Shown one piece after another: positions 1-64,000 of a DNA stretch of 64,000 bases (position 1 is the first letter of the stretch; each line of letters starts with the position of its first letter). Made by a program: the position numbers and the translations under genes. Origin of the DNA: Inquilinus sp. Marseille-Q2685 (GTDB lineage Bacteria > Pseudomonadota > Alphaproteobacteria > DSM-16000 > Inquilinaceae). The notes under the pieces are model-generated. The model was not told where the DNA came from and made no database searches. It was given only the letters and a program-made list of their open reading frames with translations. Location of the stretch: positions 248,001 to 312,000 of the forward strand of contig NZ_CAKAKL010000001.1 of assembly GCF_916619195.1 (NCBI RefSeq). Direction: 5' to 3'.

Positions 1-797
1 TGCGTCACAGCCTGGGGCTGGAGCAGCCGGCGCTGCTCCGCTACGGCCAGTGGCTGTGGGGCTTCGTCCAAGGCGATCTCGGCCAATCCCTCGCCAGTCA
101 GCAGCCGGTGGCCGACCTGCTATGGCCGCGCTTCTGGAACACCATGTTCCTGGCCGCCTATGCCGCGGTGATCGGCGTGCCGCTGGCGGTGGGCCTCGGC
201 ATCCTGACCGCGGTGCGCCGCGGCGGGGTGTTCGATCGGGCGGTGAACATCCTGGCGCTCGGCACCGTGTCGCTGCCGGAATACTTCCTCGGTCTGGTGC
301 TGATCCTGGTGCTGGCGGTGCAGAACCCGGTCTTCCCCAGCCTGGCCGACGTCTATCCCGGCATGGGCTTCGCCGAGCGGCTGGACGCGACCACGCTGCC
401 GATGCTGACCCTACTGCTGGTCACCGTCGCCCAGATCATGCGCATGACCCGCACGGCGGTGCTGGCGGTGATGGATTCGGCCTATGTCGAGACCGCCTAT
501 CTCAAGGGCCTGCTGACCGGCCGGGTGGTGCTGCGCCACGCTTTGCCGAACGCGGCCGCCCCGGTGGTCAACGTCGTCGCCTTCAACATCGCCTACCTGA
601 TCACCGGCGTGGTGCTGGTCGAGGCGGTGTTCAACTACAACGGACTCGGCCGGTTCATGGTCGACGCGGTGGCCAAGCGCGACCTGCCGATGGTGCAGGC
701 CTGCGCCATGGTGTTCGGCGCCGCCTACGTCATCCTGAACATGGTCGCCGACATCGCCGCCATCGCGCTGAACCCGCGCCTGCGGCACCCCCGGTAG
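1..797 (+). CDS. Peptide/nickel-type ABC transporter permease, DppB-like (5' end outside window)
   Basis: Inner-membrane channel subunit of a dipeptide/oligopeptide/nickel-family importer. The frame is open from the first bases of the window, and the residues before the first internal ATG (LGLEQPALLRYGQWLWGF, then QGDLGQSL) match the periplasmic loop of DppB-type permeases, so the true start lies upstream. Several hydrophobic segments follow, and the EAA-type loop is visible around TAYLKGLLTGRVVLRHALPN. It is followed after 4 bases by a DppC-like permease and then the ATPase, so the three form one operon. The periplasmic binding protein is not in the window and probably lies upstream. The substrate cannot be read from the permease alone. 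Confidence 0.93.
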   Translation, partial: RHSLGLEQPALLRYGQWLWGFVQGDLGQSLASQQPVADLLWPRFWNTMFLAAYAAVIGVPLAVGLGILTAVRRGGVFDRAVNILALGTVSLPEYFLGLVLILVLAVQNPVFPSLADVYPGMGFAERLDATTLPMLTLLLVTVAQIMRMTRTAVLAVMDSAYVETAYLKGLLTGRVVLRHALPNAAAPVVNVVAFNIAYLITGVVLVEAVFNYNGLGRFMVDAVAKRDLPMVQACAMVFGAAYVILNMVADIAAIALNPRLRHPR

Positions 798-801
798 ACC
801 C

Positions 802-1617
802 ATGAGACGCATCCCGCTCACGGCCTGGATCGGCCTGGCGATCATCGCCCTCAACCTCGCCGCGCTGCTGTTCGGGCCGTGGCTCGCCCCGTTCGGCGAG
901 GAGGACATCCTCGGCGGCCCGTTCGACCCCGCCACCGCGCTGAACTGGTTCGGCCTGGACCAGAACGGCCGCGACATGCTCTCGCGCCTGCTCTACGGCG
1001 CGCAGATGTCGATCGGCGTGTCGCTGGCGGCCTCGCTGCTGTCCTTCGCCGTCGGCTTGCCGCTCGGCTTCCTCGCCGCCCTGCGCTGCGGCTGGGTCGA
1101 CACGGTGCTGTCGCGGCTGGTCGACACCATCATGTGCATCCCCGTGCTGATCTCGGCCCTGGTGGTGCTGCAGGCGCTCGGCTCCTCGCTGCCGGTGCTG
1201 ATCGTGACCATCGCGCTGCTGGATTCGACCCGCGTCTTCCGCCTGGCCCGGATCCTGGGACAGGGGATCAACGTCATGGAATATGCCGAGGCGGCGCGGC
1301 TGCGCGGCGAAGGCGCCTGGTGGCTGATCCGCAGGGAGATCCTGCCGAACGCGGCCGCGCCGCTGATCGCCGAGTTCGGCATGCGCTTCTGCTTCACCTT
1401 CCTGTTCGTCGCCGGCCTGTCCTTCCTCGGCCTGGGCATCCAGCCGCCCTATGCCGATTGGGGCGGCATGGTGAAGGACAACCAGCAGGGCATCCTCTAC
1501 GGCCTTTACGCGCCGCTGTACCCGGCCGCGGCCATCGCGCTGCTGACCATCGGCGTCAACCTGGTGGTCGACTGGCTGCTGGCCGGCCGCAGCCGGCCGC
1601 AGGGAGAGGGACGATGA
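802..1617 (+). CDS. Peptide/nickel-type ABC transporter permease, DppC-like
   Basis: Second channel subunit of the same importer, 271 residues. One N-terminal membrane helix (residues about 8-30) is followed by a periplasmic stretch with the DppC-family motif FGLDQNGRDMLSRLLYG. The core membrane domain comes next, with the cytoplasmic EAA loop (AAARLRGEGAWWLIRREILPN) that contacts the ATPase. The start ATG lies 4 bases after the preceding permease stop, and the stop TGA overlaps the ATG of the ATPase gene (ATGA), indicating translational coupling. Length is normal for the family. Confidence 0.95.
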   Translation: MRRIPLTAWIGLAIIALNLAALLFGPWLAPFGEEDILGGPFDPATALNWFGLDQNGRDMLSRLLYGAQMSIGVSLAASLLSFAVGLPLGFLAALRCGWVDTVLSRLVDTIMCIPVLISALVVLQALGSSLPVLIVTIALLDSTRVFRLARILGQGINVMEYAEAARLRGEGAWWLIRREILPNAAAPLIAEFGMRFCFTFLFVAGLSFLGLGIQPPYADWGGMVKDNQQGILYGLYAPLYPAAAIALLTIGVNLVVDWLLAGRSRPQGEGR

Positions 1618-3215
1618 GCGACATCCTCACCATCCGCGGCCTCAGGGTCGAGGCGCCGGACGGCACGGTCCTGGTACACGGCATCGACCTCGACCTGAGG
1701 AAGGGCGAGGTGCTGGGCCTGATCGGCGAATCCGGCGCCGGCAAGTCGACCATCGGCTTGGCCGCCATGGGCTGGGGCCGCGGCGGCTGCCGCATCGCCG
1801 GCGGCACCGTGGCGATCGGCGGCCAGACAGTGACGGGAGAGAGTTCGGCGAGCCGCGCCCGGCTGCGGGGCGCCCGCATCGCCTATGTGGCGCAAAGCGC
1901 GGCGGCGGCGTTCAATCCGGCACTCACCATCGGCCGCCAGGTGCTGGAGGGGCCACGCCATCACCGGGTGATGGGCCAGGCCGAAGCGCGCGCCTGGATG
2001 CTGGAGCTGTTCCGCGCGCTCGACCTGCCGGACCCCGAGCGCTTCGGCGACCGCTATCCGCACCAGGTCTCGGGCGGGCAGCTGCAGCGCGCCATGGTCG
2101 CCATGGCGATGTCTTGCCGGCCCGACATCCTGGTGCTGGACGAGCCGACCACGGCGCTGGACGTCACCACCCAGATCGAGGTGCTGGCCCTGCTGCGCCG
2201 GCTGATCCAGCGCTACGGCACCGCCGCCCTTTACATCACCCACGACCTCGCCGTGGTGGCGCAGATCGCCGACCGGATCCAGGTGCTGCGCCACGGCAAG
2301 CCGGTGGAGCTCGGGCCCACGGAGCAGGTGCTGGCGGCGCCGCGCGAGGACTACACACGCCGCCTGGTCGGCGAGCGCCAGGCCAGCCTGGCCGGCGAGC
2401 CGCGCCGGCATGAGGGCGGCGCGGAGCTTCTCACCGTCGACGGCATCTCCGCCGCCTATCACAAGGTGCCGGTGCTTTCGGATGTCTCGCTCTCCCTGCG
2501 CCGGGCCGAGACGCTGGCGGTGGTCGGCGAATCCGGCTCCGGCAAGTCGACCCTGGCGCGGGTGATCACCGGCCTGCTGCCGCCGACGGCCGGCTCGGTG
2601 CGGCTCGACGGACAGGCGCTGCCGCAATCCTACACCAGCCGCAGCCGCGACCTGCTGCGCCGGATCCAGCTGGTCTACCAGCTGCCCGACGTGGCCCTGA
2701 ACCCGCGCCAGACGGTGGGCGAGGCGATCGGCCGCCCGCTCGGCTTCTATTTCGGCCTCAAGGGGCGGGAGCGGAAGCAGGAGGTCGGCCGCCTGCTCGG
2801 CCTGATCGGCCTCGCCCCCGACTTTGCCGGCCGGCTGCCCGGCGCCCTGTCGGGCGGGCAGAAGCAGCGCGTCTGCATCGCTCGGGCCTTGGCGGCCAAG
2901 CCGGACCTGATGATCTGCGACGAGGTGACCTCGGCGCTCGACCCGCTGGTGGCGGAGGAGATCCTGCGCCTGCTGCGCCGGCTGCAGGACGAGTTGGGCG
3001 TCGCCTACCTCTTCATCACCCATGACCTCGGCGTGGTCCGCCGCCTGGCCGACCGCACCGCGGTGATGCAGCGCGGGCGGGTGGTGGAGCAGGGGCCGAC
3101 GGAAGAGATCTTCACGCCGCCTTTCCACGACTACACCGGTCGCCTGGTCGCCTCCGTCCCCGAGCTGCGGCGAGACTGGCTGGACCAGGTCCTCGCCGCG
3201 CGTGCCAACGCCTAA
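1614..3215 (+). CDS. ABC transporter ATP-binding protein, fused DppD-DppF type
   Basis: Energises the upstream permeases. It carries two complete nucleotide-binding domains in one 533-residue chain, where many systems use separate DppD and DppF proteins. Domain 1 has Walker A GESGAGKST near residue 40 and signature SGGQLQR. Domain 2 starts near residue 270 with Walker A GESGSGKST and signature LSGGQKQR. Both have DEPTTALD- or DEVTSALD-like Walker B regions and switch histidines (ITHDL). The ATG at 1614 is chosen because it overlaps the preceding stop and keeps the first domain full length. A longer open frame upstream is only the shadow of the permease gene. Confidence 0.95.
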   Translation: MSDILTIRGLRVEAPDGTVLVHGIDLDLRKGEVLGLIGESGAGKSTIGLAAMGWGRGGCRIAGGTVAIGGQTVTGESSASRARLRGARIAYVAQSAAAAFNPALTIGRQVLEGPRHHRVMGQAEARAWMLELFRALDLPDPERFGDRYPHQVSGGQLQRAMVAMAMSCRPDILVLDEPTTALDVTTQIEVLALLRRLIQRYGTAALYITHDLAVVAQIADRIQVLRHGKPVELGPTEQVLAAPREDYTRRLVGERQASLAGEPRRHEGGAELLTVDGISAAYHKVPVLSDVSLSLRRAETLAVVGESGSGKSTLARVITGLLPPTAGSVRLDGQALPQSYTSRSRDLLRRIQLVYQLPDVALNPRQTVGEAIGRPLGFYFGLKGRERKQEVGRLLGLIGLAPDFAGRLPGALSGGQKQRVCIARALAAKPDLMICDEVTSALDPLVAEEILRLLRRLQDELGVAYLFITHDLGVVRRLADRTAVMQRGRVVEQGPTEEIFTPPFHDYTGRLVASVPELRRDWLDQVLAARANA

Positions 3216-3239
3216 CCCGCTGCCCCTGGAGACCCCGAC

Positions 3240-5243
3240 ATGCCGATCCGCGTCGAGGAGAACATCTGGATCCCGCTGGCCGACGGCCCCCGCCTGGCCG
3301 CCCGGCTATGGCTGCCGGAAGGGGCCGAGACGGCGCCCGCACCGGCCGTGCTGGAATACATCCCCTACCGCAAGCGCGACGGCACCCGCGGCCGGGACGA
3401 GCCGATGCATGGCTGGTTCGCGGCCCAGGGCTACGCCGCGATCCGCGTCGACATGCGCGGCACCGGCGAATCCGACGGCCACATGGCGGACGAGTACCTG
3501 AAGCAGGAGCAGGACGACGCGCTGGAGGTGATCGCCTGGATCGCCGAGCAGCCCTGGTGCACCGGCGCGGTCGGCATGATGGGCAAGTCCTGGGGCGGCT
3601 TCAATTCGCTGCAGGTGGCGGCGCGCCGGCCGCCGGCGCTGAAGGCGATCATCACCGTCTACTCGACCGACCACCGCTATGCCGACGACATCCACTACCA
3701 GGGCGGCTGCCTGCTGACCGACAATCTGTGGTGGGGCGCCATCATGCTGGCCTATCAGGCGCGGCCGGCCGACCCGGCCATCGTCGGCGAGGGCTGGCGC
3801 CGGCAGTGGCTGGAGCGGCTGGAGCGGATGCCGTTCTTCCCGGCCCTGTGGCTGCGCCACCAGCGCTACGACGAGTACTGGAAGCACGGCTCGGTCTGCG
3901 AGGACTGGTCGGCGATCCAGGTCCCGGTGCTGGCCGTGGGCGGCTGGGCCGACAGCTACACCAACGCCGTGCCGCGCCTGCTGGCCGGGCTGAAGGTGCC
4001 GCGTCGCGGCATCATCGGGCCCTGGGGTCATGTCTATCCGCAGGACGGCGCGCCGGGCCCGGCGATCGGCTTCCTGCAGGAGGCGCTGCGCTGGTGGGAC
4101 CAATGGCTGAAGGGCCACGACACCGGCGTGATGGAGGAGCCGATGCTGCGCGCCTTCGTCGAGGACTGGAACGAACCGGCGGGCACAAGGGCCGAGACCG
4201 AGGGCCGCTGGGTCGGCGAGGCGGAGTGGCCCAGCCCGGCGATCCGGCCGCGGCGCTGGGCCCTGAACGCGCCGGGCGCGCTGGCCGATGCCGCCAGTCC
4301 CGAAAGCGACATCCTGGTCCGCTCGCCGCTCAGCCACGGCAAGGCGGCCGGGGAGTGGATGGCCACCGGCTGCCCCGGCGAGCTGCCGGTCGACCAGCGG
4401 CTGGACGACGGCGCGGCGCAGCTGTTCGACACCGCGCCGCTCGACGAGGCGGTGGAGATCCTGGGCGCGCCGGAGCTGCTGCTCGACCTCGCCTCGAACG
4501 CGTCGGTGGCGCAGCTGGCGGTGCGGCTGTGCGACGTGGCGCCGGACGGCCGCTCGGCCCGGGTCAGCTACGGCGTGCTGAACCTGACCCATCGCGACGG
4601 TCACGAAGCCCCGGCGCCGCTGGAGCCGGGCAGGCGCTACCAGGTGCGGGTGAAGCTGAACGATTGCGGCCATCGCTTCGCCGCCGGGCCCCGCATCCGC
4701 ATCGCCGTCGCCACCGGCTATTGGCCGACCGTCTGGCCGGCGCCGTATCCCGCCACCCTGACCCTGCGGGCCGGCGCCAGCCATCTCGACCTGCCGGTGC
4801 GCCAAGGCAGGGCAGGGGATGCGGTGACCTTCGAGCCGCCGGTGCGCGGGGCATCGGCGCCGACCACCCAGGTCGACGCCGGCAGCATCCGGCGTTACTC
4901 CAAGCAGGATCACGTGACTGGCGAGACCACCTATGTCACCGAGGGCGTCGGCGGCGTGTTCGGCGAGGGCATCCTGCGCTTCGACGAGATCGACACCACG
5001 CTGGCCCACAGCCTGAAGCGCGAGCTGGTGATCCGCGACGACGACCCGCTGTCGGCCCGCTACGTCCTGACCCAATCGTACGAGATGGGGCGCGAAGGCT
5101 GGCGCATCCTGATCGAGAGCCAGTCGGTGCTGACCGCCGACCTCGATCGCTGGCACCTGACCACCGAGCTGACGGCGAAGGAGAATGGGCAGGTCGTGAC
5201 CGAACGCTCCTGGTCCGAGGACATCCCACGCGATCTGGTCTGA
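3240..5243 (+). CDS. CocE/NonD-family hydrolase (X-Pro dipeptidyl-peptidase S15-like)
   Basis: Predicted serine hydrolase of the CocE/Xaa-Pro dipeptidyl-peptidase group, 667 residues. The alpha/beta-hydrolase core is at the N terminus: RVDMRGTGESDG around residues 69-80, and the nucleophile elbow GKSWGG with Ser at about 117. The C-terminal third (from about residue 400) looks like the X-Pro peptidase beta-jellyroll domain. A purine-rich Shine-Dalgarno run (CTGGAGA) precedes the ATG. It is 24 bases downstream of the peptide-type transporter ATPase, so it is likely co-transcribed. This suggests that an imported peptide-, amide- or ester-linked compound is cut by this enzyme. No signal peptide is visible, so it is probably cytoplasmic. 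The exact substrate is unknown. Confidence 0.9.
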   Translation: MPIRVEENIWIPLADGPRLAARLWLPEGAETAPAPAVLEYIPYRKRDGTRGRDEPMHGWFAAQGYAAIRVDMRGTGESDGHMADEYLKQEQDDALEVIAWIAEQPWCTGAVGMMGKSWGGFNSLQVAARRPPALKAIITVYSTDHRYADDIHYQGGCLLTDNLWWGAIMLAYQARPADPAIVGEGWRRQWLERLERMPFFPALWLRHQRYDEYWKHGSVCEDWSAIQVPVLAVGGWADSYTNAVPRLLAGLKVPRRGIIGPWGHVYPQDGAPGPAIGFLQEALRWWDQWLKGHDTGVMEEPMLRAFVEDWNEPAGTRAETEGRWVGEAEWPSPAIRPRRWALNAPGALADAASPESDILVRSPLSHGKAAGEWMATGCPGELPVDQRLDDGAAQLFDTAPLDEAVEILGAPELLLDLASNASVAQLAVRLCDVAPDGRSARVSYGVLNLTHRDGHEAPAPLEPGRRYQVRVKLNDCGHRFAAGPRIRIAVATGYWPTVWPAPYPATLTLRAGASHLDLPVRQGRAGDAVTFEPPVRGASAPTTQVDAGSIRRYSKQDHVTGETTYVTEGVGGVFGEGILRFDEIDTTLAHSLKRELVIRDDDPLSARYVLTQSYEMGREGWRILIESQSVLTADLDRWHLTTELTAKENGQVVTERSWSEDIPRDLV

Positions 5244-5263
5244 CACCATCAGCACCAATTGCT

Positions 5264-5355
5264 CGTCATCATGGCGAGCCCCCGTAGGGGCCGTGGCCAT
5301 CCGGCATCACCGATCTCTGGATGGCCACGTCGGTTTCGCCTCCTCGCCGTGACGA
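5264..5355. repeat. Inverted-repeat intergenic element, copy A
   Basis: About 92 bases with complementary ends: CGTCATCATGGCGAG near 5264 pairs imperfectly with CTCGCCGTGACG ending near 5354. Inside, GTGGCCATCC pairs with GGATGGCCAC. A diverged copy lies downstream of putA at about 9424-9509. The layout resembles the small interspersed palindromic elements common between alphaproteobacterial genes. Here it follows the hydrolase stop and could form a transcript-end hairpin. Confidence 0.75.
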
Positions 5356-5383
5356 TCATATCTCTGACGTCGGCGATTCGGAT

Positions 5384-5414
5384 GGTGCAACCGCTTCCTG
5401 GATAAGGTTGCACC
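5384..5414. promoter_or_regulatory. Putative PutA operator: paired inverted GTTGCA sites
   Basis: GGTGCAACC (5384-5392) and its exact reverse complement GGTTGCACC (5406-5414) sit 13 bases apart, centres 22 bases apart (about two helical turns), 51 bases before the putA start. Each arm contains the hexamer GTTGCA on one strand. GTTGCA is the site recognised by the ribbon-helix-helix domain of enterobacterial PutA. Because the gene product here also has that domain, autoregulation in response to proline is the natural reading (inference). Confidence 0.7.
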
Positions 5415-5465
5415 TTCCGCCTCTCCGGTGCTACTACTCCTGCGAACAAACCCGCGGGGCAGGGC

Positions 5466-8400
5466 ATGGGCAGCACGACGTTCGGCGTGAAGATCGATGA
5501 CGAGCTGCGGGCGCGGCTGAAGGCAGCGGCGGAAAAGCAAGGCCGGACCCCGCACTGGCTGGTCAAGCAGGCGATGCTGGCGATGCTCGACCGGGTCGAG
5601 CGCGGCGAGACCTTCGGCGGACCCGACGAGGCGGACGGCGCCGACGTGCTCGATGGCCCGGCCGCCGAGGAGAATGGACCGCAGCCCTTCCTCGACTTCG
5701 CCCAGTCGGTGCAGCCGCAGACCGTGCTGCGCGCCAAGATCACCGCCGCGTACCGCCGGCCGGAGGAGGAGTGCCTGCCCTTCATCCTGGCCGGCGCCAC
5801 CCTGCCGAAGCCGGTGATCGAGGGGGCGCGGGGCATCGCCCGCACCCTGGTCGAGGCGCTGCGCGCCAAGGGCGTGGGCGGCGGGGTCGAAGGGCTGATC
5901 CAGGAATTCTCGCTGTCGAGCCATGAGGGCGTGGCCCTGATGTGCCTGGCCGAGGCGCTGCTGCGCATCCCCGACCGCGCCACCCGCGACGCGCTGATCC
6001 GCGACAAGATCGCCTCCGGCGACTGGCAGTCCCATGTCGGGCAGAGCCCGTCGATGTTCGTTAACGCCGCCGCCTGGGGCCTGGTGGTGACCGGCAAGCT
6101 GGTGACCACCAACAGCGAGGCCGGCCTGTCCGCCGCCCTGACCCGGCTGATCGGCCGCGGCGGTGAGCCGCTGATCCGCAAGGGCGTCGACATCGCCATG
6201 CGGATGATGGGCGAGCAGTTCGTCTCCGGCCAGACCATCTCCGAGGCGCTGGCCAACGGCCGCAAGCTGGAAGCCAGGGGTTTCCGCTACTCCTACGACA
6301 TGCTCGGCGAGGCGGCGACCACCGCGGCCGACGCCGACCGCTACTATCGCGACTACGAGCAGGCGATCCACGCCATCGGCAAGGCGGCGGAGCGGCGCGG
6401 CATCTACGAAGGCCCGGGCATCTCGATCAAGCTGTCGGCCCTGCATCCGCGCTATTCCCGCGCCCAGGCCGACCGGGTGAAGGGCGAGCTGCTGCCGCGG
6501 CTGACCGCGCTCGCCGTGCTGGCCCGCAGCTACGACATCGGCCTCAACATCGACGCTGAGGAGGCCGACCGGCTGGAGCTGTCGCTCGACCTCCTGGAGG
6601 CGCTGTGCTTCGACCCGGCGCTTTCCGGCTGGAACGGCATCGGCTTCGTCGTCCAGGCCTATCAGAAGCGCTGCCCCTTCGTAATCGACTGGATCATCGA
6701 CCTGGCCCGGCGCAGCGGCCACCGGCTGATGGTGCGGCTGGTCAAGGGCGCCTACTGGGACAGCGAGATCAAGCGCGCCCAGGTCGACGGCCTCGAAGGC
6801 TTCCCGGTCTACACCCGCAAGATCTACACCGACGTGTCCTACCTGGCCTGCGCCCGCAAGCTGCTGGCGGCGCCGGACGCGGTGTTCCCGCAATTCGCCA
6901 CCCACAACGCCCAGACGCTGGCGACCATCTACAAGATGGCCGGCGAGAACTATTATCGCGGCCAGTACGAGTTCCAGTGCCTGCACGGCATGGGCGAGGG
7001 GCTGTACGAGGAGGTGGTCGGCCGCGACAAGCTGGACCGGCCGTGCCGGATCTACGCCCCGGTCGGCACTCATGAGACGCTGCTGGCCTATCTGGTCCGC
7101 CGCCTGCTGGAGAACGGGGCCAACACCTCCTTCGTCAACCGCATCGGCGACCCGGACGTCTCGATCGACGAGCTGATCGCCGACCCGGTCGAGGCGGCGC
7201 GCAAGGTGCAGCCGCTCGGCGCGCCGCATCCGAAGATCGCCCAGCCGCGCGCGCTGTTCGGCGACAGCCGTGAGAACTCGGCCGGCCTCGACCTGTCGAA
7301 CGAGCAGCGCCTGGCTTCGCTCTCCGCCGCGCTGCTGTCGGGGGTCGATGCGGTGGTCCGCGCCGTGCCGATGCTGGGCGACGGCGACCGCGACGGGCCC
7401 GCGCGGGAGGTACGGAACCCTGCGGACCGGCGCGATGTGGTCGGCCAGGTGGTCGAGGCCTCGGCCGAGCAGGTCGACGAGGCGATGGCCCAGGCCGCCG
7501 CGGCCGCGCCGATCTGGCAGGCCACGCCGCCGGGCGACCGTGCCGCCTGCCTGATGCGCGCCGCCGACCTGATGGAGGCGCGGATGCCGGCCCTGCTCGG
7601 CACCATCATCCGCGAGGCCGGCAAGACCCTGCCGAACGCGATCGGCGAGGTGCGCGAGGCGGTCGATTTCCTGCGCTATTACGCCGCCCAGGTGCGCGAC
7701 CAGTTCTCCAACGACACCCACCGGCCGCTCGGCCCCGTGGTCTGCATCAGCCCGTGGAACTTCCCGCTGGCGATCTTCACCGGCCAGGTGGCGGCGGCGC
7801 TGGCCGCCGGCAACGCCGTGCTGGCCAAGCCGGCGGAGGAGACGCCGCTGATCGCGGCATCCGCCGTGCGCCTGCTGCGCGAGGCCGGGGTACCGGCCGG
7901 GGCGGTGCAGCTGGTGCCGGGCGCCGGCGAGGTCGGGGCGCGGCTGGTGGCCGATCCCCGCACCCGCGGCGTGATGTTCACCGGCTCGACCGAGGTCGCC
8001 AAGATCATCCAGAAGGTGCTGGCCGACCGCCTCGACCCGGAGGGACGGCCGATTCCGCTGATCGCCGAGACCGGCGGCCAGAACGCGCTGATCGTCGACA
8101 GCTCGGCCCTGCCGGAGCAGGTGGTGGGCGACGTCCTGACCTCGGCCTTCGACAGCGCCGGCCAGCGCTGCTCGGCGCTGCGCGTGCTGTGCCTGCAGGA
8201 GGATGTGGCCGACCGCGTCCTGACCATGCTGAAAGGGGCGATGGCGGAGCTCGCCATCGGCAACCCCGACCGCCTCGCCGTCGATGTCGGCCCGGTGATC
8301 ACCGACGAGGCGCGGGCGGGCATCGCCAAGCACATCGAAGGGATGCAGGCCAAGGGCCGCAAGATCCTGGCCCTGCCGCTGCCGGAGGCGGCGAAGCACG

Positions 8401-9356
8401 GCACCTTCGTGCCGCCGACCCTGATCGAGATCGACGACATCGCCGAGCTGAAGCGCGAGGTGTTCGGGCCGGTGCTGCATGTGCTGCGCTGGCGCCGCAG
8501 CCAGCTCGACCGCCTGCTCGAGGCGATCAACGCCACCGGCTACGGCCTGACCTTCGGCGTCCACACCCGGATCGACGAGACCATCGCTCGGGTCGCGCAC
8601 CGCGCCGCCGCCGGCAATGTCTACGTCAACCGCAACCTGATCGGCGCGGTGGTCGGGGTGCAGCCCTTCGGCGGCCACGGCCTGTCCGGCACCGGGCCCA
8701 AGGCGGGCGGCCCGATGTACCTGTACCGGCTGCTCTCGGTCCGGCCCGAGGCCGGGCCGGTGCCGCCCGACGGCGCCGCGGACGGCAAGCGCTTCCAGCC
8801 GCTGCGCGACTGGGCGGCGGCCCTGCGCAAGGCCGGCCGGACGGCGGAAGCCGACCGTGTCGCCGGCTTCGAGGCGCGCAGCCCGCTCGGCGTGACCCTC
8901 GAGCTGCCCGGCCCGGTCGGGGAGAAGAACAGCTACAGCCTGGAGCCGCGTGGCACCGTGCTGTGCCTGGCCCAGACCGCGACCGGCGCGGCGCTGCAGA
9001 TCGGCGCGGCGCTGGCCACCGGCAACGAGGCCGTGCTGTCGGCCCCGAAGGAGGTTGCCGACATACTGCTCGGCGCCGTGCCGGCATCGCTGAAGCCGCT
9101 GCTGTCCCGTGCCGACGACTGGGCCTCGGCGCCGGCCGACGCGGTGCTGTTCGAGGGCGACGGCGACGCGCTGCACGCAGTGAACCAGGCGATCGCCGCG
9201 CGGCCGGGTCCGCTGGTGCCGGTCCAGGGCGCAGCCCGCGACGACCTCGCCGCAGGCCGCGCCTTCTACGCCCTGGAATGGCTGCTGCTGGAGCGCTCGG
9301 TCAGCAACAACACCGCCGCGGCGGGCGGCAATGCCAGCCTGATGACGATCGGGTGA
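5466..9356 (+). CDS. putA: Trifunctional PutA: proline dehydrogenase, P5C dehydrogenase and DNA-binding repressor
   Basis: Oxidises proline to glutamate in two steps and probably represses its own gene. The 1296 residues match the long trifunctional form. Residues 1-50 form a ribbon-helix-helix DNA-binding domain (GVKIDDELRARL, RTPHWLVKQAM). The FAD-dependent proline dehydrogenase barrel spans about 150-560, with KGAYWDSEIK. The aldehyde dehydrogenase domain (about 600-1110) has NFPLAIFTG, Glu868 in AETGG and catalytic Cys902 in GQRCSALR. A C-terminal domain of about 150 residues follows. The product is peripherally membrane-associated when reducing quinone. The gene is monocistronic, flanked by two inverted-repeat elements, with paired GTTGCA sites in front. 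No unusual codon use was noticed. Confidence 0.97.
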   Translation: MGSTTFGVKIDDELRARLKAAAEKQGRTPHWLVKQAMLAMLDRVERGETFGGPDEADGADVLDGPAAEENGPQPFLDFAQSVQPQTVLRAKITAAYRRPEEECLPFILAGATLPKPVIEGARGIARTLVEALRAKGVGGGVEGLIQEFSLSSHEGVALMCLAEALLRIPDRATRDALIRDKIASGDWQSHVGQSPSMFVNAAAWGLVVTGKLVTTNSEAGLSAALTRLIGRGGEPLIRKGVDIAMRMMGEQFVSGQTISEALANGRKLEARGFRYSYDMLGEAATTAADADRYYRDYEQAIHAIGKAAERRGIYEGPGISIKLSALHPRYSRAQADRVKGELLPRLTALAVLARSYDIGLNIDAEEADRLELSLDLLEALCFDPALSGWNGIGFVVQAYQKRCPFVIDWIIDLARRSGHRLMVRLVKGAYWDSEIKRAQVDGLEGFPVYTRKIYTDVSYLACARKLLAAPDAVFPQFATHNAQTLATIYKMAGENYYRGQYEFQCLHGMGEGLYEEVVGRDKLDRPCRIYAPVGTHETLLAYLVRRLLENGANTSFVNRIGDPDVSIDELIADPVEAARKVQPLGAPHPKIAQPRALFGDSRENSAGLDLSNEQRLASLSAALLSGVDAVVRAVPMLGDGDRDGPAREVRNPADRRDVVGQVVEASAEQVDEAMAQAAAAAPIWQATPPGDRAACLMRAADLMEARMPALLGTIIREAGKTLPNAIGEVREAVDFLRYYAAQVRDQFSNDTHRPLGPVVCISPWNFPLAIFTGQVAAALAAGNAVLAKPAEETPLIAASAVRLLREAGVPAGAVQLVPGAGEVGARLVADPRTRGVMFTGSTEVAKIIQKVLADRLDPEGRPIPLIAETGGQNALIVDSSALPEQVVGDVLTSAFDSAGQRCSALRVLCLQEDVADRVLTMLKGAMAELAIGNPDRLAVDVGPVITDEARAGIAKHIEGMQAKGRKILALPLPEAAKHGTFVPPTLIEIDDIAELKREVFGPVLHVLRWRRSQLDRLLEAINATGYGLTFGVHTRIDETIARVAHRAAAGNVYVNRNLIGAVVGVQPFGGHGLSGTGPKAGGPMYLYRLLSVRPEAGPVPPDGAADGKRFQPLRDWAAALRKAGRTAEADRVAGFEARSPLGVTLELPGPVGEKNSYSLEPRGTVLCLAQTATGAALQIGAALATGNEAVLSAPKEVADILLGAVPASLKPLLSRADDWASAPADAVLFEGDGDALHAVNQAIAARPGPLVPVQGAARDDLAAGRAFYALEWLLLERSVSNNTAAAGGNASLMTIG

Positions 9357-9423
9357 TTATCCGCACTGCATGGCGATCCGGGACGGCAATACCGGTGGCC
9401 TTTGAGATCGACTCTTCGGCCTT

Positions 9424-9509
9424 TTCATCATGCGAGCCCCGAAGGGCCGTGGCCATCCAGCGGCACAAAACCCTGGCTGGCCACGACGCTGCGCGCCTCG
9501 CCACGACAA
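9424..9509. repeat. Inverted-repeat intergenic element, copy B (after putA)
   Basis: A diverged second copy of the element at 5264-5355. TTCATCATGCGAGCCCCGA is on the left, GGCCGTGGCCATCCAG and CTGGCTGGCCACGACG form the inner arms, and CGCCTCGCCACGACAA is on the right. It starts about 68 bases after the putA stop and may act as its terminator hairpin. The arms are less perfect than in copy A. Confidence 0.65.
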
Positions 9510-9759
9510 GTCGATGGTTCAAGCCGAAGTATAATATCAGTCCCGGAATCGCGTTAAGATTGACATAATTTAAGCATAGTTGTTTTCTAATATTTCCAAA
9601 TAGATCGATAGATCAAGGAAGATATCCGCATCTTGGGGCTTCTCTCTGTAGAGAAGAGAGAATTCCTGAAATCTGAAGGTCCGGTCGTGTTTCTCTGATG
9701 ATTGCGCGGTTGGCTTCGTTGCTGGCGACGTTCTTTGCCCGGAGTGCGGGGCGACGGTC
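9510..9759 (+). promoter_or_regulatory. AT-rich promoter region of the SARP-type regulator
   Basis: From about 9525 to 9680 the base composition falls far below the surrounding DNA, with runs such as TAATTTAAGCATAG and CTAATATTTCC. A perfect -35 hexamer TTGACA is at 9560-9565. A matching -10 is not convincing at the standard 17-base spacing (TCTAAT at 9586 is 20 bases away). No gene is supported here. The AT-rich block suggests a regulated or transferred promoter segment. Confidence 0.4.
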
Positions 9760-11760
9760 ATGGATATGGGTGCGGGCGGCTTTGCGCTGAAGCTTTTCGG
9801 GGATCCGCGGCTGATCGGACCTGACGGTTCCGACCGCACGCCGCGCTTGCGGAAGGCGTTCTGTCTCCTCGCCTATCTCGCCCTGCAGCCGAACGGCCAG
9901 GCTCGGCGGGAGCGCCTGATCGGACTGCTCTGGGGCGATCGTGGCCAGGCCCAGGCCCAGGGATCGTTGCGCCATGCGCTGCTCGAGCTTCGGCAGAGCC
10001 TCGGCGATCAGGCCGACGACCTGCTCATCGCCGACCGCCTCTCCGTACGGCTCGACACGCAAGCCCTGGCCGTGGACGCGCTGGGCATGGACCGCCTGCT
10101 GGCGGTCGGGACCGCGGAGGCGGTCCTGCAGGCGAGCGCCGGCTGGGTCGGCGATCTGCTCGACGGCGCCGCATCCCCCGGCACGGCCTTCGACCATTGG
10201 CTGGAAGCCGAGCGCGCATCCCGCCAAGCCGCCATCCTCCACGCGCTGGAGAAAAGCGTCACGGAGGCCGAGGGATCCGGGAGAGACCGGGACATCGAGG
10301 CGTTGGCCCGGGCGCTGCTCCGCGTCGACCCGGCGCATGAGCGCGGGCATCGCGCCCTGATCGATCTGCATGCGCGCAAGGGCGCCATAGCGGCCGCGCT
10401 CCGCCAGTTCGAGCAATGCCGCAAGGCTCTCGCCCAGTCGCTCGACATCGAGCCCTCCGCCGAGCTCCGGTCGCATGTCGATACCCTCCGCCGTCGGCAG
10501 TCGGCGCCTTCGGGCTCGGCGATACGGGTCATGCCGCACCGGACGCCCGTGGTGGCGGTGTTCATCCAGCCCGCGATCGGGCCGCCGGAGCTGGTCCGCG
10601 ACCTGTCGCAGCTTCTGGAAGACGAGCTCGTCACCGCGCTGTCCCGATACCGGACCTTCTCCACCCGACTGATTGCCTCGCCCCAGCAGGCCGCCGAGGC
10701 CGGCCCCTATCTGCTGCGGATCGGCCTCCGGCACGACGGAGCCGCCTGCCGATACGGTCTGCGCCTGTGCGACACGGCGACGAATCTGCAGTATCTCGTC
10801 GAGGTGCTGACGTTTCCGCTGGCCGCGGATCTCGTCTCCGTGCTGCCGGGCCTGGCGAGCTTCGCGCATCGGGTCGATTACGTGGTCCGGACGGCGCGCG
10901 TCCCGCAGCTCGGCGAGACCGCAGAGGCCTATGACCTCTGGCTCGCCGGCGACCGGATGGTGGAGACCTTCAGCAGCGAGGCCTTCGACGCGGCCATCCC
11001 CCTGCTGAATCGCGCGGCATCGGCGGACCCGGGCTTTGCCCGCCCGCTGTCCGGCCTCGCCTCGATCGAGCTCTCGTGGCAGCAGCTCGTGCCCGGCGCT
11101 CGATGCGATCCGGAGACCTTGGCGCATGCCACCCGGCTGGCCCGGGACGCCATCGCGATCGATCCGTGGGACAGCCACGGCCATATCATCGCGGCCTGGG
11201 CCTATCTGCGCCAGCGCATGCCGGAGCAGGCGCGGCGCCATTTCGAGCAGGGGCGTGCGCTCAACCCCGACGACCCGATGACGCTGATCGCCTGTGCCGA
11301 AGGGTTGGCTCATCTCGGCTCGATCGACGACGCGATCCGATGCGGCGAGCGCGCCCTCGAGATTCACCCGGCCCCGCCGGCCTATTTCTACTGGTACCTG
11401 GCCGTCGCCTGCACCCATGCGGGGGCCTATGAGCGCGCGCTGACATTGACTCGGCTCGGCCCGGAGACGGTCCCGGAGCTCATCGCCTGGCGGGCGGTAG
11501 CCTTGGCATCTTCGGGGCGGGCGATGGAGGCCGTGGCGGCCGGCGAGGAATTCTTCCAGCGTCTCGGCCGGAGCTGGGGAGGGGAGGAGCCGTTCACGCG
11601 GGAACGCGCCCTGCGCTGGCTCGACGAGGTCGTGCTCATCCCCGACGAAAGCCGGCGACGGCAGTTCGTCGACGCCGTGTCGCGGATCACCTCGTCCCGA
11701 GGCGGATCGGTCCTTTACCGGCAGCCGCAGAGGACGATGAACCCGATCCTCCTGAGGTAG
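9760..11760 (+). CDS. SARP/AfsR-like transcriptional regulator with BTAD and TPR-like repeats
   Basis: Predicted DNA-binding transcriptional activator of 666 residues. The N-terminal 95 residues look like an OmpR-type winged helix of the SARP kind (LKLFGDPRLIGPDG, LRKAFCLLAYLAL, RRERLIGLLWGD). The bacterial transcriptional activation domain follows to about residue 245 (ALLRVDPAHERGHRALIDL, SLDIEPSAELRSHVDTL). A middle region of about 180 residues precedes helical TPR-like repeats (about 400-620). It has no ATPase domain, unlike full AfsR. The start is ambiguous between ATG 9760 and ATG 9766. The 3' end overlaps a convergent small gene by 46 bases. Such proteins are often paired with cyclases or secondary-metabolite genes in alphaproteobacteria. 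The target genes are unknown. Confidence 0.85.
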   Translation: MDMGAGGFALKLFGDPRLIGPDGSDRTPRLRKAFCLLAYLALQPNGQARRERLIGLLWGDRGQAQAQGSLRHALLELRQSLGDQADDLLIADRLSVRLDTQALAVDALGMDRLLAVGTAEAVLQASAGWVGDLLDGAASPGTAFDHWLEAERASRQAAILHALEKSVTEAEGSGRDRDIEALARALLRVDPAHERGHRALIDLHARKGAIAAALRQFEQCRKALAQSLDIEPSAELRSHVDTLRRRQSAPSGSAIRVMPHRTPVVAVFIQPAIGPPELVRDLSQLLEDELVTALSRYRTFSTRLIASPQQAAEAGPYLLRIGLRHDGAACRYGLRLCDTATNLQYLVEVLTFPLAADLVSVLPGLASFAHRVDYVVRTARVPQLGETAEAYDLWLAGDRMVETFSSEAFDAAIPLLNRAASADPGFARPLSGLASIELSWQQLVPGARCDPETLAHATRLARDAIAIDPWDSHGHIIAAWAYLRQRMPEQARRHFEQGRALNPDDPMTLIACAEGLAHLGSIDDAIRCGERALEIHPAPPAYFYWYLAVACTHAGAYERALTLTRLGPETVPELIAWRAVALASSGRAMEAVAAGEEFFQRLGRSWGGEEPFTRERALRWLDEVVLIPDESRRRQFVDAVSRITSSRGGSVLYRQPQRTMNPILLR

Positions 11761-12059
11761 TCCTCCTTCTCCTGCGGGTCCTTGAAGCTGGTCTGAACCT
11801 GCGGGATGACGATGTTGATCACATCGTCGGTGTCCACGACCACGTTCAGGCTCTTGCCGGCGACGGCCTTGGGATCGAGCCCGTTCCGGAGCGTCGGCTG
11901 CTGCAGGATGGACTTCGCGTTGAGGATGAAGTTGGCGAGGTCGGTCGGGCTCGTGGCGGCCTTGAAGACCTCCTCGCCGACGGCGAGCAACTGGTCCCGG
12001 TTGCCCAGGTCGATGACGGAAAAATCATGCGGTGTGGCAATGGGATCGAAGCGCGGCAT
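11715..12059 (-). CDS. Small protein with NHLP-leader-like region and Cys-Gly-Cys C-terminus (possible peptide precursor)
   Basis: A 114-residue protein. A strong Shine-Dalgarno run (AGGGGGA, + strand 12066-12072) lies 6 bases before the ATG, which supports a real gene. It has a helical first half (residues about 20-60), then a strand-rich stretch LNVVVDTDDVINIVIPQ. That stretch recalls the NHLP (nitrile-hydratase-like) leader of modified-peptide precursors, where a V-V-x-D-T-x-D...V-L-P pattern is usual. A charged helix follows and the protein ends in GFIVLCGCR. If the precursor reading is right, the last 9 or so residues would be the core. No modification enzyme or dedicated exporter is adjacent. 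It lies 126 bases downstream of the cyclase gene on the same strand and ends tail-to-tail with the SARP gene. The gene is solid; the function is speculative. Confidence 0.6.
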   Translation of the reverse strand: MPRFDPIATPHDFSVIDLGNRDQLLAVGEEVFKAATSPTDLANFILNAKSILQQPTLRNGLDPKAVAGKSLNVVVDTDDVINIVIPQVQTSFKDPQEKEDYLRRIGFIVLCGCR

Positions 12060-12185
12060 GGTCGTTCCCCCTGGCGCTTGTCAAATGAGATGACCGTGCG
12101 TCCGATGGCTCGGGATGGGAAGCTCGCCAATCGGATGCGCACGCCGTCCGGAAGGGGCTGGCGGTCGAAGCGGCGACCGGCCCTG

Positions 12186-12800
12186 TCAGCCCGCCAATGT
12201 GCTGCGGGCGATCCGATAGACGCCGATCGGCTGGGCCATGTTCCTGAGCAGGCATTGTCCGAGGGCCTCGAAGCCGATCCCGGTGTCGGTGACCTCGGCG
12301 ACCACGGTCTCGGACAGGTAGACGTCCCCGGGTTCGGCCAGCGCCTGGAGGCGCGCGGCGACGTTTAGGGGATGTCCGAACAGCTCCCCGTCGACGGCGA
12401 TGCTTTCACCGGTGCTGATGCCCATGTGCAGCCGAAGGCCCGGGTCGATGCCGGCGCCCGTCTGCTCGGTGTTCACGCCGCGCTGAAGCGCGACGGCGCA
12501 GTTCACCGCGTCCACCGGGCGCGGGAACGCGATCAGCGCGCCGTCGCCCGCGGAGCTGACCAGGCGGCCCCGATGGGCGAGGACCGTCGGCAGGACGAAG
12601 CGTCGCCGGAGCGCTCGCAGATCGAGCGCGGTGGCGAGGGCATCGAGTTCGACGAGCCGGCTGAACCCGACGACGTCCGCCACCAGGATGGTAAGGCGCT
12701 GCCGCTCGATTCTGGGGGCATGGCCCAGGCCATGCCGATGGCTGCATCTTGTGCCGCCCGGTCGGGTCGAGGGCCTGCCGATCGCTCTGGTCGTGTACAA
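12186..12800 (-). CDS. Class III adenylate/guanylate cyclase, catalytic domain only
   Basis: Predicted to make cAMP or cGMP. The 204 residues are little more than one catalytic domain: TILVADVVGFSRLVE with the first metal-binding Asp, SAGDGALIAFP with the second, and GHPLNVAARLQ with the Asn/Arg of the transition-state site. No transmembrane, receiver or TPR part is present, so activity probably needs dimerisation or a partner. The start is TTG at 12800. It is chosen because GGAGG lies 5 bases upstream and no other start retains the domain. It is on the same strand as, and upstream of, the small precursor-like gene, which may be co-expressed. Confidence 0.85.
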   Translation of the reverse strand: MYTTRAIGRPSTRPGGTRCSHRHGLGHAPRIERQRLTILVADVVGFSRLVELDALATALDLRALRRRFVLPTVLAHRGRLVSSAGDGALIAFPRPVDAVNCAVALQRGVNTEQTGAGIDPGLRLHMGISTGESIAVDGELFGHPLNVAARLQALAEPGDVYLSETVVAEVTDTGIGFEALGQCLLRNMAQPIGVYRIARSTLAG

Positions 12801-12976
12801 GAGAGCCTCCCTGTCTTGCCCCTTGTCCTGGGGCGTTGACAGGAGTCTCTCCGGAACAGCGCCACGCTCCGTGACGTGATCGGCCGCTCAGCGTGAAATC
12901 TGCGTGAGCCGAGGGCGAGGCGACCCATACGCCTCGCCCTGACGTGATCTCGCTCTGTCGCGAACCGGCGATGCTG

Positions 12977-13396
12977 TCACTCCGCCGGCATCGGCGGCAC
13001 GGCGGGGGCGCGGGGGCTTTCGCCCGCCTGCCGCCGCGCCGGGATGATCCGTCCGAACGCCGCCAGCCCGGCCTGCAGGATGCGCTCGAGATGGGTCGCC
13101 AGCCTCGGCCAGAAGCGGCGGTCGAAATGCGAGGCGAAGTCGCGGTTGATCCGCACGGTGCGCCAGTAGGTTTCCTCCCAGTCGTGATATGCCTCGGTCA
13201 GCTCGCGGCTCTGCTGGTACGAGATGCGCAGCAGGGCGCAGTCGCAGTTCGCCTCGATCCGGGCGCTGCCGCCCAGCGGGTCGAACACCACCCGGTGGCC
13301 GCTGGGCTTGTGGCGCAGCAGCCCGCGGCGGATGTCGAACTCGGCCGGAGCGGTGCGCAGCGCGACGATCATCGGGCTCACGTCGAGATAGGCCAT
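12977..13396 (-). CDS. Conserved-looking hypothetical protein (139 aa)
   Basis: Not assigned to a family. A near-perfect Shine-Dalgarno sequence (AGGAGGA, 5 bases before the ATG) makes expression likely. The N-terminal half is mixed strand with a Cys pair (NCDCALLRI). The middle is rich in aromatic and charged residues (YHDWEETYWRTVRINRDF), and the tail is Pro/Ala-rich and probably disordered. There is no signal peptide or membrane helix. It ends 176 bases before the cyclase start on the same strand, so it could be the first gene of that transcript. A long gap separates its 5' end from the YeeE/YedE gene. Confidence 0.7.
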   Translation of the reverse strand: MAYLDVSPMIVALRTAPAEFDIRRGLLRHKPSGHRVVFDPLGGSARIEANCDCALLRISYQQSRELTEAYHDWEETYWRTVRINRDFASHFDRRFWPRLATHLERILQAGLAAFGRIIPARRQAGESPRAPAVPPMPAE

Positions 13397-13813
13397 GTCG
13401 ATCCTCCTGAAGGGCCTCGCGGCGTTGGAGGTCTCATCCCCACGGCGGCGACGGGTGGCCCGCGTCGCGAGGTCAGGTCTCGGCCAGATCGTCGAAGTCG
13501 GGGCCCCGATCCCGGCTCGTGGTGGGCTTGGCCGCGATGTCCCACCGGCACCCGCTCCCCCGGCACAGGCCGAAGCGATGGTGTCATGGATGGAAAGATC
13601 ATGGATCCGGAAACGCCCGAGTCAATCGGCGTCTATGGCCTTCGAGCGACGATCCGATGACGCCGGTCGTGCCGTCCCGCATGGTGAGGTCGATTGGGCT
13701 CGCGATCATAAATCCATTCTACATATGTCTTTTTCAAATATTTGACATTTTATCCCACAGGATTATGTATTGCCGACAGGCCGCCCGGCGGCGGCCGCTT
13801 CCGGATTCACGCT
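13397..13813. promoter_or_regulatory. 417-base intergenic region with divergent promoters
   Basis: No credible gene is seen here, only short unsupported frames. The right end (about 13695-13770) is AT-rich. It contains a perfect -35 hexamer TTGACA at 13742-13747, followed at 16-17 bases by a weak -10 (TATGTA, 13764-13769), pointing rightward at the YeeE/YedE gene. Transcription would begin near 13777, giving a leader of about 37 bases. The left end holds the Shine-Dalgarno of the minus-strand hypothetical gene. Confidence 0.5.
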
Positions 13814-15055
13814 ATGTCGACGGTCACTCTTCCCGGCGGGCCGAATTCCGCCGCTCTGCGCCTTGCCCCGGCGATCAATCTCCGCGTCGCCGGTCTGGCC
13901 GGCCTCGTGCTGCTGGCCGGCGTGCTGCTGCTTTCCGCCGCGATCGACGCCCGCCAGGCGGCGCTCTACGCCCTAGGCGCGGCGCTCGGCGTGGTGCTGT
14001 ATCACGCCGCCTTTGGCTTCACCTCGGCCTGGCGCGTCTTCATCGCCGACGGCCGCGGTGCTGGGCTGCGGGCGCAGATGGTGATGCTGGCCGTGGCCGT
14101 CATCCTGTTCTTCCCGGCGCTGTCGGCCGGCACGCTGTTCGGCCAGCCGGTCAGCGGCAACGTCTCGCCGCTCGGCGTCTCGGTGGTGGTCGGCGCCTTC
14201 CTCTTCGGCATCGGCATGCAGCTCGGCGGCGGCTGCGCCTCCGGCACGCTCTACACGGTCGGCGGCGGCTCCACCCGCATGGTGCTGACGCTGGTCTTCT
14301 TCATCGCCGGCTCGGCGATCGGCGCGGCGCATCTGCACTGGTGGACGGTGCAGCCCTCGCTGCCGGCCGTATCGCTGGTCGCCAGCCTCGGGCTGTGGCC
14401 GGCGCTGCTGCTGAACCTCGCCGTCTTCGCCGCGATCGCGGGCCTGACCGTGCTGCGCGAGCGCCGCATCCATGGCGCCCTGGTGGCGCCCGAGGCGCCG
14501 GCGACGCGCGGCCTGCAGCGGCTGCTGCGCGGCCCCTGGCCGCTGGTCTGGGGCGGCATCGCCCTGGCGGTGCTGAACTTCGTCACCCTGGCCTTGGTCG
14601 GGCGGCCCTGGGGCATCACCTCGGCCTTCGCCCTGTGGGGCTCGAAGGCGGCGGCGCTGGTCGGCTTCGACCCGGCCAGCTGGCCCTACTGGTCGAAGCC
14701 GGCCAATGCCGCGGCGCTGAACGGCAGCATCCTGACGGACATCACCTCGGTGATGGATATCGGCATCGTCGTCGGCGCGCTGCTGGCCGCCGGGCTGGCC
14801 GGGCGCTTCGCCCCGGTCTGGCGCATCCCGGGCCGGCAGGTCGCCGCCGCCGTGGTCGGCGGGCTGCTGCTCGGCTACGGCGCTCGCCTGGCCTATGGCT
14901 GCAACATCGGCGCCTATTTCTCCGGCATCGCGTCGGGCAGCCTGCATGGCTGGCTGTGGCTGGCCGCGGCCTTCTTCGGCAATGTCGCCGGCACGTATCT
15001 GCGTCCAGCCTTCGGGCTGGAGGTGGAGCGGACGCCGCGGCTCACCGGCTGCTGA
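13814..15055 (+). CDS. YeeE/YedE family membrane transporter (thiosulfate/sulfur-compound type)
   Basis: Inner-membrane protein of 413 residues with about ten hydrophobic segments and the paired cysteine motifs of the family: GGGCASGTLYTVGG in the first half and YGCNIGAYFSG in the second. Family members such as TsuA bring thiosulfate into the cell through conserved cysteines. Here the substrate is inferred only at the level of a sulfur compound. The ATG at 13814 (MSTVTLPGG) is preferred to the upstream TTG at 13742, because that TTG is the first base triplet of the TTGACA promoter element. No TusA/SirA-like gene is adjacent. Confidence 0.88.
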   Translation: MSTVTLPGGPNSAALRLAPAINLRVAGLAGLVLLAGVLLLSAAIDARQAALYALGAALGVVLYHAAFGFTSAWRVFIADGRGAGLRAQMVMLAVAVILFFPALSAGTLFGQPVSGNVSPLGVSVVVGAFLFGIGMQLGGGCASGTLYTVGGGSTRMVLTLVFFIAGSAIGAAHLHWWTVQPSLPAVSLVASLGLWPALLLNLAVFAAIAGLTVLRERRIHGALVAPEAPATRGLQRLLRGPWPLVWGGIALAVLNFVTLALVGRPWGITSAFALWGSKAAALVGFDPASWPYWSKPANAAALNGSILTDITSVMDIGIVVGALLAAGLAGRFAPVWRIPGRQVAAAVVGGLLLGYGARLAYGCNIGAYFSGIASGSLHGWLWLAAAFFGNVAGTYLRPAFGLEVERTPRLTGC

Positions 15056-15071
15056 CGCCCGCCCGGTACCG

Positions 15072-16115
15072 CTACAGCAGGAAGTCAGCCGCGACCAGGT
15101 GGATCGCCCCGGTCAGCACGATGCTGAAATCGGCCTTGGCATCGCCATTGATGTCGCCGGAGATCGTCGTGGTGCCGCCGGCGATGGTCGCGTGCAACTC
15201 GCCGGCATGATGGCCGAAGGCCGCCGTGCCGATGAAGCGGAAGGCTTGGTTGCCGCCGACGCCGGTGTTGGCGTCGATCAGGCGCAGGTCGATCCGGTCG
15301 CCCTCGGCATGGCTGAAATCGACGATCCGGTCCGGGGCGCCGACGGTGCTGTGCGCGGCCGAATCGAAGACGAAGCGGTCGGCGCCCGTGCCGCCGCCCA
15401 TGGCGTCCTTGCCGGCGCGGCCGTCGATCACGTCGCTGCCGGCGCCGCCGACCAGGCTGTTGGCCGTGGCGCCGCCGCGGATGACGTCGTTGCCGGCGCT
15501 GCCATAGACCGTCTCGATGCCGCTCAGCACGTCGCCCTGGGCGTTGCCGCCGATCCCGGTGCCGGCGGCGATGTCGACCGTCACCCCGACCGCGCTTTCG
15601 CTGTACATCACCGTGTCGATGCCGGCGCCGCCGACCAGATGGTCCGCCCCGGCGCCCCCGCGCAGCACGTCGTTGCCGACGCCGCCTTCGAGCGTGTCGT
15701 TGCCGGCGAGGCCGCTGAGGACGTCGTTTCCGGCCAGCCCGGACAGGGTGTCGCCCTTCTGCGAGCCGGACTGGGTGTCGTCGCCGGCGAACAGGCTGTT
15801 GGCCAAGCCGGTGAAATCGCCGTTGGCGATCTGCGAATAGGTGGTCGCGGCGCTGAGCGAGGTGCCGGCAATGGTGGCGATCGTGACGCCGTTCTGGGAC
15901 AGCACCAGCCCGGTCACCACGCCGGTGATCCCGAACAGCCCGATGCCCAGGCCGCTGCCGGTCAGATCGATCGACACCCCGTCGAAATCGATATGCCCGG
16001 CGGTAGAGGTGAGGGAGGCCACTCGTGGATTGTCGAAATCGAGCTGCGCCAGGGCGTCGAAGGAGAACCCGGCGCCGTCGATCCCGTTCGGCGCATTCAC
16101 CGTCAGCGTCGTCAT
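15072..16115 (-). CDS. RTX-type calcium-binding protein with hemolysin repeats
   Basis: Predicted secreted protein of 347 residues. The first 130 residues are a Gly/Thr/Ser-rich strand region with no classic signal peptide. Residues about 120-250 contain several nonapeptide calcium-binding repeats (LEGGVGNDV, LRGGAGADH, LVGGAGIDT, LVGGAGSDV). A C-terminal region (DRFVFDSAAHS, DRIVDFSHAEGDRIDL) is typical of the M10/serralysin C domain recognised by type I secretion. The protease domain itself is absent. ATG 16115 is chosen over TTG 16121 because AGGGGG sits 6 bases before it and would overlap the TTG. No type I secretion genes are adjacent, so an exporter must be encoded elsewhere. It converges on the YeeE/YedE gene. 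Confidence 0.85.
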   Translation of the reverse strand: MTTLTVNAPNGIDGAGFSFDALAQLDFDNPRVASLTSTAGHIDFDGVSIDLTGSGLGIGLFGITGVVTGLVLSQNGVTIATIAGTSLSAATTYSQIANGDFTGLANSLFAGDDTQSGSQKGDTLSGLAGNDVLSGLAGNDTLEGGVGNDVLRGGAGADHLVGGAGIDTVMYSESAVGVTVDIAAGTGIGGNAQGDVLSGIETVYGSAGNDVIRGGATANSLVGGAGSDVIDGRAGKDAMGGGTGADRFVFDSAAHSTVGAPDRIVDFSHAEGDRIDLRLIDANTGVGGNQAFRFIGTAAFGHHAGELHATIAGGTTTISGDINGDAKADFSIVLTGAIHLVAADFLL

Positions 16116-16414
16116 CTGCAACCCCCTGCTGACCCCGGATATCCGGGGCTGTCGTTTTAGAATACGGGGGTATGCTAGCGAGGCCGATCAGGAACCGCCA
16201 TTGGGAAACCAGTAATCCGGCGGTTAAATCTTTGTGACCACAATTCAAAGATCTATAATATTTTGCTGCAATGCAAAATTTATAAGTTTTAAATCTCTGA
16301 ATATCGAAGCTGCCTCGACAAGCCTGCGTCGTCCGGACGGCGATGCGGGATTGCTGACACGGGGTTGCGATCCTCGTTAGTCTGGCGGCCAAGGATGATC
16401 ACAGCGGTGTCACG
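16116..16414. other. Divergent intergenic region, partly AT-rich
   Basis: 299 bases between the leftward RTX gene and the rightward peptidase gene. The middle (about 16195-16310) is AT-rich (CTATAATATTTTGCTGCAAT) and includes a TATAAT hexamer at 16253-16258 on the + strand. No matching -35 box was confirmed. It probably carries both promoters. Nothing else was recognised. Confidence 0.35.
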
Positions 16415-18475
16415 ATGAGCTCCGAGACGCAGACCTCCGCCAACCCGCTGCTCGCGCCGTGGGACACACCGTTCGGCAGCCCGCCCTGGGAGCGGATCGC
16501 GGCAAGCCATTTCCGCCCGGCCTTCGACGTGGCGCTGGCCGAGCATCTCCGCGAGATCGAGGCGATCGCCGGTGATCCGGCCGAGCCCAACTTCGACAAC
16601 ACCGTCGCGGCGCTGGAGCGCAGCGGCCGCCTGCTGCGCCGCGTGGCCGCCGCCTTCTTCAACCTGACCTCGGCCCACAGCAACGACGCGCTGGAGGCGG
16701 TGGAGCGCGACGTCGCGCCGCTGCTGGCCCGGCATCACAACGCGATCCAGCAGAACCCGGCACTGTTCCGCCGGGTCGACGCGCTGTTCGCCCGGCGGGC
16801 CGAGCTCGGCCTGACGCCGGAGCAGGACCGGGTGCTGGAGCGCTATCATCTCGGCTTCACCCGCAGCGGCGCCGGGCTGGACGAGGCGGCGAAGCAGCGC
16901 CTGTCCAAGATCGTCGAGCGGCTGGCCACGCTGGGCACCCAGTTCGGCCAGAACGTGCTGGCCGATGAGAAGGCCTATGCCCTGGTGCTGGACGGCGAGG
17001 CCGACCTGGCGGGATTGCCGCAGGAGCTGCGCGACGCGGCGGCGGCCGCCGCGGCCGAGCGCGGCCAGCCGGGGAAGCACGCGATCACGCTCGGCCGCTC
17101 CAGCATCGAGCCGTTCCTGCAGTTCTCCGCCCGGCGCGACCTGCGCGAGACGGCGTTCAAGGCCTGGATCGCCCGCGGCGAGAGCGCGGCCGCCGACAAC
17201 CGTCCGATCATCGCCGAGACCGTGGCGCTGCGGGCCGAGCAGGCGCGGCTGCTGGGCTATCCCAGCTACGCCCATTTCCGCCTGGCCGACACCATGGCCA
17301 AGACGCCGGAGGCGGCGCTGGACCTGCTGAACTCGGTCTGGCAGCCGGCCCGGGCCCGCGCCCTGCAGGAGCAGGAGAAGCTGCAGGCGCTGGTGGCGGA
17401 GGAGGGCGGCAATTTCGAGATCGCCGCCTGGGACTGGCGCTACTACGCCGAGCAGCAGCGCAAGCGCGAGTTCGACCTCGACGAGAGCGAGCTCAAGCCC
17501 TACCTGCAGCTCGAGCGCATCATCGAGGCCGCCTTCGACACGGCGCACCGCCTGTTCGGCCTGTCCTTCCGGGAACGGCGCGACGTGCCGGTCTGGCACC
17601 CGGACGTCCGGGCCTGGGAGGTGACGGGGCGGGACGGCCGCTTCGTCGGCCTGTTCTACGGCGACTACTTCGCCCGGCCGTCCAAGCGCAGCGGCGCCTG
17701 GATGGAGGCGATCCGAGAGCAGGAGAATCTCGACGGCGAAGTGCGCCCGATCGTCGTCAACGTCATGAACTTCGCCAAAGCGGCCGAGGGCACGCCGAGC
17801 CTGCTCAGCTTCGACGACGCCCGCACCCTGTTCCACGAATTCGGCCACGCCCTGCACGGGCTGATGTCCGACCTGACCTATCCGGCGATCGCCGGCACCA
17901 ACGTGGCGCGCGACTTCGTCGAGTTCCCGTCGCAGCTCTACGAGCACTGGCTGGAGCGGCCGGAGATCCTGCGCCGCCACGCGTTGCACTACCGCACCGG
18001 CGAGCCGATGCCGGAGGCCCTGCTGCAGCGGGTGCTGGCGGCGCGCACCTTCAACCAGGGCTTCGCCACGGTCGAATTCATCTCCTCGGCCCTGGTCGAT
18101 CTCGACTTCCACGCCGCGGGCGCCGACGCCTCCGACCCGGCGGCCTTCGAGCGCGCGACGCTGCAGCGGATCGGCATGCCATCGGCGATCGTGATGCGGC
18201 ACCGGCCGCCGCATTTCCAGCACGTCTTCGCCGGCAGCGGCTATTCCGCCGGCTATTACAGCTATCTGTGGTCGGAGGTGCTGGACGCCGACGGCTTCGG
18301 CGCCTTCGAGGAGGCGGGCGACATCTTCGATCCGGCGGTGTCGGAGCGGCTGGCGGAGTTCGTCTATTCCGCCGGCTACCGCCGCGACCCGGCCGAAGCC
18401 TACCGCCCCTTCCGCGGCCGCCCGCCCGAGCCGCAGGCGCTGCTGAAGAAGCGCGGTTTGGCCGAGGCCGCGTGA
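16415..18475 (+). CDS. M3-family zinc oligopeptidase (Dcp/OpdA-like)
   Basis: Cytoplasmic zinc metallopeptidase that trims short peptides, 686 residues, full length for the family. The helical N-terminal domain spans about residues 1-450. The thermolysin-like active site HEFGHALH has its first zinc His at 474, catalytic Glu475 and second His at 478. The third ligand lies in the following ARDFVEFPSQL helix. The C-terminal motif GSGYSAGYYSYLWSEVLDADGF is characteristic of dipeptidyl carboxypeptidase/oligopeptidase A. Which of the two is not decided here. The gene stands alone and is convergent with the epimerase gene. Confidence 0.93.
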   Translation: MSSETQTSANPLLAPWDTPFGSPPWERIAASHFRPAFDVALAEHLREIEAIAGDPAEPNFDNTVAALERSGRLLRRVAAAFFNLTSAHSNDALEAVERDVAPLLARHHNAIQQNPALFRRVDALFARRAELGLTPEQDRVLERYHLGFTRSGAGLDEAAKQRLSKIVERLATLGTQFGQNVLADEKAYALVLDGEADLAGLPQELRDAAAAAAAERGQPGKHAITLGRSSIEPFLQFSARRDLRETAFKAWIARGESAAADNRPIIAETVALRAEQARLLGYPSYAHFRLADTMAKTPEAALDLLNSVWQPARARALQEQEKLQALVAEEGGNFEIAAWDWRYYAEQQRKREFDLDESELKPYLQLERIIEAAFDTAHRLFGLSFRERRDVPVWHPDVRAWEVTGRDGRFVGLFYGDYFARPSKRSGAWMEAIREQENLDGEVRPIVVNVMNFAKAAEGTPSLLSFDDARTLFHEFGHALHGLMSDLTYPAIAGTNVARDFVEFPSQLYEHWLERPEILRRHALHYRTGEPMPEALLQRVLAARTFNQGFATVEFISSALVDLDFHAAGADASDPAAFERATLQRIGMPSAIVMRHRPPHFQHVFAGSGYSAGYYSYLWSEVLDADGFGAFEEAGDIFDPAVSERLAEFVYSAGYRRDPAEAYRPFRGRPPEPQALLKKRGLAEAA

Positions 18476-18495
18476 GGGGGCATGGAGGGGCGGGG

Positions 18496-19377
18496 CTAGG
18501 CCCGCTCCTCCGCCCAGATCGCATCCAGCCCCTCGCGATAGCTCGGATAGGCCAGGTGCACCCCGAGCTCCTCGGTGATCCGGTCGACCTTCAGCCGCTT
18601 GCACTCCGAATAGAACTCGCGGCCCAGCGGCGACAGGCCGGCCTGATCGAACGGAATCAACGGCGGCGGGTCGATGCCGAGTAGCCGGGCGGCATGCTCG
18701 ATCGGGTCGTTCGGGCTGGACGGATGGCCGTCGGCGACGTTGTAGACCGCCCCCGGATCGGGCTTGCGCATCGAGGCCATCAGCACCGTGCCGATGTCGT
18801 CGACATGGATGCGGTTGAACACCTGGCCCGGCTTGTCGATGCGCCGGGCGCGGCCGTGCCGCAGCTGGTCGAGCGCGCTGCGTCCAGGCCCGTAGATCCC
18901 GGCCAAACGGAACACCTGCACCGCGACGCCGGTGTCCTGGAACGCCGCGAACCAGGCGCGCTCCGCCTCCAGCCGCTTCCAGCCGCGCGGCGAACCTGGG
19001 GTCGGGTCGGCTGACTCGTCGATCCAGGCGCCGCCGCGGTCGCCATAGACCGAAGGGGTGGAGAGATAGCCGACCCAGCCCAGCTGCGGCAGCGCCCGCA
19101 ATGCGTCGGCCAGCGCCGGCACCGCCGGGTCACCTGATTCTTCCGGCGAGATCGACTGCACCAGATGCGTGGCGCCGGCCAGGGCGGCGGGGGCCAGCGG
19201 CTGGTCCGGGCCGAAGGCATGGGCCTCGAACCCCTCGTCGCGCAGCCGCTCCAGCCGGTCGGCGTCGCGGGTGGTGCCGGCGACCTGCCAGCCGAGGTCG
19301 CGCAGCCGCCGCGCCAGCCGGGTCATGCTGTAGCCGAGGCCGAACACAAAGAGCCGGCCGGGTCGCAGATCGTCCAT
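18496..19377 (-). CDS. NAD-dependent epimerase/dehydratase family protein, YeeZ-like
   Basis: Rossmann-fold protein of 293 residues in the extended/atypical SDR group. The nucleotide-binding N terminus reads FVFGLGYSMTRLARRL. The motif GYLSTPSVYGDRGGAWIDE matches the YeeZ-type SDR signature. The frame is open 75 codons further upstream, but the ATG at 19377 puts the Rossmann motif at the usual distance from the N terminus, and the extra residues are Arg/Pro-rich shadow sequence. The reaction is unknown; YeeZ homologues are annotated as NAD-binding or possible sugar-nucleotide enzymes. It is divergent from cbiX. Confidence 0.8.
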   Translation of the reverse strand: MDDLRPGRLFVFGLGYSMTRLARRLRDLGWQVAGTTRDADRLERLRDEGFEAHAFGPDQPLAPAALAGATHLVQSISPEESGDPAVPALADALRALPQLGWVGYLSTPSVYGDRGGAWIDESADPTPGSPRGWKRLEAERAWFAAFQDTGVAVQVFRLAGIYGPGRSALDQLRHGRARRIDKPGQVFNRIHVDDIGTVLMASMRKPDPGAVYNVADGHPSSPNDPIEHAARLLGIDPPPLIPFDQAGLSPLGREFYSECKRLKVDRITEELGVHLAYPSYREGLDAIWAEERA

Positions 19378-19591
19378 CGGATGTCGCGTCGCTGTTGCCT
19401 TCCAGGGGAAGCCTATAGCAATGTGCCGGCCGGGACGTCGACGGTGCGTCCCGCGACGCCCCCGGGACACGTGTCGTGACGGGGTTCCATCGGACGGATA
19501 GATCCAAGCGATATCCGCGCGTGCCGCCCACCGTCCGCTGCCGGTCCCTCGGGCCGGCCGTGCCGGCATGGCGTGGAGCCAGGAGGGCATG

Positions 19592-20725
19592 ATGGCGGGC
19601 AAGCTGGGCGTGATGGTCTGCGGCCATGGCAGCCGGGACCAGGGGGCCGTGGACGAGTTCGCCGCCGTCTCCCTGCAGCTGCGCCGCCGCCTGCCGCAAT
19701 ACGAGGTCGATTACGGCTATCTCGAATTCGCTCGCCCGATCATCCGCGACGGGCTGGACCGGCTGCGATCCCGCGGCGTGACCGAGGTGCTGGCGATCCC
19801 CGGAATGCTGTTCGCCGCCGGCCACGCCAAGAACGACATCCCCTCGGTGCTCAACACCTACCAGGCGCAGCATCCGGGTCTGACCATCCGCTACGGCCGC
19901 GAGCTCGGCATCGACGTCAAGATGCTGCGCGCCGCCGGCGAGCGGGTGCAGGAGGCGGTGGAGATCGCCGACGCGAAGCGCGAGGACGGGCCGATCGGCC
20001 GGCACGAGACCATGCTGGTGGTGGTCGGCCGCGGCGCCTCGGACCCGGACGCCAACTCCAACGTCGCCAAGGTCATGCGGATGCTGTGGGAGGGCATCGG
20101 CTTCGGCTGGGGCGAGACCGCCTATTCCGGCGTCACCTTCCCGCTGGTCGAGCCGGCGCTGGAGCATGCGGCGAAGCTCGGCTATCGCCGCATCGTCGTG
20201 TTCCCGTACTTCCTGTTCACCGGCATCCTGGTCGACCGGATCTACGACGCCACCGACGCCGTGGCCGTCCGCCATCCGGAGATCGAGTTCGTCAAGGCGC
20301 GCTACCTGAACGATCACCCCCTGGTGCTGGAGACGCTAGAGGATCGCATCGCCGAAATCCTCGACGGCACCGGCAACATGAACTGCCAGATGTGCAAGTA
20401 CCGGATGCAGGTGCTGGGCTTCGAGGCCGAGGTCGGCCTACCGCAGGAAAGCCACCACCACCACGTCGAAGGCATCGGCAGCGGCCCGGCGCACCATCAC
20501 CATGATCACGACCACGGTCACCACCACCATGGTCATGATCACCACCATCACGATCACGGGCACGACCATCACCATCATGGTGACCACGGCCACCATCACC
20601 ATCACCATCACGATCATGGGCATGGTCACAGTCACAGTCACAGCCACGACCACGGCCATCACCACCATCCCTATCCCCACGCCGATCATCCGCTGGGGCC
20701 GAAGAGCCTGAAGAGGGCCGGGTGA
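19592..20725 (+). CDS. cbiX: Long-form sirohydrochlorin cobaltochelatase CbiX with iron-sulfur motif and His-rich tail
   Basis: Inserts cobalt into sirohydrochlorin, the first committed metal step of the early-cobalt cobalamin route. It has 377 residues with two chelatase half-domains ([17 protein letters not shown] at the N terminus, [17 protein letters not shown] in the second half). The sequence MNCQMC at 263-268 is the M-x-C-x-x-C motif associated with the 4Fe-4S centre of Bacillus megaterium CbiX. From about residue 286 the tail is almost wholly His, Asp and Gly, with about 45 histidines, a likely cobalt store. ATG 19592 is chosen because AGGAGG lies 5 bases before it; ATG 19568 is in frame but lacks such a site. 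First gene of cobalamin cluster I. Confidence 0.93.
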
Positions 20726-20733
20726 GAGGCGCG

Positions 20734-21357
20734 ATGGCGCACGCCTATCTCCGCGACCCGGAGGCGATCTACCGCCAGTCCTTCGCCACCATCCGGGCGG
20801 AGGCGCGGCTGGAGCGGTTCCCGCCGGATATGGCCGGGCTCGCGGTGCGGGTGGCGCATGCCTGCGGCATGGTCGAGGTGGTCGACGACCTGCTTTTCAC
20901 CCCCGACGTCGCGGCGCGCGGCCGGGCGGCGCTGGCGGCCGGCGCGCCGGTGCTGGTCGATTGCCGGATGGTCGAGGCCGGCGTCATCCGCTCCCGCCTG
21001 CCGGCGGGGAACGAGGTCGTTTCCCTGATCGGCGACCCGTCGCTGCCGGATCTGGCCCGCCGTCTCGGCACCACCCGCTCGGCGGCGATGGTCGAGCTGT
21101 GGCGCGGCCGGCTGGACGGCGCGGTGGTGGCGATCGGCAACGCCCCGACCGCCTTGTTCCGGCTGCTGGAGCTGCTGGAGGAGGGGGCGCCGAAGCCCGC
21201 CGCCATCCTCGGCTTCCCGGTTGGCTTCGTCGGCGCCGCCGAATCCAAGGCGGCCTTGGCCGAGAGCGACGTGCCGTTCCTGACCCTGCCGGGCCGGCGC
21301 GGCGGCAGCGCCATGGCCTCGGCCGCGGTGAATGCCTTGGCTCGGGAGGGTATCTGA
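20734..21357 (+). CDS. cobH: Precorrin-8X/cobalt-precorrin-8 methylmutase
   Basis: Moves a methyl group from C-11 to C-12 to give hydrogenobyrinate or cobyrinate. It has 207 residues, standard for CobH/CbiC. Recognisable segments are [12 protein letters not shown] near the N terminus (with the RPxxIY-like DPEAIYRQS), [12 protein letters not shown] and [19 protein letters not shown] 20734 has AGAGG four bases upstream. A GTG at 20722 overlapping the cbiX stop is possible but adds only four residues. Tightly packed between cbiX and cobL. Confidence 0.95.
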
Positions 21358-22580
21358 TGGCCGCACCCTGGCTGTCCGTCATCGGCATCGGCGAAGACGG
21401 GCTGGCCGGCCTGTCACCCGCCGCCCGGGCCCTCTATGACGGCGCCGAGATCGTGGTCGGCGGCAGGCGGCATCTGGCGATGGTGCCGGAGGACGGCCGC
21501 CGCCGGATTCCCTGGCCGCCGCAGCTGCTGGCCCTGGTGCCGGAGATCGAGGCGTTGCGCGGCCGCCGGGTCTGCGTCCTGGCCAGCGGCGACCCGATGT
21601 GCTTCGGCGTCGGCGTCACCCTGTCGCGCCGCATCCCGATCGAAGAGATGGTGGTGCTGCCGGCGCCCTCGGCCTTCAGCCTGGCCTGCGCCCGGCTCGG
21701 CTGGCCGCTGGTCGAGGCCCGCATGGTGACGCTTCACGGCCGGCCGCTGGAGCTGGTGGTGCCGCATCTGCAGCCCGGCGCGAAGCTCCTGGTGCTTAGC
21801 GCCGACCGCACCACCCCGGCGCGCCTCGCCGACCTCCTGCGCCGCACCGGCTGGGGCCGCAGCGGCTTCGCCGTGCTGGAACGGATGGGCGGGGAGGGCG
21901 AATGCCTCACCCGCGCCACCGCCGCGGAGTGGGGCGACCAGGAGGTCGACGACCTCAACACCATCGCCGTCGACTGCGTCGCCGGGCCGGAGACGCGCGT
22001 GTTGCCGGCCGCGCCGGGCCTGCCGGACGACGCCTTCGCCCATGACGGCCAGCTGACCAAGCGCGAGGTGCGGGCCATGACGCTCGCCGCGCTGGCGCCG
22101 TCGCCCGGCCAGGTGCTGTGGGATGTCGGCGCCGGAAGCGGCTCGATCGCGATCGAATGGATGCGCAGCGACCCGCGCTGCCGGGCCGTGGCGGTGGAAC
22201 GCGATGACGGCCGTCTGGCCCTGATCGCCCAGAACGCGGCGGCCCTGGGCACGCCCTTCCTCAAGGTGGTGCGCGGCGAGGCGCCGAAGGCGCTGGCCGG
22301 CGACCTGCCGCGGCCCGACGCAGTGTTCATCGGCGGCGGCGTCACCGCGGAAGGCGTGGTCGAAGCCTGCTGGGCCGCGCTGCCGCCGGGCGGCCGGCTG
22401 GTCTCCAATGTGGTGACGGCGGAGGGCGAGGCGGCGGTGATCGGCCATCAGTCCCGGCTCGGCGGCAGCCTGACCCGCATCGCCGTGTCGCGGGCCGAGC
22501 CGGTCGGCGGCTACCAGGGCTGGCGCCCGCTGATGCCGGTGACGCAATGGGCCGCGGTGAAGCCGTGGGGGCAGGAATGA
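21357..22580 (+). CDS. cobL: Precorrin-6Y C5,15-methyltransferase (decarboxylating), CbiE-CbiT fusion
   Basis: Methylates C-5 and C-15 and decarboxylates the C-12 side chain. It has 407 residues in two parts. A CbiE-type tetrapyrrole methylase (about 1-205; SVIGIGEDGLAGL, LASGDPMCFGVG) is joined to a CbiT Rossmann methyltransferase (about 225-407; WDVGAGSGSIAIEW binds SAM). The ATG shares one base with the cobH stop (TGATG). A long open extension upstream in the same frame is the shadow of cobH. Confidence 0.96.
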   Translation: MAAPWLSVIGIGEDGLAGLSPAARALYDGAEIVVGGRRHLAMVPEDGRRRIPWPPQLLALVPEIEALRGRRVCVLASGDPMCFGVGVTLSRRIPIEEMVVLPAPSAFSLACARLGWPLVEARMVTLHGRPLELVVPHLQPGAKLLVLSADRTTPARLADLLRRTGWGRSGFAVLERMGGEGECLTRATAAEWGDQEVDDLNTIAVDCVAGPETRVLPAAPGLPDDAFAHDGQLTKREVRAMTLAALAPSPGQVLWDVGAGSGSIAIEWMRSDPRCRAVAVERDDGRLALIAQNAAALGTPFLKVVRGEAPKALAGDLPRPDAVFIGGGVTAEGVVEACWAALPPGGRLVSNVVTAEGEAAVIGHQSRLGGSLTRIAVSRAEPVGGYQGWRPLMPVTQWAAVKPWGQE

Positions 22581-23281
22581 CCGGCACCCTCTACGGGCTC
22601 GGTGTGGGCCCAGGCGATCCGGAGCTGATCACGCTGAAGGCGCTGCGCCTGCTGCGGGCGGCGCCGGTGCTGGCCTATCCGGCGCCGGATGTCGGCGACA
22701 GCCTCGCCCGCGCGATCGTGGCGCCGCATCTGCAGGGCGGGCAGACGGAGATCGCCATCCGCGTGCCGATGCGGGTCGATCCGGCCCCGGCCCAGGCGGC
22801 CTACGACGCCGCGGCGGTCGAGATCGGCGCGCATCTCGATGTCGGCCGCGACGTGGCGGTGCTGTGCGAGGGCGACCCGTTCTTCTACGGCTCCTTCATG
22901 TATCTCTTCGGCCGGCTGGCGGAGCGCCATCGGGTCGAGGTGGTGCCCGGCGTCTCGTCGCTCACCGCCTGCGCCGCCGCCACCGGCCTGCCGCTGGCCG
23001 CCCGCAACGACGTGCTGACCGTGCTGCCAGCGCCGCTGCCGGAGGAGGAGCTGCGCCCGAGGCTTCTGGCCGCCGAGGCCGTGGCCATCATGAAGCTGAG
23101 CAGACACTTCAAGAAGATATCGCAATTGCTTGAAGAAACTGAATTGTATGATAGCGCGCGCTACGTCGAACGCGCGACACTCGGCCATCAGCGCGTGCTG
23201 CCGCTACGAGAGGTCGACCCCGAGACCGTGCCCTATTTCTCGATGATCCTGGCGCATCGGCGCGGGGCGGCGTGGCGATGA
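22577..23281 (+). CDS. cobI: Precorrin-2/cobalt-factor II C20-methyltransferase
   Basis: SAM-dependent methylase that adds the C-20 methyl, 234 residues. It has the family start LYGLGVGPGDPELITLKAL, then CEGDPFFYGSFMYL and VPGVSSLTACAAA. The ATG overlaps the cobL stop (ATGA). An AT-rich patch of about 65 bases (about 23097-23160, encoding KLSRHFKKISQLLEE) stands out from the otherwise GC-rich gene, although the protein remains family-like across it. Confidence 0.95.
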   Translation: MTGTLYGLGVGPGDPELITLKALRLLRAAPVLAYPAPDVGDSLARAIVAPHLQGGQTEIAIRVPMRVDPAPAQAAYDAAAVEIGAHLDVGRDVAVLCEGDPFFYGSFMYLFGRLAERHRVEVVPGVSSLTACAAATGLPLAARNDVLTVLPAPLPEEELRPRLLAAEAVAIMKLSRHFKKISQLLEETELYDSARYVERATLGHQRVLPLREVDPETVPYFSMILAHRRGAAWR

Positions 23282-25077
23282 CGGCGCTGGTCACCCTGAC
23301 CGCGGGCGGGCTCGCCACCGCGCAGCGGCTCAAGCCGCTGCTTCCAGCCGCGGCGATTCATGCGCCGGCCTGCCGCGTCACCGGGGCCGATGTCGCCTTC
23401 GGCAAGCTGGCCGACCATCTGCGGAGCCTGTTCGCGACGGGCGAGCCGATCATCGGCCTCTGCGCCGCCGGCGCCCTGATCCGCATCCTGGCGCCGCTGC
23501 TCTCCGACAAACGTAACGAGCCGCCGGTGCTGGCGGTGGCGGAGGACGGCAGCGCGGTCGTGCCGCTGCTGGGCGGCCATCACGGCGCCAACGACCTGGC
23601 CCGGCAGGTGGCGCAGATCCTCGGCATCGCCCCGGCGATCACCACCGCCGGCGACCTGCGCTTCGGCGTGGCGCTGGACGATCCGCCGGCCGGCTGGCGG
23701 CTGTCGGAGTCCGGCGATTACAAGAGTTTCGCCGCCGCTCTTCTGGCCGGCGAGCCCGTCCGCCTCGATGGCGATCTGCCCTGGTTGGCCGGGGCCGGCC
23801 TGCCGCTCGACCCGACGGCGCGCAAGGCGATCGTCTCCAGTGTTCGCACTCTCCCGCCCGATCCCGACCGGCTGGTGTTCCACCCGGCGAGGCTCGCGGT
23901 CGGCGTCGGCTGCGAGCGCGGCACCGAGGCAGCGGAGATCGAGGCGCTGATCCGCGACACCCTGGACGGGGCCGGGCTGGCCCTGGAGGCCGTGGCGGCG
24001 CTGGTCTCGGTCGACCTCAAGGCCGACGAGGCGGGGCTGCAGGCGGCGGCGCGGGCGCTCGGCCTGCCGCTGCGGGTCTTCGATCCGGCGAGGCTGGAGG
24101 CCGAGACGCCGCGCCTGGCCAACCCGTCCGAGCTGGTGTTCCGCGAGATCGGCTGCCACGGCGTGGCCGAGTCGGCGGCGCTGGCTGCGGCCGGGGAGGG
24201 CGGGCGACTGGTGGTCGAGAAGCACAAATCCCGCCGCGCCACCTGCGCCGTGGCCGAGGCTCAGGCGATCCTCGACGCCGGCCGGATCGGCCGGAAGCGC
24301 GGCACGCTGGCGCTGATCGGCATGGGCCCGGGCCGGGCCGACTGGCGGGCGCCGGAGGCCGACCGGCTGATCGCCGCTGCCACCGACCTGGTCGGCTACA
24401 GCCTCTATATCGACCTGCTGGGGCCGGCCGCCGCCGGCAAGGTGCGGCACGACTACAGGCTCGGCGAGGAGGAGATGCGGGTGCGCGCGGCGCTGGACCT
24501 GGCGGCGGAGGGGCGGGACGTCGCCCTGATCTGCTCCGGCGACGCCGGCATCTATGCCATGGGCAGCCTGCTGTGGGAGCTGATCGAGCGCGGCGGCCGG
24601 CCGGACTGGCGCCGGGTCGAGGTCACCACCGTGCCCGGAATCTCGGCCATGCAGGCGGCCGCGGCCCGCATCGGCGCGCCGCTGGGCCATGATTTCTGCG
24701 CCATCTCGCTGTCCGACCTGATGACGCCCTGGCCGGCGATCGAGCGGCGGATCGCGGCGGCAGCGCAGGGCGATTTCGTCGTCGCCTTCTACAACCCGGT
24801 GTCGCAGCGCCGCCGCTTCCAGCTGGCGCGGGCGCGCAAGATCCTGCTGGCACACCGCCCGGAGGCAACGCCGGTGGTGCTGGGCCGCAATCTCGGCCGC
24901 GACGGCGAGACCCTGACCGTCACCACGCTGGGTGAACTCACCGTCGAGATGGTCGACATGCTGACTCTGGTGCTGGTCGGCTCCTCGGAAAGCCGGGCGC
25001 TGGTGCTCGGCGACGGCACCCCGCGCGTCTACACGCCGCGCGGCTATGGCGACAAGCCGGAGGCGCAGCGGGCATGA
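23278..25077 (+). CDS. cbiG-cobJ: CbiG-CobJ fusion: cobalt-precorrin-5A hydrolase and precorrin-3B C17-methyltransferase
   Basis: One chain of 601 residues carries two consecutive pathway enzymes. Residues 1-335 are CbiG-like: [16 protein letters not shown] corresponds to the CbiG N-terminal core and [12 protein letters not shown] to the CobE/CbiG C domain. CbiG opens the ring-A delta-lactone and releases acetaldehyde in the cobalt-first route. Residues about 345-600 are CobJ/CbiH ([39 protein letters not shown]), which drives C-17 methylation and ring contraction. ATG 23278 overlaps the cobI stop. GTG 23272 is a close alternative. Confidence 0.94.
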
Positions 25078-25853
25078 CCGTGCATTTCATCGGCGCCGGG
25101 CCCGGCGACCCGGACCTGCTGACCCTGCGGGGCCGCGACCTGATCGCCCGCTGCCCGGTCTGCCTCTATGCCGGCTCGCTGGTGCCGGAGGCGGTGGTGG
25201 CGCATGCGCCGGCGGACGCCCGGGTGATCGACACCGCGCCCTTGCACCTCGACCAGATCATCGCCGAGATCGAGGCTGCCCACGCCCAGGGCCAGGATGT
25301 CGCCCGGGTGCATTCCGGCGACCCGTCGCTGTACGGCGCGATCGCGGAGCAGATCCGCCGGCTGAAGGCGCTGGGCATCCCCTACACCATCACCCCCGGG
25401 GTGCCGGCTTTCGCGGCGGCTGCCGCCGCCCTGGGCACCGAGCTGACCCTGCCCGACGTCAGCCAGACCGTGATCCTGACCCGGACCACGATGAAGGCCT
25501 CGGCCATGCCGCCGGGCGAAGAGCTGGAGACGCTGGGCCGGTCCGGCGCGACGCTGGCGATCCACCTCTCGATCCGCAACATCCCGGCCGTCCGCCGGGC
25601 GCTGGAGCCGCATTACGGCGCCGGCTGCCCGGTGGTGGTGGTCTATCGCGCCACCTGGCCGGACCAGCAGATCATCCGCGGCACCCTGGCCGATATCGGC
25701 GCCAAGGTGCGCGAGGCGAAGATCACCCGCACCGCGCTGATCCTGGTCGGCCGCGTGCTGGGCGACGCCGAGTTCACCGACAGCGCCCTCTACGACCCGG
25801 CGCATGTCCATGTGCTGCGCCCCAAGCGCGGCACGAAAGTTGCGTCTGTGTGA
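25074..25853 (+). CDS. cobM: Precorrin-4/cobalt-precorrin-4 C11-methyltransferase
   Basis: SAM-dependent methylase adding the C-11 methyl, 259 residues. Motifs: [33 protein letters not shown], and [21 protein letters not shown], typical of CobM/CbiF. The ATG overlaps the stop of the cbiG-cobJ fusion. The run from cobH to cobM has overlapping or near-overlapping stops and starts throughout, so it is one translationally coupled operon. Confidence 0.96.
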
Positions 25854-25881
25854 CCTTGATGCTCTGACCCTGGAGATCCCA

Positions 25882-26460
25882 ATGAAACTCGCCAAGACCC
25901 TTGCCCTGACCGCGCTGGCGACGCTGCTGCCGGTGGCGGCCCATGCCCATCCGGGACATGACGTGGTCGGCTTCCCGGCCGGCTTTGAGCACCCGTTCTC
26001 GGGCCTCGACCACATCCTCGCCATGGTCGCGGTCGGCATCTGGGCCGGCCAGGTCGGCGGCCGCTACATCTGGCAGGCGCCGCTGGCGTTCCTGACCCTG
26101 ATGGCGCTCGGCGGCATCGCCGGCATCCAGGGCCTGGGCCTGCCGATGGTCGAGCTCGGCATCGCCGGGTCGATCATCGTCTTCGGCGCCCTGATCGCCC
26201 TGGCGGTGCGGCCGGTGGCCTGGGTCGGCATGGCGGTGACCGGGGTCTTCGCCGTGTTCCACGGCTACGCCCATGGCGCCGAGATGCACCCGGATTCCTC
26301 GGCCTTGACCTACGGAATCGGCTTCATCGCGGCGACCGCGATCCTGCACGGCATCGGCATCGGCGCGGCGCTGGGCCTGAACCGGCTGCGCTTCGCACCG
26401 GTGGAGCGCGCGCTGGGCGCCGCCATCGCCGTGGCGGGCGTGGTCATCGCGGCTGGCTAA
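25882..26460 (+). CDS. hupE: HupE/UreJ-family metal permease, probable cobalt importer
   Basis: Inner-membrane secondary transporter of 192 residues. An N-terminal signal peptide (MKLAKTLALTALATLLPVAAHA) is followed directly by the metal motif HPGHDVVGF and by HPFSGLDHILAMVAVGIWA, the HupE/UreJ signature. A second His cluster, FHGYAHGAE, is in a later helix. About six hydrophobic segments are present. Family members carry nickel or cobalt; its place as last gene of the cbiX-cobM operon argues for cobalt. ATG 25882 is chosen because it starts the signal peptide and follows TGGAGA. It ends tail-to-tail with cobK, overlapping by four bases. Confidence 0.88.
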   Translation: MKLAKTLALTALATLLPVAAHAHPGHDVVGFPAGFEHPFSGLDHILAMVAVGIWAGQVGGRYIWQAPLAFLTLMALGGIAGIQGLGLPMVELGIAGSIIVFGALIALAVRPVAWVGMAVTGVFAVFHGYAHGAEMHPDSSALTYGIGFIAATAILHGIGIGAALGLNRLRFAPVERALGAAIAVAGVVIAAG

Positions 26461-27206
26461 GCCCTCAGCCAGTCCAGCGCCCCGGCGACAGCGGCCACGG
26501 CCGGCGTCGCCGGGGGCGCCGGGCGCCGGATCATGACCACCGGGATCGCCGCCTCGCGCGCCGCCGCCAGCTTCGCCGCCGTGGCGTCGCCGCCGGCATT
26601 CTTGGCGACCACCGCGCGGATGCCGTGCCGGGCGATCAGGGCGCGCTCACCGTCCAGCGTGAACGGCCCGCGCTCGCTCAGCAGCAGGCAGTCCGGCGGC
26701 AGGTCCTCCGGCACGGGCGGCTCGATCGAGCGCAGCACGAAGCGCAGGGCCGGGCAGCGCTTGAACGGCGCCACCTCCTGCCGGCCGAGGGTCAGCAGCA
26801 CGGCGGCGCCGGCCGGCAGCGCCCCGGCCAGCCAGTCGGCCGCCTCGGCGGCATCGGCCACCTCGATCCAGCGGTCGCCCGGCACCGGCGTCCAGGCCGG
26901 CCGTGCGATCCGCAGCAGCGGCACGCCCGCCTCGGCGCAGGCGGCTGCGGCATTGGCGGACATGGTCGCGGCGAAGGGGTGGGTGGCGTCGACCACCCGG
27001 TCGATCCGCTCGCTCCGCAGATACGATGCCAGCCCGTCGGCGCCGCCGAAGCCGCCGATCCGCACCGCGCCGGGCAGCGCCGCCGGCGCCCGGGTGCGCC
27101 CGGCCAGGGAGGTGACGACCTCCCACTCGCCGGCTCCGTCGAGCGCTCGGGCCAGCGCCGCCGCCTCCGTGGTGCCGCCGAGGATCAGCAGGCGCCTACC
27201 AGCCAT
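26457..27206 (-). CDS. cobK: Precorrin-6A/cobalt-precorrin-6A reductase
   Basis: NADPH-dependent reduction of the macrocycle at C-18/C-19, 249 residues. N-terminal dinucleotide-binding sequence LLILGGTTEAAALARAL. Family segments are VDATHPFAATMSANAA and VVAKNAGGDATAAKL near the C terminus (substrate-binding region). The start overlaps the end of cbiD by 11 bases, so the two form a minus-strand pair. Confidence 0.95.
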   Translation of the reverse strand: MAGRRLLILGGTTEAAALARALDGAGEWEVVTSLAGRTRAPAALPGAVRIGGFGGADGLASYLRSERIDRVVDATHPFAATMSANAAAACAEAGVPLLRIARPAWTPVPGDRWIEVADAAEAADWLAGALPAGAAVLLTLGRQEVAPFKRCPALRFVLRSIEPPVPEDLPPDCLLLSERGPFTLDGERALIARHGIRAVVAKNAGGDATAAKLAAAREAAIPVVMIRRPAPPATPAVAAVAGALDWLRA

Positions 27207-28287
27207 CGGCGGCTCCCACCAGCCCGCCCTGGCGGTCGAACACCAGGATCTCGACCGCGACGCCGCTGCCCTCGACCACGCCCTGCGCCGTCGCCTGGGC
27301 GCGCCGGGCCACCAGATCGGCCAGCGGGATGCCGGCGCCCGAGGCCAGGTCCAGCACCTGCTTGGCCGTGTTGGCGCGCCGCGCCTGCTCGACCAGCCCG
27401 GCCGGGGCGCCGGCCTCGGCCAGCCGGTCGCCGAGCCAGTCGAAATCCACCTCGCTGCGGCCGGAATGCAGGTCGAGGAAGCCCTGCGCCAGCTTGGTCA
27501 GCTTGCCGAAGCCGCCGCCGATGGTCAGGCGCGGGATCGGGTGCGCCTTCAGGTATTTCAGCAGCCCGCCGGCGAAATCGCCCATGTCCAGCAGCGCCGT
27601 GTCCGGCAGGCCGTAGCGCGCCGCCACCGCGGCCTCGGAGGTCGACCCGGTGCAGCCGGCGACATGGCTCAGTGCCAGCGCCCGGGCGACATCGATGCCG
27701 CGATGGATCGAATGGATCCAGGCGGAGCAGGAGAAGGGCACGACCACGCCGGTGGTGCCCAGCACCGACAGGCCGCCGACGATGCCGAGCCGCGGGTTCC
27801 AGGTCTTCTGCGCCAGCCGCTCGCCGTCCGGGATCGAGATCTCGATCACCACATCGCCGGCATCGCCGTGCTCGGCCGCGATCCGGGCCACGGCTTCGGT
27901 CATCATCCGGCGCGGCACCGGGTTGATCGCCGGCTCGCCGGGCGGCACCGGCAGGCCGGGCAGGGTGACGGTGCCCACGCCCGGGCCGGCCTGGAAGCGC
28001 ACGCCCGTCCCGGCCTCGCCGCGCCGCACCTCGGCGATCACCAGCGCGCCATGGGTCACGTCGGGGTCGTCGCCGGCGTCCTTGACGATGCCGGCGCGCG
28101 CCCAGCCGTCGCCGCGTCCCTCCAGCGCCAGGGCGAAGGCCGGCGTCTCGCCGCGCGGCAGGGTGATCGTCACCGGGTCCGGGAAACGGCCGGTCAGCAG
28201 CGCGGTGTAGGCGGCGGCGGTCGCGGCGGTGGCGCAGGCGCCGGTGGTCCAGCCGCGCCGCAGCGGTCCCTCAGGTTTACGGGCCAT
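27196..28287 (-). CDS. cbiD: Cobalt-precorrin-5B C1-methyltransferase
   Basis: SAM-dependent C-1 methylation in the cobalt-first route, taking the role that CobF has in the classical aerobic pathway. It has 363 residues, normal length. N-terminal LRRGWTTGACATAATAAAY is the hallmark of CbiD. GGLSVLGTTGVVVPFS and GDFAGGLLKYLKAHP are further family motifs. The gene is divergent from cobA with only 49 bases between starts, so both promoters share that gap. Confidence 0.95.
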   Translation of the reverse strand: MARKPEGPLRRGWTTGACATAATAAAYTALLTGRFPDPVTITLPRGETPAFALALEGRGDGWARAGIVKDAGDDPDVTHGALVIAEVRRGEAGTGVRFQAGPGVGTVTLPGLPVPPGEPAINPVPRRMMTEAVARIAAEHGDAGDVVIEISIPDGERLAQKTWNPRLGIVGGLSVLGTTGVVVPFSCSAWIHSIHRGIDVARALALSHVAGCTGSTSEAAVAARYGLPDTALLDMGDFAGGLLKYLKAHPIPRLTIGGGFGKLTKLAQGFLDLHSGRSEVDFDWLGDRLAEAGAPAGLVEQARRANTAKQVLDLASGAGIPLADLVARRAQATAQGVVEGSGVAVEILVFDRQGGLVGAADGW

Positions 28288-28336
28288 ACGGGTTTCGATA
28301 CAGGAAGCGTCGCAAGCTGCCTAGCGGCCTTGCCGC

Positions 28337-29200
28337 ATGGCTTTTAAGGTTCCGGTGATGGTTGATCTTCCTCTGTCCTTTCCGGCCTTCGAGCCAGGCT
28401 GGGTCTGGCTGGTCGGCGCCGGCCCCGGCGATCCCGGCCTTCTGACCCTGCACGCGCTGCATGCGCTGCGCTCGGCCGATGTCGTGGTCTATGACGCGCT
28501 GGTGTCCGACGCGATCATCGGCCTGGCGGCGCCCGGCGCGGTGCTGGAATTCGCCGGCAAGCGCGGCGGCAAGCCGTCGCCGAAGCAGCCCGACATCACC
28601 GCCCGGCTGATCCAGCTGGCCCGGGCCGGCAAGCGGGTGCTGCGCCTGAAGGGCGGCGACCCCTTCGTCTTCGGCCGGGGCGGGGAGGAGGGGCTGGCGC
28701 TGGTCGAGGCCGGCATCCCGTTCCGCATCGTCCCCGGCATCACCGCCGGCGTCGGCGGCCCGGCCTATGCCGGCATCCCGGTGACGCATCGCGACACCAA
28801 CCACGCCGTCACCTTCCTGACCGGCCATGACGCCACCGGGGACGTCACCGCCGGCGTCGCCTGGGACGCGATCGCCCGCGGCTCGCCGGTGATCGTGGTC
28901 TATATGGCGATCAAGCACATCGCCCGGATCGCCGCGCATCTGATCGAGGGCGGCCGGTCGCCCGCCGAACCGGTGGCGGTGATCAGCCGGGCGACGACGC
29001 CGCAGCAGCGGGTGCTGGAGACCACGCTGGCCCGGGCGGCCGAGGATGTCGCGGCCCAGGGCATGGAAGCCCCGGCGGTGGTCGTGGTGGGCGAGGTGGT
29101 GCGGCTGCGCGCGGCGCTCGACTGGCTCGGCGCGCTCGACGGCCGGACCCTGACCCCGGACCCGCTCGGCACCCGCGGGAAGGGCGAGGCGGCCTCGTAG
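28337..29200 (+). CDS. cobA: Uroporphyrinogen-III C-methyltransferase
   Basis: Converts uroporphyrinogen III to precorrin-2, the entry to sirohaem and cobalamin. It has 287 residues with no CysG dehydrogenase/chelatase part. Motifs: VWLVGAGPGDPGLLTL, RLKGGDPFVFGRGGEE, VPGITAGVGGPAYAGIPVTHR and VVYMAIKHI, diagnostic of SUMT. ATG 28337 is used; ATG 28358 would also keep the whole domain and has AAGG upstream. It is separated from cobB by only two bases. Confidence 0.95.
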   Translation: MAFKVPVMVDLPLSFPAFEPGWVWLVGAGPGDPGLLTLHALHALRSADVVVYDALVSDAIIGLAAPGAVLEFAGKRGGKPSPKQPDITARLIQLARAGKRVLRLKGGDPFVFGRGGEEGLALVEAGIPFRIVPGITAGVGGPAYAGIPVTHRDTNHAVTFLTGHDATGDVTAGVAWDAIARGSPVIVVYMAIKHIARIAAHLIEGGRSPAEPVAVISRATTPQQRVLETTLARAAEDVAAQGMEAPAVVVVGEVVRLRAALDWLGALDGRTLTPDPLGTRGKGEAAS

Positions 29201-29202
29201 CC

Positions 29203-29934
29203 ATGAGGGCTTGCCCTGGCCTGATGATCGCGGCCCCGGCCTCCGGCAGCGGCAAGACGGTGGTGACGCTCGGCTTGCTGCGGCATCTGCGCGACCGTGG
29301 AGTCGCCGTGGCCTCGGCCAAGTCCGGCCCCGACTATATCGACCCCGCCTTCCACGCCGCGGCCGGCGGCCGGCCCTGCGTCAACCTCGACGCCTGGGCG
29401 ATGCGGCCGCAGACGCTGGATGCCCTGGCCGCACAGCAGGCCGAGGGGGCGGAACTCCTGGTCGTCGAGGCGGCGATGGGGCTGTTCGACGGCGCGCCCG
29501 GGCCCGGCTCCGTCGGCGACGGCTCGGCCGCCGACCTCGCCGCCCGCTTCGGCTGGCCGGTGATCCTGGTGCTGGACGCCGGCGGCCAGGGCTTCTCCGC
29601 CGCCGCGGTGCTGGCCGGCTTCAAGGCCTTCCGAGAGGACGTCCGGATTGTGGGCGTGATCTTCAACCGGGTCGGCAGCGCCCGGCACGAAACGATCCTG
29701 CGCCGTGCTGCAGATCACGCCGGGCTGCCCGTGCTGGGGCTCGTCCTGCGGCTGCCGGCCCTGGCGCTGCCCTCCCGCCATCTCGGCCTGGTCCAGGCCG
29801 GCGAGCATGCGGCGCTGGAGGCGTTCCTGGCCGCGGCGGGAGAGGCGGTCGGGGCGGGGATGGATGTGGAAAGGCTGCGCCAAGCTTGTTCTGAAGCCCA
29901 GCAAGATATCCTCCCCCCCTGCGGGAGGGGGTAG
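29203..29934 (+). CDS. cobB: Cobyrinate a,c-diamide synthase, N-terminal ATPase domain (gene split by repeat)
   Basis: N-terminal half of CobB/CbiA, which amidates the a and c carboxylates using ATP and glutamine. The 243 residues hold the dethiobiotin-synthetase-like domain with P-loop APASGSGKT (residues about 11-19) and GPDYIDPAFH. Normal CobB is about 430-460 residues in one chain. Here the frame runs into a palindromic repeat and stops at 29932-29934 after ILPPCGRG. The glutaminase half follows in another frame, open right through the repeat. A -1 shift at the seven-C run 29913-29919 would join them into about 479 residues. This may be two polypeptides, a frameshifted gene, a recoding site or a homopolymer sequencing error. 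Confidence 0.88.
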   Translation: MRACPGLMIAAPASGSGKTVVTLGLLRHLRDRGVAVASAKSGPDYIDPAFHAAAGGRPCVNLDAWAMRPQTLDALAAQQAEGAELLVVEAAMGLFDGAPGPGSVGDGSAADLAARFGWPVILVLDAGGQGFSAAAVLAGFKAFREDVRIVGVIFNRVGSARHETILRRAADHAGLPVLGLVLRLPALALPSRHLGLVQAGEHAALEAFLAAAGEAVGAGMDVERLRQACSEAQQDILPPCGRG

Positions 29935-30030
29935 GGGAGGGGGCTCGGGCCGAGAGAACAATTGGGCGGGCCTGCACTCTTCGATCGACAAACCCCCCGC
30001 CGGCCCCCTCCCGCACGGGGAGGGGGAGTG
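29905..30030. repeat. G/C-rich palindromic element inside cobB
   Basis: About 126 bases between the two CobB domains. The left arm CCCCCCCTGCGGGAGGGGG and right arm CCCCCTCCCGCACGGGGAGG pair with each other, and each is itself a hairpin. The inner sequence contains TCGACAAACCCC. The same arms and the same TCGACAAACCCC occur in the element inside cobN (about 45214-45342), so they are one family. Boundaries are approximate. A length not divisible by three would explain the frame change. Confidence 0.8.
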
Positions 30031-30038
30031 TTGAGAGA

Positions 30039-30641
30039 TTGGCCTTGCCATCCCTCGGCCAGCGCATCGCCGTGGCCCGGGACATGGCCTTCGGCTTCGC
30101 CTATCCCCATCTCCTGGCCGCCTGGCGTGAGGCGGGGGCGGAGATCCTGCCGTTCTCGCCGCTGGCCGACGAGGCGCCGGATCGCTCCGCCGACGCCGTG
30201 TACCTCCCCGGCGGTTATCCCGAGCTCCAGGCCGGTCGCCTCGCGGCCAACCGCCGCTTCCTCGACGGGCTGCGCACGGCGGCGGGGCAGGGCCGGACGG
30301 TCTCCGGCGAATGCGGCGGCTACATGGTGCTCGCCCCCGGCCTCACCGATGCCGAGGGGAACCGCCACGCCATGGCCGAGCTGCTGCCGGTCGAGACCTC
30401 CTTCGCCGAGCGCCGGCTGCATCTCGGCTATCGCCATGCCGTCCTGGCCGCCGCGATGCCGCTCGGCGCCGTCGGCACCGTCTGGCGCGGCCACGAGTTC
30501 CACTACGCCTCGATCCTGTCCGAAGGGCCGGGCGAGGCGCTGTTCGAGGCCTGGGACGCGGAGGGCGCGCCGCTCGGCCCGATGGGCCGGCGCGCCGGCT
30601 CGGTCTTCGGCTCCTTCTTCCACCTGATCGACCGGGCATGA
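30039..30641 (+). CDS. cobB: Cobyrinate a,c-diamide synthase, C-terminal glutaminase domain (gene split by repeat)
   Basis: The type I glutamine amidotransferase half of CobB, 200 residues. LGQRIAVARDMAFGFAYPHLL is the usual start of this domain. YLPGGYPEL follows, then the nucleophile Cys in SGECGGYMVL and the late GHEFHYAS. The first start after the repeat is TTG 30039, with GGGGGAG (30022-30028, right end of the repeat) about 10 bases upstream, so independent translation is possible. The frame is open leftward to 29895 without a stop. The catalytic residues look intact, which argues against long decay. The stop overlaps the cobC ATG. Confidence 0.88.
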   Translation: MALPSLGQRIAVARDMAFGFAYPHLLAAWREAGAEILPFSPLADEAPDRSADAVYLPGGYPELQAGRLAANRRFLDGLRTAAGQGRTVSGECGGYMVLAPGLTDAEGNRHAMAELLPVETSFAERRLHLGYRHAVLAAAMPLGAVGTVWRGHEFHYASILSEGPGEALFEAWDAEGAPLGPMGRRAGSVFGSFFHLIDRA

Positions 30642-31624
30642 GCATGGTTCCGCATGGCGGCGATCTGGCCGCGGCCGAGGCCCGCTGGGGCCGCCCCGCC
30701 CAGGGCTGGCTGGATCTCTCCACCGGCATCAATCCGATGCCCTATCCGGTCCGTGCGATCGACCCCGCTGCGTGGCACCGGCTGCCGCAGCACGACCGGC
30801 TGCACCGGCTGCTGGAGATCGCCCGGGCCTGCTACGGCGCCCCGGCCGGCACGCCGATCATCGCCGCGCCGGGCACCCAGATCCTGATCCAGCTGCTGCC
30901 CCGGCTGCGTCCCGGTGCCCGGGTGGCGATCCTCGGCCCGACCTATGGCGAGCATGCCGCCTGCTGGGCCGCGGAGGGCGCGGCGGTGGCCACCGTCGGC
31001 TCGCTGGAGGAGGCCGCGGCCGCCGAAGTCGTCGTGCTGGTCAACCCGAACAATCCGGACGGCCGGATCGTCGATTCCGCACGCCTGCGGGCCCTGGCCG
31101 ATGACCTGGCGCCGCGCGGCGGCCTGCTGGTGGTCGACGAAGCCTTCGCCGAGGTGACGCCATGGGCCAGCGTCGCGGCCGAGGCCGGACGCCCCGGCCT
31201 GCTGATTCTCCGATCGTTCGGTAAATTCTTCGGCCTGGCCGGCATCCGCCTCGGCTTCGCCCTCGGCGCTTCGGCAGAGATCGACCGGCTGGCGCGATGG
31301 CTCGGCCCCTGGGCGGTGCCGGGACCGGCGATCGAGATCGGCATCGCCGCGCTGTCGGACCGGGGCTGGCAAGACGAGACCCGGGCGCGCCTGTCCGCCG
31401 CTGCCGATCGGCTCACCGGCCTGCTCGCCGCCCATGGCTTCGCCGACCGCGGCGGCACCGACCTGTTCCGGCTGGTGGAGCATCCGCAGGCGGCGAGGGT
31501 CTGGGACCGGCTCGGCCGCGCCGGCATCCTGGTCCGGCCCTTCCCGGCCCGTCCACCGCTGCTGCGCTTCGGCCTGCCGGGGGGCGAGGAGGGCTTCGCC
31601 CGCCTCGCCGCCGCCCTCGGCTAG
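30638..31624 (+). CDS. cobC: Threonine-phosphate decarboxylase / CobC-type aminotransferase
   Basis: PLP enzyme that supplies the (R)-1-amino-2-propanol phosphate arm for cobinamide, 328 residues. Fold type I features: PHGGDLAAAEARWG and DLSTGINPMPYP at the N terminus, LVNPNNPDGRIV, VVDEAFAEVTP, and SFGKFFGLAGIRLGF containing the PLP lysine. ATG 30638 overlaps the cobB stop. The longer frame upstream is shadow sequence of cobB. Last gene of the cobA-cobB-cobC group; it overlaps a convergent gene by four bases. Confidence 0.93.
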   Translation: MSMVPHGGDLAAAEARWGRPAQGWLDLSTGINPMPYPVRAIDPAAWHRLPQHDRLHRLLEIARACYGAPAGTPIIAAPGTQILIQLLPRLRPGARVAILGPTYGEHAACWAAEGAAVATVGSLEEAAAAEVVVLVNPNNPDGRIVDSARLRALADDLAPRGGLLVVDEAFAEVTPWASVAAEAGRPGLLILRSFGKFFGLAGIRLGFALGASAEIDRLARWLGPWAVPGPAIEIGIAALSDRGWQDETRARLSAAADRLTGLLAAHGFADRGGTDLFRLVEHPQAARVWDRLGRAGILVRPFPARPPLLRFGLPGGEEGFARLAAALG

Positions 31625-32139
31625 GATCCCGTCTCGGGCCGCGGCCAGGCGTTGCGGGCCCAGTTGCTGACATAGGAGGCCAGGACCAGCGAGACGCCGG
31701 TGCCGATCCAGGTCGACTGGCCCCGCAGGTGGAACCAGATGACGAAGGCGGCGAGGCCGGCCGAAGCTGCGAAGAGGAACAGCGCGGGCAGGCGGCTGCC
31801 GACCTGGATGTCGGCGGAGGCGGACATCTCGGTGCCTGGGCCGGTCAGCCGCGTCGTCCGGCGCGGTTCGCTCTCCTGCAGCTCGACCGTCACTCGGCCT
31901 CTTCGCGCACCGGCCCTCCGGCGGCCGCGGCCCGAGGTGATCGAGACCAGGATCATCGACCCGACCATCGCGGCCACCGCCCAGTCGAAGGCGATCACCA
32001 TGACCAGCGCGGTCGACGGGCGATGCTCGGTCCACCAGAGATGCCGCGCCAGCAGGAACAGCAGGATCGCGCCGACGGTGAACATGCTGCCGACCAGCAG
32101 CATCGTGGAGGGCATGCGGGGTTTCGTTCGCTTCGGCAT
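31621..32139 (-). CDS. Hypothetical membrane protein (172 aa)
   Basis: Not recognised as a named family. Two hydrophobic segments near the N terminus (about 12-32 and 42-65) are followed by an Arg-rich cytoplasmic-looking stretch (GRGRRRAGARRGR). Two more hydrophobic segments near the C terminus (about 117-135 and 142-160) end in a short polar tail. This suggests a four-helix membrane protein with a basic loop. It lies between cobC and livK, on the opposite strand to both, with no functional hint from its neighbours. Confidence 0.65.
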   Translation of the reverse strand: MPKRTKPRMPSTMLLVGSMFTVGAILLFLLARHLWWTEHRPSTALVMVIAFDWAVAAMVGSMILVSITSGRGRRRAGARRGRVTVELQESEPRRTTRLTGPGTEMSASADIQVGSRLPALFLFAASAGLAAFVIWFHLRGQSTWIGTGVSLVLASYVSNWARNAWPRPETGS

Positions 32140-32309
32140 GCTGCGACCATAGTCCTGCCGGCCGCCGGTGCAACCCGGCCTGAATCTGTTTTAACCTTAA
32201 AGCATTTCGTGATTACATGGATCCCAATCGCTTCCGCCCGACGGAGGCGCGTGAAAGACTGGCGGCCGGCGGCTATGGTCGGCGTCCGACAAGAAACGGG
32301 GAGAGCATC

Positions 32310-33482
32310 ATGGCGAGACGCGTTCCGGCCCTGCTGGCGGCCGCACTGATGGCGACGGTGCCGCTCGCGGCGCAGGCCGAGGAGGGCAAGCTCAAGGTCG
32401 GCTTCATGGCCACGCTTTCCGGCCCGCCGGCGGCGCTGGGCCAGCACATGCGCGACGGCTTTCAGCTCGGGGTCAAGGAGTTGGGCGGTACGCTCGGCGG
32501 CCTGCCGACCGAGGTGGTGGTCGAGGATGACGAGCTGAAGCCCGACATCGCCGTCAACAAGGTCCGCAAGCTCTTGGAGAGCGACCAGGTCGACATCGTC
32601 GTCGGCGTCGTCTTCTCCAATGTCATGATGGCGATCGCTAAGCCGGTGACCGGCGCCGGGAAGATCCTGATCAGCCCGAACGCCGGGCCGTCGCCCCTGG
32701 CCGGCAAGGGCTGCAGCCCGTATTTCTTCTCGGTCTCCTATCAGAACGACCAGAACCACGAGGTCATGGGCAAGTACGCCCAGGACAAGGGCTGGGCCAA
32801 GGTGGCGCTGATCGCCCCGAACTACCAGGCCGGCAAGGACGCGCTGGCCGGCTTCAAGCGCCACTACAAGGGCGAGGTGGTCGAGGAGATCTACACCCAG
32901 GTCAACCAGCAGGATTTCTCGGCCGAGCTGGCGAAGATCGCGGCGGCCGAGCCGCAGGCGGTGTTCGTGTTCATGCCCGGAGGCTCCGGCGTCAACCTGG
33001 TGCGGCAGTACCGCCAGGCCGGCCTGGCCGAGCGCATCCCGTTCCTGTCTGCCTTCACCGTCGACGAGACCACGCTGCCGGCCACCAAGGACGCGGCGCT
33101 GGGCCTGTTCGCGGGCGCGCAATGGGCGCCGAACCTCGACAATGCCGCCAACAAGGCCTTCGTCGCCGCCTTCGAGAAGGAATACGGCTACGAGCCGGCG
33201 CTCTACGCCGCCAACGGCTACGACGCCGCCAAGCTGATCGACGCCGCGATCCGCCAGGCCGGCGGCAAGACCGACGCGGAGACGCTGAAGACGGCGATCC
33301 GCGAGGCGAAATGGACCAGCGTCCGCGGCGACTTCGCCTGGAACAAGAACAACTTCCCGGTCCAGGACTTCTACCTGACCGAGGTGGTGAAGCGCGACGA
33401 CGGCAAGATCGTCACCAGCCGGGTCGAGACCGTGTTCCCGGACTACGGCGACGCCTACGCCGACCAGTGCTCGATGGATTGA
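32310..33482 (+). CDS. livK: Branched-chain amino acid-type ABC transporter substrate-binding protein
   Basis: Periplasmic type I binding protein of 390 residues. The signal peptide MARRVPALLAAALMATVPLAAQA has a clear cleavage site after AQA. KVGFMATLSGPPAALGQHM is the family opening. ATG 32310 is chosen because it begins the signal peptide and follows GGGGAGAG. The open frame continues upstream without merit. The ligand is not predictable beyond amino acid, amide or aromatic acid. It heads a livK-H-M-G-F operon, separated from livH by a repeat. Confidence 0.92.
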   Translation: MARRVPALLAAALMATVPLAAQAEEGKLKVGFMATLSGPPAALGQHMRDGFQLGVKELGGTLGGLPTEVVVEDDELKPDIAVNKVRKLLESDQVDIVVGVVFSNVMMAIAKPVTGAGKILISPNAGPSPLAGKGCSPYFFSVSYQNDQNHEVMGKYAQDKGWAKVALIAPNYQAGKDALAGFKRHYKGEVVEEIYTQVNQQDFSAELAKIAAAEPQAVFVFMPGGSGVNLVRQYRQAGLAERIPFLSAFTVDETTLPATKDAALGLFAGAQWAPNLDNAANKAFVAAFEKEYGYEPALYAANGYDAAKLIDAAIRQAGGKTDAETLKTAIREAKWTSVRGDFAWNKNNFPVQDFYLTEVVKRDDGKIVTSRVETVFPDYGDAYADQCSMD

Positions 33483-33525
33483 GGCAGGGACAGCGGGCCG
33501 GTTCGTGATGGCGAGACCCTGCCAG

Positions 33526-33655
33526 CCCTCACCCGGACGTCCTGGCGGACATCCGACCTCTCCCGCCACGCGGGAGAGGCAAAAGGGGGTGCATGAATCT
33601 TTACCTCTCCCGTTTACGGGAGAGGTCGGGCTCGCGCAGCGAGACCGGGTGAGGG
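33526..33655. repeat. Composite inverted-repeat element between livK and livH
   Basis: Outer arms CCCTCACCCGG (33526) and CCGGGTGAGGG (33645) are exact reverse complements. Two inner hairpins are each built on ACCTCTCCC...GGGAGAGG. Same outer-arm plan as the elements at 44442, 49147 and 50789 but with different inner sequence. It may attenuate livH relative to livK, as hairpins after binding-protein genes often do (inference). Confidence 0.85.
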
Positions 33656-33686
33656 GCGGCGCGGCGATGCCGCGCCAGGCGAAGCC

Positions 33687-34610
33687 ATGAGCACCACCCT
33701 CCTGGTCGTCCAGGCCCTGAACGGGCTGCAGCTCGGCGTGCTGCTGTTCCTGATCGCGGCCGGGCTGACGCTGGTCTTCGGGGTGATGGACTTCATCAAC
33801 CTGGCGCATGGCGTGCAGTACATGCTGGGCGCCTATTTCGCCGTCGCCTTCTACGGCCTGACCGGCCACTTCCTGCTGGCCCTGCTGCTGGCACTGGCGG
33901 CGGCGCTGCTGCTCGGCCTGCTGCTCGAGGTGCTGGTGTTCCGACATCTCTACGGCCGCAGCCATCTCGACCAGGTGCTGGCGACCTTCGGGTTGATCCT
34001 GTTCTTCAACGAGGCGGTGCGGGCGATCTGGGGCTCGTCGCCGCTGAGCTACCCGATGCCGGAGGCGCTGTCGGGGTCGATCGCGCTGATACCGGGGCTG
34101 CTGTACCCAGTCTACCGGCTGGTGGTGCTGGCGGCGGGCCTCGGCGTCGCGCTGCTGCTGTGGGTCCTGATCGCGCGCACCCGGATCGGCATGCGGGTCA
34201 GGGCCGGGGCCAGCAACGCCGACATGGTCTCGGCGCTGGGCGTCAACATCCGCCGGCTGTTCATGATCGTGTTCGGCGTCGGCACCATGCTGGCGGGCTT
34301 CGCCGGTGCCCTGGCAGGGCCGATCTTCGCGGTCGAGCCGAACATGGGCGACAACTTCCTGATCCTCGCCTTCGTCGTCATCGTCATCGGCGGCATCGGC
34401 TCGATCAAGGGCGCCTTCATGGCCTCGCTGCTGGTCGGGCTGGTCGACACGCTCGGCCGGTCCTTCGCCACCGACCTGTTCCGCCTGGTGCTGGCGCCCG
34501 CCGCGGCCAACCAGGTCGGGCCGGCGCTGGCCTCGATGCTGATCTACCTCCTGATGGCCGCGATCCTGTTCTGGCGCCCGGCCGGGCTGTTCCCCGCCCA
34601 TGGCCAGTGA
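33687..34610 (+). CDS. livH: Branched-chain amino acid-type ABC permease LivH
   Basis: Inner-membrane channel subunit, 307 residues with about eight hydrophobic segments. GVMDFINLAHGVQYMLGAY is the characteristic LivH motif, and VIVIGGIGSIKGAFMASLLVG near the C terminus contacts the ATPase. ATG 33687 is 32 bases after the repeat; no strong Shine-Dalgarno is seen. The 3' end overlaps livM by 11 bases. Confidence 0.94.
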   Translation: MSTTLLVVQALNGLQLGVLLFLIAAGLTLVFGVMDFINLAHGVQYMLGAYFAVAFYGLTGHFLLALLLALAAALLLGLLLEVLVFRHLYGRSHLDQVLATFGLILFFNEAVRAIWGSSPLSYPMPEALSGSIALIPGLLYPVYRLVVLAAGLGVALLLWVLIARTRIGMRVRAGASNADMVSALGVNIRRLFMIVFGVGTMLAGFAGALAGPIFAVEPNMGDNFLILAFVVIVIGGIGSIKGAFMASLLVGLVDTLGRSFATDLFRLVLAPAAANQVGPALASMLIYLLMAAILFWRPAGLFPAHGQ

Positions 34611-35583
34611 CGCGATGACCGGGGCAACGATCTCGCCCCCCTCCGCGCTGCGCTCGGCCTGGCCGGCGCTGCTGATCTTCGCCGTGCTGGCGCTGGTGCC
34701 GGTGGTGGCGCCGCTGCTCGGCGGCGGCAGTTATCCGCTGACCGTCGCCGGCCGGATCATGATCTTCGCCATCGCCGCGGTCAGCCTCGACCTGATCCTC
34801 GGCTATGGCGGGCTGGTGTCCTTCGGCCATGCCGCCTTCATCGGCCTCGGCGCCTATGCCGTCGGCATCCTGATGGATTCGGGGTGGGAGGAGGGGCTGC
34901 TGCTGTTCCCGGCCGCGATGCTGGCCGCCGCGCTCTTCGCACTCCTGACCGGCGCGGTGTCGCTGAAGACCCGCGGCGTGCACTACATCATGATCACGCT
35001 GGCGTTCGGGCAGATGGCGTATTTCACGATGACCAGCCTGTCCGCCTATGGCGGAGACGATGGGCTGACGCTGTGGTCGCGTCCGCTGGTCACCGGCTTC
35101 GATTGGCTGAACGACCGGTCAGCCTTCTACTATGCGGTGCTGCTCCTGCTGGTCGCCGCCTGGGCGCTGTGCCGCGCCGTCACCCGGTCGCGCTTCGGCC
35201 GGGTGCTGCGCGGCTGCCGCGAGGACGAGGAGCGGATGCGGGCTTTGGGCTACGATCCCTTCGCCTACCGCTTGGCCGCCACGGTCATCGCCGGCGCCAT
35301 CGCCGGCCTGGCCGGGGCGCTGCTGGCGGTCCAGGCGGAGTTCGTCAGCCCGGCCTACATGTCCTGGCAGCGCTCGGGCGAGCTGATCGTGATGGTGGTG
35401 CTGGGCGGCATCGGCAGCCTGCACGGCGCCATCGTCGGCGCCGCCGCCTTCCTGCTGGCGGAGGAACTGCTGTCCGGCGTCACCGAGCATTGGCGGCTGA
35501 TCTTCGGGCCGCTCCTGATCCTGGTGGTGCTGTTCCTGCGCGGCGGGCTGGGCGGTCTGCTCGGGAAGGTCCGGCATGACTGA
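34600..35583 (+). CDS. livM: Branched-chain amino acid-type ABC permease LivM
   Basis: Partner channel subunit, 327 residues. Family motifs: SLDLILGYGGLVSFGHAAF, LKTRGVHYIMITLAFGQM and VLGGIGSLHGAIVGAAAF. ATG 34600 overlaps livH; ATG 34615 is an equally workable start that shortens the polar N terminus by five residues. The stop overlaps the livG start. Confidence 0.94.
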   Translation: MASDAMTGATISPPSALRSAWPALLIFAVLALVPVVAPLLGGGSYPLTVAGRIMIFAIAAVSLDLILGYGGLVSFGHAAFIGLGAYAVGILMDSGWEEGLLLFPAAMLAAALFALLTGAVSLKTRGVHYIMITLAFGQMAYFTMTSLSAYGGDDGLTLWSRPLVTGFDWLNDRSAFYYAVLLLLVAAWALCRAVTRSRFGRVLRGCREDEERMRALGYDPFAYRLAATVIAGAIAGLAGALLAVQAEFVSPAYMSWQRSGELIVMVVLGGIGSLHGAIVGAAAFLLAEELLSGVTEHWRLIFGPLLILVVLFLRGGLGGLLGKVRHD

Positions 35584-36328
35584 GCCGGTGCTCCAGGTCG
35601 AAGGCCTCTGCAAGCGCTTCGGCGCCCTGACCGTCACCGATGGCGTCGGCTTCGACGTCCGGCCGGGCGAGATCCACGCTTTGATCGGCCCGAACGGCGC
35701 CGGCAAGACCACGCTGATCCAGCAGATCTGCGGCCGCCTCGCGCCCGATGCCGGCACCATCCGCTTCCTGGGCGAGGATGTCACCCGCCTGTCGGCGCAT
35801 CGAAGGGCGCAGCGCGGCCTGGCCCGCACCTTCCAGATCACCCGCCTGCTGCCTGGCTTCACCACGCTGCAGAACGTGGCCACGGCGGTGCAGCGCCGCC
35901 GCGGCTCCAGCTTCCGCTTTCTCCGGCCAGTCAGCCGCGACCGCGGAATCGACGCGGCGGCCCGGGCGCTGCTGCAGCGTACCGGCCTCGCCGCGCGGGC
36001 TGATGTCCCGGCGTCGGCGCTGAGCCATGGCGAGAAGCGCCAGCTCGAGCTCGCCATGGCCCTGGCGCTGGAGCCGAAGCTGCTGGTGCTCGACGAGCCG
36101 ATGGCCGGCACCGGGCGGGAGGAGACGGCCCGGCTGGTCGAGCTGCTGCGCGGTCTGGCCGGCAGCCTGCCGATGATCCTGGTCGAGCACGACATGAGCG
36201 CGGTCTTCGCCCTGGCCGACCGCATCTCGGTGCTGGTCTACGGCCGCGTCATCGCCACCGGCATGCCGGCCGAGATCCGCGCCAGCCCGGAGGTCCGCGC
36301 GGCCTATCTCGGCGAGGAGGCGGCGTGA
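35576..36328 (+). CDS. livG: ABC transporter ATP-binding protein LivG
   Basis: Cytoplasmic ATPase of the same importer, 250 residues. Walker A GPNGAGKTT, LARTFQITRLLPGFT (LivG-type Q-loop region), signature LSHGEKRQLELA, Walker B LLVLDEPMAG and the switch His in VEHDM are all present. It starts 8 bases before the livM stop and overlaps the livF start by four bases. Confidence 0.95.
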   Translation: MTEPVLQVEGLCKRFGALTVTDGVGFDVRPGEIHALIGPNGAGKTTLIQQICGRLAPDAGTIRFLGEDVTRLSAHRRAQRGLARTFQITRLLPGFTTLQNVATAVQRRRGSSFRFLRPVSRDRGIDAAARALLQRTGLAARADVPASALSHGEKRQLELAMALALEPKLLVLDEPMAGTGREETARLVELLRGLAGSLPMILVEHDMSAVFALADRISVLVYGRVIATGMPAEIRASPEVRAAYLGEEAA

Positions 36329-37035
36329 CCGCGCTGCTGGAGATCGAGGGGCTGGAGGCCGGCTACGGCGGCGCCCAGGTGCTGTTCGGCATCAGCCTGG
36401 GCGTTGAGGCAGGGGAGATCGCGACCCTGCTCGGCCGCAACGGCATGGGCAAGACCACCACCATCCGCAGCCTGCTGGGCCTGCTGCGCCCGAGGGCCGG
36501 CCGCATCCGTTTCGAGGGATCCGACATCACCGGCCTGCCGCCCTACCGCATCGCCCAGGCCGGCATCGGGCTGGTGCCGGAAGGCCGGCAGATCTTCCCG
36601 ACCCTGACGGTCGAGGAGAACCTGGTCGCCACCGCCGCCGACCGCTTCCGCCGGGCCAAGCCCTGGACGCTCGACCGGGTCTACGCCGTCTTCCCGCGGC
36701 TGGCGGAGCGGCGGCGGCACCGCGGCAGCCAGCTGTCCGGCGGCGAACAGCAGATGCTGGCGATCGGCCGGGCGCTGATGACCAACCCGAAGCTGCTGGT
36801 GCTGGACGAGGCGACGGAAGGGCTGGCACCGCTGATCCGGGCCGAGATCTGGGCCTGCCTCGACCGGCTGAAGGGCGAGGGCCAGTCCATCCTGATCGTC
36901 GACAAGACCCTCGACGCCCTGCTGCGCCTGGCCCAGCGCCATGCGGTGATCGAGAAGGGAAGGGTGGTGTGGAGCGGCACGAGCGCGGAGCTCGCCGCAG
37001 CCGAGGGAACACGGGAGCGTTATTTGGCGCTATAG
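36325..37035 (+). CDS. livF: ABC transporter ATP-binding protein LivF
   Basis: Second ATPase of the LivGF pair, 236 residues. Walker A GRNGMGKTTT, IGLVPEGRQIFPTLTVEENL, signature LSGGEQQMLAIGRAL and Walker B LLVLDEATEGL are present. The switch region reads IVDKTLDALL, without the usual histidine after VE as in LivG; this occurs in some LivF proteins. Last transporter gene of the operon. Confidence 0.94.
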   Translation: MTALLEIEGLEAGYGGAQVLFGISLGVEAGEIATLLGRNGMGKTTTIRSLLGLLRPRAGRIRFEGSDITGLPPYRIAQAGIGLVPEGRQIFPTLTVEENLVATAADRFRRAKPWTLDRVYAVFPRLAERRRHRGSQLSGGEQQMLAIGRALMTNPKLLVLDEATEGLAPLIRAEIWACLDRLKGEGQSILIVDKTLDALLRLAQRHAVIEKGRVVWSGTSAELAAAEGTRERYLAL

Positions 37036-37068
37036 TGGGACTGTGTCGTCCAGCCCGGGGAGTGCCAG

Positions 37069-37374
37069 ATGAACACCGCCAACCTCCAGCTCGAAGGCGT
37101 CTATGCCGCGCTCACCGCGCTGATGACGGCGCTGCGCGACAAGGGCCTGCTCAGCCAGGAGGAGATCGACCAGGCGCTCGCGAAGGCGGAGGCTGGCCTT
37201 GTTGCCGATGTCCGGCGCCCGGCCGAGGTCAGCGCCGCCAATGTCGAGGCGATCTGCTTCCCGCTGCGCTATCTGCGAATGGCCAACAAGGCCGCGGCGG
37301 AAGAGCCGGCGCCGTCCTTCTCCGTCCTGGCGGCCCGGGTGGGGCAGAGCAGGCCGCGCGGGCAAACTGTCTGA
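37069..37374 (+). CDS. Small hypothetical protein (101 aa)
   Basis: Unassigned. The N-terminal 45 residues are predicted helical and read VYAALTALMTALRDKGLLSQEEIDQALAKAE, a pattern of short helical subunits that recognise a partner. The middle is SAANVEAICFPLRYLRMANKA and the tail is polar. It is 33 bases downstream of livF and probably transcribed with it. ATG 37069 has a GGGGAG run (37058-37063) about five bases upstream. Confidence 0.6.
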   Translation: MNTANLQLEGVYAALTALMTALRDKGLLSQEEIDQALAKAEAGLVADVRRPAEVSAANVEAICFPLRYLRMANKAAAEEPAPSFSVLAARVGQSRPRGQTV

Positions 37375-37480
37375 CAAATAGCCGTTGCGCCGTCTCCCGC
37401 GCGCTGCCAGAGTTTCATCGGGGCTCGCAAGAAGCCCCGGGTGACTGTTGTTTCGACAGCACGATATCGGGAGGACGTCC

Positions 37481-38506
37481 ATGGGCGATCGTGAGCATCG
37501 CAGCAGGCGTGATTTCATCATGGCCGCGGCGGCGACGGCGGGCGCGGCAGCCGCGCTCGGCGGGCTGGATTTCAAGATGGCGGCGCAGGCGGCGGAAGCC
37601 GTCGGCCGGTCCGAGAAGCCGCTGAAGGCGGCCTTCTCCAATGCCGGCCTGCAGGCCACCTGGTGTGCCCAGGGCAAGCAGGCGGCGGAATACTGGGGCA
37701 AGCTGTTCAACGTCGAGATCACCTGGTTCGACGGTGAGCTGGCGGCGCCGAAGCAGCGCACCGCGATCGACAACATGGCCTCCCAGAAATGGGACTTCGT
37801 GGCCATCCAGGCCTTCGGCATCGGCACCCTGACCCAGCCGGTGCAGAAGATGATCGACGCCGGCATCCCGGTGATCGACATGGACACGCTGATCGCACCG
37901 CTGGACCAGATCAACGTCCACAGCTTCCTGGCCCCGGACAACGAGTTCATGGGCGCGTCGGTGACCCAGGCTTTGTGCAACGCCATCAACGGCGAGGGCA
38001 CCATCATCATGACCCAGGGCGCGCTCGGCCACACCGGGGCGCAGGGGCGGGCGCGCGGCTTCGAATCGGTGGTCAAGCAGTTCCCGAAGATCGAGGTGCT
38101 GAACACCGACCCGGCCGACTGGGACGTGTCGAAGACGGCGCGTCTGTGGGAGACGCACCTGACCAAGTATCCGAAGATCAGCGCCGCCTTCTTCCACAAT
38201 GACGACATGGCGCTTGCCGCCTACAACGTGATGAAGGCCCGCAACCGGACCGACATCCTGATCGGCGGCGTCGACGCCATGCCGCCGGCGATCCAGGCGG
38301 TGGCGGACGGCCGCATGTACGCGACCGTGCGCAACCCGTCCTGCCGCATCCATGGCGGTGCGGTGATCGCCGGCGTCGCGGCAGTGGTCGGCGGCGAGAA
38401 GACGGGGCCGGGCGGCATCCCGAAATCCGTGGTCACCGACGGTCCGGTCGTGACCAAGGCGAACGCGGCCGGGATGCAGTGGATGCAGGATCACTTCCTG
38501 ATCTGA
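37481..38506 (+). CDS. Sugar ABC transporter substrate-binding protein with Tat signal
   Basis: Periplasmic type I sugar-binding protein (RbsB-like), 341 residues. The N terminus holds a twin-arginine motif (SRRDF) before a hydrophobic Ala-rich stretch and AQAAE, so export of the folded protein by Tat is likely. ATG 37481 follows GGGAGGA by 5 bases; an upstream in-frame TTG lacks this. The fold shows AIQAFGIGTLTQPVQKMIDAGIPVIDMD and FFHNDDMALAAYNVM. Followed by an inverted repeat, then its ATPase and permease. Confidence 0.92.
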   Translation: MGDREHRSRRDFIMAAAATAGAAAALGGLDFKMAAQAAEAVGRSEKPLKAAFSNAGLQATWCAQGKQAAEYWGKLFNVEITWFDGELAAPKQRTAIDNMASQKWDFVAIQAFGIGTLTQPVQKMIDAGIPVIDMDTLIAPLDQINVHSFLAPDNEFMGASVTQALCNAINGEGTIIMTQGALGHTGAQGRARGFESVVKQFPKIEVLNTDPADWDVSKTARLWETHLTKYPKISAAFFHNDDMALAAYNVMKARNRTDILIGGVDAMPPAIQAVADGRMYATVRNPSCRIHGGAVIAGVAAVVGGEKTGPGGIPKSVVTDGPVVTKANAAGMQWMQDHFLI

Positions 38507-38544
38507 CCACGGCCGTCTTTGGAACCGGTATTGCAACTTAAACT

Positions 38545-38620
38545 GTCATGCCCGGGCTTGACCCGGGCATCCAGAGGATGTCGAGACCCTCTGGATTGCC
38601 GGGTCGAGCCCGGCAATGAC
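38545..38620. repeat. 76-base inverted repeat after the sugar-binding protein gene
   Basis: GTCATGCCCGGGCTTGACCC at the left end pairs with GGGTCGAGCCCGGCAATGAC at the right, and the inner arms are CCAGAGG and CCTCTGG. This is the widespread alphaproteobacterial intergenic palindrome type. Placed between binding-protein and ATPase genes, it could stabilise the upstream message or reduce read-through. Confidence 0.85.
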
Positions 38621-38673
38621 ACCGGGGGCTTGGGGGGAACCCTCGGCCGGACGGCAGTGGACAGGCCCGCACG

Positions 38674-40170
38674 ATGACACAGCCCCCTGTGCTCGAGCTC
38701 AGCGGCATCTCGAAGGCGTTCGGCGGCGTCCGGGCCCTTCGGGATGTCGACTTCGCGCTCAAGGCCGGCGAGATCCACGGCCTGGTCGGCGAGAACGGCG
38801 CCGGCAAGTCGACCCTGATGAAGATCATCGCCGGCGTGCATTCGGAGTATGAGGGCCGGATGCGGATCGACGGCCATGACGTGCGCTTCCGATCGGCCCG
38901 CGACGCGCTGGCCGCCGGCGTCGGCATGGTGCATCAGGAGCTCAGCATCGTGCCGGACCTCAGCGTGGCCGAGAACGTGTTCCTCGGCTCGCAGCCGCTG
39001 ACCCGGCTCGGCGTCGTCGACTGGGCCGGCATGCGCCGCGCGGCGGGGGAGCAGCTGCGCCGCCTCGGCATCGACCTCGACCCGCGCACCCCTGCCGGCG
39101 CCCTGCCGATCGGGCTGCAGCAGCTGATTGAGATCGCCCGGGTGCTGTTCTCCGGCGCCCGCATCATCATCCTGGACGAGCCGACCTCCGCCCTGTCGCC
39201 GCCGGAGATCGAGCGGCTGTTCGGCGTGCTGCGGCGGCTGCGCGACGAGGGGCGCAGCTTCGTCTTCATCTCCCATTTCCTCGACGACATCCTGCGGATC
39301 TCCGATTCGGTGACGGTATTCCGCAACGGCCAGCGCGTCATGACTGCTCCGGCCGCCGATACCGACAAGATGATGCTGATCGACCGCATGATCGGCGCCG
39401 GCCATGACGAGCTGGAGGAGAGCTACACCGGCGAATTCCGGCTCGACCCCAAGCCCCGCCATCCGGTGGTGCTGTCGGTCGACGGGCTGTCGCTGGCCGG
39501 CCGCTACCGCGACGTCTCGCTCGAGGTGCGGGCCGGCGAGGTGCTGGGCATCTACGGCTTCATGGGTTGCGGCCAGCTCGAGCTGGCGCGAACCCTGTTC
39601 GGCAAGCTGCGCGCCGATGCTGGCCGGATCTCGGTCGAAGGGCGGCCGGTGCGGCTGTCCAGCACCGCCCAGGCCCGGCGGGCCGGCATCGCCTTCGTGC
39701 CGGAGAGCCGGCGGGCGATGCTGTTCCATCACGAGCCGATCTACAAGAACGTCTCGATCAGCATCCTCGACCGGATCTCGCGCTGGCTGCTGCGGCCGGA
39801 GGCGGAGCGCGGCATCGCCCGCAAGCATGTCGAGACGCTGCGTATCCGCACCCCGCATGTCGATGCCGAACTCGGCGCGCTGTCGGGCGGCAACCAGCAG
39901 AAGGTGGCGCTGGCCAAGTGGCTGACCTACGCGCCGCGGGTGCTGATTCTGAGCGAGCCGACCCGCGGCATGGATGTCGGCGCCAAGGAGGATGTGGTCG
40001 GCATCGTCCGCGGCCTGCGCGACCAGGGCATCGGAGTCGTCGTGGTGTCGGCGGAGCCGGAGACGGTGCTGGCGCTGGCCGACCGGATCGTGGTGATGCG
40101 CAAGGGCGAGATCGCCCGCGAATTCGCGGACGGCACGGTCAGCAAGGACCGCCTGCTCGAGGCGGCGTGA
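38674..40170 (+). CDS. Sugar ABC transporter ATP-binding protein, RbsA/MglA-like
   Basis: Double-domain ATPase of 498 residues. The first domain has an intact Walker A GENGAGKST (about residue 40), with Walker B LDEPTSALSPPEIERLF; its signature is the divergent LPIGLQQLIEIARVL. The second domain has the degenerate P-loop GFMGCGQLELAR usual in this family, but a strong signature LSGGNQQKVALAKWL. Follows the Tat-exported binding protein and precedes a single permease gene. Confidence 0.94.
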   Translation: MTQPPVLELSGISKAFGGVRALRDVDFALKAGEIHGLVGENGAGKSTLMKIIAGVHSEYEGRMRIDGHDVRFRSARDALAAGVGMVHQELSIVPDLSVAENVFLGSQPLTRLGVVDWAGMRRAAGEQLRRLGIDLDPRTPAGALPIGLQQLIEIARVLFSGARIIILDEPTSALSPPEIERLFGVLRRLRDEGRSFVFISHFLDDILRISDSVTVFRNGQRVMTAPAADTDKMMLIDRMIGAGHDELEESYTGEFRLDPKPRHPVVLSVDGLSLAGRYRDVSLEVRAGEVLGIYGFMGCGQLELARTLFGKLRADAGRISVEGRPVRLSSTAQARRAGIAFVPESRRAMLFHHEPIYKNVSISILDRISRWLLRPEAERGIARKHVETLRIRTPHVDAELGALSGGNQQKVALAKWLTYAPRVLILSEPTRGMDVGAKEDVVGIVRGLRDQGIGVVVVSAEPETVLALADRIVVMRKGEIAREFADGTVSKDRLLEAA

Positions 40171-40187
40171 CAGGGGACGGAACAGGC

Positions 40188-41222
40188 ATGGGCGCGCAGA
40201 CCACACAGACCACCGGCAGCCCGGGCTCCAGGCTCGGGGCGATGCTGGGCAGCCAGCTGCGCAACATCGCGCCCTTCATCACGCTGATCGCGCTGCTGGT
40301 GTTCTTCGGCGTCGCCAGCCCGTCCTTCCTGACGGTCGACAATTTCAGCAACATCCTGAACCAGGTCTCGGTCACCGCGATCATCGCCGTCGGCCTGACC
40401 TTCGTCATCCTGTGCGCCGAGATCGACCTGTCGGTCGCCGCCATCGCCAACGCCACCGGCATCGTCGTCGCCTTCCTGACGGTGCAGGAATCCTATGTGA
40501 ACATCGCCAATGTGCCGCTGCCCGGCTGGGCCGCGATCCTGGTGGCGCTGGCCAGCTGCGTGGCGCTGGGGCTGATCAACGCCTTCGGCGTCACCCGGAT
40601 CGGCATCCCGTCCTTCATCATGACGCTGGCGATGATGCAGATCGGTGCCGGCATCTGCGCCATGCTGGTGCGCGGACAGATCGCCTATGCCGTGCCGCCG
40701 ATCCTCGTCACCCTGGGCTCGGGGTCGATCGGCGGCATTCCCTGGATCGTGATCGTGGCCGGGATCACGCTGCTGGTCGCGCATCTGGTGCTGACCTACA
40801 CGCGCTTCGGCCGCTACGTCTACATGGTCGGCGGCAACCGTGAGGCGGCCGAGTTCTCGGGCGTCAACGTCCGGGTCATCATCGGCGCGGTGCTGGTGAT
40901 CTCGGCGGTGTGCTCGGGCCTCGCCGGCATGCTCGGCGTCGCCTATTTCGGCAGCGCCCAGCAGAACGAGTTCGACACCTTCCTGCTCGACGCCATCGCC
41001 GCGGTGGTGGTCGGCGGCACCAGCCTGTTCGGCGGCCGCGGCGGCATCGGCAACACCATCATCGGCGTGCTGATCCTGGGCGTGCTGAACAACGGCCTCG
41101 ACCATGTCGACATCGACAGCTTCCTGAAGATCCTGATCCGCGGCCTGATCCTGCTGGCGGCCCTGGTGATCAACGTCTACGCTCAGCGGCTGCGGACGGT
41201 GCGCGGCGCTACGTCCGCTTGA
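40188..41222 (+). CDS. Sugar ABC transporter permease, RbsC-like
   Basis: Inner-membrane channel of 344 residues with about ten hydrophobic segments. It shows VGLTFVILCAEIDLSVAAIA, the RbsC-family GxDLS-like motif, and VVVGGTSLFGGRGGIGNTIIGV, the ATPase-contact loop. ATG 40188 is chosen. GTG 40167, overlapping the ATPase stop, is an alternative that adds seven residues. The polar N terminus (TTQTTGSPGS) is cytoplasmic. Confidence 0.93.
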   Translation: MGAQTTQTTGSPGSRLGAMLGSQLRNIAPFITLIALLVFFGVASPSFLTVDNFSNILNQVSVTAIIAVGLTFVILCAEIDLSVAAIANATGIVVAFLTVQESYVNIANVPLPGWAAILVALASCVALGLINAFGVTRIGIPSFIMTLAMMQIGAGICAMLVRGQIAYAVPPILVTLGSGSIGGIPWIVIVAGITLLVAHLVLTYTRFGRYVYMVGGNREAAEFSGVNVRVIIGAVLVISAVCSGLAGMLGVAYFGSAQQNEFDTFLLDAIAAVVVGGTSLFGGRGGIGNTIIGVLILGVLNNGLDHVDIDSFLKILIRGLILLAALVINVYAQRLRTVRGATSA

Positions 41223-41277
41223 CGGCGCCGCGCCGATCCCTATCTAGGGGACGCCCGGCGCCCTTTCGTCGAGGTCG

Positions 41278-42480
41278 ATGCACCAGAGACGAGCATATAT
41301 GACGGAGCCCATGGCCACCTCGCAGACCGGCCCGGACGACACCTCGCACGAGCACGAGGACATCCTGTATCCGGAGGCGGGCCCGTTCGTCCTGCTCCAT
41401 CTCGCCAGCCTCGCGGCGATCTGGACCGGCGTCACCTGGCAGGCCCTGGTGATCTGCGTGGTCCTGTATGTCCTGCGCATCTTCGCGATCGGGGCCGGTT
41501 ATCACCGCTATTTCGCCCATCGCGCCTATTCCACCAGCCGGGTCTTCCAGTTCATCCTGGCTTTCCTGTCGCAGAGCACGGCGCAGAAGAGCGTGCTGTG
41601 GTGGGCGGCCAAGCACCGGCACCACCACCAGCATTCCGACACCGAGCAGGACGTGCATTCGCCCCGGCACCGGGGCTTCCTCTATGCCCATCTCGGCTGG
41701 ATCTTCTCGACCCGCCATCGCACGACGGATCTCACGAAGATCGCCGATTTCGCGCGCTACCCCGAGCTGATGTGGTTGCACAGATACGAGCTGACCCCGG
41801 CCGTCATCCTGGCCGCCATCGCCTTCCTGCTCGGCGGCTGGCCCGGGCTGGTGGTCGGCTTCGTCTGGAGCACGGTGCTGGTCTATCACGGCACCTTCAG
41901 CATCAACTCGCTGGCCCATGTGCATGGCCGCAAGCGCTACGTCACCGGCGACGATTCCCGCAACAACTGGCTGCTCGCGCTGATCACCATGGGCGAGGGC
42001 TGGCACAACAACCACCACGCCTATCAGAGCAGCGTGCGCCAGGGCTTCAGGTGGTGGGAGGTCGACCCGACCTTCTACATCCTGAAGGCGCTGTCCTGGT
42101 GCGGCGTTGTCTGGAACCTGAAGACCCCGCCCGAGGCCGTGCTGCGCAACGAGCAGCGCCTCGGCACCAAGATCATCGAGCGGGCGGCGGCCGAGCTGGC
42201 GGCGACCTTCCCGGTCGAGCGCATCGCGGCGGCGCTGCACGAGGCGCGGACCCACGCCCATGCGCCGACCCTGGCCGACATCCGGGACGCCCTGGCGACC
42301 GCGCAGCACAAGACCGCGGACCTGCTGGCCAAGGCGCATGTTCCGGGCTTCCCGACGCGGGACGAGGTCCGGCTGCGCGCCACCGCGATGTTCGCCAAGA
42401 CCCGGTCGATGGAGGAGATCGTCGAGCGCGCCCATCGCCTGATCCTGGAAGCCCTCAGCAAGCGCCTGGCCGCGGCCTGA
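41278..42480 (+). CDS. Membrane fatty acid desaturase (stearoyl-CoA delta-9 type)
   Basis: Di-iron membrane desaturase that introduces a cis double bond into acyl chains, 400 residues. Three histidine boxes are complete: HRYFAH (with GAGYHRYFAHR), KHRHHHQHSD and GWHNNHHAYQ. Hydrophobic segments flank them. After the last box a helical, Ala/Glu-rich extension of about 140 residues has no metal motifs and may be regulatory. ATG 41278 or ATG 41299 could be the start; neither has a clear ribosome site. It stands alone before the riboswitch. Confidence 0.9.
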   Translation: MHQRRAYMTEPMATSQTGPDDTSHEHEDILYPEAGPFVLLHLASLAAIWTGVTWQALVICVVLYVLRIFAIGAGYHRYFAHRAYSTSRVFQFILAFLSQSTAQKSVLWWAAKHRHHHQHSDTEQDVHSPRHRGFLYAHLGWIFSTRHRTTDLTKIADFARYPELMWLHRYELTPAVILAAIAFLLGGWPGLVVGFVWSTVLVYHGTFSINSLAHVHGRKRYVTGDDSRNNWLLALITMGEGWHNNHHAYQSSVRQGFRWWEVDPTFYILKALSWCGVVWNLKTPPEAVLRNEQRLGTKIIERAAAELAATFPVERIAAALHEARTHAHAPTLADIRDALATAQHKTADLLAKAHVPGFPTRDEVRLRATAMFAKTRSMEEIVERAHRLILEALSKRLAAA

Positions 42481-42544
42481 GCCCCCTGAGCCGCGCCATC
42501 GATTGACCGCCCGTCCCGCGCCGCCTACTGTGCCGCCATCGCGC

Positions 42545-42730
42545 AGCCGGTTCCCCGAAGGCAGACGCCCGAGGGGTGAAAAGGGAACGCGGGATGGCCG
42601 ATCCTTGGCCTGATCCGCGGCTGCCCCCGCAACTGTAGGCGGCGAGCCCACCTCCGACAGCCACTGGCCGATGGCCGGGAAGGCGGAGGCGGGCGACGAC
42701 CCGCGAGCCAGGAGACCTGCCGGCGAGGCG
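42545..42730 (+). promoter_or_regulatory. Cobalamin (AdoCbl) riboswitch
   Basis: Conserved elements occur in order. GGTGAAAAGGGAAC is near 42575 after a GGTTCCCC...GAGGGG stem. GCTGCCCCCGCAACTGTA is at about 42619-42637. AGCCACTG is near 42659, GCCGGGAAGGC at about 42674-42684, and the B12 box AGCCAGGAGACCTGC at 42706-42720. The layout is that of an adenosylcobalamin aptamer. It precedes cobP by about 130 bases. Two hairpins in between (42761-42786, arms GGTGGCGC/GCGCCACC; 42809-42832, arms GCCCCT/AGGGGC) may be the expression platform. There is no U-run, so control may be at translation or by Rho. Cobalamin would repress cluster II. Confidence 0.95.
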
Positions 42731-42856
42731 ATGCGTGCGAACCGCCGGGCGGGGTGTACCGGTGGCGCGGGATGCGCGGCGCCACCAGGCACCGACTCCG
42801 GCGTCCGAGCCCCTTCCGGCCGAGCGAGGGGCGTGGCGTGAAGCATCGACCGACTG

Positions 42857-43381
42857 ATGTCTGAGCTGCCGGCGGCGACGCTGGTGCTGGGCGGCGCCCG
42901 GTCGGGCAAGAGCCGCCATGCCGAGGCGCTGGTCGAGAGCCAGTCCGGCGACTGCATCTATCTCGCCACCGCCGAGGCCTGGGACGCCGAGATGGTGGAG
43001 CGCATCTCCCGCCACCAGGCGCAACGCGGCTCGCGCTGGCGCACGGTCGAGGCGCCGCTGGAGCTGGTCGAGACCCTTGAGCAGGCGGCCGGCCCCGGCC
43101 GCGCCGTGCTGGTCGACTGCCTGACCCTCTGGCTGTCCAATCTCATGCATGCCGACCGCGACATCGCCGCCGAGACCGACCGGCTGGTGCGCTGGCTCGC
43201 GGCGCCGCCCGGCCCGGTGGTGCTGGTGTCGAACGAGGTCGGCCTCGGCATCGTCCCCGACATCGCCCTGGCCCGCGCCTTCCGCGACCATGCCGGGCGC
43301 CTGCACCAGGCCGTGGCCGCCGTCGTGCCCTCGGTCGTCTTCGTCGCCGCCGGCCTTCCCCTGATCCTGAAATCCGCCTGA
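42857..43381 (+). CDS. cobP: Bifunctional adenosylcobinamide kinase/guanylyltransferase
   Basis: Phosphorylates adenosylcobinamide and attaches GMP, 174 residues. P-loop GGARSGKSRHAE (about residues 12-23), LATAEAWDAEMVERI and VDCLTLWLSNL are CobP/CobU motifs, and VLVSNEVGLGIVP completes the set. First gene under the cobalamin riboswitch. ATG 42857 has no good Shine-Dalgarno within 12 bases, which would fit translation control by leader folding (inference). Confidence 0.94.
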   Translation: MSELPAATLVLGGARSGKSRHAEALVESQSGDCIYLATAEAWDAEMVERISRHQAQRGSRWRTVEAPLELVETLEQAAGPGRAVLVDCLTLWLSNLMHADRDIAAETDRLVRWLAAPPGPVVLVSNEVGLGIVPDIALARAFRDHAGRLHQAVAAVVPSVVFVAAGLPLILKSA

Positions 43382-43390
43382 GGACCCCGA

Positions 43391-44419
<1,029 letters not shown>

Positions 44420-44441
44420 GCGGAATGGCGAGGCCGGTGCT

Positions 44442-44572
44442 CCCCCTCACCCGAAATCGCTACGCGATTTCGACCTCTCCCCAAGGAGAGGTGCATCAGC
44501 GCGCGCCGTCTGTTTCCCTCTCCTCGGGGAGAGGGAGGGACCCGTCGCGTTGGCGACGGGAGGGTGAGGGGG
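44442..44572. repeat. Composite inverted-repeat element between cobW and cobN
   Basis: CCCCCTCACCC at the left end pairs with GGGTGAGGGGG at the right. Inside are a GAAATCGCTACGCGATTTC hairpin, two CTCTCC...GGAGAG hairpins and CCGTCGCGTTGGCGACGG. Closely related copies occur at 49147-49276 and 50789-50902, one with this orientation reversed. About 131 bases. Confidence 0.9.
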
Positions 44573-44603
44573 AGCAGGCCTCTCCATCGGGGAGCAATCC
44601 CTG

Positions 44604-45344
44604 ATGCATCTCCTCGCCGCCAAGCCGGGCAGCATCGCCGATGGGTCGGAGGCGGTCGATCTGGGCCAGAGCCCGGGCGACATCGTCGTCCTGACCGCGG
44701 CGGACACCGAGCTCGCCTGCCTGTCGGCGGCGTGCGCCGGCTTCGGCGAGAATTTCCTCCGGCTGCGCCTGGCCAACCTGCTGCAGCTCGGCCACAACCT
44801 GTCGGTCGACACCTATGTCGACGACGTGGTGAGCCGGGCGAAGCTGGTGGTGGTGCGCCTTCTGGGCGGCGCCGGCTATTGGCGCTACGGCATCGAGCAG
44901 GTGCACGCCGCCTGCCGGCGCGAGGGCATCGCCCTGGCGGTGCTGCCGGGTGACGACAAGCCGGATGCCGATCTCGACGGCCTCTCGACCCTGCCGGAAG
45001 AGGCGAGGGGGCGGCTGTGGCGCTACCTGGCCGAGGGCGGCATCGAGAACGCTCGCGGCTTCCTGGCCTATGCCGCGAGTCTGATCGGCCACGACCTGCC
45101 CTGGGCCGAGCCCCGGCCGCTGCTGCGCGCCGGCCTGTACTGGCCGGACCTGCGGCATCCGTCGTTCGGTGAGATCGAGCGGCGGTGGAACCAAACAGAG
45201 GCAACCCTGCCAAATGTCTCCCCCTCCCCCTGCGGGAGGAAGGGAGGAGGGCTGGCGCCGCAAGATCCGGATCAGCAGGCCAAGTCCGATCCCCGCCTCG
45301 ACAAACCCCTCCCCTGCCCCTCCCGCAAGGAGGGGAGGATCTGA
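44604..45344 (+). CDS. cobN: Cobaltochelatase CobN, N-terminal part (gene split by repeat)
   Basis: N-terminal portion of the large chelatase subunit that inserts cobalt into hydrogenobyrinate diamide with CobS and CobT. Residues 1-200 are typical CobN (MHLLAAKPGSIADGSEA, DLGQSPGDIVVLTAADTELA, VRLLGGAGYWRYG, VLPGDDKPD). After EIERRWNQTEATLP the frame enters a palindromic repeat and stops at 45342-45344, leaving about 40 repeat-encoded residues. The rest of CobN continues in another frame. Removing one base in the overlap would join them into about 1302 residues, against roughly 1275 for the family. ATG 44604 has GGGGAG nine bases upstream. Confidence 0.9.
   Translation: MHLLAAKPGSIADGSEAVDLGQSPGDIVVLTAADTELACLSAACAGFGENFLRLRLANLLQLGHNLSVDTYVDDVVSRAKLVVVRLLGGAGYWRYGIEQVHAACRREGIALAVLPGDDKPDADLDGLSTLPEEARGRLWRYLAEGGIENARGFLAYAASLIGHDLPWAEPRPLLRAGLYWPDLRHPSFGEIERRWNQTEATLPNVSPSPCGRKGGGLAPQDPDQQAKSDPRLDKPLPCPSRKEGRI
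45214..45342. repeat. G/C-rich palindromic element inside cobN
   Basis: About 130 bases between the N-terminal region and the main body of CobN. Left hairpin CTCCCCCTGCGGGAGG, right hairpin CCCCTCCCGCAAGGAGGGG, with TCGACAAACCCC between them as in the cobB element (29905-30030). Ends are approximate. It contributes an ATG at 45214 in the frame of the downstream cobN portion. Confidence 0.8.
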
Positions 45345-48300
45345 GGAGGGCGCTCCGCACGCCACCACAGCCCCCATCGTCGGCCTCGTCTTCTACCGCG
45401 CCCTGGTGCAGGCCGGGAACCTGGCGCCGGTCGATGCGCTTGTCGCGGCCCTCAAGGCCCGCGGCCTGAACCCGCTGCCGGTCTTCGTCTCCAGCCTCAA
45501 GGACGCGGTCTCGGCCGAGCTCGTGGCCGACGCCTTCGCCCGCCACAAGCCGGCGGTGATCCTGAACGCCACCAGCTTTGCCGTCTCCAGCCCCGGCGGC
45601 CCGGCCCAGCCGACGCCCTTCGACGCGGCGGACTGCCCGGTGCTGCAGATGGTGTTCGCCGGCGGCGCCGAGGCGGCGTGGCGCGACGGCACCCGCGGCC
45701 TGTCGGCGCAGGATCTGGCGATGAACGTCGCCCTGACCGAGATCGACGGCCGGGTGCTGACCCGCGCCGTGTCCTTCAAGTCCGAGGCGCGCTGGGATCC
45801 GCTGACCGAATGCACCGTGGTGTCCTACCGCCCGGTGCCGGACCGGATCGGCTTCGTCGCCGACCTGGCCGCCGCCTGGGCCCGGCTGCGCCGCACGCCG
45901 CCGGCGGAACGCCGGGTCGCGCTGGTCTTGGCCAACTACCCGAACCGCGACGGCCGCCTCGGCAACGGCGTCGGCCTCGACACCCCGGCCGGGACGGTCG
46001 AGGTGCTGCAGGCCCTCACCGCGGCCGGTTACCGGGTCGAGGATCCGCCGGCCGACGCCACCGCGCTGATGGCCCGCGTCTCCGCCGGTCCGACGAACGC
46101 GCTGGCGGACCGGGCCGATCGCTCCGGCGGCGTGTCCTATCCGCTGGCCGAGTACCGCGCTCACTTCGACAGCCTGCCCGAGGCCGTCCGGACCGCCGTG
46201 ACCGACCGCTGGGGTGCGCCCGAATCCGATCCCTTCGTCGAGGGCGATGCCTTCCGCCTGGCGGTGCATCGCTTCGGCAACGTCGTCATCGGCGTGCAGC
46301 CGGCGCGGGGCTACAACATCGACCCGCAGGCGACCTATCACGACCCGGACCTGGTGCCGCCGCACGGCTACCTGGCGTTCTACGCCTGGCTGCGACAGGG
46401 ATTCGGGGCCCAGGCCATCGTCCATATGGGCAAGCACGGCAACCTGGAATGGCTGCCGGGCAAGGCGCTGGCGCTGTCGCGGGAGTGCTTCCCCGAAGTA
46501 GCGTTCGGCCCCGTCCCGCATCTCTACCCCTTCATCGTCAACGACCCGGGCGAAGGCACCCAGGCCAAGCGCCGCGCCGCCGCCGTGATCATCGACCACC
46601 TGACGCCGCCGCTGACCCGGGCCGAGAGCTACGGCCCGCTGAAGGACCTGGAGGCGCTGGTCGACGAATACTACGAGGCCGCCGGCATGGACCCGCGCCG
46701 GCTCAAGCATCTGCGCGACCGCATCCTCGACCTCGCCCGGTCGACCGGCCTGGACCGCGACTGCGGCGTGGCGGCGGATTCCGATTCCGACTCCGCTTTG
46801 GCGCAGATCGACAACCACCTCTGCGAGCTGAAGGAGATGCAGATCCGCGACGGCCTGCACATCTTCGGCCGCTCGCCGCAGGGCGACCAGCGCACCGACC
46901 TGCTGGTGGCGCTGACCCGAGTGCCGCGCGGGACGGGGCAGGGCGGCGACGCTTCGCTGATCCGTGCCTTGGCGACGGATCTCGGCCTCGGCTTCGATCC
47001 GCTCGACTGCCGCTTTGGCGACGCCTGGGCCGGGCCGCGCCCGGCGCTGCTGGGGCCGGAGACGGGCTGGCGCACCCATGGCGACACGGTCGAGCGGCTG
47101 GAGGGATTGGCGCGAGACCTCGTCGCTGGCGCCCGGACGCTCGAATCCGACTGGGCCGCCACCGCCGCCGTCCTCGGCGAGATCGAGGCCACCGTCGCGC
47201 CCTCCGTCGACCGCTCCGGCGCCGCCGAGATCGACGGGCTGCTGCGCGGGCTGGCCGGGCGCTTCGTGCCGCCCGGCTCCTCCGGCGCGCCGACCCGCGG
47301 GCGGCTGGACGTGCTGCCGACCGGGCGCAACTTCTATTCGGTCGACAGCCGCACGGTGCCGACGCCGGCCGCCTGGCATCTCGGCTGGAAATCAGCCTCC
47401 CTCTTGGTTGAGCGGCACCGGCAGGAGCACGGCGACTGGCCGCGTTCGATGGCGCTCAGCGCCTGGGGCACCAGCAACATGCGCACCGGCGGCGACGACA
47501 TCGCCCAGGCCCTGGCGCTGCTCGGCGTGCAGCCGCGCTGGGATCCCGCGTCCCGCCGCGTCACCGGCTTCGAGGTGATGCCGGAAGGCGTTCTGGGCCG
47601 GCCGCGGGTCGACGTGACCCTGCGCGTCTCCGGCTTCTTCCGCGACGCTTTCCCCAGTCAGATCGACCTGTTCGACAGCGCCGTCCGCGCCGTCGCCGCG
47701 CTGGACGAGCCGGAGGAGGCGAACCCGCTCGCCGCCCGCGTCCGGGCCGAGACGGCGGCGCTGGTCGAGGGCGGGATGCCCGAGGCCGAGGCCCGTCGCC
47801 GTGCCGGCTTCCGGGTCTTCGGCTCCAAGCCGGGAGCCTATGGCGCCGGCCTCCAGGCGCTGATCGACGAGAGGCTGTGGCGCGACGAGGCGGATCTCGG
47901 CCGCGCCTATCTGGAATGGGGCGGCTGGGCCTATGGCGACGGGGCCGAGGGTGCGGCGGCGCACGACCTGTTCGCCCGGCGACTGGAGAAGGTCGAAGCC
48001 GTCGTCCATAACCAGGACAACCGCGAGCACGACCTGCTCGATTCCGACGATTACTACCAGTTCGAGGGCGGGCTGGCGGCGGCGATCCACCATCTGTCCG
48101 GCGCCCGGCCGGCCGTGTGGCACAACGACCATTCGCGCCCCGAGCGGCCGGTGATCCGCACCCTGCGCGAGGAGATCGCCCGCGTCGTCCGCGCCCGGGT
48201 GGTGAACCCGAAATGGATCCGCGGCGTGATGCGCCACGGCTACAAGGGCGCCTTCGAGATGGCGGCGACGGTCGACTACCTGTTCGCCTTCGCCGCCACC

Positions 48301-48513
48301 ACCGACGCGGTGGCCGACCACCAGTTCGACCTGGTCTACGACGCGATGCTCGGCGACCCCGAGGTGCGGGCCTTCCTGGAGCAGGCCAACCCGGCGGCGG
48401 CGCGCGAGATCGCGGAGCGGCTGCAGGAGGCGCTGGACCGCGGCCTGTGGCAGCCGCGCGCCAATGCCGTCACCCATGAGCTCGACCTGATGACGAAGGA
48501 GCCCCACTCATGA
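45214..48513 (+). CDS. cobN: Cobaltochelatase CobN, main C-terminal part (gene split by repeat)
   Basis: The rest of CobN, beginning at APIVGLVFYRALVQAGN, which in intact CobN follows the segment where the upstream frame is lost. Conserved blocks are intact: YPNRDGRLGNGVGLDTPAGT, HMGKHGNLEWLPGKAL, FIVNDPGEGTQAKRRA, ESYGPLKDLEALVDEYYEA and HNQDNREHDLLDSDDYYQF. The frame is open to 45169. Possible starts are GTG 45169 and ATG 45214, both inside or before the repeat; the next in-frame GTG (45406) would cut conserved residues. Lack of any other disruption over 1050 codons suggests the split is recent, tolerated or apparent. It ends overlapping cobO by four bases. Confidence 0.9.
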   Translation: MSPPPPAGGREEGWRRKIRISRPSPIPASTNPSPAPPARRGGSEEGAPHATTAPIVGLVFYRALVQAGNLAPVDALVAALKARGLNPLPVFVSSLKDAVSAELVADAFARHKPAVILNATSFAVSSPGGPAQPTPFDAADCPVLQMVFAGGAEAAWRDGTRGLSAQDLAMNVALTEIDGRVLTRAVSFKSEARWDPLTECTVVSYRPVPDRIGFVADLAAAWARLRRTPPAERRVALVLANYPNRDGRLGNGVGLDTPAGTVEVLQALTAAGYRVEDPPADATALMARVSAGPTNALADRADRSGGVSYPLAEYRAHFDSLPEAVRTAVTDRWGAPESDPFVEGDAFRLAVHRFGNVVIGVQPARGYNIDPQATYHDPDLVPPHGYLAFYAWLRQGFGAQAIVHMGKHGNLEWLPGKALALSRECFPEVAFGPVPHLYPFIVNDPGEGTQAKRRAAAVIIDHLTPPLTRAESYGPLKDLEALVDEYYEAAGMDPRRLKHLRDRILDLARSTGLDRDCGVAADSDSDSALAQIDNHLCELKEMQIRDGLHIFGRSPQGDQRTDLLVALTRVPRGTGQGGDASLIRALATDLGLGFDPLDCRFGDAWAGPRPALLGPETGWRTHGDTVERLEGLARDLVAGARTLESDWAATAAVLGEIEATVAPSVDRSGAAEIDGLLRGLAGRFVPPGSSGAPTRGRLDVLPTGRNFYSVDSRTVPTPAAWHLGWKSASLLVERHRQEHGDWPRSMALSAWGTSNMRTGGDDIAQALALLGVQPRWDPASRRVTGFEVMPEGVLGRPRVDVTLRVSGFFRDAFPSQIDLFDSAVRAVAALDEPEEANPLAARVRAETAALVEGGMPEAEARRRAGFRVFGSKPGAYGAGLQALIDERLWRDEADLGRAYLEWGGWAYGDGAEGAAAHDLFARRLEKVEAVVHNQDNREHDLLDSDDYYQFEGGLAAAIHHLSGARPAVWHNDHSRPERPVIRTLREEIARVVRARVVNPKWIRGVMRHGYKGAFEMAATVDYLFAFAATTDAVADHQFDLVYDAMLGDPEVRAFLEQANPAAAREIAERLQEALDRGLWQPRANAVTHELDLMTKEPHS

Positions 48514-49136
48514 ACACCGAGGGCATGACCGAGGACGAGATCAACGCCCGCCACGCCGAGAAGATGGCGAAGAAGAAGGCGGTGCGCGACCGGATGCTGG
48601 CCGGCAAGACCATCGAGAGGGGCCTGCTGATCGTCCACACCGGCAAGGGCAAGGGCAAGTCGACGGCGGCGTTCGGCATGGTGCTGCGCTCGATCGGCCA
48701 CGGCTTCCGCACCGGGGTGGTGCAGTTCGTCAAGGGCCGCTGGGACACCGGCGAGCGTCATGTGCTGGAGCGGTTCCCGGAGTTGGTCACCATCGCCGCG
48801 ATGGGCGAGGGCTTCACCTGGGAGACGCAGGACCGCGAGCGCGACATCGCCGCCGCCCGCGCCGCCTGGGACGCCGCCAAGGCGATGATCCGCGACCCGT
48901 CCTATCGCCTGGTGCTGCTGGACGAGCTGAACATCGTGCTGCGCTACGACTACCTGCCGGTCGAGGAGGTGGTGGCCTTCCTGCGCGACGAGAAGCCGGC
49001 GGACACGCATGTCATCGTCACCGGCCGCAACGCCAAGGACGAGTTGATCGAGATCGCCGATCTGGTCACCGAGATGACGCTTATCAAGCACCCGTTTCGC
49101 GATGGCGTGAAGGCCCAGGCCGGGATCGAGTTCTGA
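48510..49136 (+). CDS. cobO: Cob(I)yrinic acid a,c-diamide adenosyltransferase
   Basis: Transfers the adenosyl group from ATP to the Co(I) corrinoid, 208 residues. CobA/CobO-type P-loop VHTGKGKGKSTAAFG (about residues 46-60). GVVQFVKGRWDTGERHVLE, LVLLDELNIVLRYDYL and HVIVTGRNAKDELIEIADLVTEM are all diagnostic. The ATG overlaps the cobN stop. Confidence 0.96.
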   Translation: MNTEGMTEDEINARHAEKMAKKKAVRDRMLAGKTIERGLLIVHTGKGKGKSTAAFGMVLRSIGHGFRTGVVQFVKGRWDTGERHVLERFPELVTIAAMGEGFTWETQDRERDIAAARAAWDAAKAMIRDPSYRLVLLDELNIVLRYDYLPVEEVVAFLRDEKPADTHVIVTGRNAKDELIEIADLVTEMTLIKHPFRDGVKAQAGIEF

Positions 49137-49146
49137 TGGGGCACTT

Positions 49147-49276
49147 CCCCCTCACCCTCCCGCCGCCAACGCGGCGAGCCCCTCCCTCTCCCCGAGGAGA
49201 GAGGTATCTGAGCCGGGCTTGCTTTACCTCTCCTTGGGGAGAGGTCGAAATCGCGCAGCGATTTCGGGTGAGGGGG
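49147..49276. repeat. Composite inverted-repeat element between cobO and cobQ
   Basis: CCCCCTCACCC...GGGTGAGGGGG ends, CTCTCCCCGAGGAGAG and CCTCTCCTTGGGGAGAGG hairpins and GAAATCGCGCAGCGATTTC at the right. Same family as the elements at 44442 (reverse orientation) and 50789. Its right end (AGGGGG, 49271-49276) lies 10 bases before the cobQ GTG and may serve as its ribosome-binding site. Confidence 0.9.
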
Positions 49277-49286
49277 ATCGCCGGCC

Positions 49287-50765
49287 GTGCCGCTGGATAG
49301 GCCCTCCGCCCTGATGATCCAGGGCACCGGCTCCGACGTCGGCAAGTCGCTGGTGGTCGCCGGGCTGTGCCGGGTCTTTGCCCGGCGCGGCCTGCGGGTG
49401 CGGCCGTTCAAGCCGCAGAACATGTCGAACAACGCCGCGGTGACGGCCGATGGCGGCGAGATCGGCCGGGCCCAGGCGCTGCAGGCGCGGGCCTGCGGCG
49501 TCGACCCGACCGTGCACATGAACCCGGTGCTGCTGAAGCCGGAGACCGAGACCGGCGCCCAGGTGATCGTCCAGGGCCGCCGCGTCGCCACGCTGAAGGC
49601 CCGCGACTATGCCGGCCGCAAGCCCGAGCTGCTGGCGGCGGTGCTGGACAGCTTCGCCCGGCTGTCGGCCGAAGCCGACCTGGTGCTGGTGGAGGGCGCC
49701 GGCAGCCCGGCCGAGGTCAATCTCCGCGCCGGCGACATCGCCAATATGGGCTTCGCCGAGGCGGCGGACCTGCCGGTGGTGCTGGTCGCCGACATCCACC
49801 GCGGCGGCGTCATCGCCAGCCTGGTCGGCACCCATGCGGTGATCGCGCCGGAAGAGGCGGCGCGGATCCGCGGCTTCATCGTCAACCGCTTCCGCGGCGA
49901 CGCCGCCCTGTTCGCCGATGGCATGCGGATCGTCGAGAGCCGCACCGGCTGGCGCGGCCTTGGCATCGTGCCGCATTGGCCGCAGGCCGCCCGCCTGCCG
50001 GCCGAGGACGCCAACGCCCTGGCCGAGATCGAGACGCCGCGCGGCCGGGCGATCACCGTCGCCGTGCCCGTGCTGTCGCGCATCGCCAATTTCGACGACC
50101 TCGACCCGTTGCGGCTGGAGCCCGACGTGGCGGTGCGGATGGTGCCGCCGGGCGAGGCGCTGCCGGGCGACGCCGACCTGGTGCTGTTGCCGGGGTCGAA
50201 ATCGACCATCGGCGACCTGGCCTTCCTGCGCGCCCAGGGCTGGGACATCGACCTCGCCGCCCATCTCCGTCGCGGCGGCCGGGTGCTGGGTCTGTGCGCC
50301 GGCTTCCAAATGCTCGGCCGCCGCCTGCACGACCCGGATGGCATTGACGGCCCGCCGGGCTCGGCCGACGGGCTCGGCCTGCTCGACCTCGAGACGGTGA
50401 TGACGCCGGAGAAAAGCCTGGTCGCCGTCGTCGGCACGCATCTGCCGACCGGCACGGCGATCCGCGGCTACGAGATGCATGTCGGCCGCACCGAAGGCCC
50501 GGCCCTGGCCCGGCCGCTGCTTGATCTGGAGGGACGGGCGGATGGCGCGGTCTCGCCCGACGGCCGCGTCGCCGGCTGCTACGTCCACGGCCTGTTCGCC
50601 GCCGACGGCTTCCGCGCCGCCTTCCTGGCCGGCCTCAAGCCGCGCGTGGGGGAGGGGCTGGCCTATGACGCCATGGTGGACGCCACGCTGGACGGCTTGG
50701 CCGACCATCTGGAACGGCATCTGGACATCGCGGCGCTGACCCGGATCGCGGGGTTGTCTGGATAA
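49287..50765 (+). CDS. cobQ: Cobyric acid synthase
   Basis: Amidates the b, d, e and g carboxylates of adenosylcobyrinic a,c-diamide, 492 residues. N-terminal ATPase domain with [15 protein letters not shown] and [24 protein letters not shown]-terminal glutaminase with [15 protein letters not shown] and nucleophile Cys in [12 protein letters not shown], and late YVHGLFA. GTG 49287 is used because AGGGGG precedes it; ATG 49314 (MIQGTGSD) is the alternative and keeps the P-loop. Intact here, unlike its relative cobB. Confidence 0.95.
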
Positions 50766-50788
50766 GTGCGCCAGGAGGTGCGGCCCAC

Positions 50789-50902
50789 CCCCCTCACCCT
50801 CCCGTCGCTTCGCGCCGGGCCCCTCCCTCTCCCCAAGGAGAGGGAAACGTCACCTCTCCTTGGGGAGAGGTCGAAATCGCGTAGCGATTTCGGGTGAGGG
50901 GG
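50789..50902. repeat. Composite inverted-repeat element between cobQ and cobD
   Basis: About 114 bases, same family as 49147-49276: CCCCCTCACCC left, GGGTGAGGGGG right, CTCTCCCCAAGGAGAG and CCTCTCCTTGGGGAGAGG hairpins, GAAATCGCGTAGCGATTTC near the right end. It lies between the convergent cobQ and cobD genes and is well placed to end both transcripts. Confidence 0.9.
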
Positions 50903-50918
50903 CGAGAGCCGGCCAATG

Positions 50919-51893
50919 TTATGAGAGCAGAAGCGCCGCCGCGACCGTCGCCAGGACCAGCACCGTCCCGGCGCCCTTGGTGACCTCCAGCGCCCGGCGG
51001 ATGTCGCGCGGAGTCGCCTCGGCCCGGCCGCCATCGCCCATCCAGGCATCGGGCACCACCGTGCCGTGATACTGCCGCGGCCCGGCCAAGGCGAGGCCGA
51101 GGCCGCCGGCCATCGCCGCCTCCGGCCAGCCGGCATTGGGCGAGCGGTGCTTCGGCGCGTCGCGCAGCATCGCCCGCCAAGCCGTGGCGATGCGGCCGCC
51201 GCCGAAGGGCGCGGCCAGGGCCAGCAGGGCGCCGCAGAGCCGGGCCGGGACCAGGTTCAACACGTCGTCGAGCCGCGCCGCGGCCCAGCCGAAGGCCTCG
51301 TGCCGGACGGTGCGGTGGCCGATCATGCTGTCGGCGGTGTTGACCGCCTTGTAGACCAGGAGGCCGGGCAGGCCGAGCAGCGCGAACCAGAAGGCCGGCG
51401 CGAACACGCCGTCGGAATAGTTCTCGGCGTCGCTCTCGATCGCGGCGCGGCACACGCCGGCCATGTCCAGGCTCTGCGGGTCGCGGCCGACGATCATCGA
51501 CACGGCGCGGCGCCCGCCCTCCAGCCCTTCCAGCTCACAGGCGGCGGTCACGGCGGCGACATGGTCGTGCAGGCTGCGCTGGGCCAGGAAGATTGCGGCG
51601 ACGGCGATCTCCAGCACCCAGCCGAAGGGCAGGGCGCGCAGCAGGGCGGAGAGGCCCCAGCCGATGCCGCCGGCCAGCAGCACCAGCAGCAGCGTCGCGG
51701 CGATGCCGGCGGCGCGGCGCCGGGCCGGCGCGTCGCCGTCCTGGTTCAGGCGGCGGTCAAGCCAAGCGATCCCCCGGCCGGCCAGCGCGACCGGATGCGG
51801 CAGCCGCCGCCACAGCCAGGGCGGGTCGCCGACCAGCGCGTCGAGCAGCAGGGCCGCGGCCAGGATCCAGAGATGGTGGGAGAGGTCGAGCAT
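50919..51893 (-). CDS. cobD: Adenosylcobinamide-phosphate synthase
   Basis: Membrane enzyme that joins the aminopropanol arm to adenosylcobyric acid, 324 residues with four to five hydrophobic segments. Family motifs: LLLDALVGDPPWLWRRLPHPV at the N terminus, ARAAIES-like CRAAIESDAENYSDGVFAPAF and VYKAVNTADSMIGHR. ATG 51893 is used; GTG 51899 adds two residues. Transcribed toward cobQ from its own promoter, so outside direct riboswitch control. Confidence 0.95.
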   Translation of the reverse strand: MLDLSHHLWILAAALLLDALVGDPPWLWRRLPHPVALAGRGIAWLDRRLNQDGDAPARRRAAGIAATLLLVLLAGGIGWGLSALLRALPFGWVLEIAVAAIFLAQRSLHDHVAAVTAACELEGLEGGRRAVSMIVGRDPQSLDMAGVCRAAIESDAENYSDGVFAPAFWFALLGLPGLLVYKAVNTADSMIGHRTVRHEAFGWAAARLDDVLNLVPARLCGALLALAAPFGGGRIATAWRAMLRDAPKHRSPNAGWPEAAMAGGLGLALAGPRQYHGTVVPDAWMGDGGRAEATPRDIRRALEVTKGAGTVLVLATVAAALLLS

Positions 51894-51950
51894 GCCCACG
51901 CTCTGGCCGTCCCGTGCGCCGGGGTCAAGCCCGGCCTGACGGAGCGGCGA

Positions 51951-53012
51951 TCACTGCTGGCCGTAAAGGCTCGCGAACAGGATGGCGAGGATGACCGCGC
52001 CCAGCACGGCGAGGCCGATCTTGATCCAGCTCCATGGCCGCTGGCCCTGCACCTCGCCGGTGCGGCCGTTGACCACGAAGCTGTAGGTCCGGCCGCCATA
52101 GCGGAAGCTGTTCAGCCAGACCGGCAGCAGCACATGCTTGAAGGTCACCCCGGCGTAGTCGGTCTGCAGCGAGCTGATCATCTGCTGGTCGCCGCCGATA
52201 TCGCCGCGGACATCGCCACGGATCACCGACTCCATCTTCGCCTTCGCCGTTTCGAAGCCGTCGGCCAGGCTAACCTGATAGTGCTGGGCCCCGAAGCCGC
52301 GCAGATAGCGCCCGTCATAGGGCACCAGCGCGCCCAGGTCCCACGGCTCCAGCCGGTCCAGATAGTCCTTCGGCAGCGACCGGCTGGCCGCCACTGCGAC
52401 ATCGTCGAAATCGCGCGCGACCCGGCCGCTGCAGGGCGTCCAGCGCGTCTCGGCCACCGTCCGCGTCTGGTTGCCGTCGCGGACCGTCCGCACGACGGTG
52501 ATGCCGCGCCGGCCGGTATAGTCGCTCCGTGTCGCGGCGTCGAAGGTCCAGTAGGGCACATACATGCCGATGAAGCCGTTGTCGGCCTTGGCCAGGCGCT
52601 TCACGTCGCCGGGCGCGAACCACAGCCCGGACAGCCAGGCCTCGTATCTCGCCCGCGCCGCCTTGGCGTCGAAGCCGAAGGGCAGCACCGCGCCGGGCCG
52701 CAGATGGGTGAGGGTGCGCGGCTCCAGCACGATCGGCGTGCCGCAGAACGGACAGCGCGAGGCCTGGATGGCGGGGTCCAGCTGGAACTCCGCGGCGCAG
52801 CGCCTGCACGAGACGATCGACACCGTCTCGGTCGGCGCCTGCTGCTCCGCCTCCGCCAGGCCGGCCGCGTAGTCGATCTCGGCGACGGTCGTCCAGGGCG
52901 AGGCCTCGATCGGGTTCTCATGCCCGCAATAGGGGCATTTCAGCACGCTGGTTCCGGGCGCGTATTCGAGCTGCGCGCCGCAGGACGCGCAGGTGAAGGC
53001 CATGTCCGCCAT
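51951..53012 (-). CDS. Zinc-ribbon membrane protein, YdjG-like
   Basis: 353 residues. Two CxxC zinc ribbons are at the N terminus (CASCGAQLEYA and CPYCGHENP; then SCRRCAAEF and CPFCGTPI). A large middle domain follows, and one C-terminal membrane helix (IKIGLAVLGAVILAILFASLYG) ends just before the stop. Such proteins are often labelled PriA-like because of the ribbons, but no helicase motifs are present. Encoded 9 bases after the SPFH gene, like the YdjG-YdjI arrangement of Bacillus, where these proteins recruit a PspA-type protein to stressed membranes. That role here is inferred from arrangement only. Confidence 0.8.
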   Translation of the reverse strand: MADMAFTCASCGAQLEYAPGTSVLKCPYCGHENPIEASPWTTVAEIDYAAGLAEAEQQAPTETVSIVSCRRCAAEFQLDPAIQASRCPFCGTPIVLEPRTLTHLRPGAVLPFGFDAKAARARYEAWLSGLWFAPGDVKRLAKADNGFIGMYVPYWTFDAATRSDYTGRRGITVVRTVRDGNQTRTVAETRWTPCSGRVARDFDDVAVAASRSLPKDYLDRLEPWDLGALVPYDGRYLRGFGAQHYQVSLADGFETAKAKMESVIRGDVRGDIGGDQQMISSLQTDYAGVTFKHVLLPVWLNSFRYGGRTYSFVVNGRTGEVQGQRPWSWIKIGLAVLGAVILAILFASLYGQQ

Positions 53013-53021
53013 GATCCGGGA

Positions 53022-54125
53022 TCAGGCGGGGGGCAGCGGCGGCGGCTGGTCGGCGAACAGCGCGGCCAGCCCGGCAACCTCGCCGGCCCTGGTCCAGTTC
53101 GCCATGCCCTGGATCCAGACCAGGCTCTCGCGGGTCAGGCGGCCGTCGCGCACCAGCCCCTGCAGCTCGGCGGCCGGGAACGGGCCGGCCTGCTTGCCGT
53201 CGATGGCGACGTGCCAGGCCTCGGACCCCGGCAAGGGCGGCGGGGCCGAGCCCGTCGCCGGCTGGGCGCCCTGCTGCACGGCGGCGCCCATGGCCGCGGC
53301 AAGGCCGCCGCCCGTGGCCATGCCGATGCCGATTCCGGCGGCCCCGCCCGGATTCTCCGCCGCCGCCTTGATCGCCTCGGCGGTCTGGTACTGGGTGTAG
53401 CGGCCGAGATCGCCGACCACGCCCATGCTGCTGCGACGGTCCAGCGCCTTCTCCACCTCCTCGGGCAGCGAGACGTTCTCGACCAGCAGCGTCGCGACCT
53501 CCAGGCCGTAGGCGTCGAACTCCGGCTGGATCGCGTCGCGGATGACCTTGCCGAGCTGGTCGTAGTTGGCCGACAGGTCCAGCACCGGGATGTTCGACTT
53601 CGCCACCGCGCCGGCGAAGCTGGTGACGATCAGGTTGCGCAGCTGGTCGGTGATCTCGTCGGTGGTGAAGCGGCCGTCGGTGCCGGCGATCTCGCGGATG
53701 AAGGCGGCGGGGTCCTTGACCCGGATGGCGTAGGTGCCGAAGGCGCGCAGCCGCACCGGCCCGAACTCCGGGTCGCGCAGCATCACCGGGTTCATCGTGC
53801 CCCATTTCAGGTCGGTGAACCGCTTGGTGTTGAGGAAATACACCTCGGCCTTGAACGGGCTCTCGAAGCCGTATTTCCAGCCCTGCAGCGTCGACAGGAT
53901 CGGCAGGTTCCTGGTCTCCAGCCGAACCATCCCCGGCTGGAAGACGTCGGCGATCTGGCCCTCGTTGACGAAGACGGCGACCTGGCTCTCGCGCACCGTC
54001 AGCTGGGCGCCGTACTTGATCTCGTTGTTGTGCCGCTCGAACCGGTAGACGATGGTGTCCTGGGTGTCATCGGTCCATTCGATGATGTCGATGAATTCGC
54101 CGGCAATCTTGTCCCACAGGGCCAT
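53022..54125 (-). CDS. SPFH/Band-7 domain protein with C-terminal GYF_2 domain, YdjI-like
   Basis: 367 residues. The SPFH domain covers about residues 15-260 (IVYRFERHNNEIKYGAQLTVRESQVAVFV, FGTYAIRVKDPAAFIREI). A Gly/Ala-rich linker and a C-terminal GYF_2-type domain (EAWHVAIDGKQAGPFPAAELQGLV) follow, ending in a Pro-rich tail. There is no strong membrane helix, so it would bind membranes through partners such as the zinc-ribbon protein next to it. ATG 54125 is chosen because GGAGGGG lies directly upstream; ATG 54137 falls within that site. No pspA gene is adjacent. Confidence 0.88.
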   Translation of the reverse strand: MALWDKIAGEFIDIIEWTDDTQDTIVYRFERHNNEIKYGAQLTVRESQVAVFVNEGQIADVFQPGMVRLETRNLPILSTLQGWKYGFESPFKAEVYFLNTKRFTDLKWGTMNPVMLRDPEFGPVRLRAFGTYAIRVKDPAAFIREIAGTDGRFTTDEITDQLRNLIVTSFAGAVAKSNIPVLDLSANYDQLGKVIRDAIQPEFDAYGLEVATLLVENVSLPEEVEKALDRRSSMGVVGDLGRYTQYQTAEAIKAAAENPGGAAGIGIGMATGGGLAAAMGAAVQQGAQPATGSAPPPLPGSEAWHVAIDGKQAGPFPAAELQGLVRDGRLTRESLVWIQGMANWTRAGEVAGLAALFADQPPPLPPA

Positions 54126-54207
54126 GGTCCCCTCCATCCGCGGCCCTCATGGGCCGGATCGCGCGCGGACGATACTATCAGCTTGGGACGGAAAAGAGGC
54201 GGGGCGG

Positions 54208-54693
54208 ATGGCCGAGGTGACGGTGCGGCCGGCGGGGCCGGACGATCGCGCAGCGCTGCAGGCGGCGCTGGTCGACATGCAGGAGTACGAGCGGGCGCTG
54301 CACGACACGCGGCTGCCCGGCAGCGAGACGGCGCAGCCCTATCTCGACTGGCTCGAAGGCCATGCGGCGGCGCGCGGGGGCGTGATCCTGGTCGCGGTGT
54401 CGGCCGAGGGCGAGCTCGCCGGCTTCTCCGCCTGCTGGGTGCAGCAGGACGACCTGATCTCGGAGACCGCGGATTCGAACCGCTTCGGCTATGTCTCGGA
54501 CGTCTACACCGCGCCGGCCTGGCGCGGCCACGGCATCGCCGGACGGTTGCTGTCGGCGATCGAGGCGCATCTGCGCGGCACCGGCGTGGTGCGCATGCGG
54601 ATCGGCGCCCTGGCGAACAACGACAGCGCCGTCCGCGCCTACCGCAAGCACGGCTTCGAGCCCTACGAGATGGTGCTGGAGAAGCGGCTGTAG
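54208..54693 (+). CDS. GNAT-family N-acetyltransferase
   Basis: Acetyl-CoA-dependent transferase of 161 residues with an unknown acceptor. It has a GNAT fold: VTVRPAGPDDRAALQAAL at the N terminus, FGYVSDVYTAPAWRGHGIAGRLL containing the acetyl-CoA loop (RGHGIAG), and NNDSAVRAYRKHGFEPYEMVLEK at the end, typical of small-molecule acetyltransferases. ATG 54208 follows GAGGCGGGG. Divergent from the SPFH gene with an 82-base gap. Confidence 0.88.
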   Translation: MAEVTVRPAGPDDRAALQAALVDMQEYERALHDTRLPGSETAQPYLDWLEGHAAARGGVILVAVSAEGELAGFSACWVQQDDLISETADSNRFGYVSDVYTAPAWRGHGIAGRLLSAIEAHLRGTGVVRMRIGALANNDSAVRAYRKHGFEPYEMVLEKRL

Positions 54694-54729
54694 AGCGGGC
54701 CGGGGAGAATCTCGGCCCCTCTCTCGAGG

Positions 54730-56274
54730 TCAGCTGCGGGTGTGCGGCTGCGACGCCCGGGCCGCCGGCGGCGCCAGCTTCACGCCGGGCATGGTGCGGG
54801 GCAGGGCGCGGGGGTCGAGCCGCAGGTCGTAGCGCTCGGCCAGGAGCGCGGTGCCCATGATCAGGAGGCCGGTGCCGGACACGACCAGGAACGGCAGGTA
54901 CCAGGCGAGGTCGGTCAGCACCATGCCGAGCAGCACTGTGCCGGCCGCCGTCTCGGGGATGCCGCTGCCGGCGCCGCTGCGATAGCCCGACCGGCGCGAG
55001 CTGCCCTTCTTCGGCGTGCGCACGAAGCCGCTGCGCCGCCCGATGAAGGCCTCGATCACGCCCATCGAGTTCGACAGCGACAGGCCGGCGTTCAGCGCCA
55101 TCGTGGCAAGCATGTCCATCACGGCCTGGCCCAGCCGCTCCCGCCGCACGGCGCAGCGGCCGGAGACCAGGAAGGCGGCGGTGCCGGAGATGCCAAGCAC
55201 GGTCGAGACCACGCCCAGCACGGTCAGCGCCACCGGCTGGTCGAAGCCGACGGCAAGGAACATCAGCGTGTTCACCATCGCCAGCGCGCCCAGCGGGTAG
55301 AACAGGCACTGCAGCAGCTGCAGGCTGACCGCGACCTTGGTCTTGGGCGGGAAGGTGGAGCGCCAGATCGTCGGCAAGAGCTTGCAGGCGACCTGGGCGA
55401 AGCCCTTGGTCCAGCGGAACTGCTGCACCCGCCAGGCGGCGATGGACGACGGCAGCTCGCCCGGCACGGTGATGTCGGACAGGTAGCGGGCGCGCCAGCC
55501 CTTGAGATGGGCGCGCAGGCTGAGGTCGAGGTCCTCGGTCAGCGTGTCGGCCTTCCAGCCGCCGGCATCCTCGATCGCGGCGCGGCGCCAGATGCCGCAG
55601 GTGCCGTTGAAGGGCAGGGGCAGGCCGGTCATGCTGCGGGCCGGCTGCTCGACACCGAAATGCGCGTCCAGCATCAGCGTCTGGGCGCGGGTCAGGCGGT
55701 TCTCGTCGCCGTTCAGATGCTCCCAGCGGCCCTGCACGAAGGCCAGGCGCTTGTCGTTCTCCAGCACGCCGACGGTGCGGCGCAGGAAGTCCGGCCGCGG
55801 GATGAAGTCGGCGTCGAAGACCGCGACATAGGGGTGGTCGGTGACGGCCAGCCCGGCGTGCAGCGCCCCGGCCTTGAAGCCGGTGCGGTCGGTCCGGTGC
55901 AGCCGGTGGGCGTCGATGCCCGCGGCGCGCAGCTCCTGCACCGCCGCCTCGGCGATCTCGCGGGTCTCGTCGATGCTGTCGTCGAGCAGCTGGATCGTCA
56001 GCTTGTCCTGCGGCCAGTCGAGCGCGGCGGCGGCGCCGAGGATACGGCGCACCACATGCCGCTCGTTGAACACCGGAATCTGGATCAGCACCCTGGGCAG
56101 GTCAGCGTCCGGGGTTGGAGCCGTCCCCTGATTCGGCAGGCTCTGCCCCTGCGACTGATGCCGCCAGAAGGTGACTGCGAGCCAGAGGAGATTGCAGGAC
56201 AGGAGGCACAATAGCGTCAGCGCGATGGCCAGTAGACCGTATACGCTGAACTCGAAGATCTCCAAGGGGGTCAA
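54730..56274 (-). CDS. Processive family 2 glycosyltransferase (cellulose/mannan synthase-like)
   Basis: Membrane glycosyltransferase of 514 residues that probably builds a beta-linked polysaccharide or glycolipid. An N-terminal membrane helix (about 10-37) precedes the GT2 domain with RVLIQIPVFNE, DAD at 154-156, TEDLD at 246-250 and QQFRW at 284-288 (the QxxRW motif of processive enzymes). Four or more membrane helices follow, with a Ser/Arg-rich loop. There is no PilZ domain. The start is uncertain: TTG 56274 is the only start codon before the first helix. No partner polysaccharide genes are nearby. Confidence 0.88.
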   Translation of the reverse strand: MTPLEIFEFSVYGLLAIALTLLCLLSCNLLWLAVTFWRHQSQGQSLPNQGTAPTPDADLPRVLIQIPVFNERHVVRRILGAAAALDWPQDKLTIQLLDDSIDETREIAEAAVQELRAAGIDAHRLHRTDRTGFKAGALHAGLAVTDHPYVAVFDADFIPRPDFLRRTVGVLENDKRLAFVQGRWEHLNGDENRLTRAQTLMLDAHFGVEQPARSMTGLPLPFNGTCGIWRRAAIEDAGGWKADTLTEDLDLSLRAHLKGWRARYLSDITVPGELPSSIAAWRVQQFRWTKGFAQVACKLLPTIWRSTFPPKTKVAVSLQLLQCLFYPLGALAMVNTLMFLAVGFDQPVALTVLGVVSTVLGISGTAAFLVSGRCAVRRERLGQAVMDMLATMALNAGLSLSNSMGVIEAFIGRRSGFVRTPKKGSSRRSGYRSGAGSGIPETAAGTVLLGMVLTDLAWYLPFLVVSGTGLLIMGTALLAERYDLRLDPRALPRTMPGVKLAPPAARASQPHTRS

Positions 56275-56508
56275 GATGGCCCGGCCTTTTCTTGCGTATA
56301 TTCAGAACTCACAACAGCCGACTCATGTCGTTGTTCCGTCAGTGTACCGTATCGGTACCGTCGCGACATCAAGCGCAGCGGAACGTGGCGCCAGCATGGC
56401 AGGCATGGGACGGCTGCGAAATCCGTCGCCGGAAGGCCTTGAATCGTCGGACTTGTACGATAGGCTGGGCGCCGGCCCGCCGAACCGGGACCGCAAGAGG
56501 AAACCGCC

Positions 56509-57444
56509 ATGACCAAACCCGTCGTCCTCGCTCTGGCCGGCCTGATGCCGGGCCCCTTCGCCGAGTTGGAGGCGAACTGCACCGTGCACCGGCTGTGGGA
56601 GGCCGAGGATCGCGAGGCGCTGATCAAGCGCGTGGCGCCGGAGGTCCGCGGCATCGTCACCGGCCCGGGCGTCTCGGCGGAGTTCATGGATCGGTTCCCG
56701 GCGCTGGAGATCATCGGCAATTTCGGCGTCGGCTACGACAAGGTCGACACCGCCCATGCCAAGGCGCGCGGCGTCCGCGTCACCAACACGCCCGGCGTGC
56801 TCGACGACGAGGTGGCGGATCTCGGCCTCTTGCTGATGCTGGCGACGGCGCGGCGGCTCTGCGTCGGCGACCGCTTCGTCCGCGCCGGCAAATGGACCCA
56901 GGGCGGTCTTCCGCTGGCCCGCAGCCTGCGCGGCAAGCGCCTCGGCGTGGTTGGCATGGGCCGGATCGGCCAGGCAGTGGCGGAGCGGGCGAAGGTCTTT
57001 GGCCTGTCGATCGCCTGGCACGGGCCGCGGGCGAAGCCGGAGATCGACCATCCCTACTATCCGGACCTGGTGGCCCTGGCCCGCGACAGCGACGTGCTGG
57101 TGCTGTGCTGCCCGGGCGGCGCCGCGACGCACCACATCGTCAACCGCGCGGTGATCGAGGCGCTGGGACCCGAGGGCATCCTGGTCAACATCGCCCGCGG
57201 CACGGTGGTGGACGAGCCGGAGATGGTCTCGGCTCTGGTCGACGGCCGCCTAGGCGCCGCCGGGCTCGACGTGTTCGAGCACGAGCCGGCGGTGCCGGAG
57301 GCGCTCTACAAGCTCGACAACGTGGTGCTGCAGCCGCATGTCGGCAGCGCCACGGTCGAGACCCGCAACGCCATGGCCGACCTCGTCGTCCGCAACATCC
57401 TGGCCCATTTCGGCGGCCAGCCGCTGCTGACCCCGGTGGTGTGA
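56509..57444 (+). CDS. D-2-hydroxyacid dehydrogenase (glyoxylate/hydroxypyruvate reductase-like)
   Basis: NAD(P)-dependent oxidoreductase of 311 residues. Rossmann motif LGVVGMGRIGQAVAERAK (about residues 145-162). Active-site Arg is in NIARGTVVDE, Glu in FEHEPAVPEAL and His in LQPHVGSAT. NFGVGYDKVDTAHAKARGV is the substrate-domain signature. ATG 56509 follows AAGAGGAAA. It is convergent with the RraA gene at the edge of the sugar-acid locus, which suggests handling of glyoxylate, hydroxypyruvate or a 2-keto sugar acid. Confidence 0.92.
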   Translation: MTKPVVLALAGLMPGPFAELEANCTVHRLWEAEDREALIKRVAPEVRGIVTGPGVSAEFMDRFPALEIIGNFGVGYDKVDTAHAKARGVRVTNTPGVLDDEVADLGLLLMLATARRLCVGDRFVRAGKWTQGGLPLARSLRGKRLGVVGMGRIGQAVAERAKVFGLSIAWHGPRAKPEIDHPYYPDLVALARDSDVLVLCCPGGAATHHIVNRAVIEALGPEGILVNIARGTVVDEPEMVSALVDGRLGAAGLDVFEHEPAVPEALYKLDNVVLQPHVGSATVETRNAMADLVVRNILAHFGGQPLLTPVV

Positions 57445-57475
57445 AGGGGAGAGGGCGTTTCGCCCCCTGTCCCGG

Positions 57476-58195
57476 CTACCGTCCGTTCGCCTTGCGCCAA
57501 GCGGCGAAGTCGATCTTCGTCTGCTCCTCGGTCGCCGGATAGAGGCCGAGGATTGAGCGGCCTTTCATCACCTCCTCGGTGACGAAGTCCTCGAAGGCGG
57601 TCATCTCGACCGCCTCGTCGGCGATCTCGTCGGCGATGTTCGCCGGGATCACCACCACGCCCTCGCCGTCGCCGACCACCACGTCACCCGGGAACACCGG
57701 CACGTCGCCGCAGCCGATCGGCACGTTGATGTCCAGCGCCTGGTGGCGGGTCAGGTTGGTCGGGGCTGCCGGGCGGTTGTGATAGGCGGGGATGCCGAGC
57801 TTCGCGATCTCCGGCGAATCGCGGAAGCCGCCATCGGTGACCACGCCGGCGACGCCGCGCTTCATCAGCCGCGCCACCAGGATCGACCCGGCCGAGGCGG
57901 CGCGCGGGTCCTTGCGGCTGTCGATGACGAAGACGGCTCCGGGCGGGCAGTCCTCGACCGCCTTGCGCTGCGGATGGGCGCGGTCCTGGAACACGCTGAT
58001 CGGGTTCAGGTCCTCGCGCGCCGGGATGTAGCGCAGGGTGAAGGCCTCGCCGACCATCGGCCCGGCCGACGGGTTCAGCGGGTGCACGTCCTGGATGAAC
58101 TGGTTGCGCAGCCCGCGCTTGAACAGCGCAGTGGTCAGGGTGGCGGTGCTGACGGTCTTCAGCTTGTCCCGGGTCTCGGGCTTCAATCCGGTCAT
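57476..58195 (-). CDS. RraA-family protein, probable 2-keto acid aldolase-type enzyme
   Basis: 239 residues of the RraA/4-hydroxy-4-methyl-2-oxoglutarate aldolase family (often labelled dimethylmenaquinone methyltransferase, probably wrongly). Motifs: TLTTALFKRGLRNQFI near the N terminus, GSILVARLMKRGVAGVVTDGGFRDS (metal/substrate site with Arg and Asp) and PVFPGDVVVGDGEGVVVIPA. Start supported by GAGGA eight bases upstream. Third gene of a minus-strand operon dehydratase-SMP30-RraA, so it likely acts on a keto acid made by the dehydratase (inference). Confidence 0.88.
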   Translation of the reverse strand: MTGLKPETRDKLKTVSTATLTTALFKRGLRNQFIQDVHPLNPSAGPMVGEAFTLRYIPAREDLNPISVFQDRAHPQRKAVEDCPPGAVFVIDSRKDPRAASAGSILVARLMKRGVAGVVTDGGFRDSPEIAKLGIPAYHNRPAAPTNLTRHQALDINVPIGCGDVPVFPGDVVVGDGEGVVVIPANIADEIADEAVEMTAFEDFVTEEVMKGRSILGLYPATEEQTKIDFAAWRKANGR

Positions 58196-58219
58196 TCGAT
58201 CATCCTCGTTGGGTTCCGG

Positions 58220-59188
58220 TCAGCCGCCGACGGCACCTTGCGTGCCGACATAGAGGGCATAGACGGACTGGCTGGAGGCCATGAACAGGCGGTTGCGCAT
58301 CTCGCCGCCGAAGCACAGGTTGGCGCAGCGCTCGGGCAGGGCGATCCGGCCGATCGGCTTGCCTTCGGGGTTGAAGATCATCACCCCGTCCAGCTCGTCG
58401 CTGCCCATGCCCCAGCCGCACCAGAGATTGCCGTCGACATCGACGCGCATGCCGTCCGGGGTGCCGGGGCCGGCATCGATCGCCACCCGCCGGTTGGCGA
58501 TGCGCCGGCCGCCGTCGACGACGTCGTAGGCGACGATCAGCCGGTTCGGCACGGCGCGGGATTCGACGAGATAGAGGATCTTTTCGTCGGGCGAGAAGCA
58601 CAGGCCGTTCGGCCCCTTGACGTCCTCGGCGATGACGGCAAGCGCCCCCGTCTCCCCATCGATCCGGTAGACGTTGCCGGGCAGCTCCGGCTCCGCCTTG
58701 CGGCCCTCGTAGTTGCCGGTGATGCCGAAGGGCGGGTCGGTGAACCAGACCGACCCGTCGGACTTCACCACGACGTCGTTGGGTGAGTTAAGCCTCTTGC
58801 CGTCGAAGCCGTCGGCCAGCACGGTGATGGTGCCGTCATGTTCGGTGCGGGTGACGCGGCGGCCGAGATGCTCGCAGGTCACCAGCCGCCCCTGGCGGTC
58901 CCGCGTGTTGCCGTTGGCGTTGTTGGAGGGCTTGCGGAAGGCGCTGACCGCCCCGGTCTCCTCGTCCCATTTCAGGATCCGGTTGTTCGGGATGTCGCTC
59001 CACAGCAGGGCGCGGCGGTCGCCGAACCAGACCGGCCCCTCGGCCCAGCGGCAGCCAGTGGCGATGCGTTCCACCGCGGCGCTGAAGATCCGGTACGGCG
59101 TGAAGCTGGGGTCCAGCACCTCCACCGCCGGGTCGGGATACCGGGACGAGGGCGTCCAGCCGCCCCGGATCTCATCCTGTCCGTTCAT
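58220..59188 (-). CDS. SMP-30/gluconolactonase-family lactonase, copy 1
   Basis: Predicted sugar-lactone hydrolase, 322 residues, six-bladed propeller. Metal-site residues are visible: Glu in WAEGPVWFGD, Asn in LNSPNDVVVKSDG, and Asp in PDGMRVDVDGNLW. ATG 59188 is used because GAGAGGA precedes it and because the longer frame runs into the dehydratase gene. It is 13 bases after the dehydratase stop. A paralogue lies at 61777-62697; the two share long blocks such as LLWSDIPNNRI. Confidence 0.92.
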   Translation of the reverse strand: MNGQDEIRGGWTPSSRYPDPAVEVLDPSFTPYRIFSAAVERIATGCRWAEGPVWFGDRRALLWSDIPNNRILKWDEETGAVSAFRKPSNNANGNTRDRQGRLVTCEHLGRRVTRTEHDGTITVLADGFDGKRLNSPNDVVVKSDGSVWFTDPPFGITGNYEGRKAEPELPGNVYRIDGETGALAVIAEDVKGPNGLCFSPDEKILYLVESRAVPNRLIVAYDVVDGGRRIANRRVAIDAGPGTPDGMRVDVDGNLWCGWGMGSDELDGVMIFNPEGKPIGRIALPERCANLCFGGEMRNRLFMASSQSVYALYVGTQGAVGG

Positions 59189-59201
59189 CGCCGGTCCTCT
59201 C

Positions 59202-60944
59202 TCAGAAGATGTCAGGCTCGCCCACCGGGGCGCCGAAAGAGGTCTCGAGGAAGTCGAAGTCGCAGCCCTCATGCGCCTGGCGAATGTGGCGGTTGAACAT
59301 CCAGCCATAGCCGCGCTCGAAGCGGGGCTGCGGCGGCTGCAGCTCGGCCCGGCGGCGCGCCAGTTCCTCCTCCGGCACCTCCATGTCGATGCGGCGGGCG
59401 GCGACGTCGAGCGTGACGATATCGCCGGTGCGCAGCAGCGCCAGCGGGCCGCCGACATAGGATTCGGGCGAGACATGCAGGATGCAGGCGCCGTAGCTGG
59501 TGCCGCTCATCCGCGCGTCGGAGATGCGGACCATGTCGCGCACGCCCTGCTTCACCAGCTTTTTCGGGATCGGCAGCATGCCCCATTCCGGCATGCCGGG
59601 GCCGCCCTGCGGCCCGGCGTTGCGCAGCACCAGCACATGGTCGGCGGTGACGTCCAGGTCGTCGCTGTCGATCGCCGCCTTCATCGACGGATAGTCGTCG
59701 AACACCAGGGCCGGGCCGCTGTGCTTCAGGAAGCGCGGCTCGCAGGCGCTGGGCTTGATGACGCAGCCATCCGGCGACAGGTTGCCGCGCAGCACCGCCA
59801 GAGCGCCCTCGGCATAGAGCGGGTTGTCGAGCGGCCGGATCACGTCCTCGTTATAGATCTCGGCATGGGCGATGTTGTCGCCCAGCGTCCGGCCGCTGAC
59901 GGTCAGCGCATCGAGCTTCAGGTGGTCGCGCAGCCGCGTCATCAGCGCCGGCAGGCCGCCGGCGTAGAAGAAGTCCTCCATCAGGTACTGGTCGCCGCTG
60001 GGCCGGACATTGGCGATCACCGGCACCACCCGGCTGGCGGCGTCGAAATCGTCCAGCGAGATATCGGCGCCGGCCCGCCGCGCCATGGCGACCAGATGGA
60101 TGATGGCGTTGGTCGAGCAGCCCATCGCCATCGCCACCACGATCGCGTTCTCGAAGGCGGCGCGGATCTGGATCCGGGCCGGGACCAAGTCCTCCCACAC
60201 CATCTCGACGATGCGCCGGCCGCAGGCGGAGGACATGCGGATATGGCCGGCGTCGGCGGCCGGGATCGAGGAGGCGCCGGGCAGGGTCATGCCGATCGCC
60301 TCGGCGATCGCGGTCATGGTGCTGGCCGTGCCCATGGTCATGCAGTGGCCGTAGCTGCGGGCGATGCCGCCTTCGATGTCCAGCCAGTCCTGGTCGCTGA
60401 TGTTGCCGGCCCGGCGCTCGTCCCAGAACTTCCAGGCGTCGGAGCCGGAGCCCAGCACCTTGCCCTTCCAGTTGCCGCGCAGCATCGGCCCTGCCGGCAG
60501 GTAGATCGCCGGCAGCCCGGCGCTGGTCGCGCCCATCAGCAAGCCGGGGGTGGTCTTGTCGCAGCCGCCCAGCAGCACCGCGCCGTCGACGGGGTGGGAC
60601 CGCAGCAGCTCCTCCACCTCCATCGCCAGCATGTTGCGATACAGCATCGTGGTCGGCTTGACGTAGCTCTCCGACAGCGACAGCGCCGGCAGCTCGATCG
60701 GGAAGCCGCCCGCCTGCAGCACCCCGCGCTTCACATCCTCGACCCGATGCCTGAAATGAGCGTGGCAGGGGTTGGCGTCGGACCAGGTGTTGATCAGCGC
60801 GATCACCGGCCGGCCGACCCAGTCCTCGGGCCCGTAGCCCATCTGCATGGCGCGGGAGCGGTGGCCGAAGGAGCGCAGATCGTCGGGCGCGAACCAGCGG
60901 GCGCTGCGGAGGGTCTCGGGCGTCTTGCGGCGGATATCGGTCAT
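59202..60944 (-). CDS. IlvD/Edd-family sugar-acid dehydratase, L-arabinonate dehydratase-like
   Basis: Dehydrates an aldonate to a 2-keto-3-deoxy acid, 580 residues. Cys60 (SDANPC), Cys128 (LGGCDKT) and Cys201 (GHCMTMGTAS) are in the positions of the 2Fe-2S ligands of pentonate dehydratases. MGCSTNAIIHLVA and DARMSGTSYG are further family motifs. ATG 60944 begins MTDIRRKTPE; the open frame upstream is not gene-like. It leads the minus-strand operon with a lactonase and RraA protein. It is divergent from the GntR gene, with a palindromic operator between them. Sugar specificity (arabinonate, xylonate or related) is not proven. Confidence 0.92.
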   Translation of the reverse strand: MTDIRRKTPETLRSARWFAPDDLRSFGHRSRAMQMGYGPEDWVGRPVIALINTWSDANPCHAHFRHRVEDVKRGVLQAGGFPIELPALSLSESYVKPTTMLYRNMLAMEVEELLRSHPVDGAVLLGGCDKTTPGLLMGATSAGLPAIYLPAGPMLRGNWKGKVLGSGSDAWKFWDERRAGNISDQDWLDIEGGIARSYGHCMTMGTASTMTAIAEAIGMTLPGASSIPAADAGHIRMSSACGRRIVEMVWEDLVPARIQIRAAFENAIVVAMAMGCSTNAIIHLVAMARRAGADISLDDFDAASRVVPVIANVRPSGDQYLMEDFFYAGGLPALMTRLRDHLKLDALTVSGRTLGDNIAHAEIYNEDVIRPLDNPLYAEGALAVLRGNLSPDGCVIKPSACEPRFLKHSGPALVFDDYPSMKAAIDSDDLDVTADHVLVLRNAGPQGGPGMPEWGMLPIPKKLVKQGVRDMVRISDARMSGTSYGACILHVSPESYVGGPLALLRTGDIVTLDVAARRIDMEVPEEELARRRAELQPPQPRFERGYGWMFNRHIRQAHEGCDFDFLETSFGAPVGEPDIF

Positions 60945-61001
60945 GGCTCGCTGCCGTCTGGAGAGGATCGGTGGCTGGGCAGGATGGACTCGGGTCAGCA
61001 A

Positions 61002-61017
61002 CACTAATGCATTAGTG
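61002..61017. promoter_or_regulatory. Perfect 16-bp palindrome, likely GntR operator
   Basis: CACTAATGCATTAGTG is an exact palindrome in the 136-base gap between the divergent dehydratase and GntR genes, 63 bases before the regulator start. Its AT-rich centre stands out. One regulator dimer bound here could control both directions. Confidence 0.75.
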
Positions 61018-61080
61018 CACCGACATCCAGGCAGGTATGATGCGGCCTTGGCAAAGAAGCGAACGAGGACCTTTCGCAGC

Positions 61081-61767
61081 ATGACCGTCACGGCGATCCA
61101 GCTCGACCGCGCCCGTCAGGCGGCGCCGCAGGTCTATGAGCGGCTGCGCGAGCAGATCATCGCGCTGACCCTGGCGCCGGGCTCGGTGCTGGCGCGCAAC
61201 GAGCTGATGGTACAGTTCGGGGTCAGCCAGACGCCGATCCGCGACGCCCTGCTGCGCTTGGCGGAGGAGGGGCTGGTCGACATCTTCCCGCAGCACGCCA
61301 CGGTGGTTAGCCCGATCGATCTGGCGGCGGCGCGTCAGGCGCATTTCCTGCGTCGGTCGGTGGAGCTCGAGGTAGTGCGGACCCTGGCGCTGCGCGCGGA
61401 CCGGTCCTTCGTGGCGCCGCTGCGGACGCTGATCGCCCGCCAGCGGGCCATGCTCGATGCCGAGGATTTCGAGGCCTTCGCCGAGACCGACCAGTTGCTG
61501 CACCGCCAGCTCTGCGAGGCGGCGGAGGTGTCCGGCCTGTGGACGCTGATCCGCAGCCGCAGCGGCCACCTCGACCGGCTGCGGCGGCTGCACCTGCCGG
61601 TGCCGGGCAAGGCCCAGTCGATCCTGAATGACCACGCCCGCATCCTCGACGCCATCGCCGCGGGCGACGCCGATGGGGCGCAGGAGGCGCTGCGGCAGCA
61701 CCTGTCCGGGACCCTGGCGCAGGTCGATGAGATCCGGGCGCGGTTTCCGGATTATGTCAGGGGCTAA
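61081..61767 (+). CDS. GntR-family transcriptional regulator (FCD subfamily)
   Basis: Predicted ligand-responsive repressor, 228 residues. The winged helix spans about residues 15-80 (QVYERLREQIIALTLAPGS, LMVQFGVSQTPIRDALLRL). The helical FCD effector domain follows (RRSVELEVVRTLAL, FAETDQLLHRQLCEAA, DHARILDAIAAGDADGA). It probably senses a sugar acid or lactone of the pathway. ATG 61081 gives the usual N terminus; the longer frame reads through the promoter and operator. Confidence 0.93.
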   Translation: MTVTAIQLDRARQAAPQVYERLREQIIALTLAPGSVLARNELMVQFGVSQTPIRDALLRLAEEGLVDIFPQHATVVSPIDLAAARQAHFLRRSVELEVVRTLALRADRSFVAPLRTLIARQRAMLDAEDFEAFAETDQLLHRQLCEAAEVSGLWTLIRSRSGHLDRLRRLHLPVPGKAQSILNDHARILDAIAAGDADGAQEALRQHLSGTLAQVDEIRARFPDYVRG

Positions 61768-61776
61768 GGCAGCGGC

Positions 61777-62697
61777 TTACGGCGTCTGCACGCCCCGCGT
61801 GTTCAAGTAGACCGCCCGCAGCGAGGTGGTGGAGCAGATGAACAAGCGGTTCTTCTTCAGGCCGCCGAAGCAGACATTGGCCACCACCTCCGGCACCTTG
61901 ATCTTGCCGATCAGCGTGCCGTCCGGGGCGTAGCAATGCACGCCGTCGCCGGCGCTGGTCCAGATGTTGCCGTGATGGTCGATGCGGAAGCCGTCGAACA
62001 GGCCGAAGGTGCATTCGGCGAAGACCTCGCCGCCGGCCAGCGTGCCGTCGTCGCGCACCTGGAAGCGGCGGATGTGCTTCGGCCCGTCCGGGTCGTGGCT
62101 GGCGCCGGTGTCGGCGACGTAGAGCAGCTTCTCGTCCGGCGAGAAGGCGATGCCGTTGGGCTTATCGAAATCGGTCGCGACGGTCTTCAGCGTCCCCGAC
62201 CTCGGATCGAAGCGGTAGACGTGGCAGCCGTCCTGCTCGATCTCGGACTGGTGGCCTTCGTATTCCGACAGGATGCCGTAGGGCGGGTCGGTGAACCACA
62301 CCGTGTCGTCCGACTTCACCACCACGTCGTTCGGCGAGTTCAGGCGCTTGCCGTTGTGGCTGTCGGCCAGGACGGTGACCCGGCCGTCATATTCGGTGCG
62401 GCTGACCCGGCGGCCGCCATGCTCGCAGGACACCAGGCGGCCCTGGCGGTCGCGGGTGTGGCCGTTGGTGTAGTTCGACGGATTGCGGAAGACGCTGACG
62501 CTGCCGTCGGTCTCGTCCCAGCGCATGATCCGGTTGTTCGGGATGTCGCTCCACAGCAGGTAGCGGCCGTCTCCGAACCAGACCGGCCCTTCCGACCAGC
62601 GCAGCCCGATGTCGCTGGCCAGCACGTCGATATGGACATTGCCCATGACATAGCTCGCGAAGCGCTTGTCCAGCACCTCGAAACAGGGATCGAGCAT
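61777..62697 (-). CDS. SMP-30/gluconolactonase-family lactonase, copy 2
   Basis: 306-residue paralogue of the lactonase at 58220-59188. Same metal-site segments: EGPVWFGDGRYLLWSD, LNSPNDVVVKSDDTVWF and FDGFRIDHHGNIW. ATG 62697 has GGAGGA about seven bases upstream; the frame extending to 62748 lacks support. It follows two ABC permease genes on the same strand and probably acts on the imported sugar or its lactone. Confidence 0.92.
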   Translation of the reverse strand: MLDPCFEVLDKRFASYVMGNVHIDVLASDIGLRWSEGPVWFGDGRYLLWSDIPNNRIMRWDETDGSVSVFRNPSNYTNGHTRDRQGRLVSCEHGGRRVSRTEYDGRVTVLADSHNGKRLNSPNDVVVKSDDTVWFTDPPYGILSEYEGHQSEIEQDGCHVYRFDPRSGTLKTVATDFDKPNGIAFSPDEKLLYVADTGASHDPDGPKHIRRFQVRDDGTLAGGEVFAECTFGLFDGFRIDHHGNIWTSAGDGVHCYAPDGTLIGKIKVPEVVANVCFGGLKKNRLFICSTTSLRAVYLNTRGVQTP

Positions 62698-62819
62698 CCT
62701 GGTTCCTCCCTTGGCCCGGCTTGGCCGGGCAGCCGATTGATCGGACATAACTGGCCGGAGTGTTGCGCCCCACCCAAGGACCCGTCAACGATTCGGCAGA
62801 TGAAAAATCGGCCAGACTC

Positions 62820-63770
62820 TCAGGCCGCCGACCGGCCGCCGCGCCCGTACAGCACCAGCATCAGGATGATCACCAGCCCGTAGATGATCTGGCGCCCGGC
62901 CTCCGGCATCTGCATCACCGACAGCACGCTCTGCAGCAGCACGATCAGGATGGTGCCGACCACGGTTCCGGCATAGCGGCCCTGGCCGCCCAGGATATTG
63001 GTGCCGCCGATCACCACCGCGGCGATGGCCGGCAGCAGATAGGGGTCGCCCATCGCCTGATAGGCCTTGCTGGAATAGCCGGCCAGCAGGATGCCGGCCA
63101 TCGCCGAGCACAGCCCGCACAGGGTGAAGGCGCCGAGGATGACCAGCCGGGTGTTGACGCCGGACAGGTAAGCCGCGGCCTCGCGGTTGCCGATGGCGTA
63201 GATGTAGCGGCCCATCGGCGTGCGGGTCAGCAGAAAGACGATGCCGAGCGACAGCAGGGCCCAGACGAACACCGCCATCGGGATTCCCAGCAGCTCGGCC
63301 TTGGCCAGGAACTGCATCGGCGGCGTCGCCATGGTGGTCGGCGAGAAGCCGCCGGTCAGCATCACCATCAGCCCGCGCAGCACGGTGTTGACCCCGAGGG
63401 TGAAGATCATCGACGGCACGCGCAGGAAGGCGATCCCGAGCCCGTTGAACAGCCCGACCAGGGCGCCGACGGCGAGGCCGACCGGGATCGCCTCCGTCCC
63501 GCCGACCGCGGTCGCCAGCATGGCAGAGGCGGCGATGGTCCAGGGCACCGACAGGTCGATATGGCCCATCAGGATCACCAGCATCATCCCGGCGGCGACG
63601 ACGCCGAGGAAGGAGGCGACCTTGAGCTGCTGCAGCAGATAGGCAGGCGACAGGAAGGTGGCCGTGCCCTGGGTGATCGCGGTGTAGGCGGTGCCGGCCG
63701 CGAGGATCAGGATCACGAAGCCGCAGGCCACCAGGATCGGCCGGTCGATGGAGCGGAGATAGGCTTGCAT
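62820..63770 (-). CDS. Sugar ABC transporter permease, RbsC-like
   Basis: Inner-membrane channel, 316 residues with about nine hydrophobic segments. VILMGHIDLSVPWTIAASA is the family DLS motif, and VVIGGTNILGGQGRYAGTVVGT the ATPase-contact region. ATG 63770 (MQAYLRSIDRP) is chosen; the frame continues upstream over the end of the neighbouring permease. 122 bases separate it from the lactonase, with no repeat seen. Confidence 0.92.
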   Translation of the reverse strand: MQAYLRSIDRPILVACGFVILILAAGTAYTAITQGTATFLSPAYLLQQLKVASFLGVVAAGMMLVILMGHIDLSVPWTIAASAMLATAVGGTEAIPVGLAVGALVGLFNGLGIAFLRVPSMIFTLGVNTVLRGLMVMLTGGFSPTTMATPPMQFLAKAELLGIPMAVFVWALLSLGIVFLLTRTPMGRYIYAIGNREAAAYLSGVNTRLVILGAFTLCGLCSAMAGILLAGYSSKAYQAMGDPYLLPAIAAVVIGGTNILGGQGRYAGTVVGTILIVLLQSVLSVMQMPEAGRQIIYGLVIILMLVLYGRGGRSAA

Positions 63771-63780
63771 CGGTCCTCCG

Positions 63781-64000
63781 CTACCCGAACAGCTGCAGGC
63801 GGTTCCTGACCGTGAACACCCGGGCGGCGCCCAGCGAGACCGCGGCCAGCAGGATGATGCCCTCGAACAGCGGCTGCAGCAGCGGGTTGGCCAGGAAGCC
63901 GACAAGGCTGTCCTCCGGTACCACGCGGAAGCAGAAAGAGATGGCGCGCAGCACCATCACGCCGATGATCGAGGCGACGGCGCCGCCCGACCCGCCGAAC
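63781..64000 (-). CDS. Sugar ABC transporter permease, C-terminal end only (cut by window)
   Basis: The last 72 residues of a second RbsC-like permease, reading FGGSGGAVASIIGVMV at the cut edge and ending in RNRLQLFG. FGGSGGAVASIIGVMVL is the ATPase-contact loop followed by a membrane helix. It lies 10 bases upstream of the next permease on the same strand, so the importer uses two different permeases. ATPase and binding-protein genes are presumably beyond the window. Confidence 0.9.
   Translation of the reverse strand, partial: FGGSGGAVASIIGVMVLRAISFCFRVVPEDSLVGFLANPLLQPLFEGIILLAAVSLGAARVFTVRNRLQLFG

Follow-up and report, generated by a model that had tools for sequence, protein, structure and literature searches.

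The cobN gene of Inquilinus sp. Marseille-Q2685 occupies positions 44604 to 48513 (plus strand) of the window, the 64,000-nucleotide stretch of contig NZ_CAKAKL010000001.1 analyzed here, and its reading frame switches inside a two-hairpin repeat at ∼45217 to 45345. The features at this locus are as follows, with G003 denoting a genome of the same genus and 9uk9 a solved CobN structure.

42531 to 42738, plus strand: cobalamin riboswitch upstream of the cobN part of the cob cluster (Rfam RF00174, 107 bits)
44604 to 45190, plus strand: cobN N-terminal domain, about residues 1 to 196 (NCBIfam CobN models match residues 1 to 185; the G003 equivalent aligns to residues 1 to 197 of 9uk9)
45214 to 45216, plus strand: ATG in the body frame, just before and outside the left hairpin (sequence; alignment to G003)
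45217 to 45251, plus strand: left hairpin of the cobN repeat, with arms decayed relative to G003 (sequence, alignment to G003, and fold)
45298 to 45309, plus strand: TCGACAAACCCC, a 12-mer common to the cobN and cobB copies (exact match)
45306 to 45345, plus strand: right hairpin of the cobN repeat, containing the TGA stop of the N-part ORF (sequence; alignment to G003)
45385 to 48513, plus strand: main body of cobN (PF02514), shifted to frame +1 with respect to the N part (ORF and domain matches)

As the preliminary description had stated, the N part and the body lie in different frames, and the change falls within the repeat. The N-part ORF extends from 44604 to the TGA at 45342 to 45344, while the body ORF, which overlaps it, spans 45169 to 48513 in frame +1. 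A coding-potential Viterbi track is coding to 45191, noncoding from 45192 to 45340, and coding again from 45341. The CobN profile TIGR02257 is matched over its full length, with the N part matching the start of the profile and the body alone scoring 1510.9 bits (cutoff, 822). No further damage was seen in the N part or the 1044-residue body. With one base fewer, the two parts would indeed fit a single chain of 1302 residues, as originally proposed; however, alignment to G003 reveals several small indels plus substitutions in the window copy, not a one-base difference.

The repeat had also been said to supply an in-frame ATG at 45214 for the downstream part. This codon is in the body frame; it immediately precedes the left hairpin, however, and the equivalent site in G003 is ACG. 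It is nonetheless available as a start, and the break falls at a domain boundary, with both parts remaining under purifying selection (see below). These points would suit a functional split, in which the N part and the body, starting at this ATG or a similar one, are two associating polypeptides. We consider such an arrangement distinctly unlikely, given that the ATG is unconserved, that no clear ribosome-binding site was placed for it, and that relatives keep one frame. Among the relatives, none was found that combines the same split with a known functional split protein.

The second interrupted gene of the pathway, cobB, lies in the same window.

29203 to 29934, plus strand: cobB N-terminal (CbiA) half, its ORF ending within the repeat (ORF and domain matches)
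29897 to 30040, plus strand: the other within-gene copy of the two-hairpin repeat, in the linker joining the two CobB domains (sequence comparison)
30039 to 30641, plus strand: cobB C-terminal (GATase_3) half, in a frame that differs from that of the N half (ORF and domain matches)

The earlier claim that the two repeats are related holds: TCGACAAACCCC occurs in cobB at 29985 to 29996 as well as in cobN, and besides these two genes there are only two exact copies in the 7.29-Mb genome. Apart from those in cobN and cobB, the 64 kb showed no frame breaks, and the remaining frame changes in the Viterbi track look like ordinary gene junctions. No second copy or paralogue able to rescue CobN or CobB was found in the genome. 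The halves of cobB are out of frame by a step opposite to that of cobN, such that cobN needs +1 and cobB needs −1. A programmed frameshift as a common mechanism was rejected on these grounds. Recoding more generally, whereby ribosomes shift or hop over the hairpins to yield one chain despite the frame change, could draw on the C-runs followed by strong hairpins, but it would have to accommodate these opposite shifts, and relatives and unrelated taxa are plainly in frame; we regard it as extremely improbable.

Comparison with relatives indicates that the insert preceded any break. The nearest genomes, which belong to the same genus, carry the same cobN insert at the same place. In G003, the element keeps the frame, giving a single 1306-residue CobN chain with a PLPLREGGRGRG stretch in the insert; in G005, the same element is also in frame. 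Other genera of the family (that of G009, together with G016, and others) have no cobN insert. Thus, the uninterrupted cobN that the preliminary description had proposed to look for in close relatives exists both with and without the insert. Its contention that the repeat broke the genes did not survive, as congeners carry the element in frame at the same place and unrelated repeats stand in frame at the CobN site; insertion as the cause of breakage was accordingly rejected. For cobB, G003 contains the full element in frame between the CbiA and GATase_3 domains within one 478-residue ORF. The same linker contains a single in-frame hairpin in G005 and a different palindrome, also in frame, in G004, indicating that more than one repeat family has entered the CobB linker as well. 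The G004 palindrome (locus L147) reads GTTGGGTTCGC / GCGAACCCAAC. The cobB linker has no insert in G009 and G017.

Across a broader set of 88 cobN loci, which left out the copy of draft genome G002, 86 keep the frame through the linker, all but the window and the copy of a second draft, G001, which contains an N in the repeat. The G001 and G002 copies are both out of frame, but these frame losses weigh little because G002 is in 1190 contigs and the G001 repeat contains that N. Separately, a record named Mycobacterium sp. KBS0706 (L065, NZ_VCCH02000200.1) has a cobN 94% identical to that of the window and belongs to the same genus; it is apparently a misnamed alphaproteobacterial genome.

These frame counts raise the prospect that the living strain is in frame and that the window carries a wrong base count in GC-rich hairpins. 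We treat this as a subquestion of the main explanation given below and rate it at a little under even odds. In addition to the in-frame state of most loci and the N within the G001 repeat, an error would be consistent with the several contigs of the window's assembly that end in or next to repeat copies. Retention in the genome of B12-binding proteins, including a 1278-residue ORF of MetH size, and of the cobalamin riboswitch likewise speaks for it, and ordinary selection on both cobN halves would be compatible either with an error or with a very recent change. An error would nevertheless have to occur twice independently, in 64 kb without any other frame break seen, and most differences between the window copy and G003, comprising several indels and substitutions, look like real divergence.

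Selection was assessed from dN/dS. On the window branch, the values were 0.10 to 0.17 for the cobN N part, 0.09 to 0.12 for the cobN body, and 0.13 to 0.17 for the cobB N half, which are like those on other branches. The cobB C half gave 0.31 to 0.43 on the window branch versus 0.09 to 0.16 on others, albeit from few changes. Both cobN halves and the cobB N half are thus under ordinary purifying selection, with the cobB C half mildly relaxed. The raised value for the cobB C half, taken with the finding of two genes of one pathway out of frame, is what would be expected if cobB and cobN had been recently inactivated and the strain's own B12 synthesis had ended. We judge this loss unlikely, since the N part and 1044-residue body of cobN are otherwise undamaged with ordinary dN/dS and since the B12-binding proteins and riboswitch are retained, although a very recent real loss is hard to exclude.

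The insert site is an interdomain linker. When G003 CobN is aligned to 9uk9, residues 1 to 198 correspond to residues 1 to 197 of the structure and residues 259 to 1301 to residues 198 to 1249; the insert therefore falls between adjacent residues 197 and 198 of 9uk9. An AlphaFold model was obtained for the first 559 residues of a CobN from another lineage with an insert at this linker (L121, Rhizobiales AFS098815). The model has a mean pLDDT of 81, with confident domains on either side of the insert, whereas residues 204 to 234, between a helix (188 to 195) and a strand (240 to 246), have a pLDDT of <50 and no secondary structure. From this model, the CobN linker insert is probably disordered.

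BLAST searches of the window's genome located approximately 40 elements (113 matching pieces), and a core pattern retrieved more. The census is based on pattern and BLAST matches, and the cobB and cobN copies of this genome were missed by the core-pattern scan and recovered by BLAST. Exact hairpin cores number 98 in the window's genome and range from 81 to 180 per genome in six genomes of the genus, with none in 25 genomes of other genera searched. Two-hairpin copies mostly measure 130 to 150 nt between outer cores, although the intragenic G003 copies are shorter. Nearly all copies are intergenic, commonly 20 to 45 nt after a stop codon. No Rfam family was found over the element.

Of the ∼70 G003 elements, two-hairpin copies lie inside genes only in cobN and cobB, which upholds the suggestion that finding the same repeat in two genes of one pathway is not due to chance. 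Read-through elements in G003 are confined to cobB, cobN, and one TerC gene (70 elements scanned; 56 in the window's genome). A wide intragenic spread of the repeat was rejected, as most scanned elements lie just 3′ of a stop codon. The TerC case (G003 L233, 1127 to 1849) is a TerC-family membrane protein gene with a single in-frame hairpin, giving the peptide NPLPLSPSREGRGDSN. The intragenic copies seen in the better relatives are in frame. Each of the six frames is stop-free in 53 to 73% of 88 copies, and an element landing in a gene would thus often leave an open frame. The lengths of these 88 copies fall into all three classes modulo 3, so only about one-third of landings would keep the frame.

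A side observation concerns whalefall-1 (Rfam RF01762), which has been reported to be a certain noncoding RNA known only from environmental sequence (PMC2864571). It matches the window at 44443 to 44494 (minus strand) and 49224 to 49275 (plus strand). There are 84 matching places in the window's genome and 67 in G003, with none in G009 or 14 controls. In this genus, whalefall-1 behaves as a dispersed palindromic repeat; thus, its status as a small RNA gene deserves review.

The same CobN linker is occupied in other lineages. Unrelated palindromic sequences are found there, in frame, in L121 and in Rhodospirillales Ww62 (L123). The L121 gene (9272 to 13282) also carries a second copy of its repeat in a loop near residue 770, all within a single frame of 1336 codons. 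When 386 genomes of the class were surveyed, 142 had a match, and further in-frame linker inserts of unrelated repeats were recovered in G394 and G254; these are dispersed in their own genomes (∼25 and 3 to 4 copies, respectively). In G204, two contigs (L309 and L310) terminate exactly at this linker of cobN, both with an identical inverted sequence, CTGTCAGCCCCCCTCACCCTGATCCC. Because an inverted repeat breaks assemblies in just that way, this suggests that the G204 linker hides another palindromic insert behind the assembly break. In an alignment of 85 full-length CobN proteins, inserts of at least 18 residues occur at only three sites; of the five such inserts, this linker holds three, and one of the other two is likewise a palindromic repeat.

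Judging from these sequences, at least four other alphaproteobacterial lineages have received different dispersed palindromic repeats, in frame, at this one CobN linker. In the literature searched, we found no earlier description of such recurrent use of one CobN linker by different repeat families, nor any paper covering cobN repeats or the palindromes of this genus. The simplest reason for the recurrence, we infer, is tolerance of the site rather than a function of the repeat, although a function for the hairpin element at this linker is possible. A stronger proposal, which we consider very improbable, is that the linker is a true hot spot selecting structured palindromic inserts, for example as translation-pausing mRNA hairpins, and that the window strain bridges the break or uses a split cobaltochelatase subunit.

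Taken together, the explanation we favor, with a probability of roughly 85%, is that a genus-specific palindromic repeat entered the CobN and CobB linkers in frame in ancestors and that the break in the window is secondary. A two-hairpin, GC-rich repeat (REP-dimer or MITE-like) would have inserted in the interdomain linkers of both genes in ancestors of the genus. The element contains few stops in whichever frame it is read, and the linkers accommodate additional residues; in-frame insertions would therefore have survived, and the inserts would have been kept as proline/arginine/glycine-rich, probably disordered linkers of ∼45 to 60 residues. The frame through the insert is open in relatives at the nucleotide level, from which we infer its translation. 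The window copy differs from in-frame relatives by several small indels whose total is not divisible by three, which breaks the frame here; the cause is either a mutation, recent or tolerated, in sequence that is dispensable or an assembly error in a hairpin-rich stretch. Against this account, the window copies of both genes are out of frame, as are the cobN copies of G001 and G002, and the raised dN/dS of the cobB C half would fit a real cobB break. If all out-of-frame copies are real, the reading that the frame is always kept is weaker.

By analogy, the description that best suits the cobN/cobB repeat is that of a palindromic element inside genes, comparable to Rickettsia palindromic elements (RPEs) and intragenic REPs. 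RPEs are dispersed palindromic repeats of ∼100 to 150 bp that lie between and inside genes and are read in frame (PMC2229807, PMC3733652). The likeness, drawn from descriptions of the Rickettsia families, consists of multicopy palindromes dispersed in an alphaproteobacterium, both between and within genes, and in frame as extra residues. The cobN copies of G003 and G005 and the cobB copy of G003 are in frame inside conserved genes and absent in outgroups; the window's own copy, unlike these, is out of frame. The element also differs from RPEs in its genus, its GC richness, and the intergenic location of nearly all copies, with three intragenic cases in G003.

GTAG/CGTC REPs are short palindromes, often in inverted pairs, located just 3′ of genes and sometimes within ORFs, and different REPs occur at about the same recB site in two Xanthomonas species (PMC3733652). 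The present element shares with intragenic REP dimers the paired short palindromes, the position just 3′ of genes, and the occasional location inside ORFs; in contrast to those dimers, the recurrence here spans several bacterial families at a single linker. GTAG occurs at some position within many hairpin arms (e.g., GGGGGTAGGGGGAGG). A search for a RAYT that might mobilize the element gave no Y1_Tnp (RAYT-type, PF01797) gene in G003 despite its ∼70 elements and one weak PF01797 match in the window's genome. Caulobacter intergenic repeats (CIRs), also from alphaproteobacteria, consist of two inverted-repeat arms and a linker (PMC2229807). While this architecture is shared, CIRs are reportedly never intragenic and have stops in all frames, whereas the element here is sometimes intragenic and has each frame open in a majority of copies. 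The GANTC motif of CIRs lies within 25 nt of only 48 of the 88 elements.

For annotation in this genus, pathway loss should not be claimed from "split" cobN and cobB calls until these have been checked for hairpin assembly errors. The inserts of the CobN linker constitute a natural series for testing insert neutrality. More broadly, a genus-specific palindromic repeat from outside Rickettsia joins the elements known inside conserved genes, and a single linker, in an enzyme essential to aerobic B12 synthesis, has been hit independently by at least five different repeat families.
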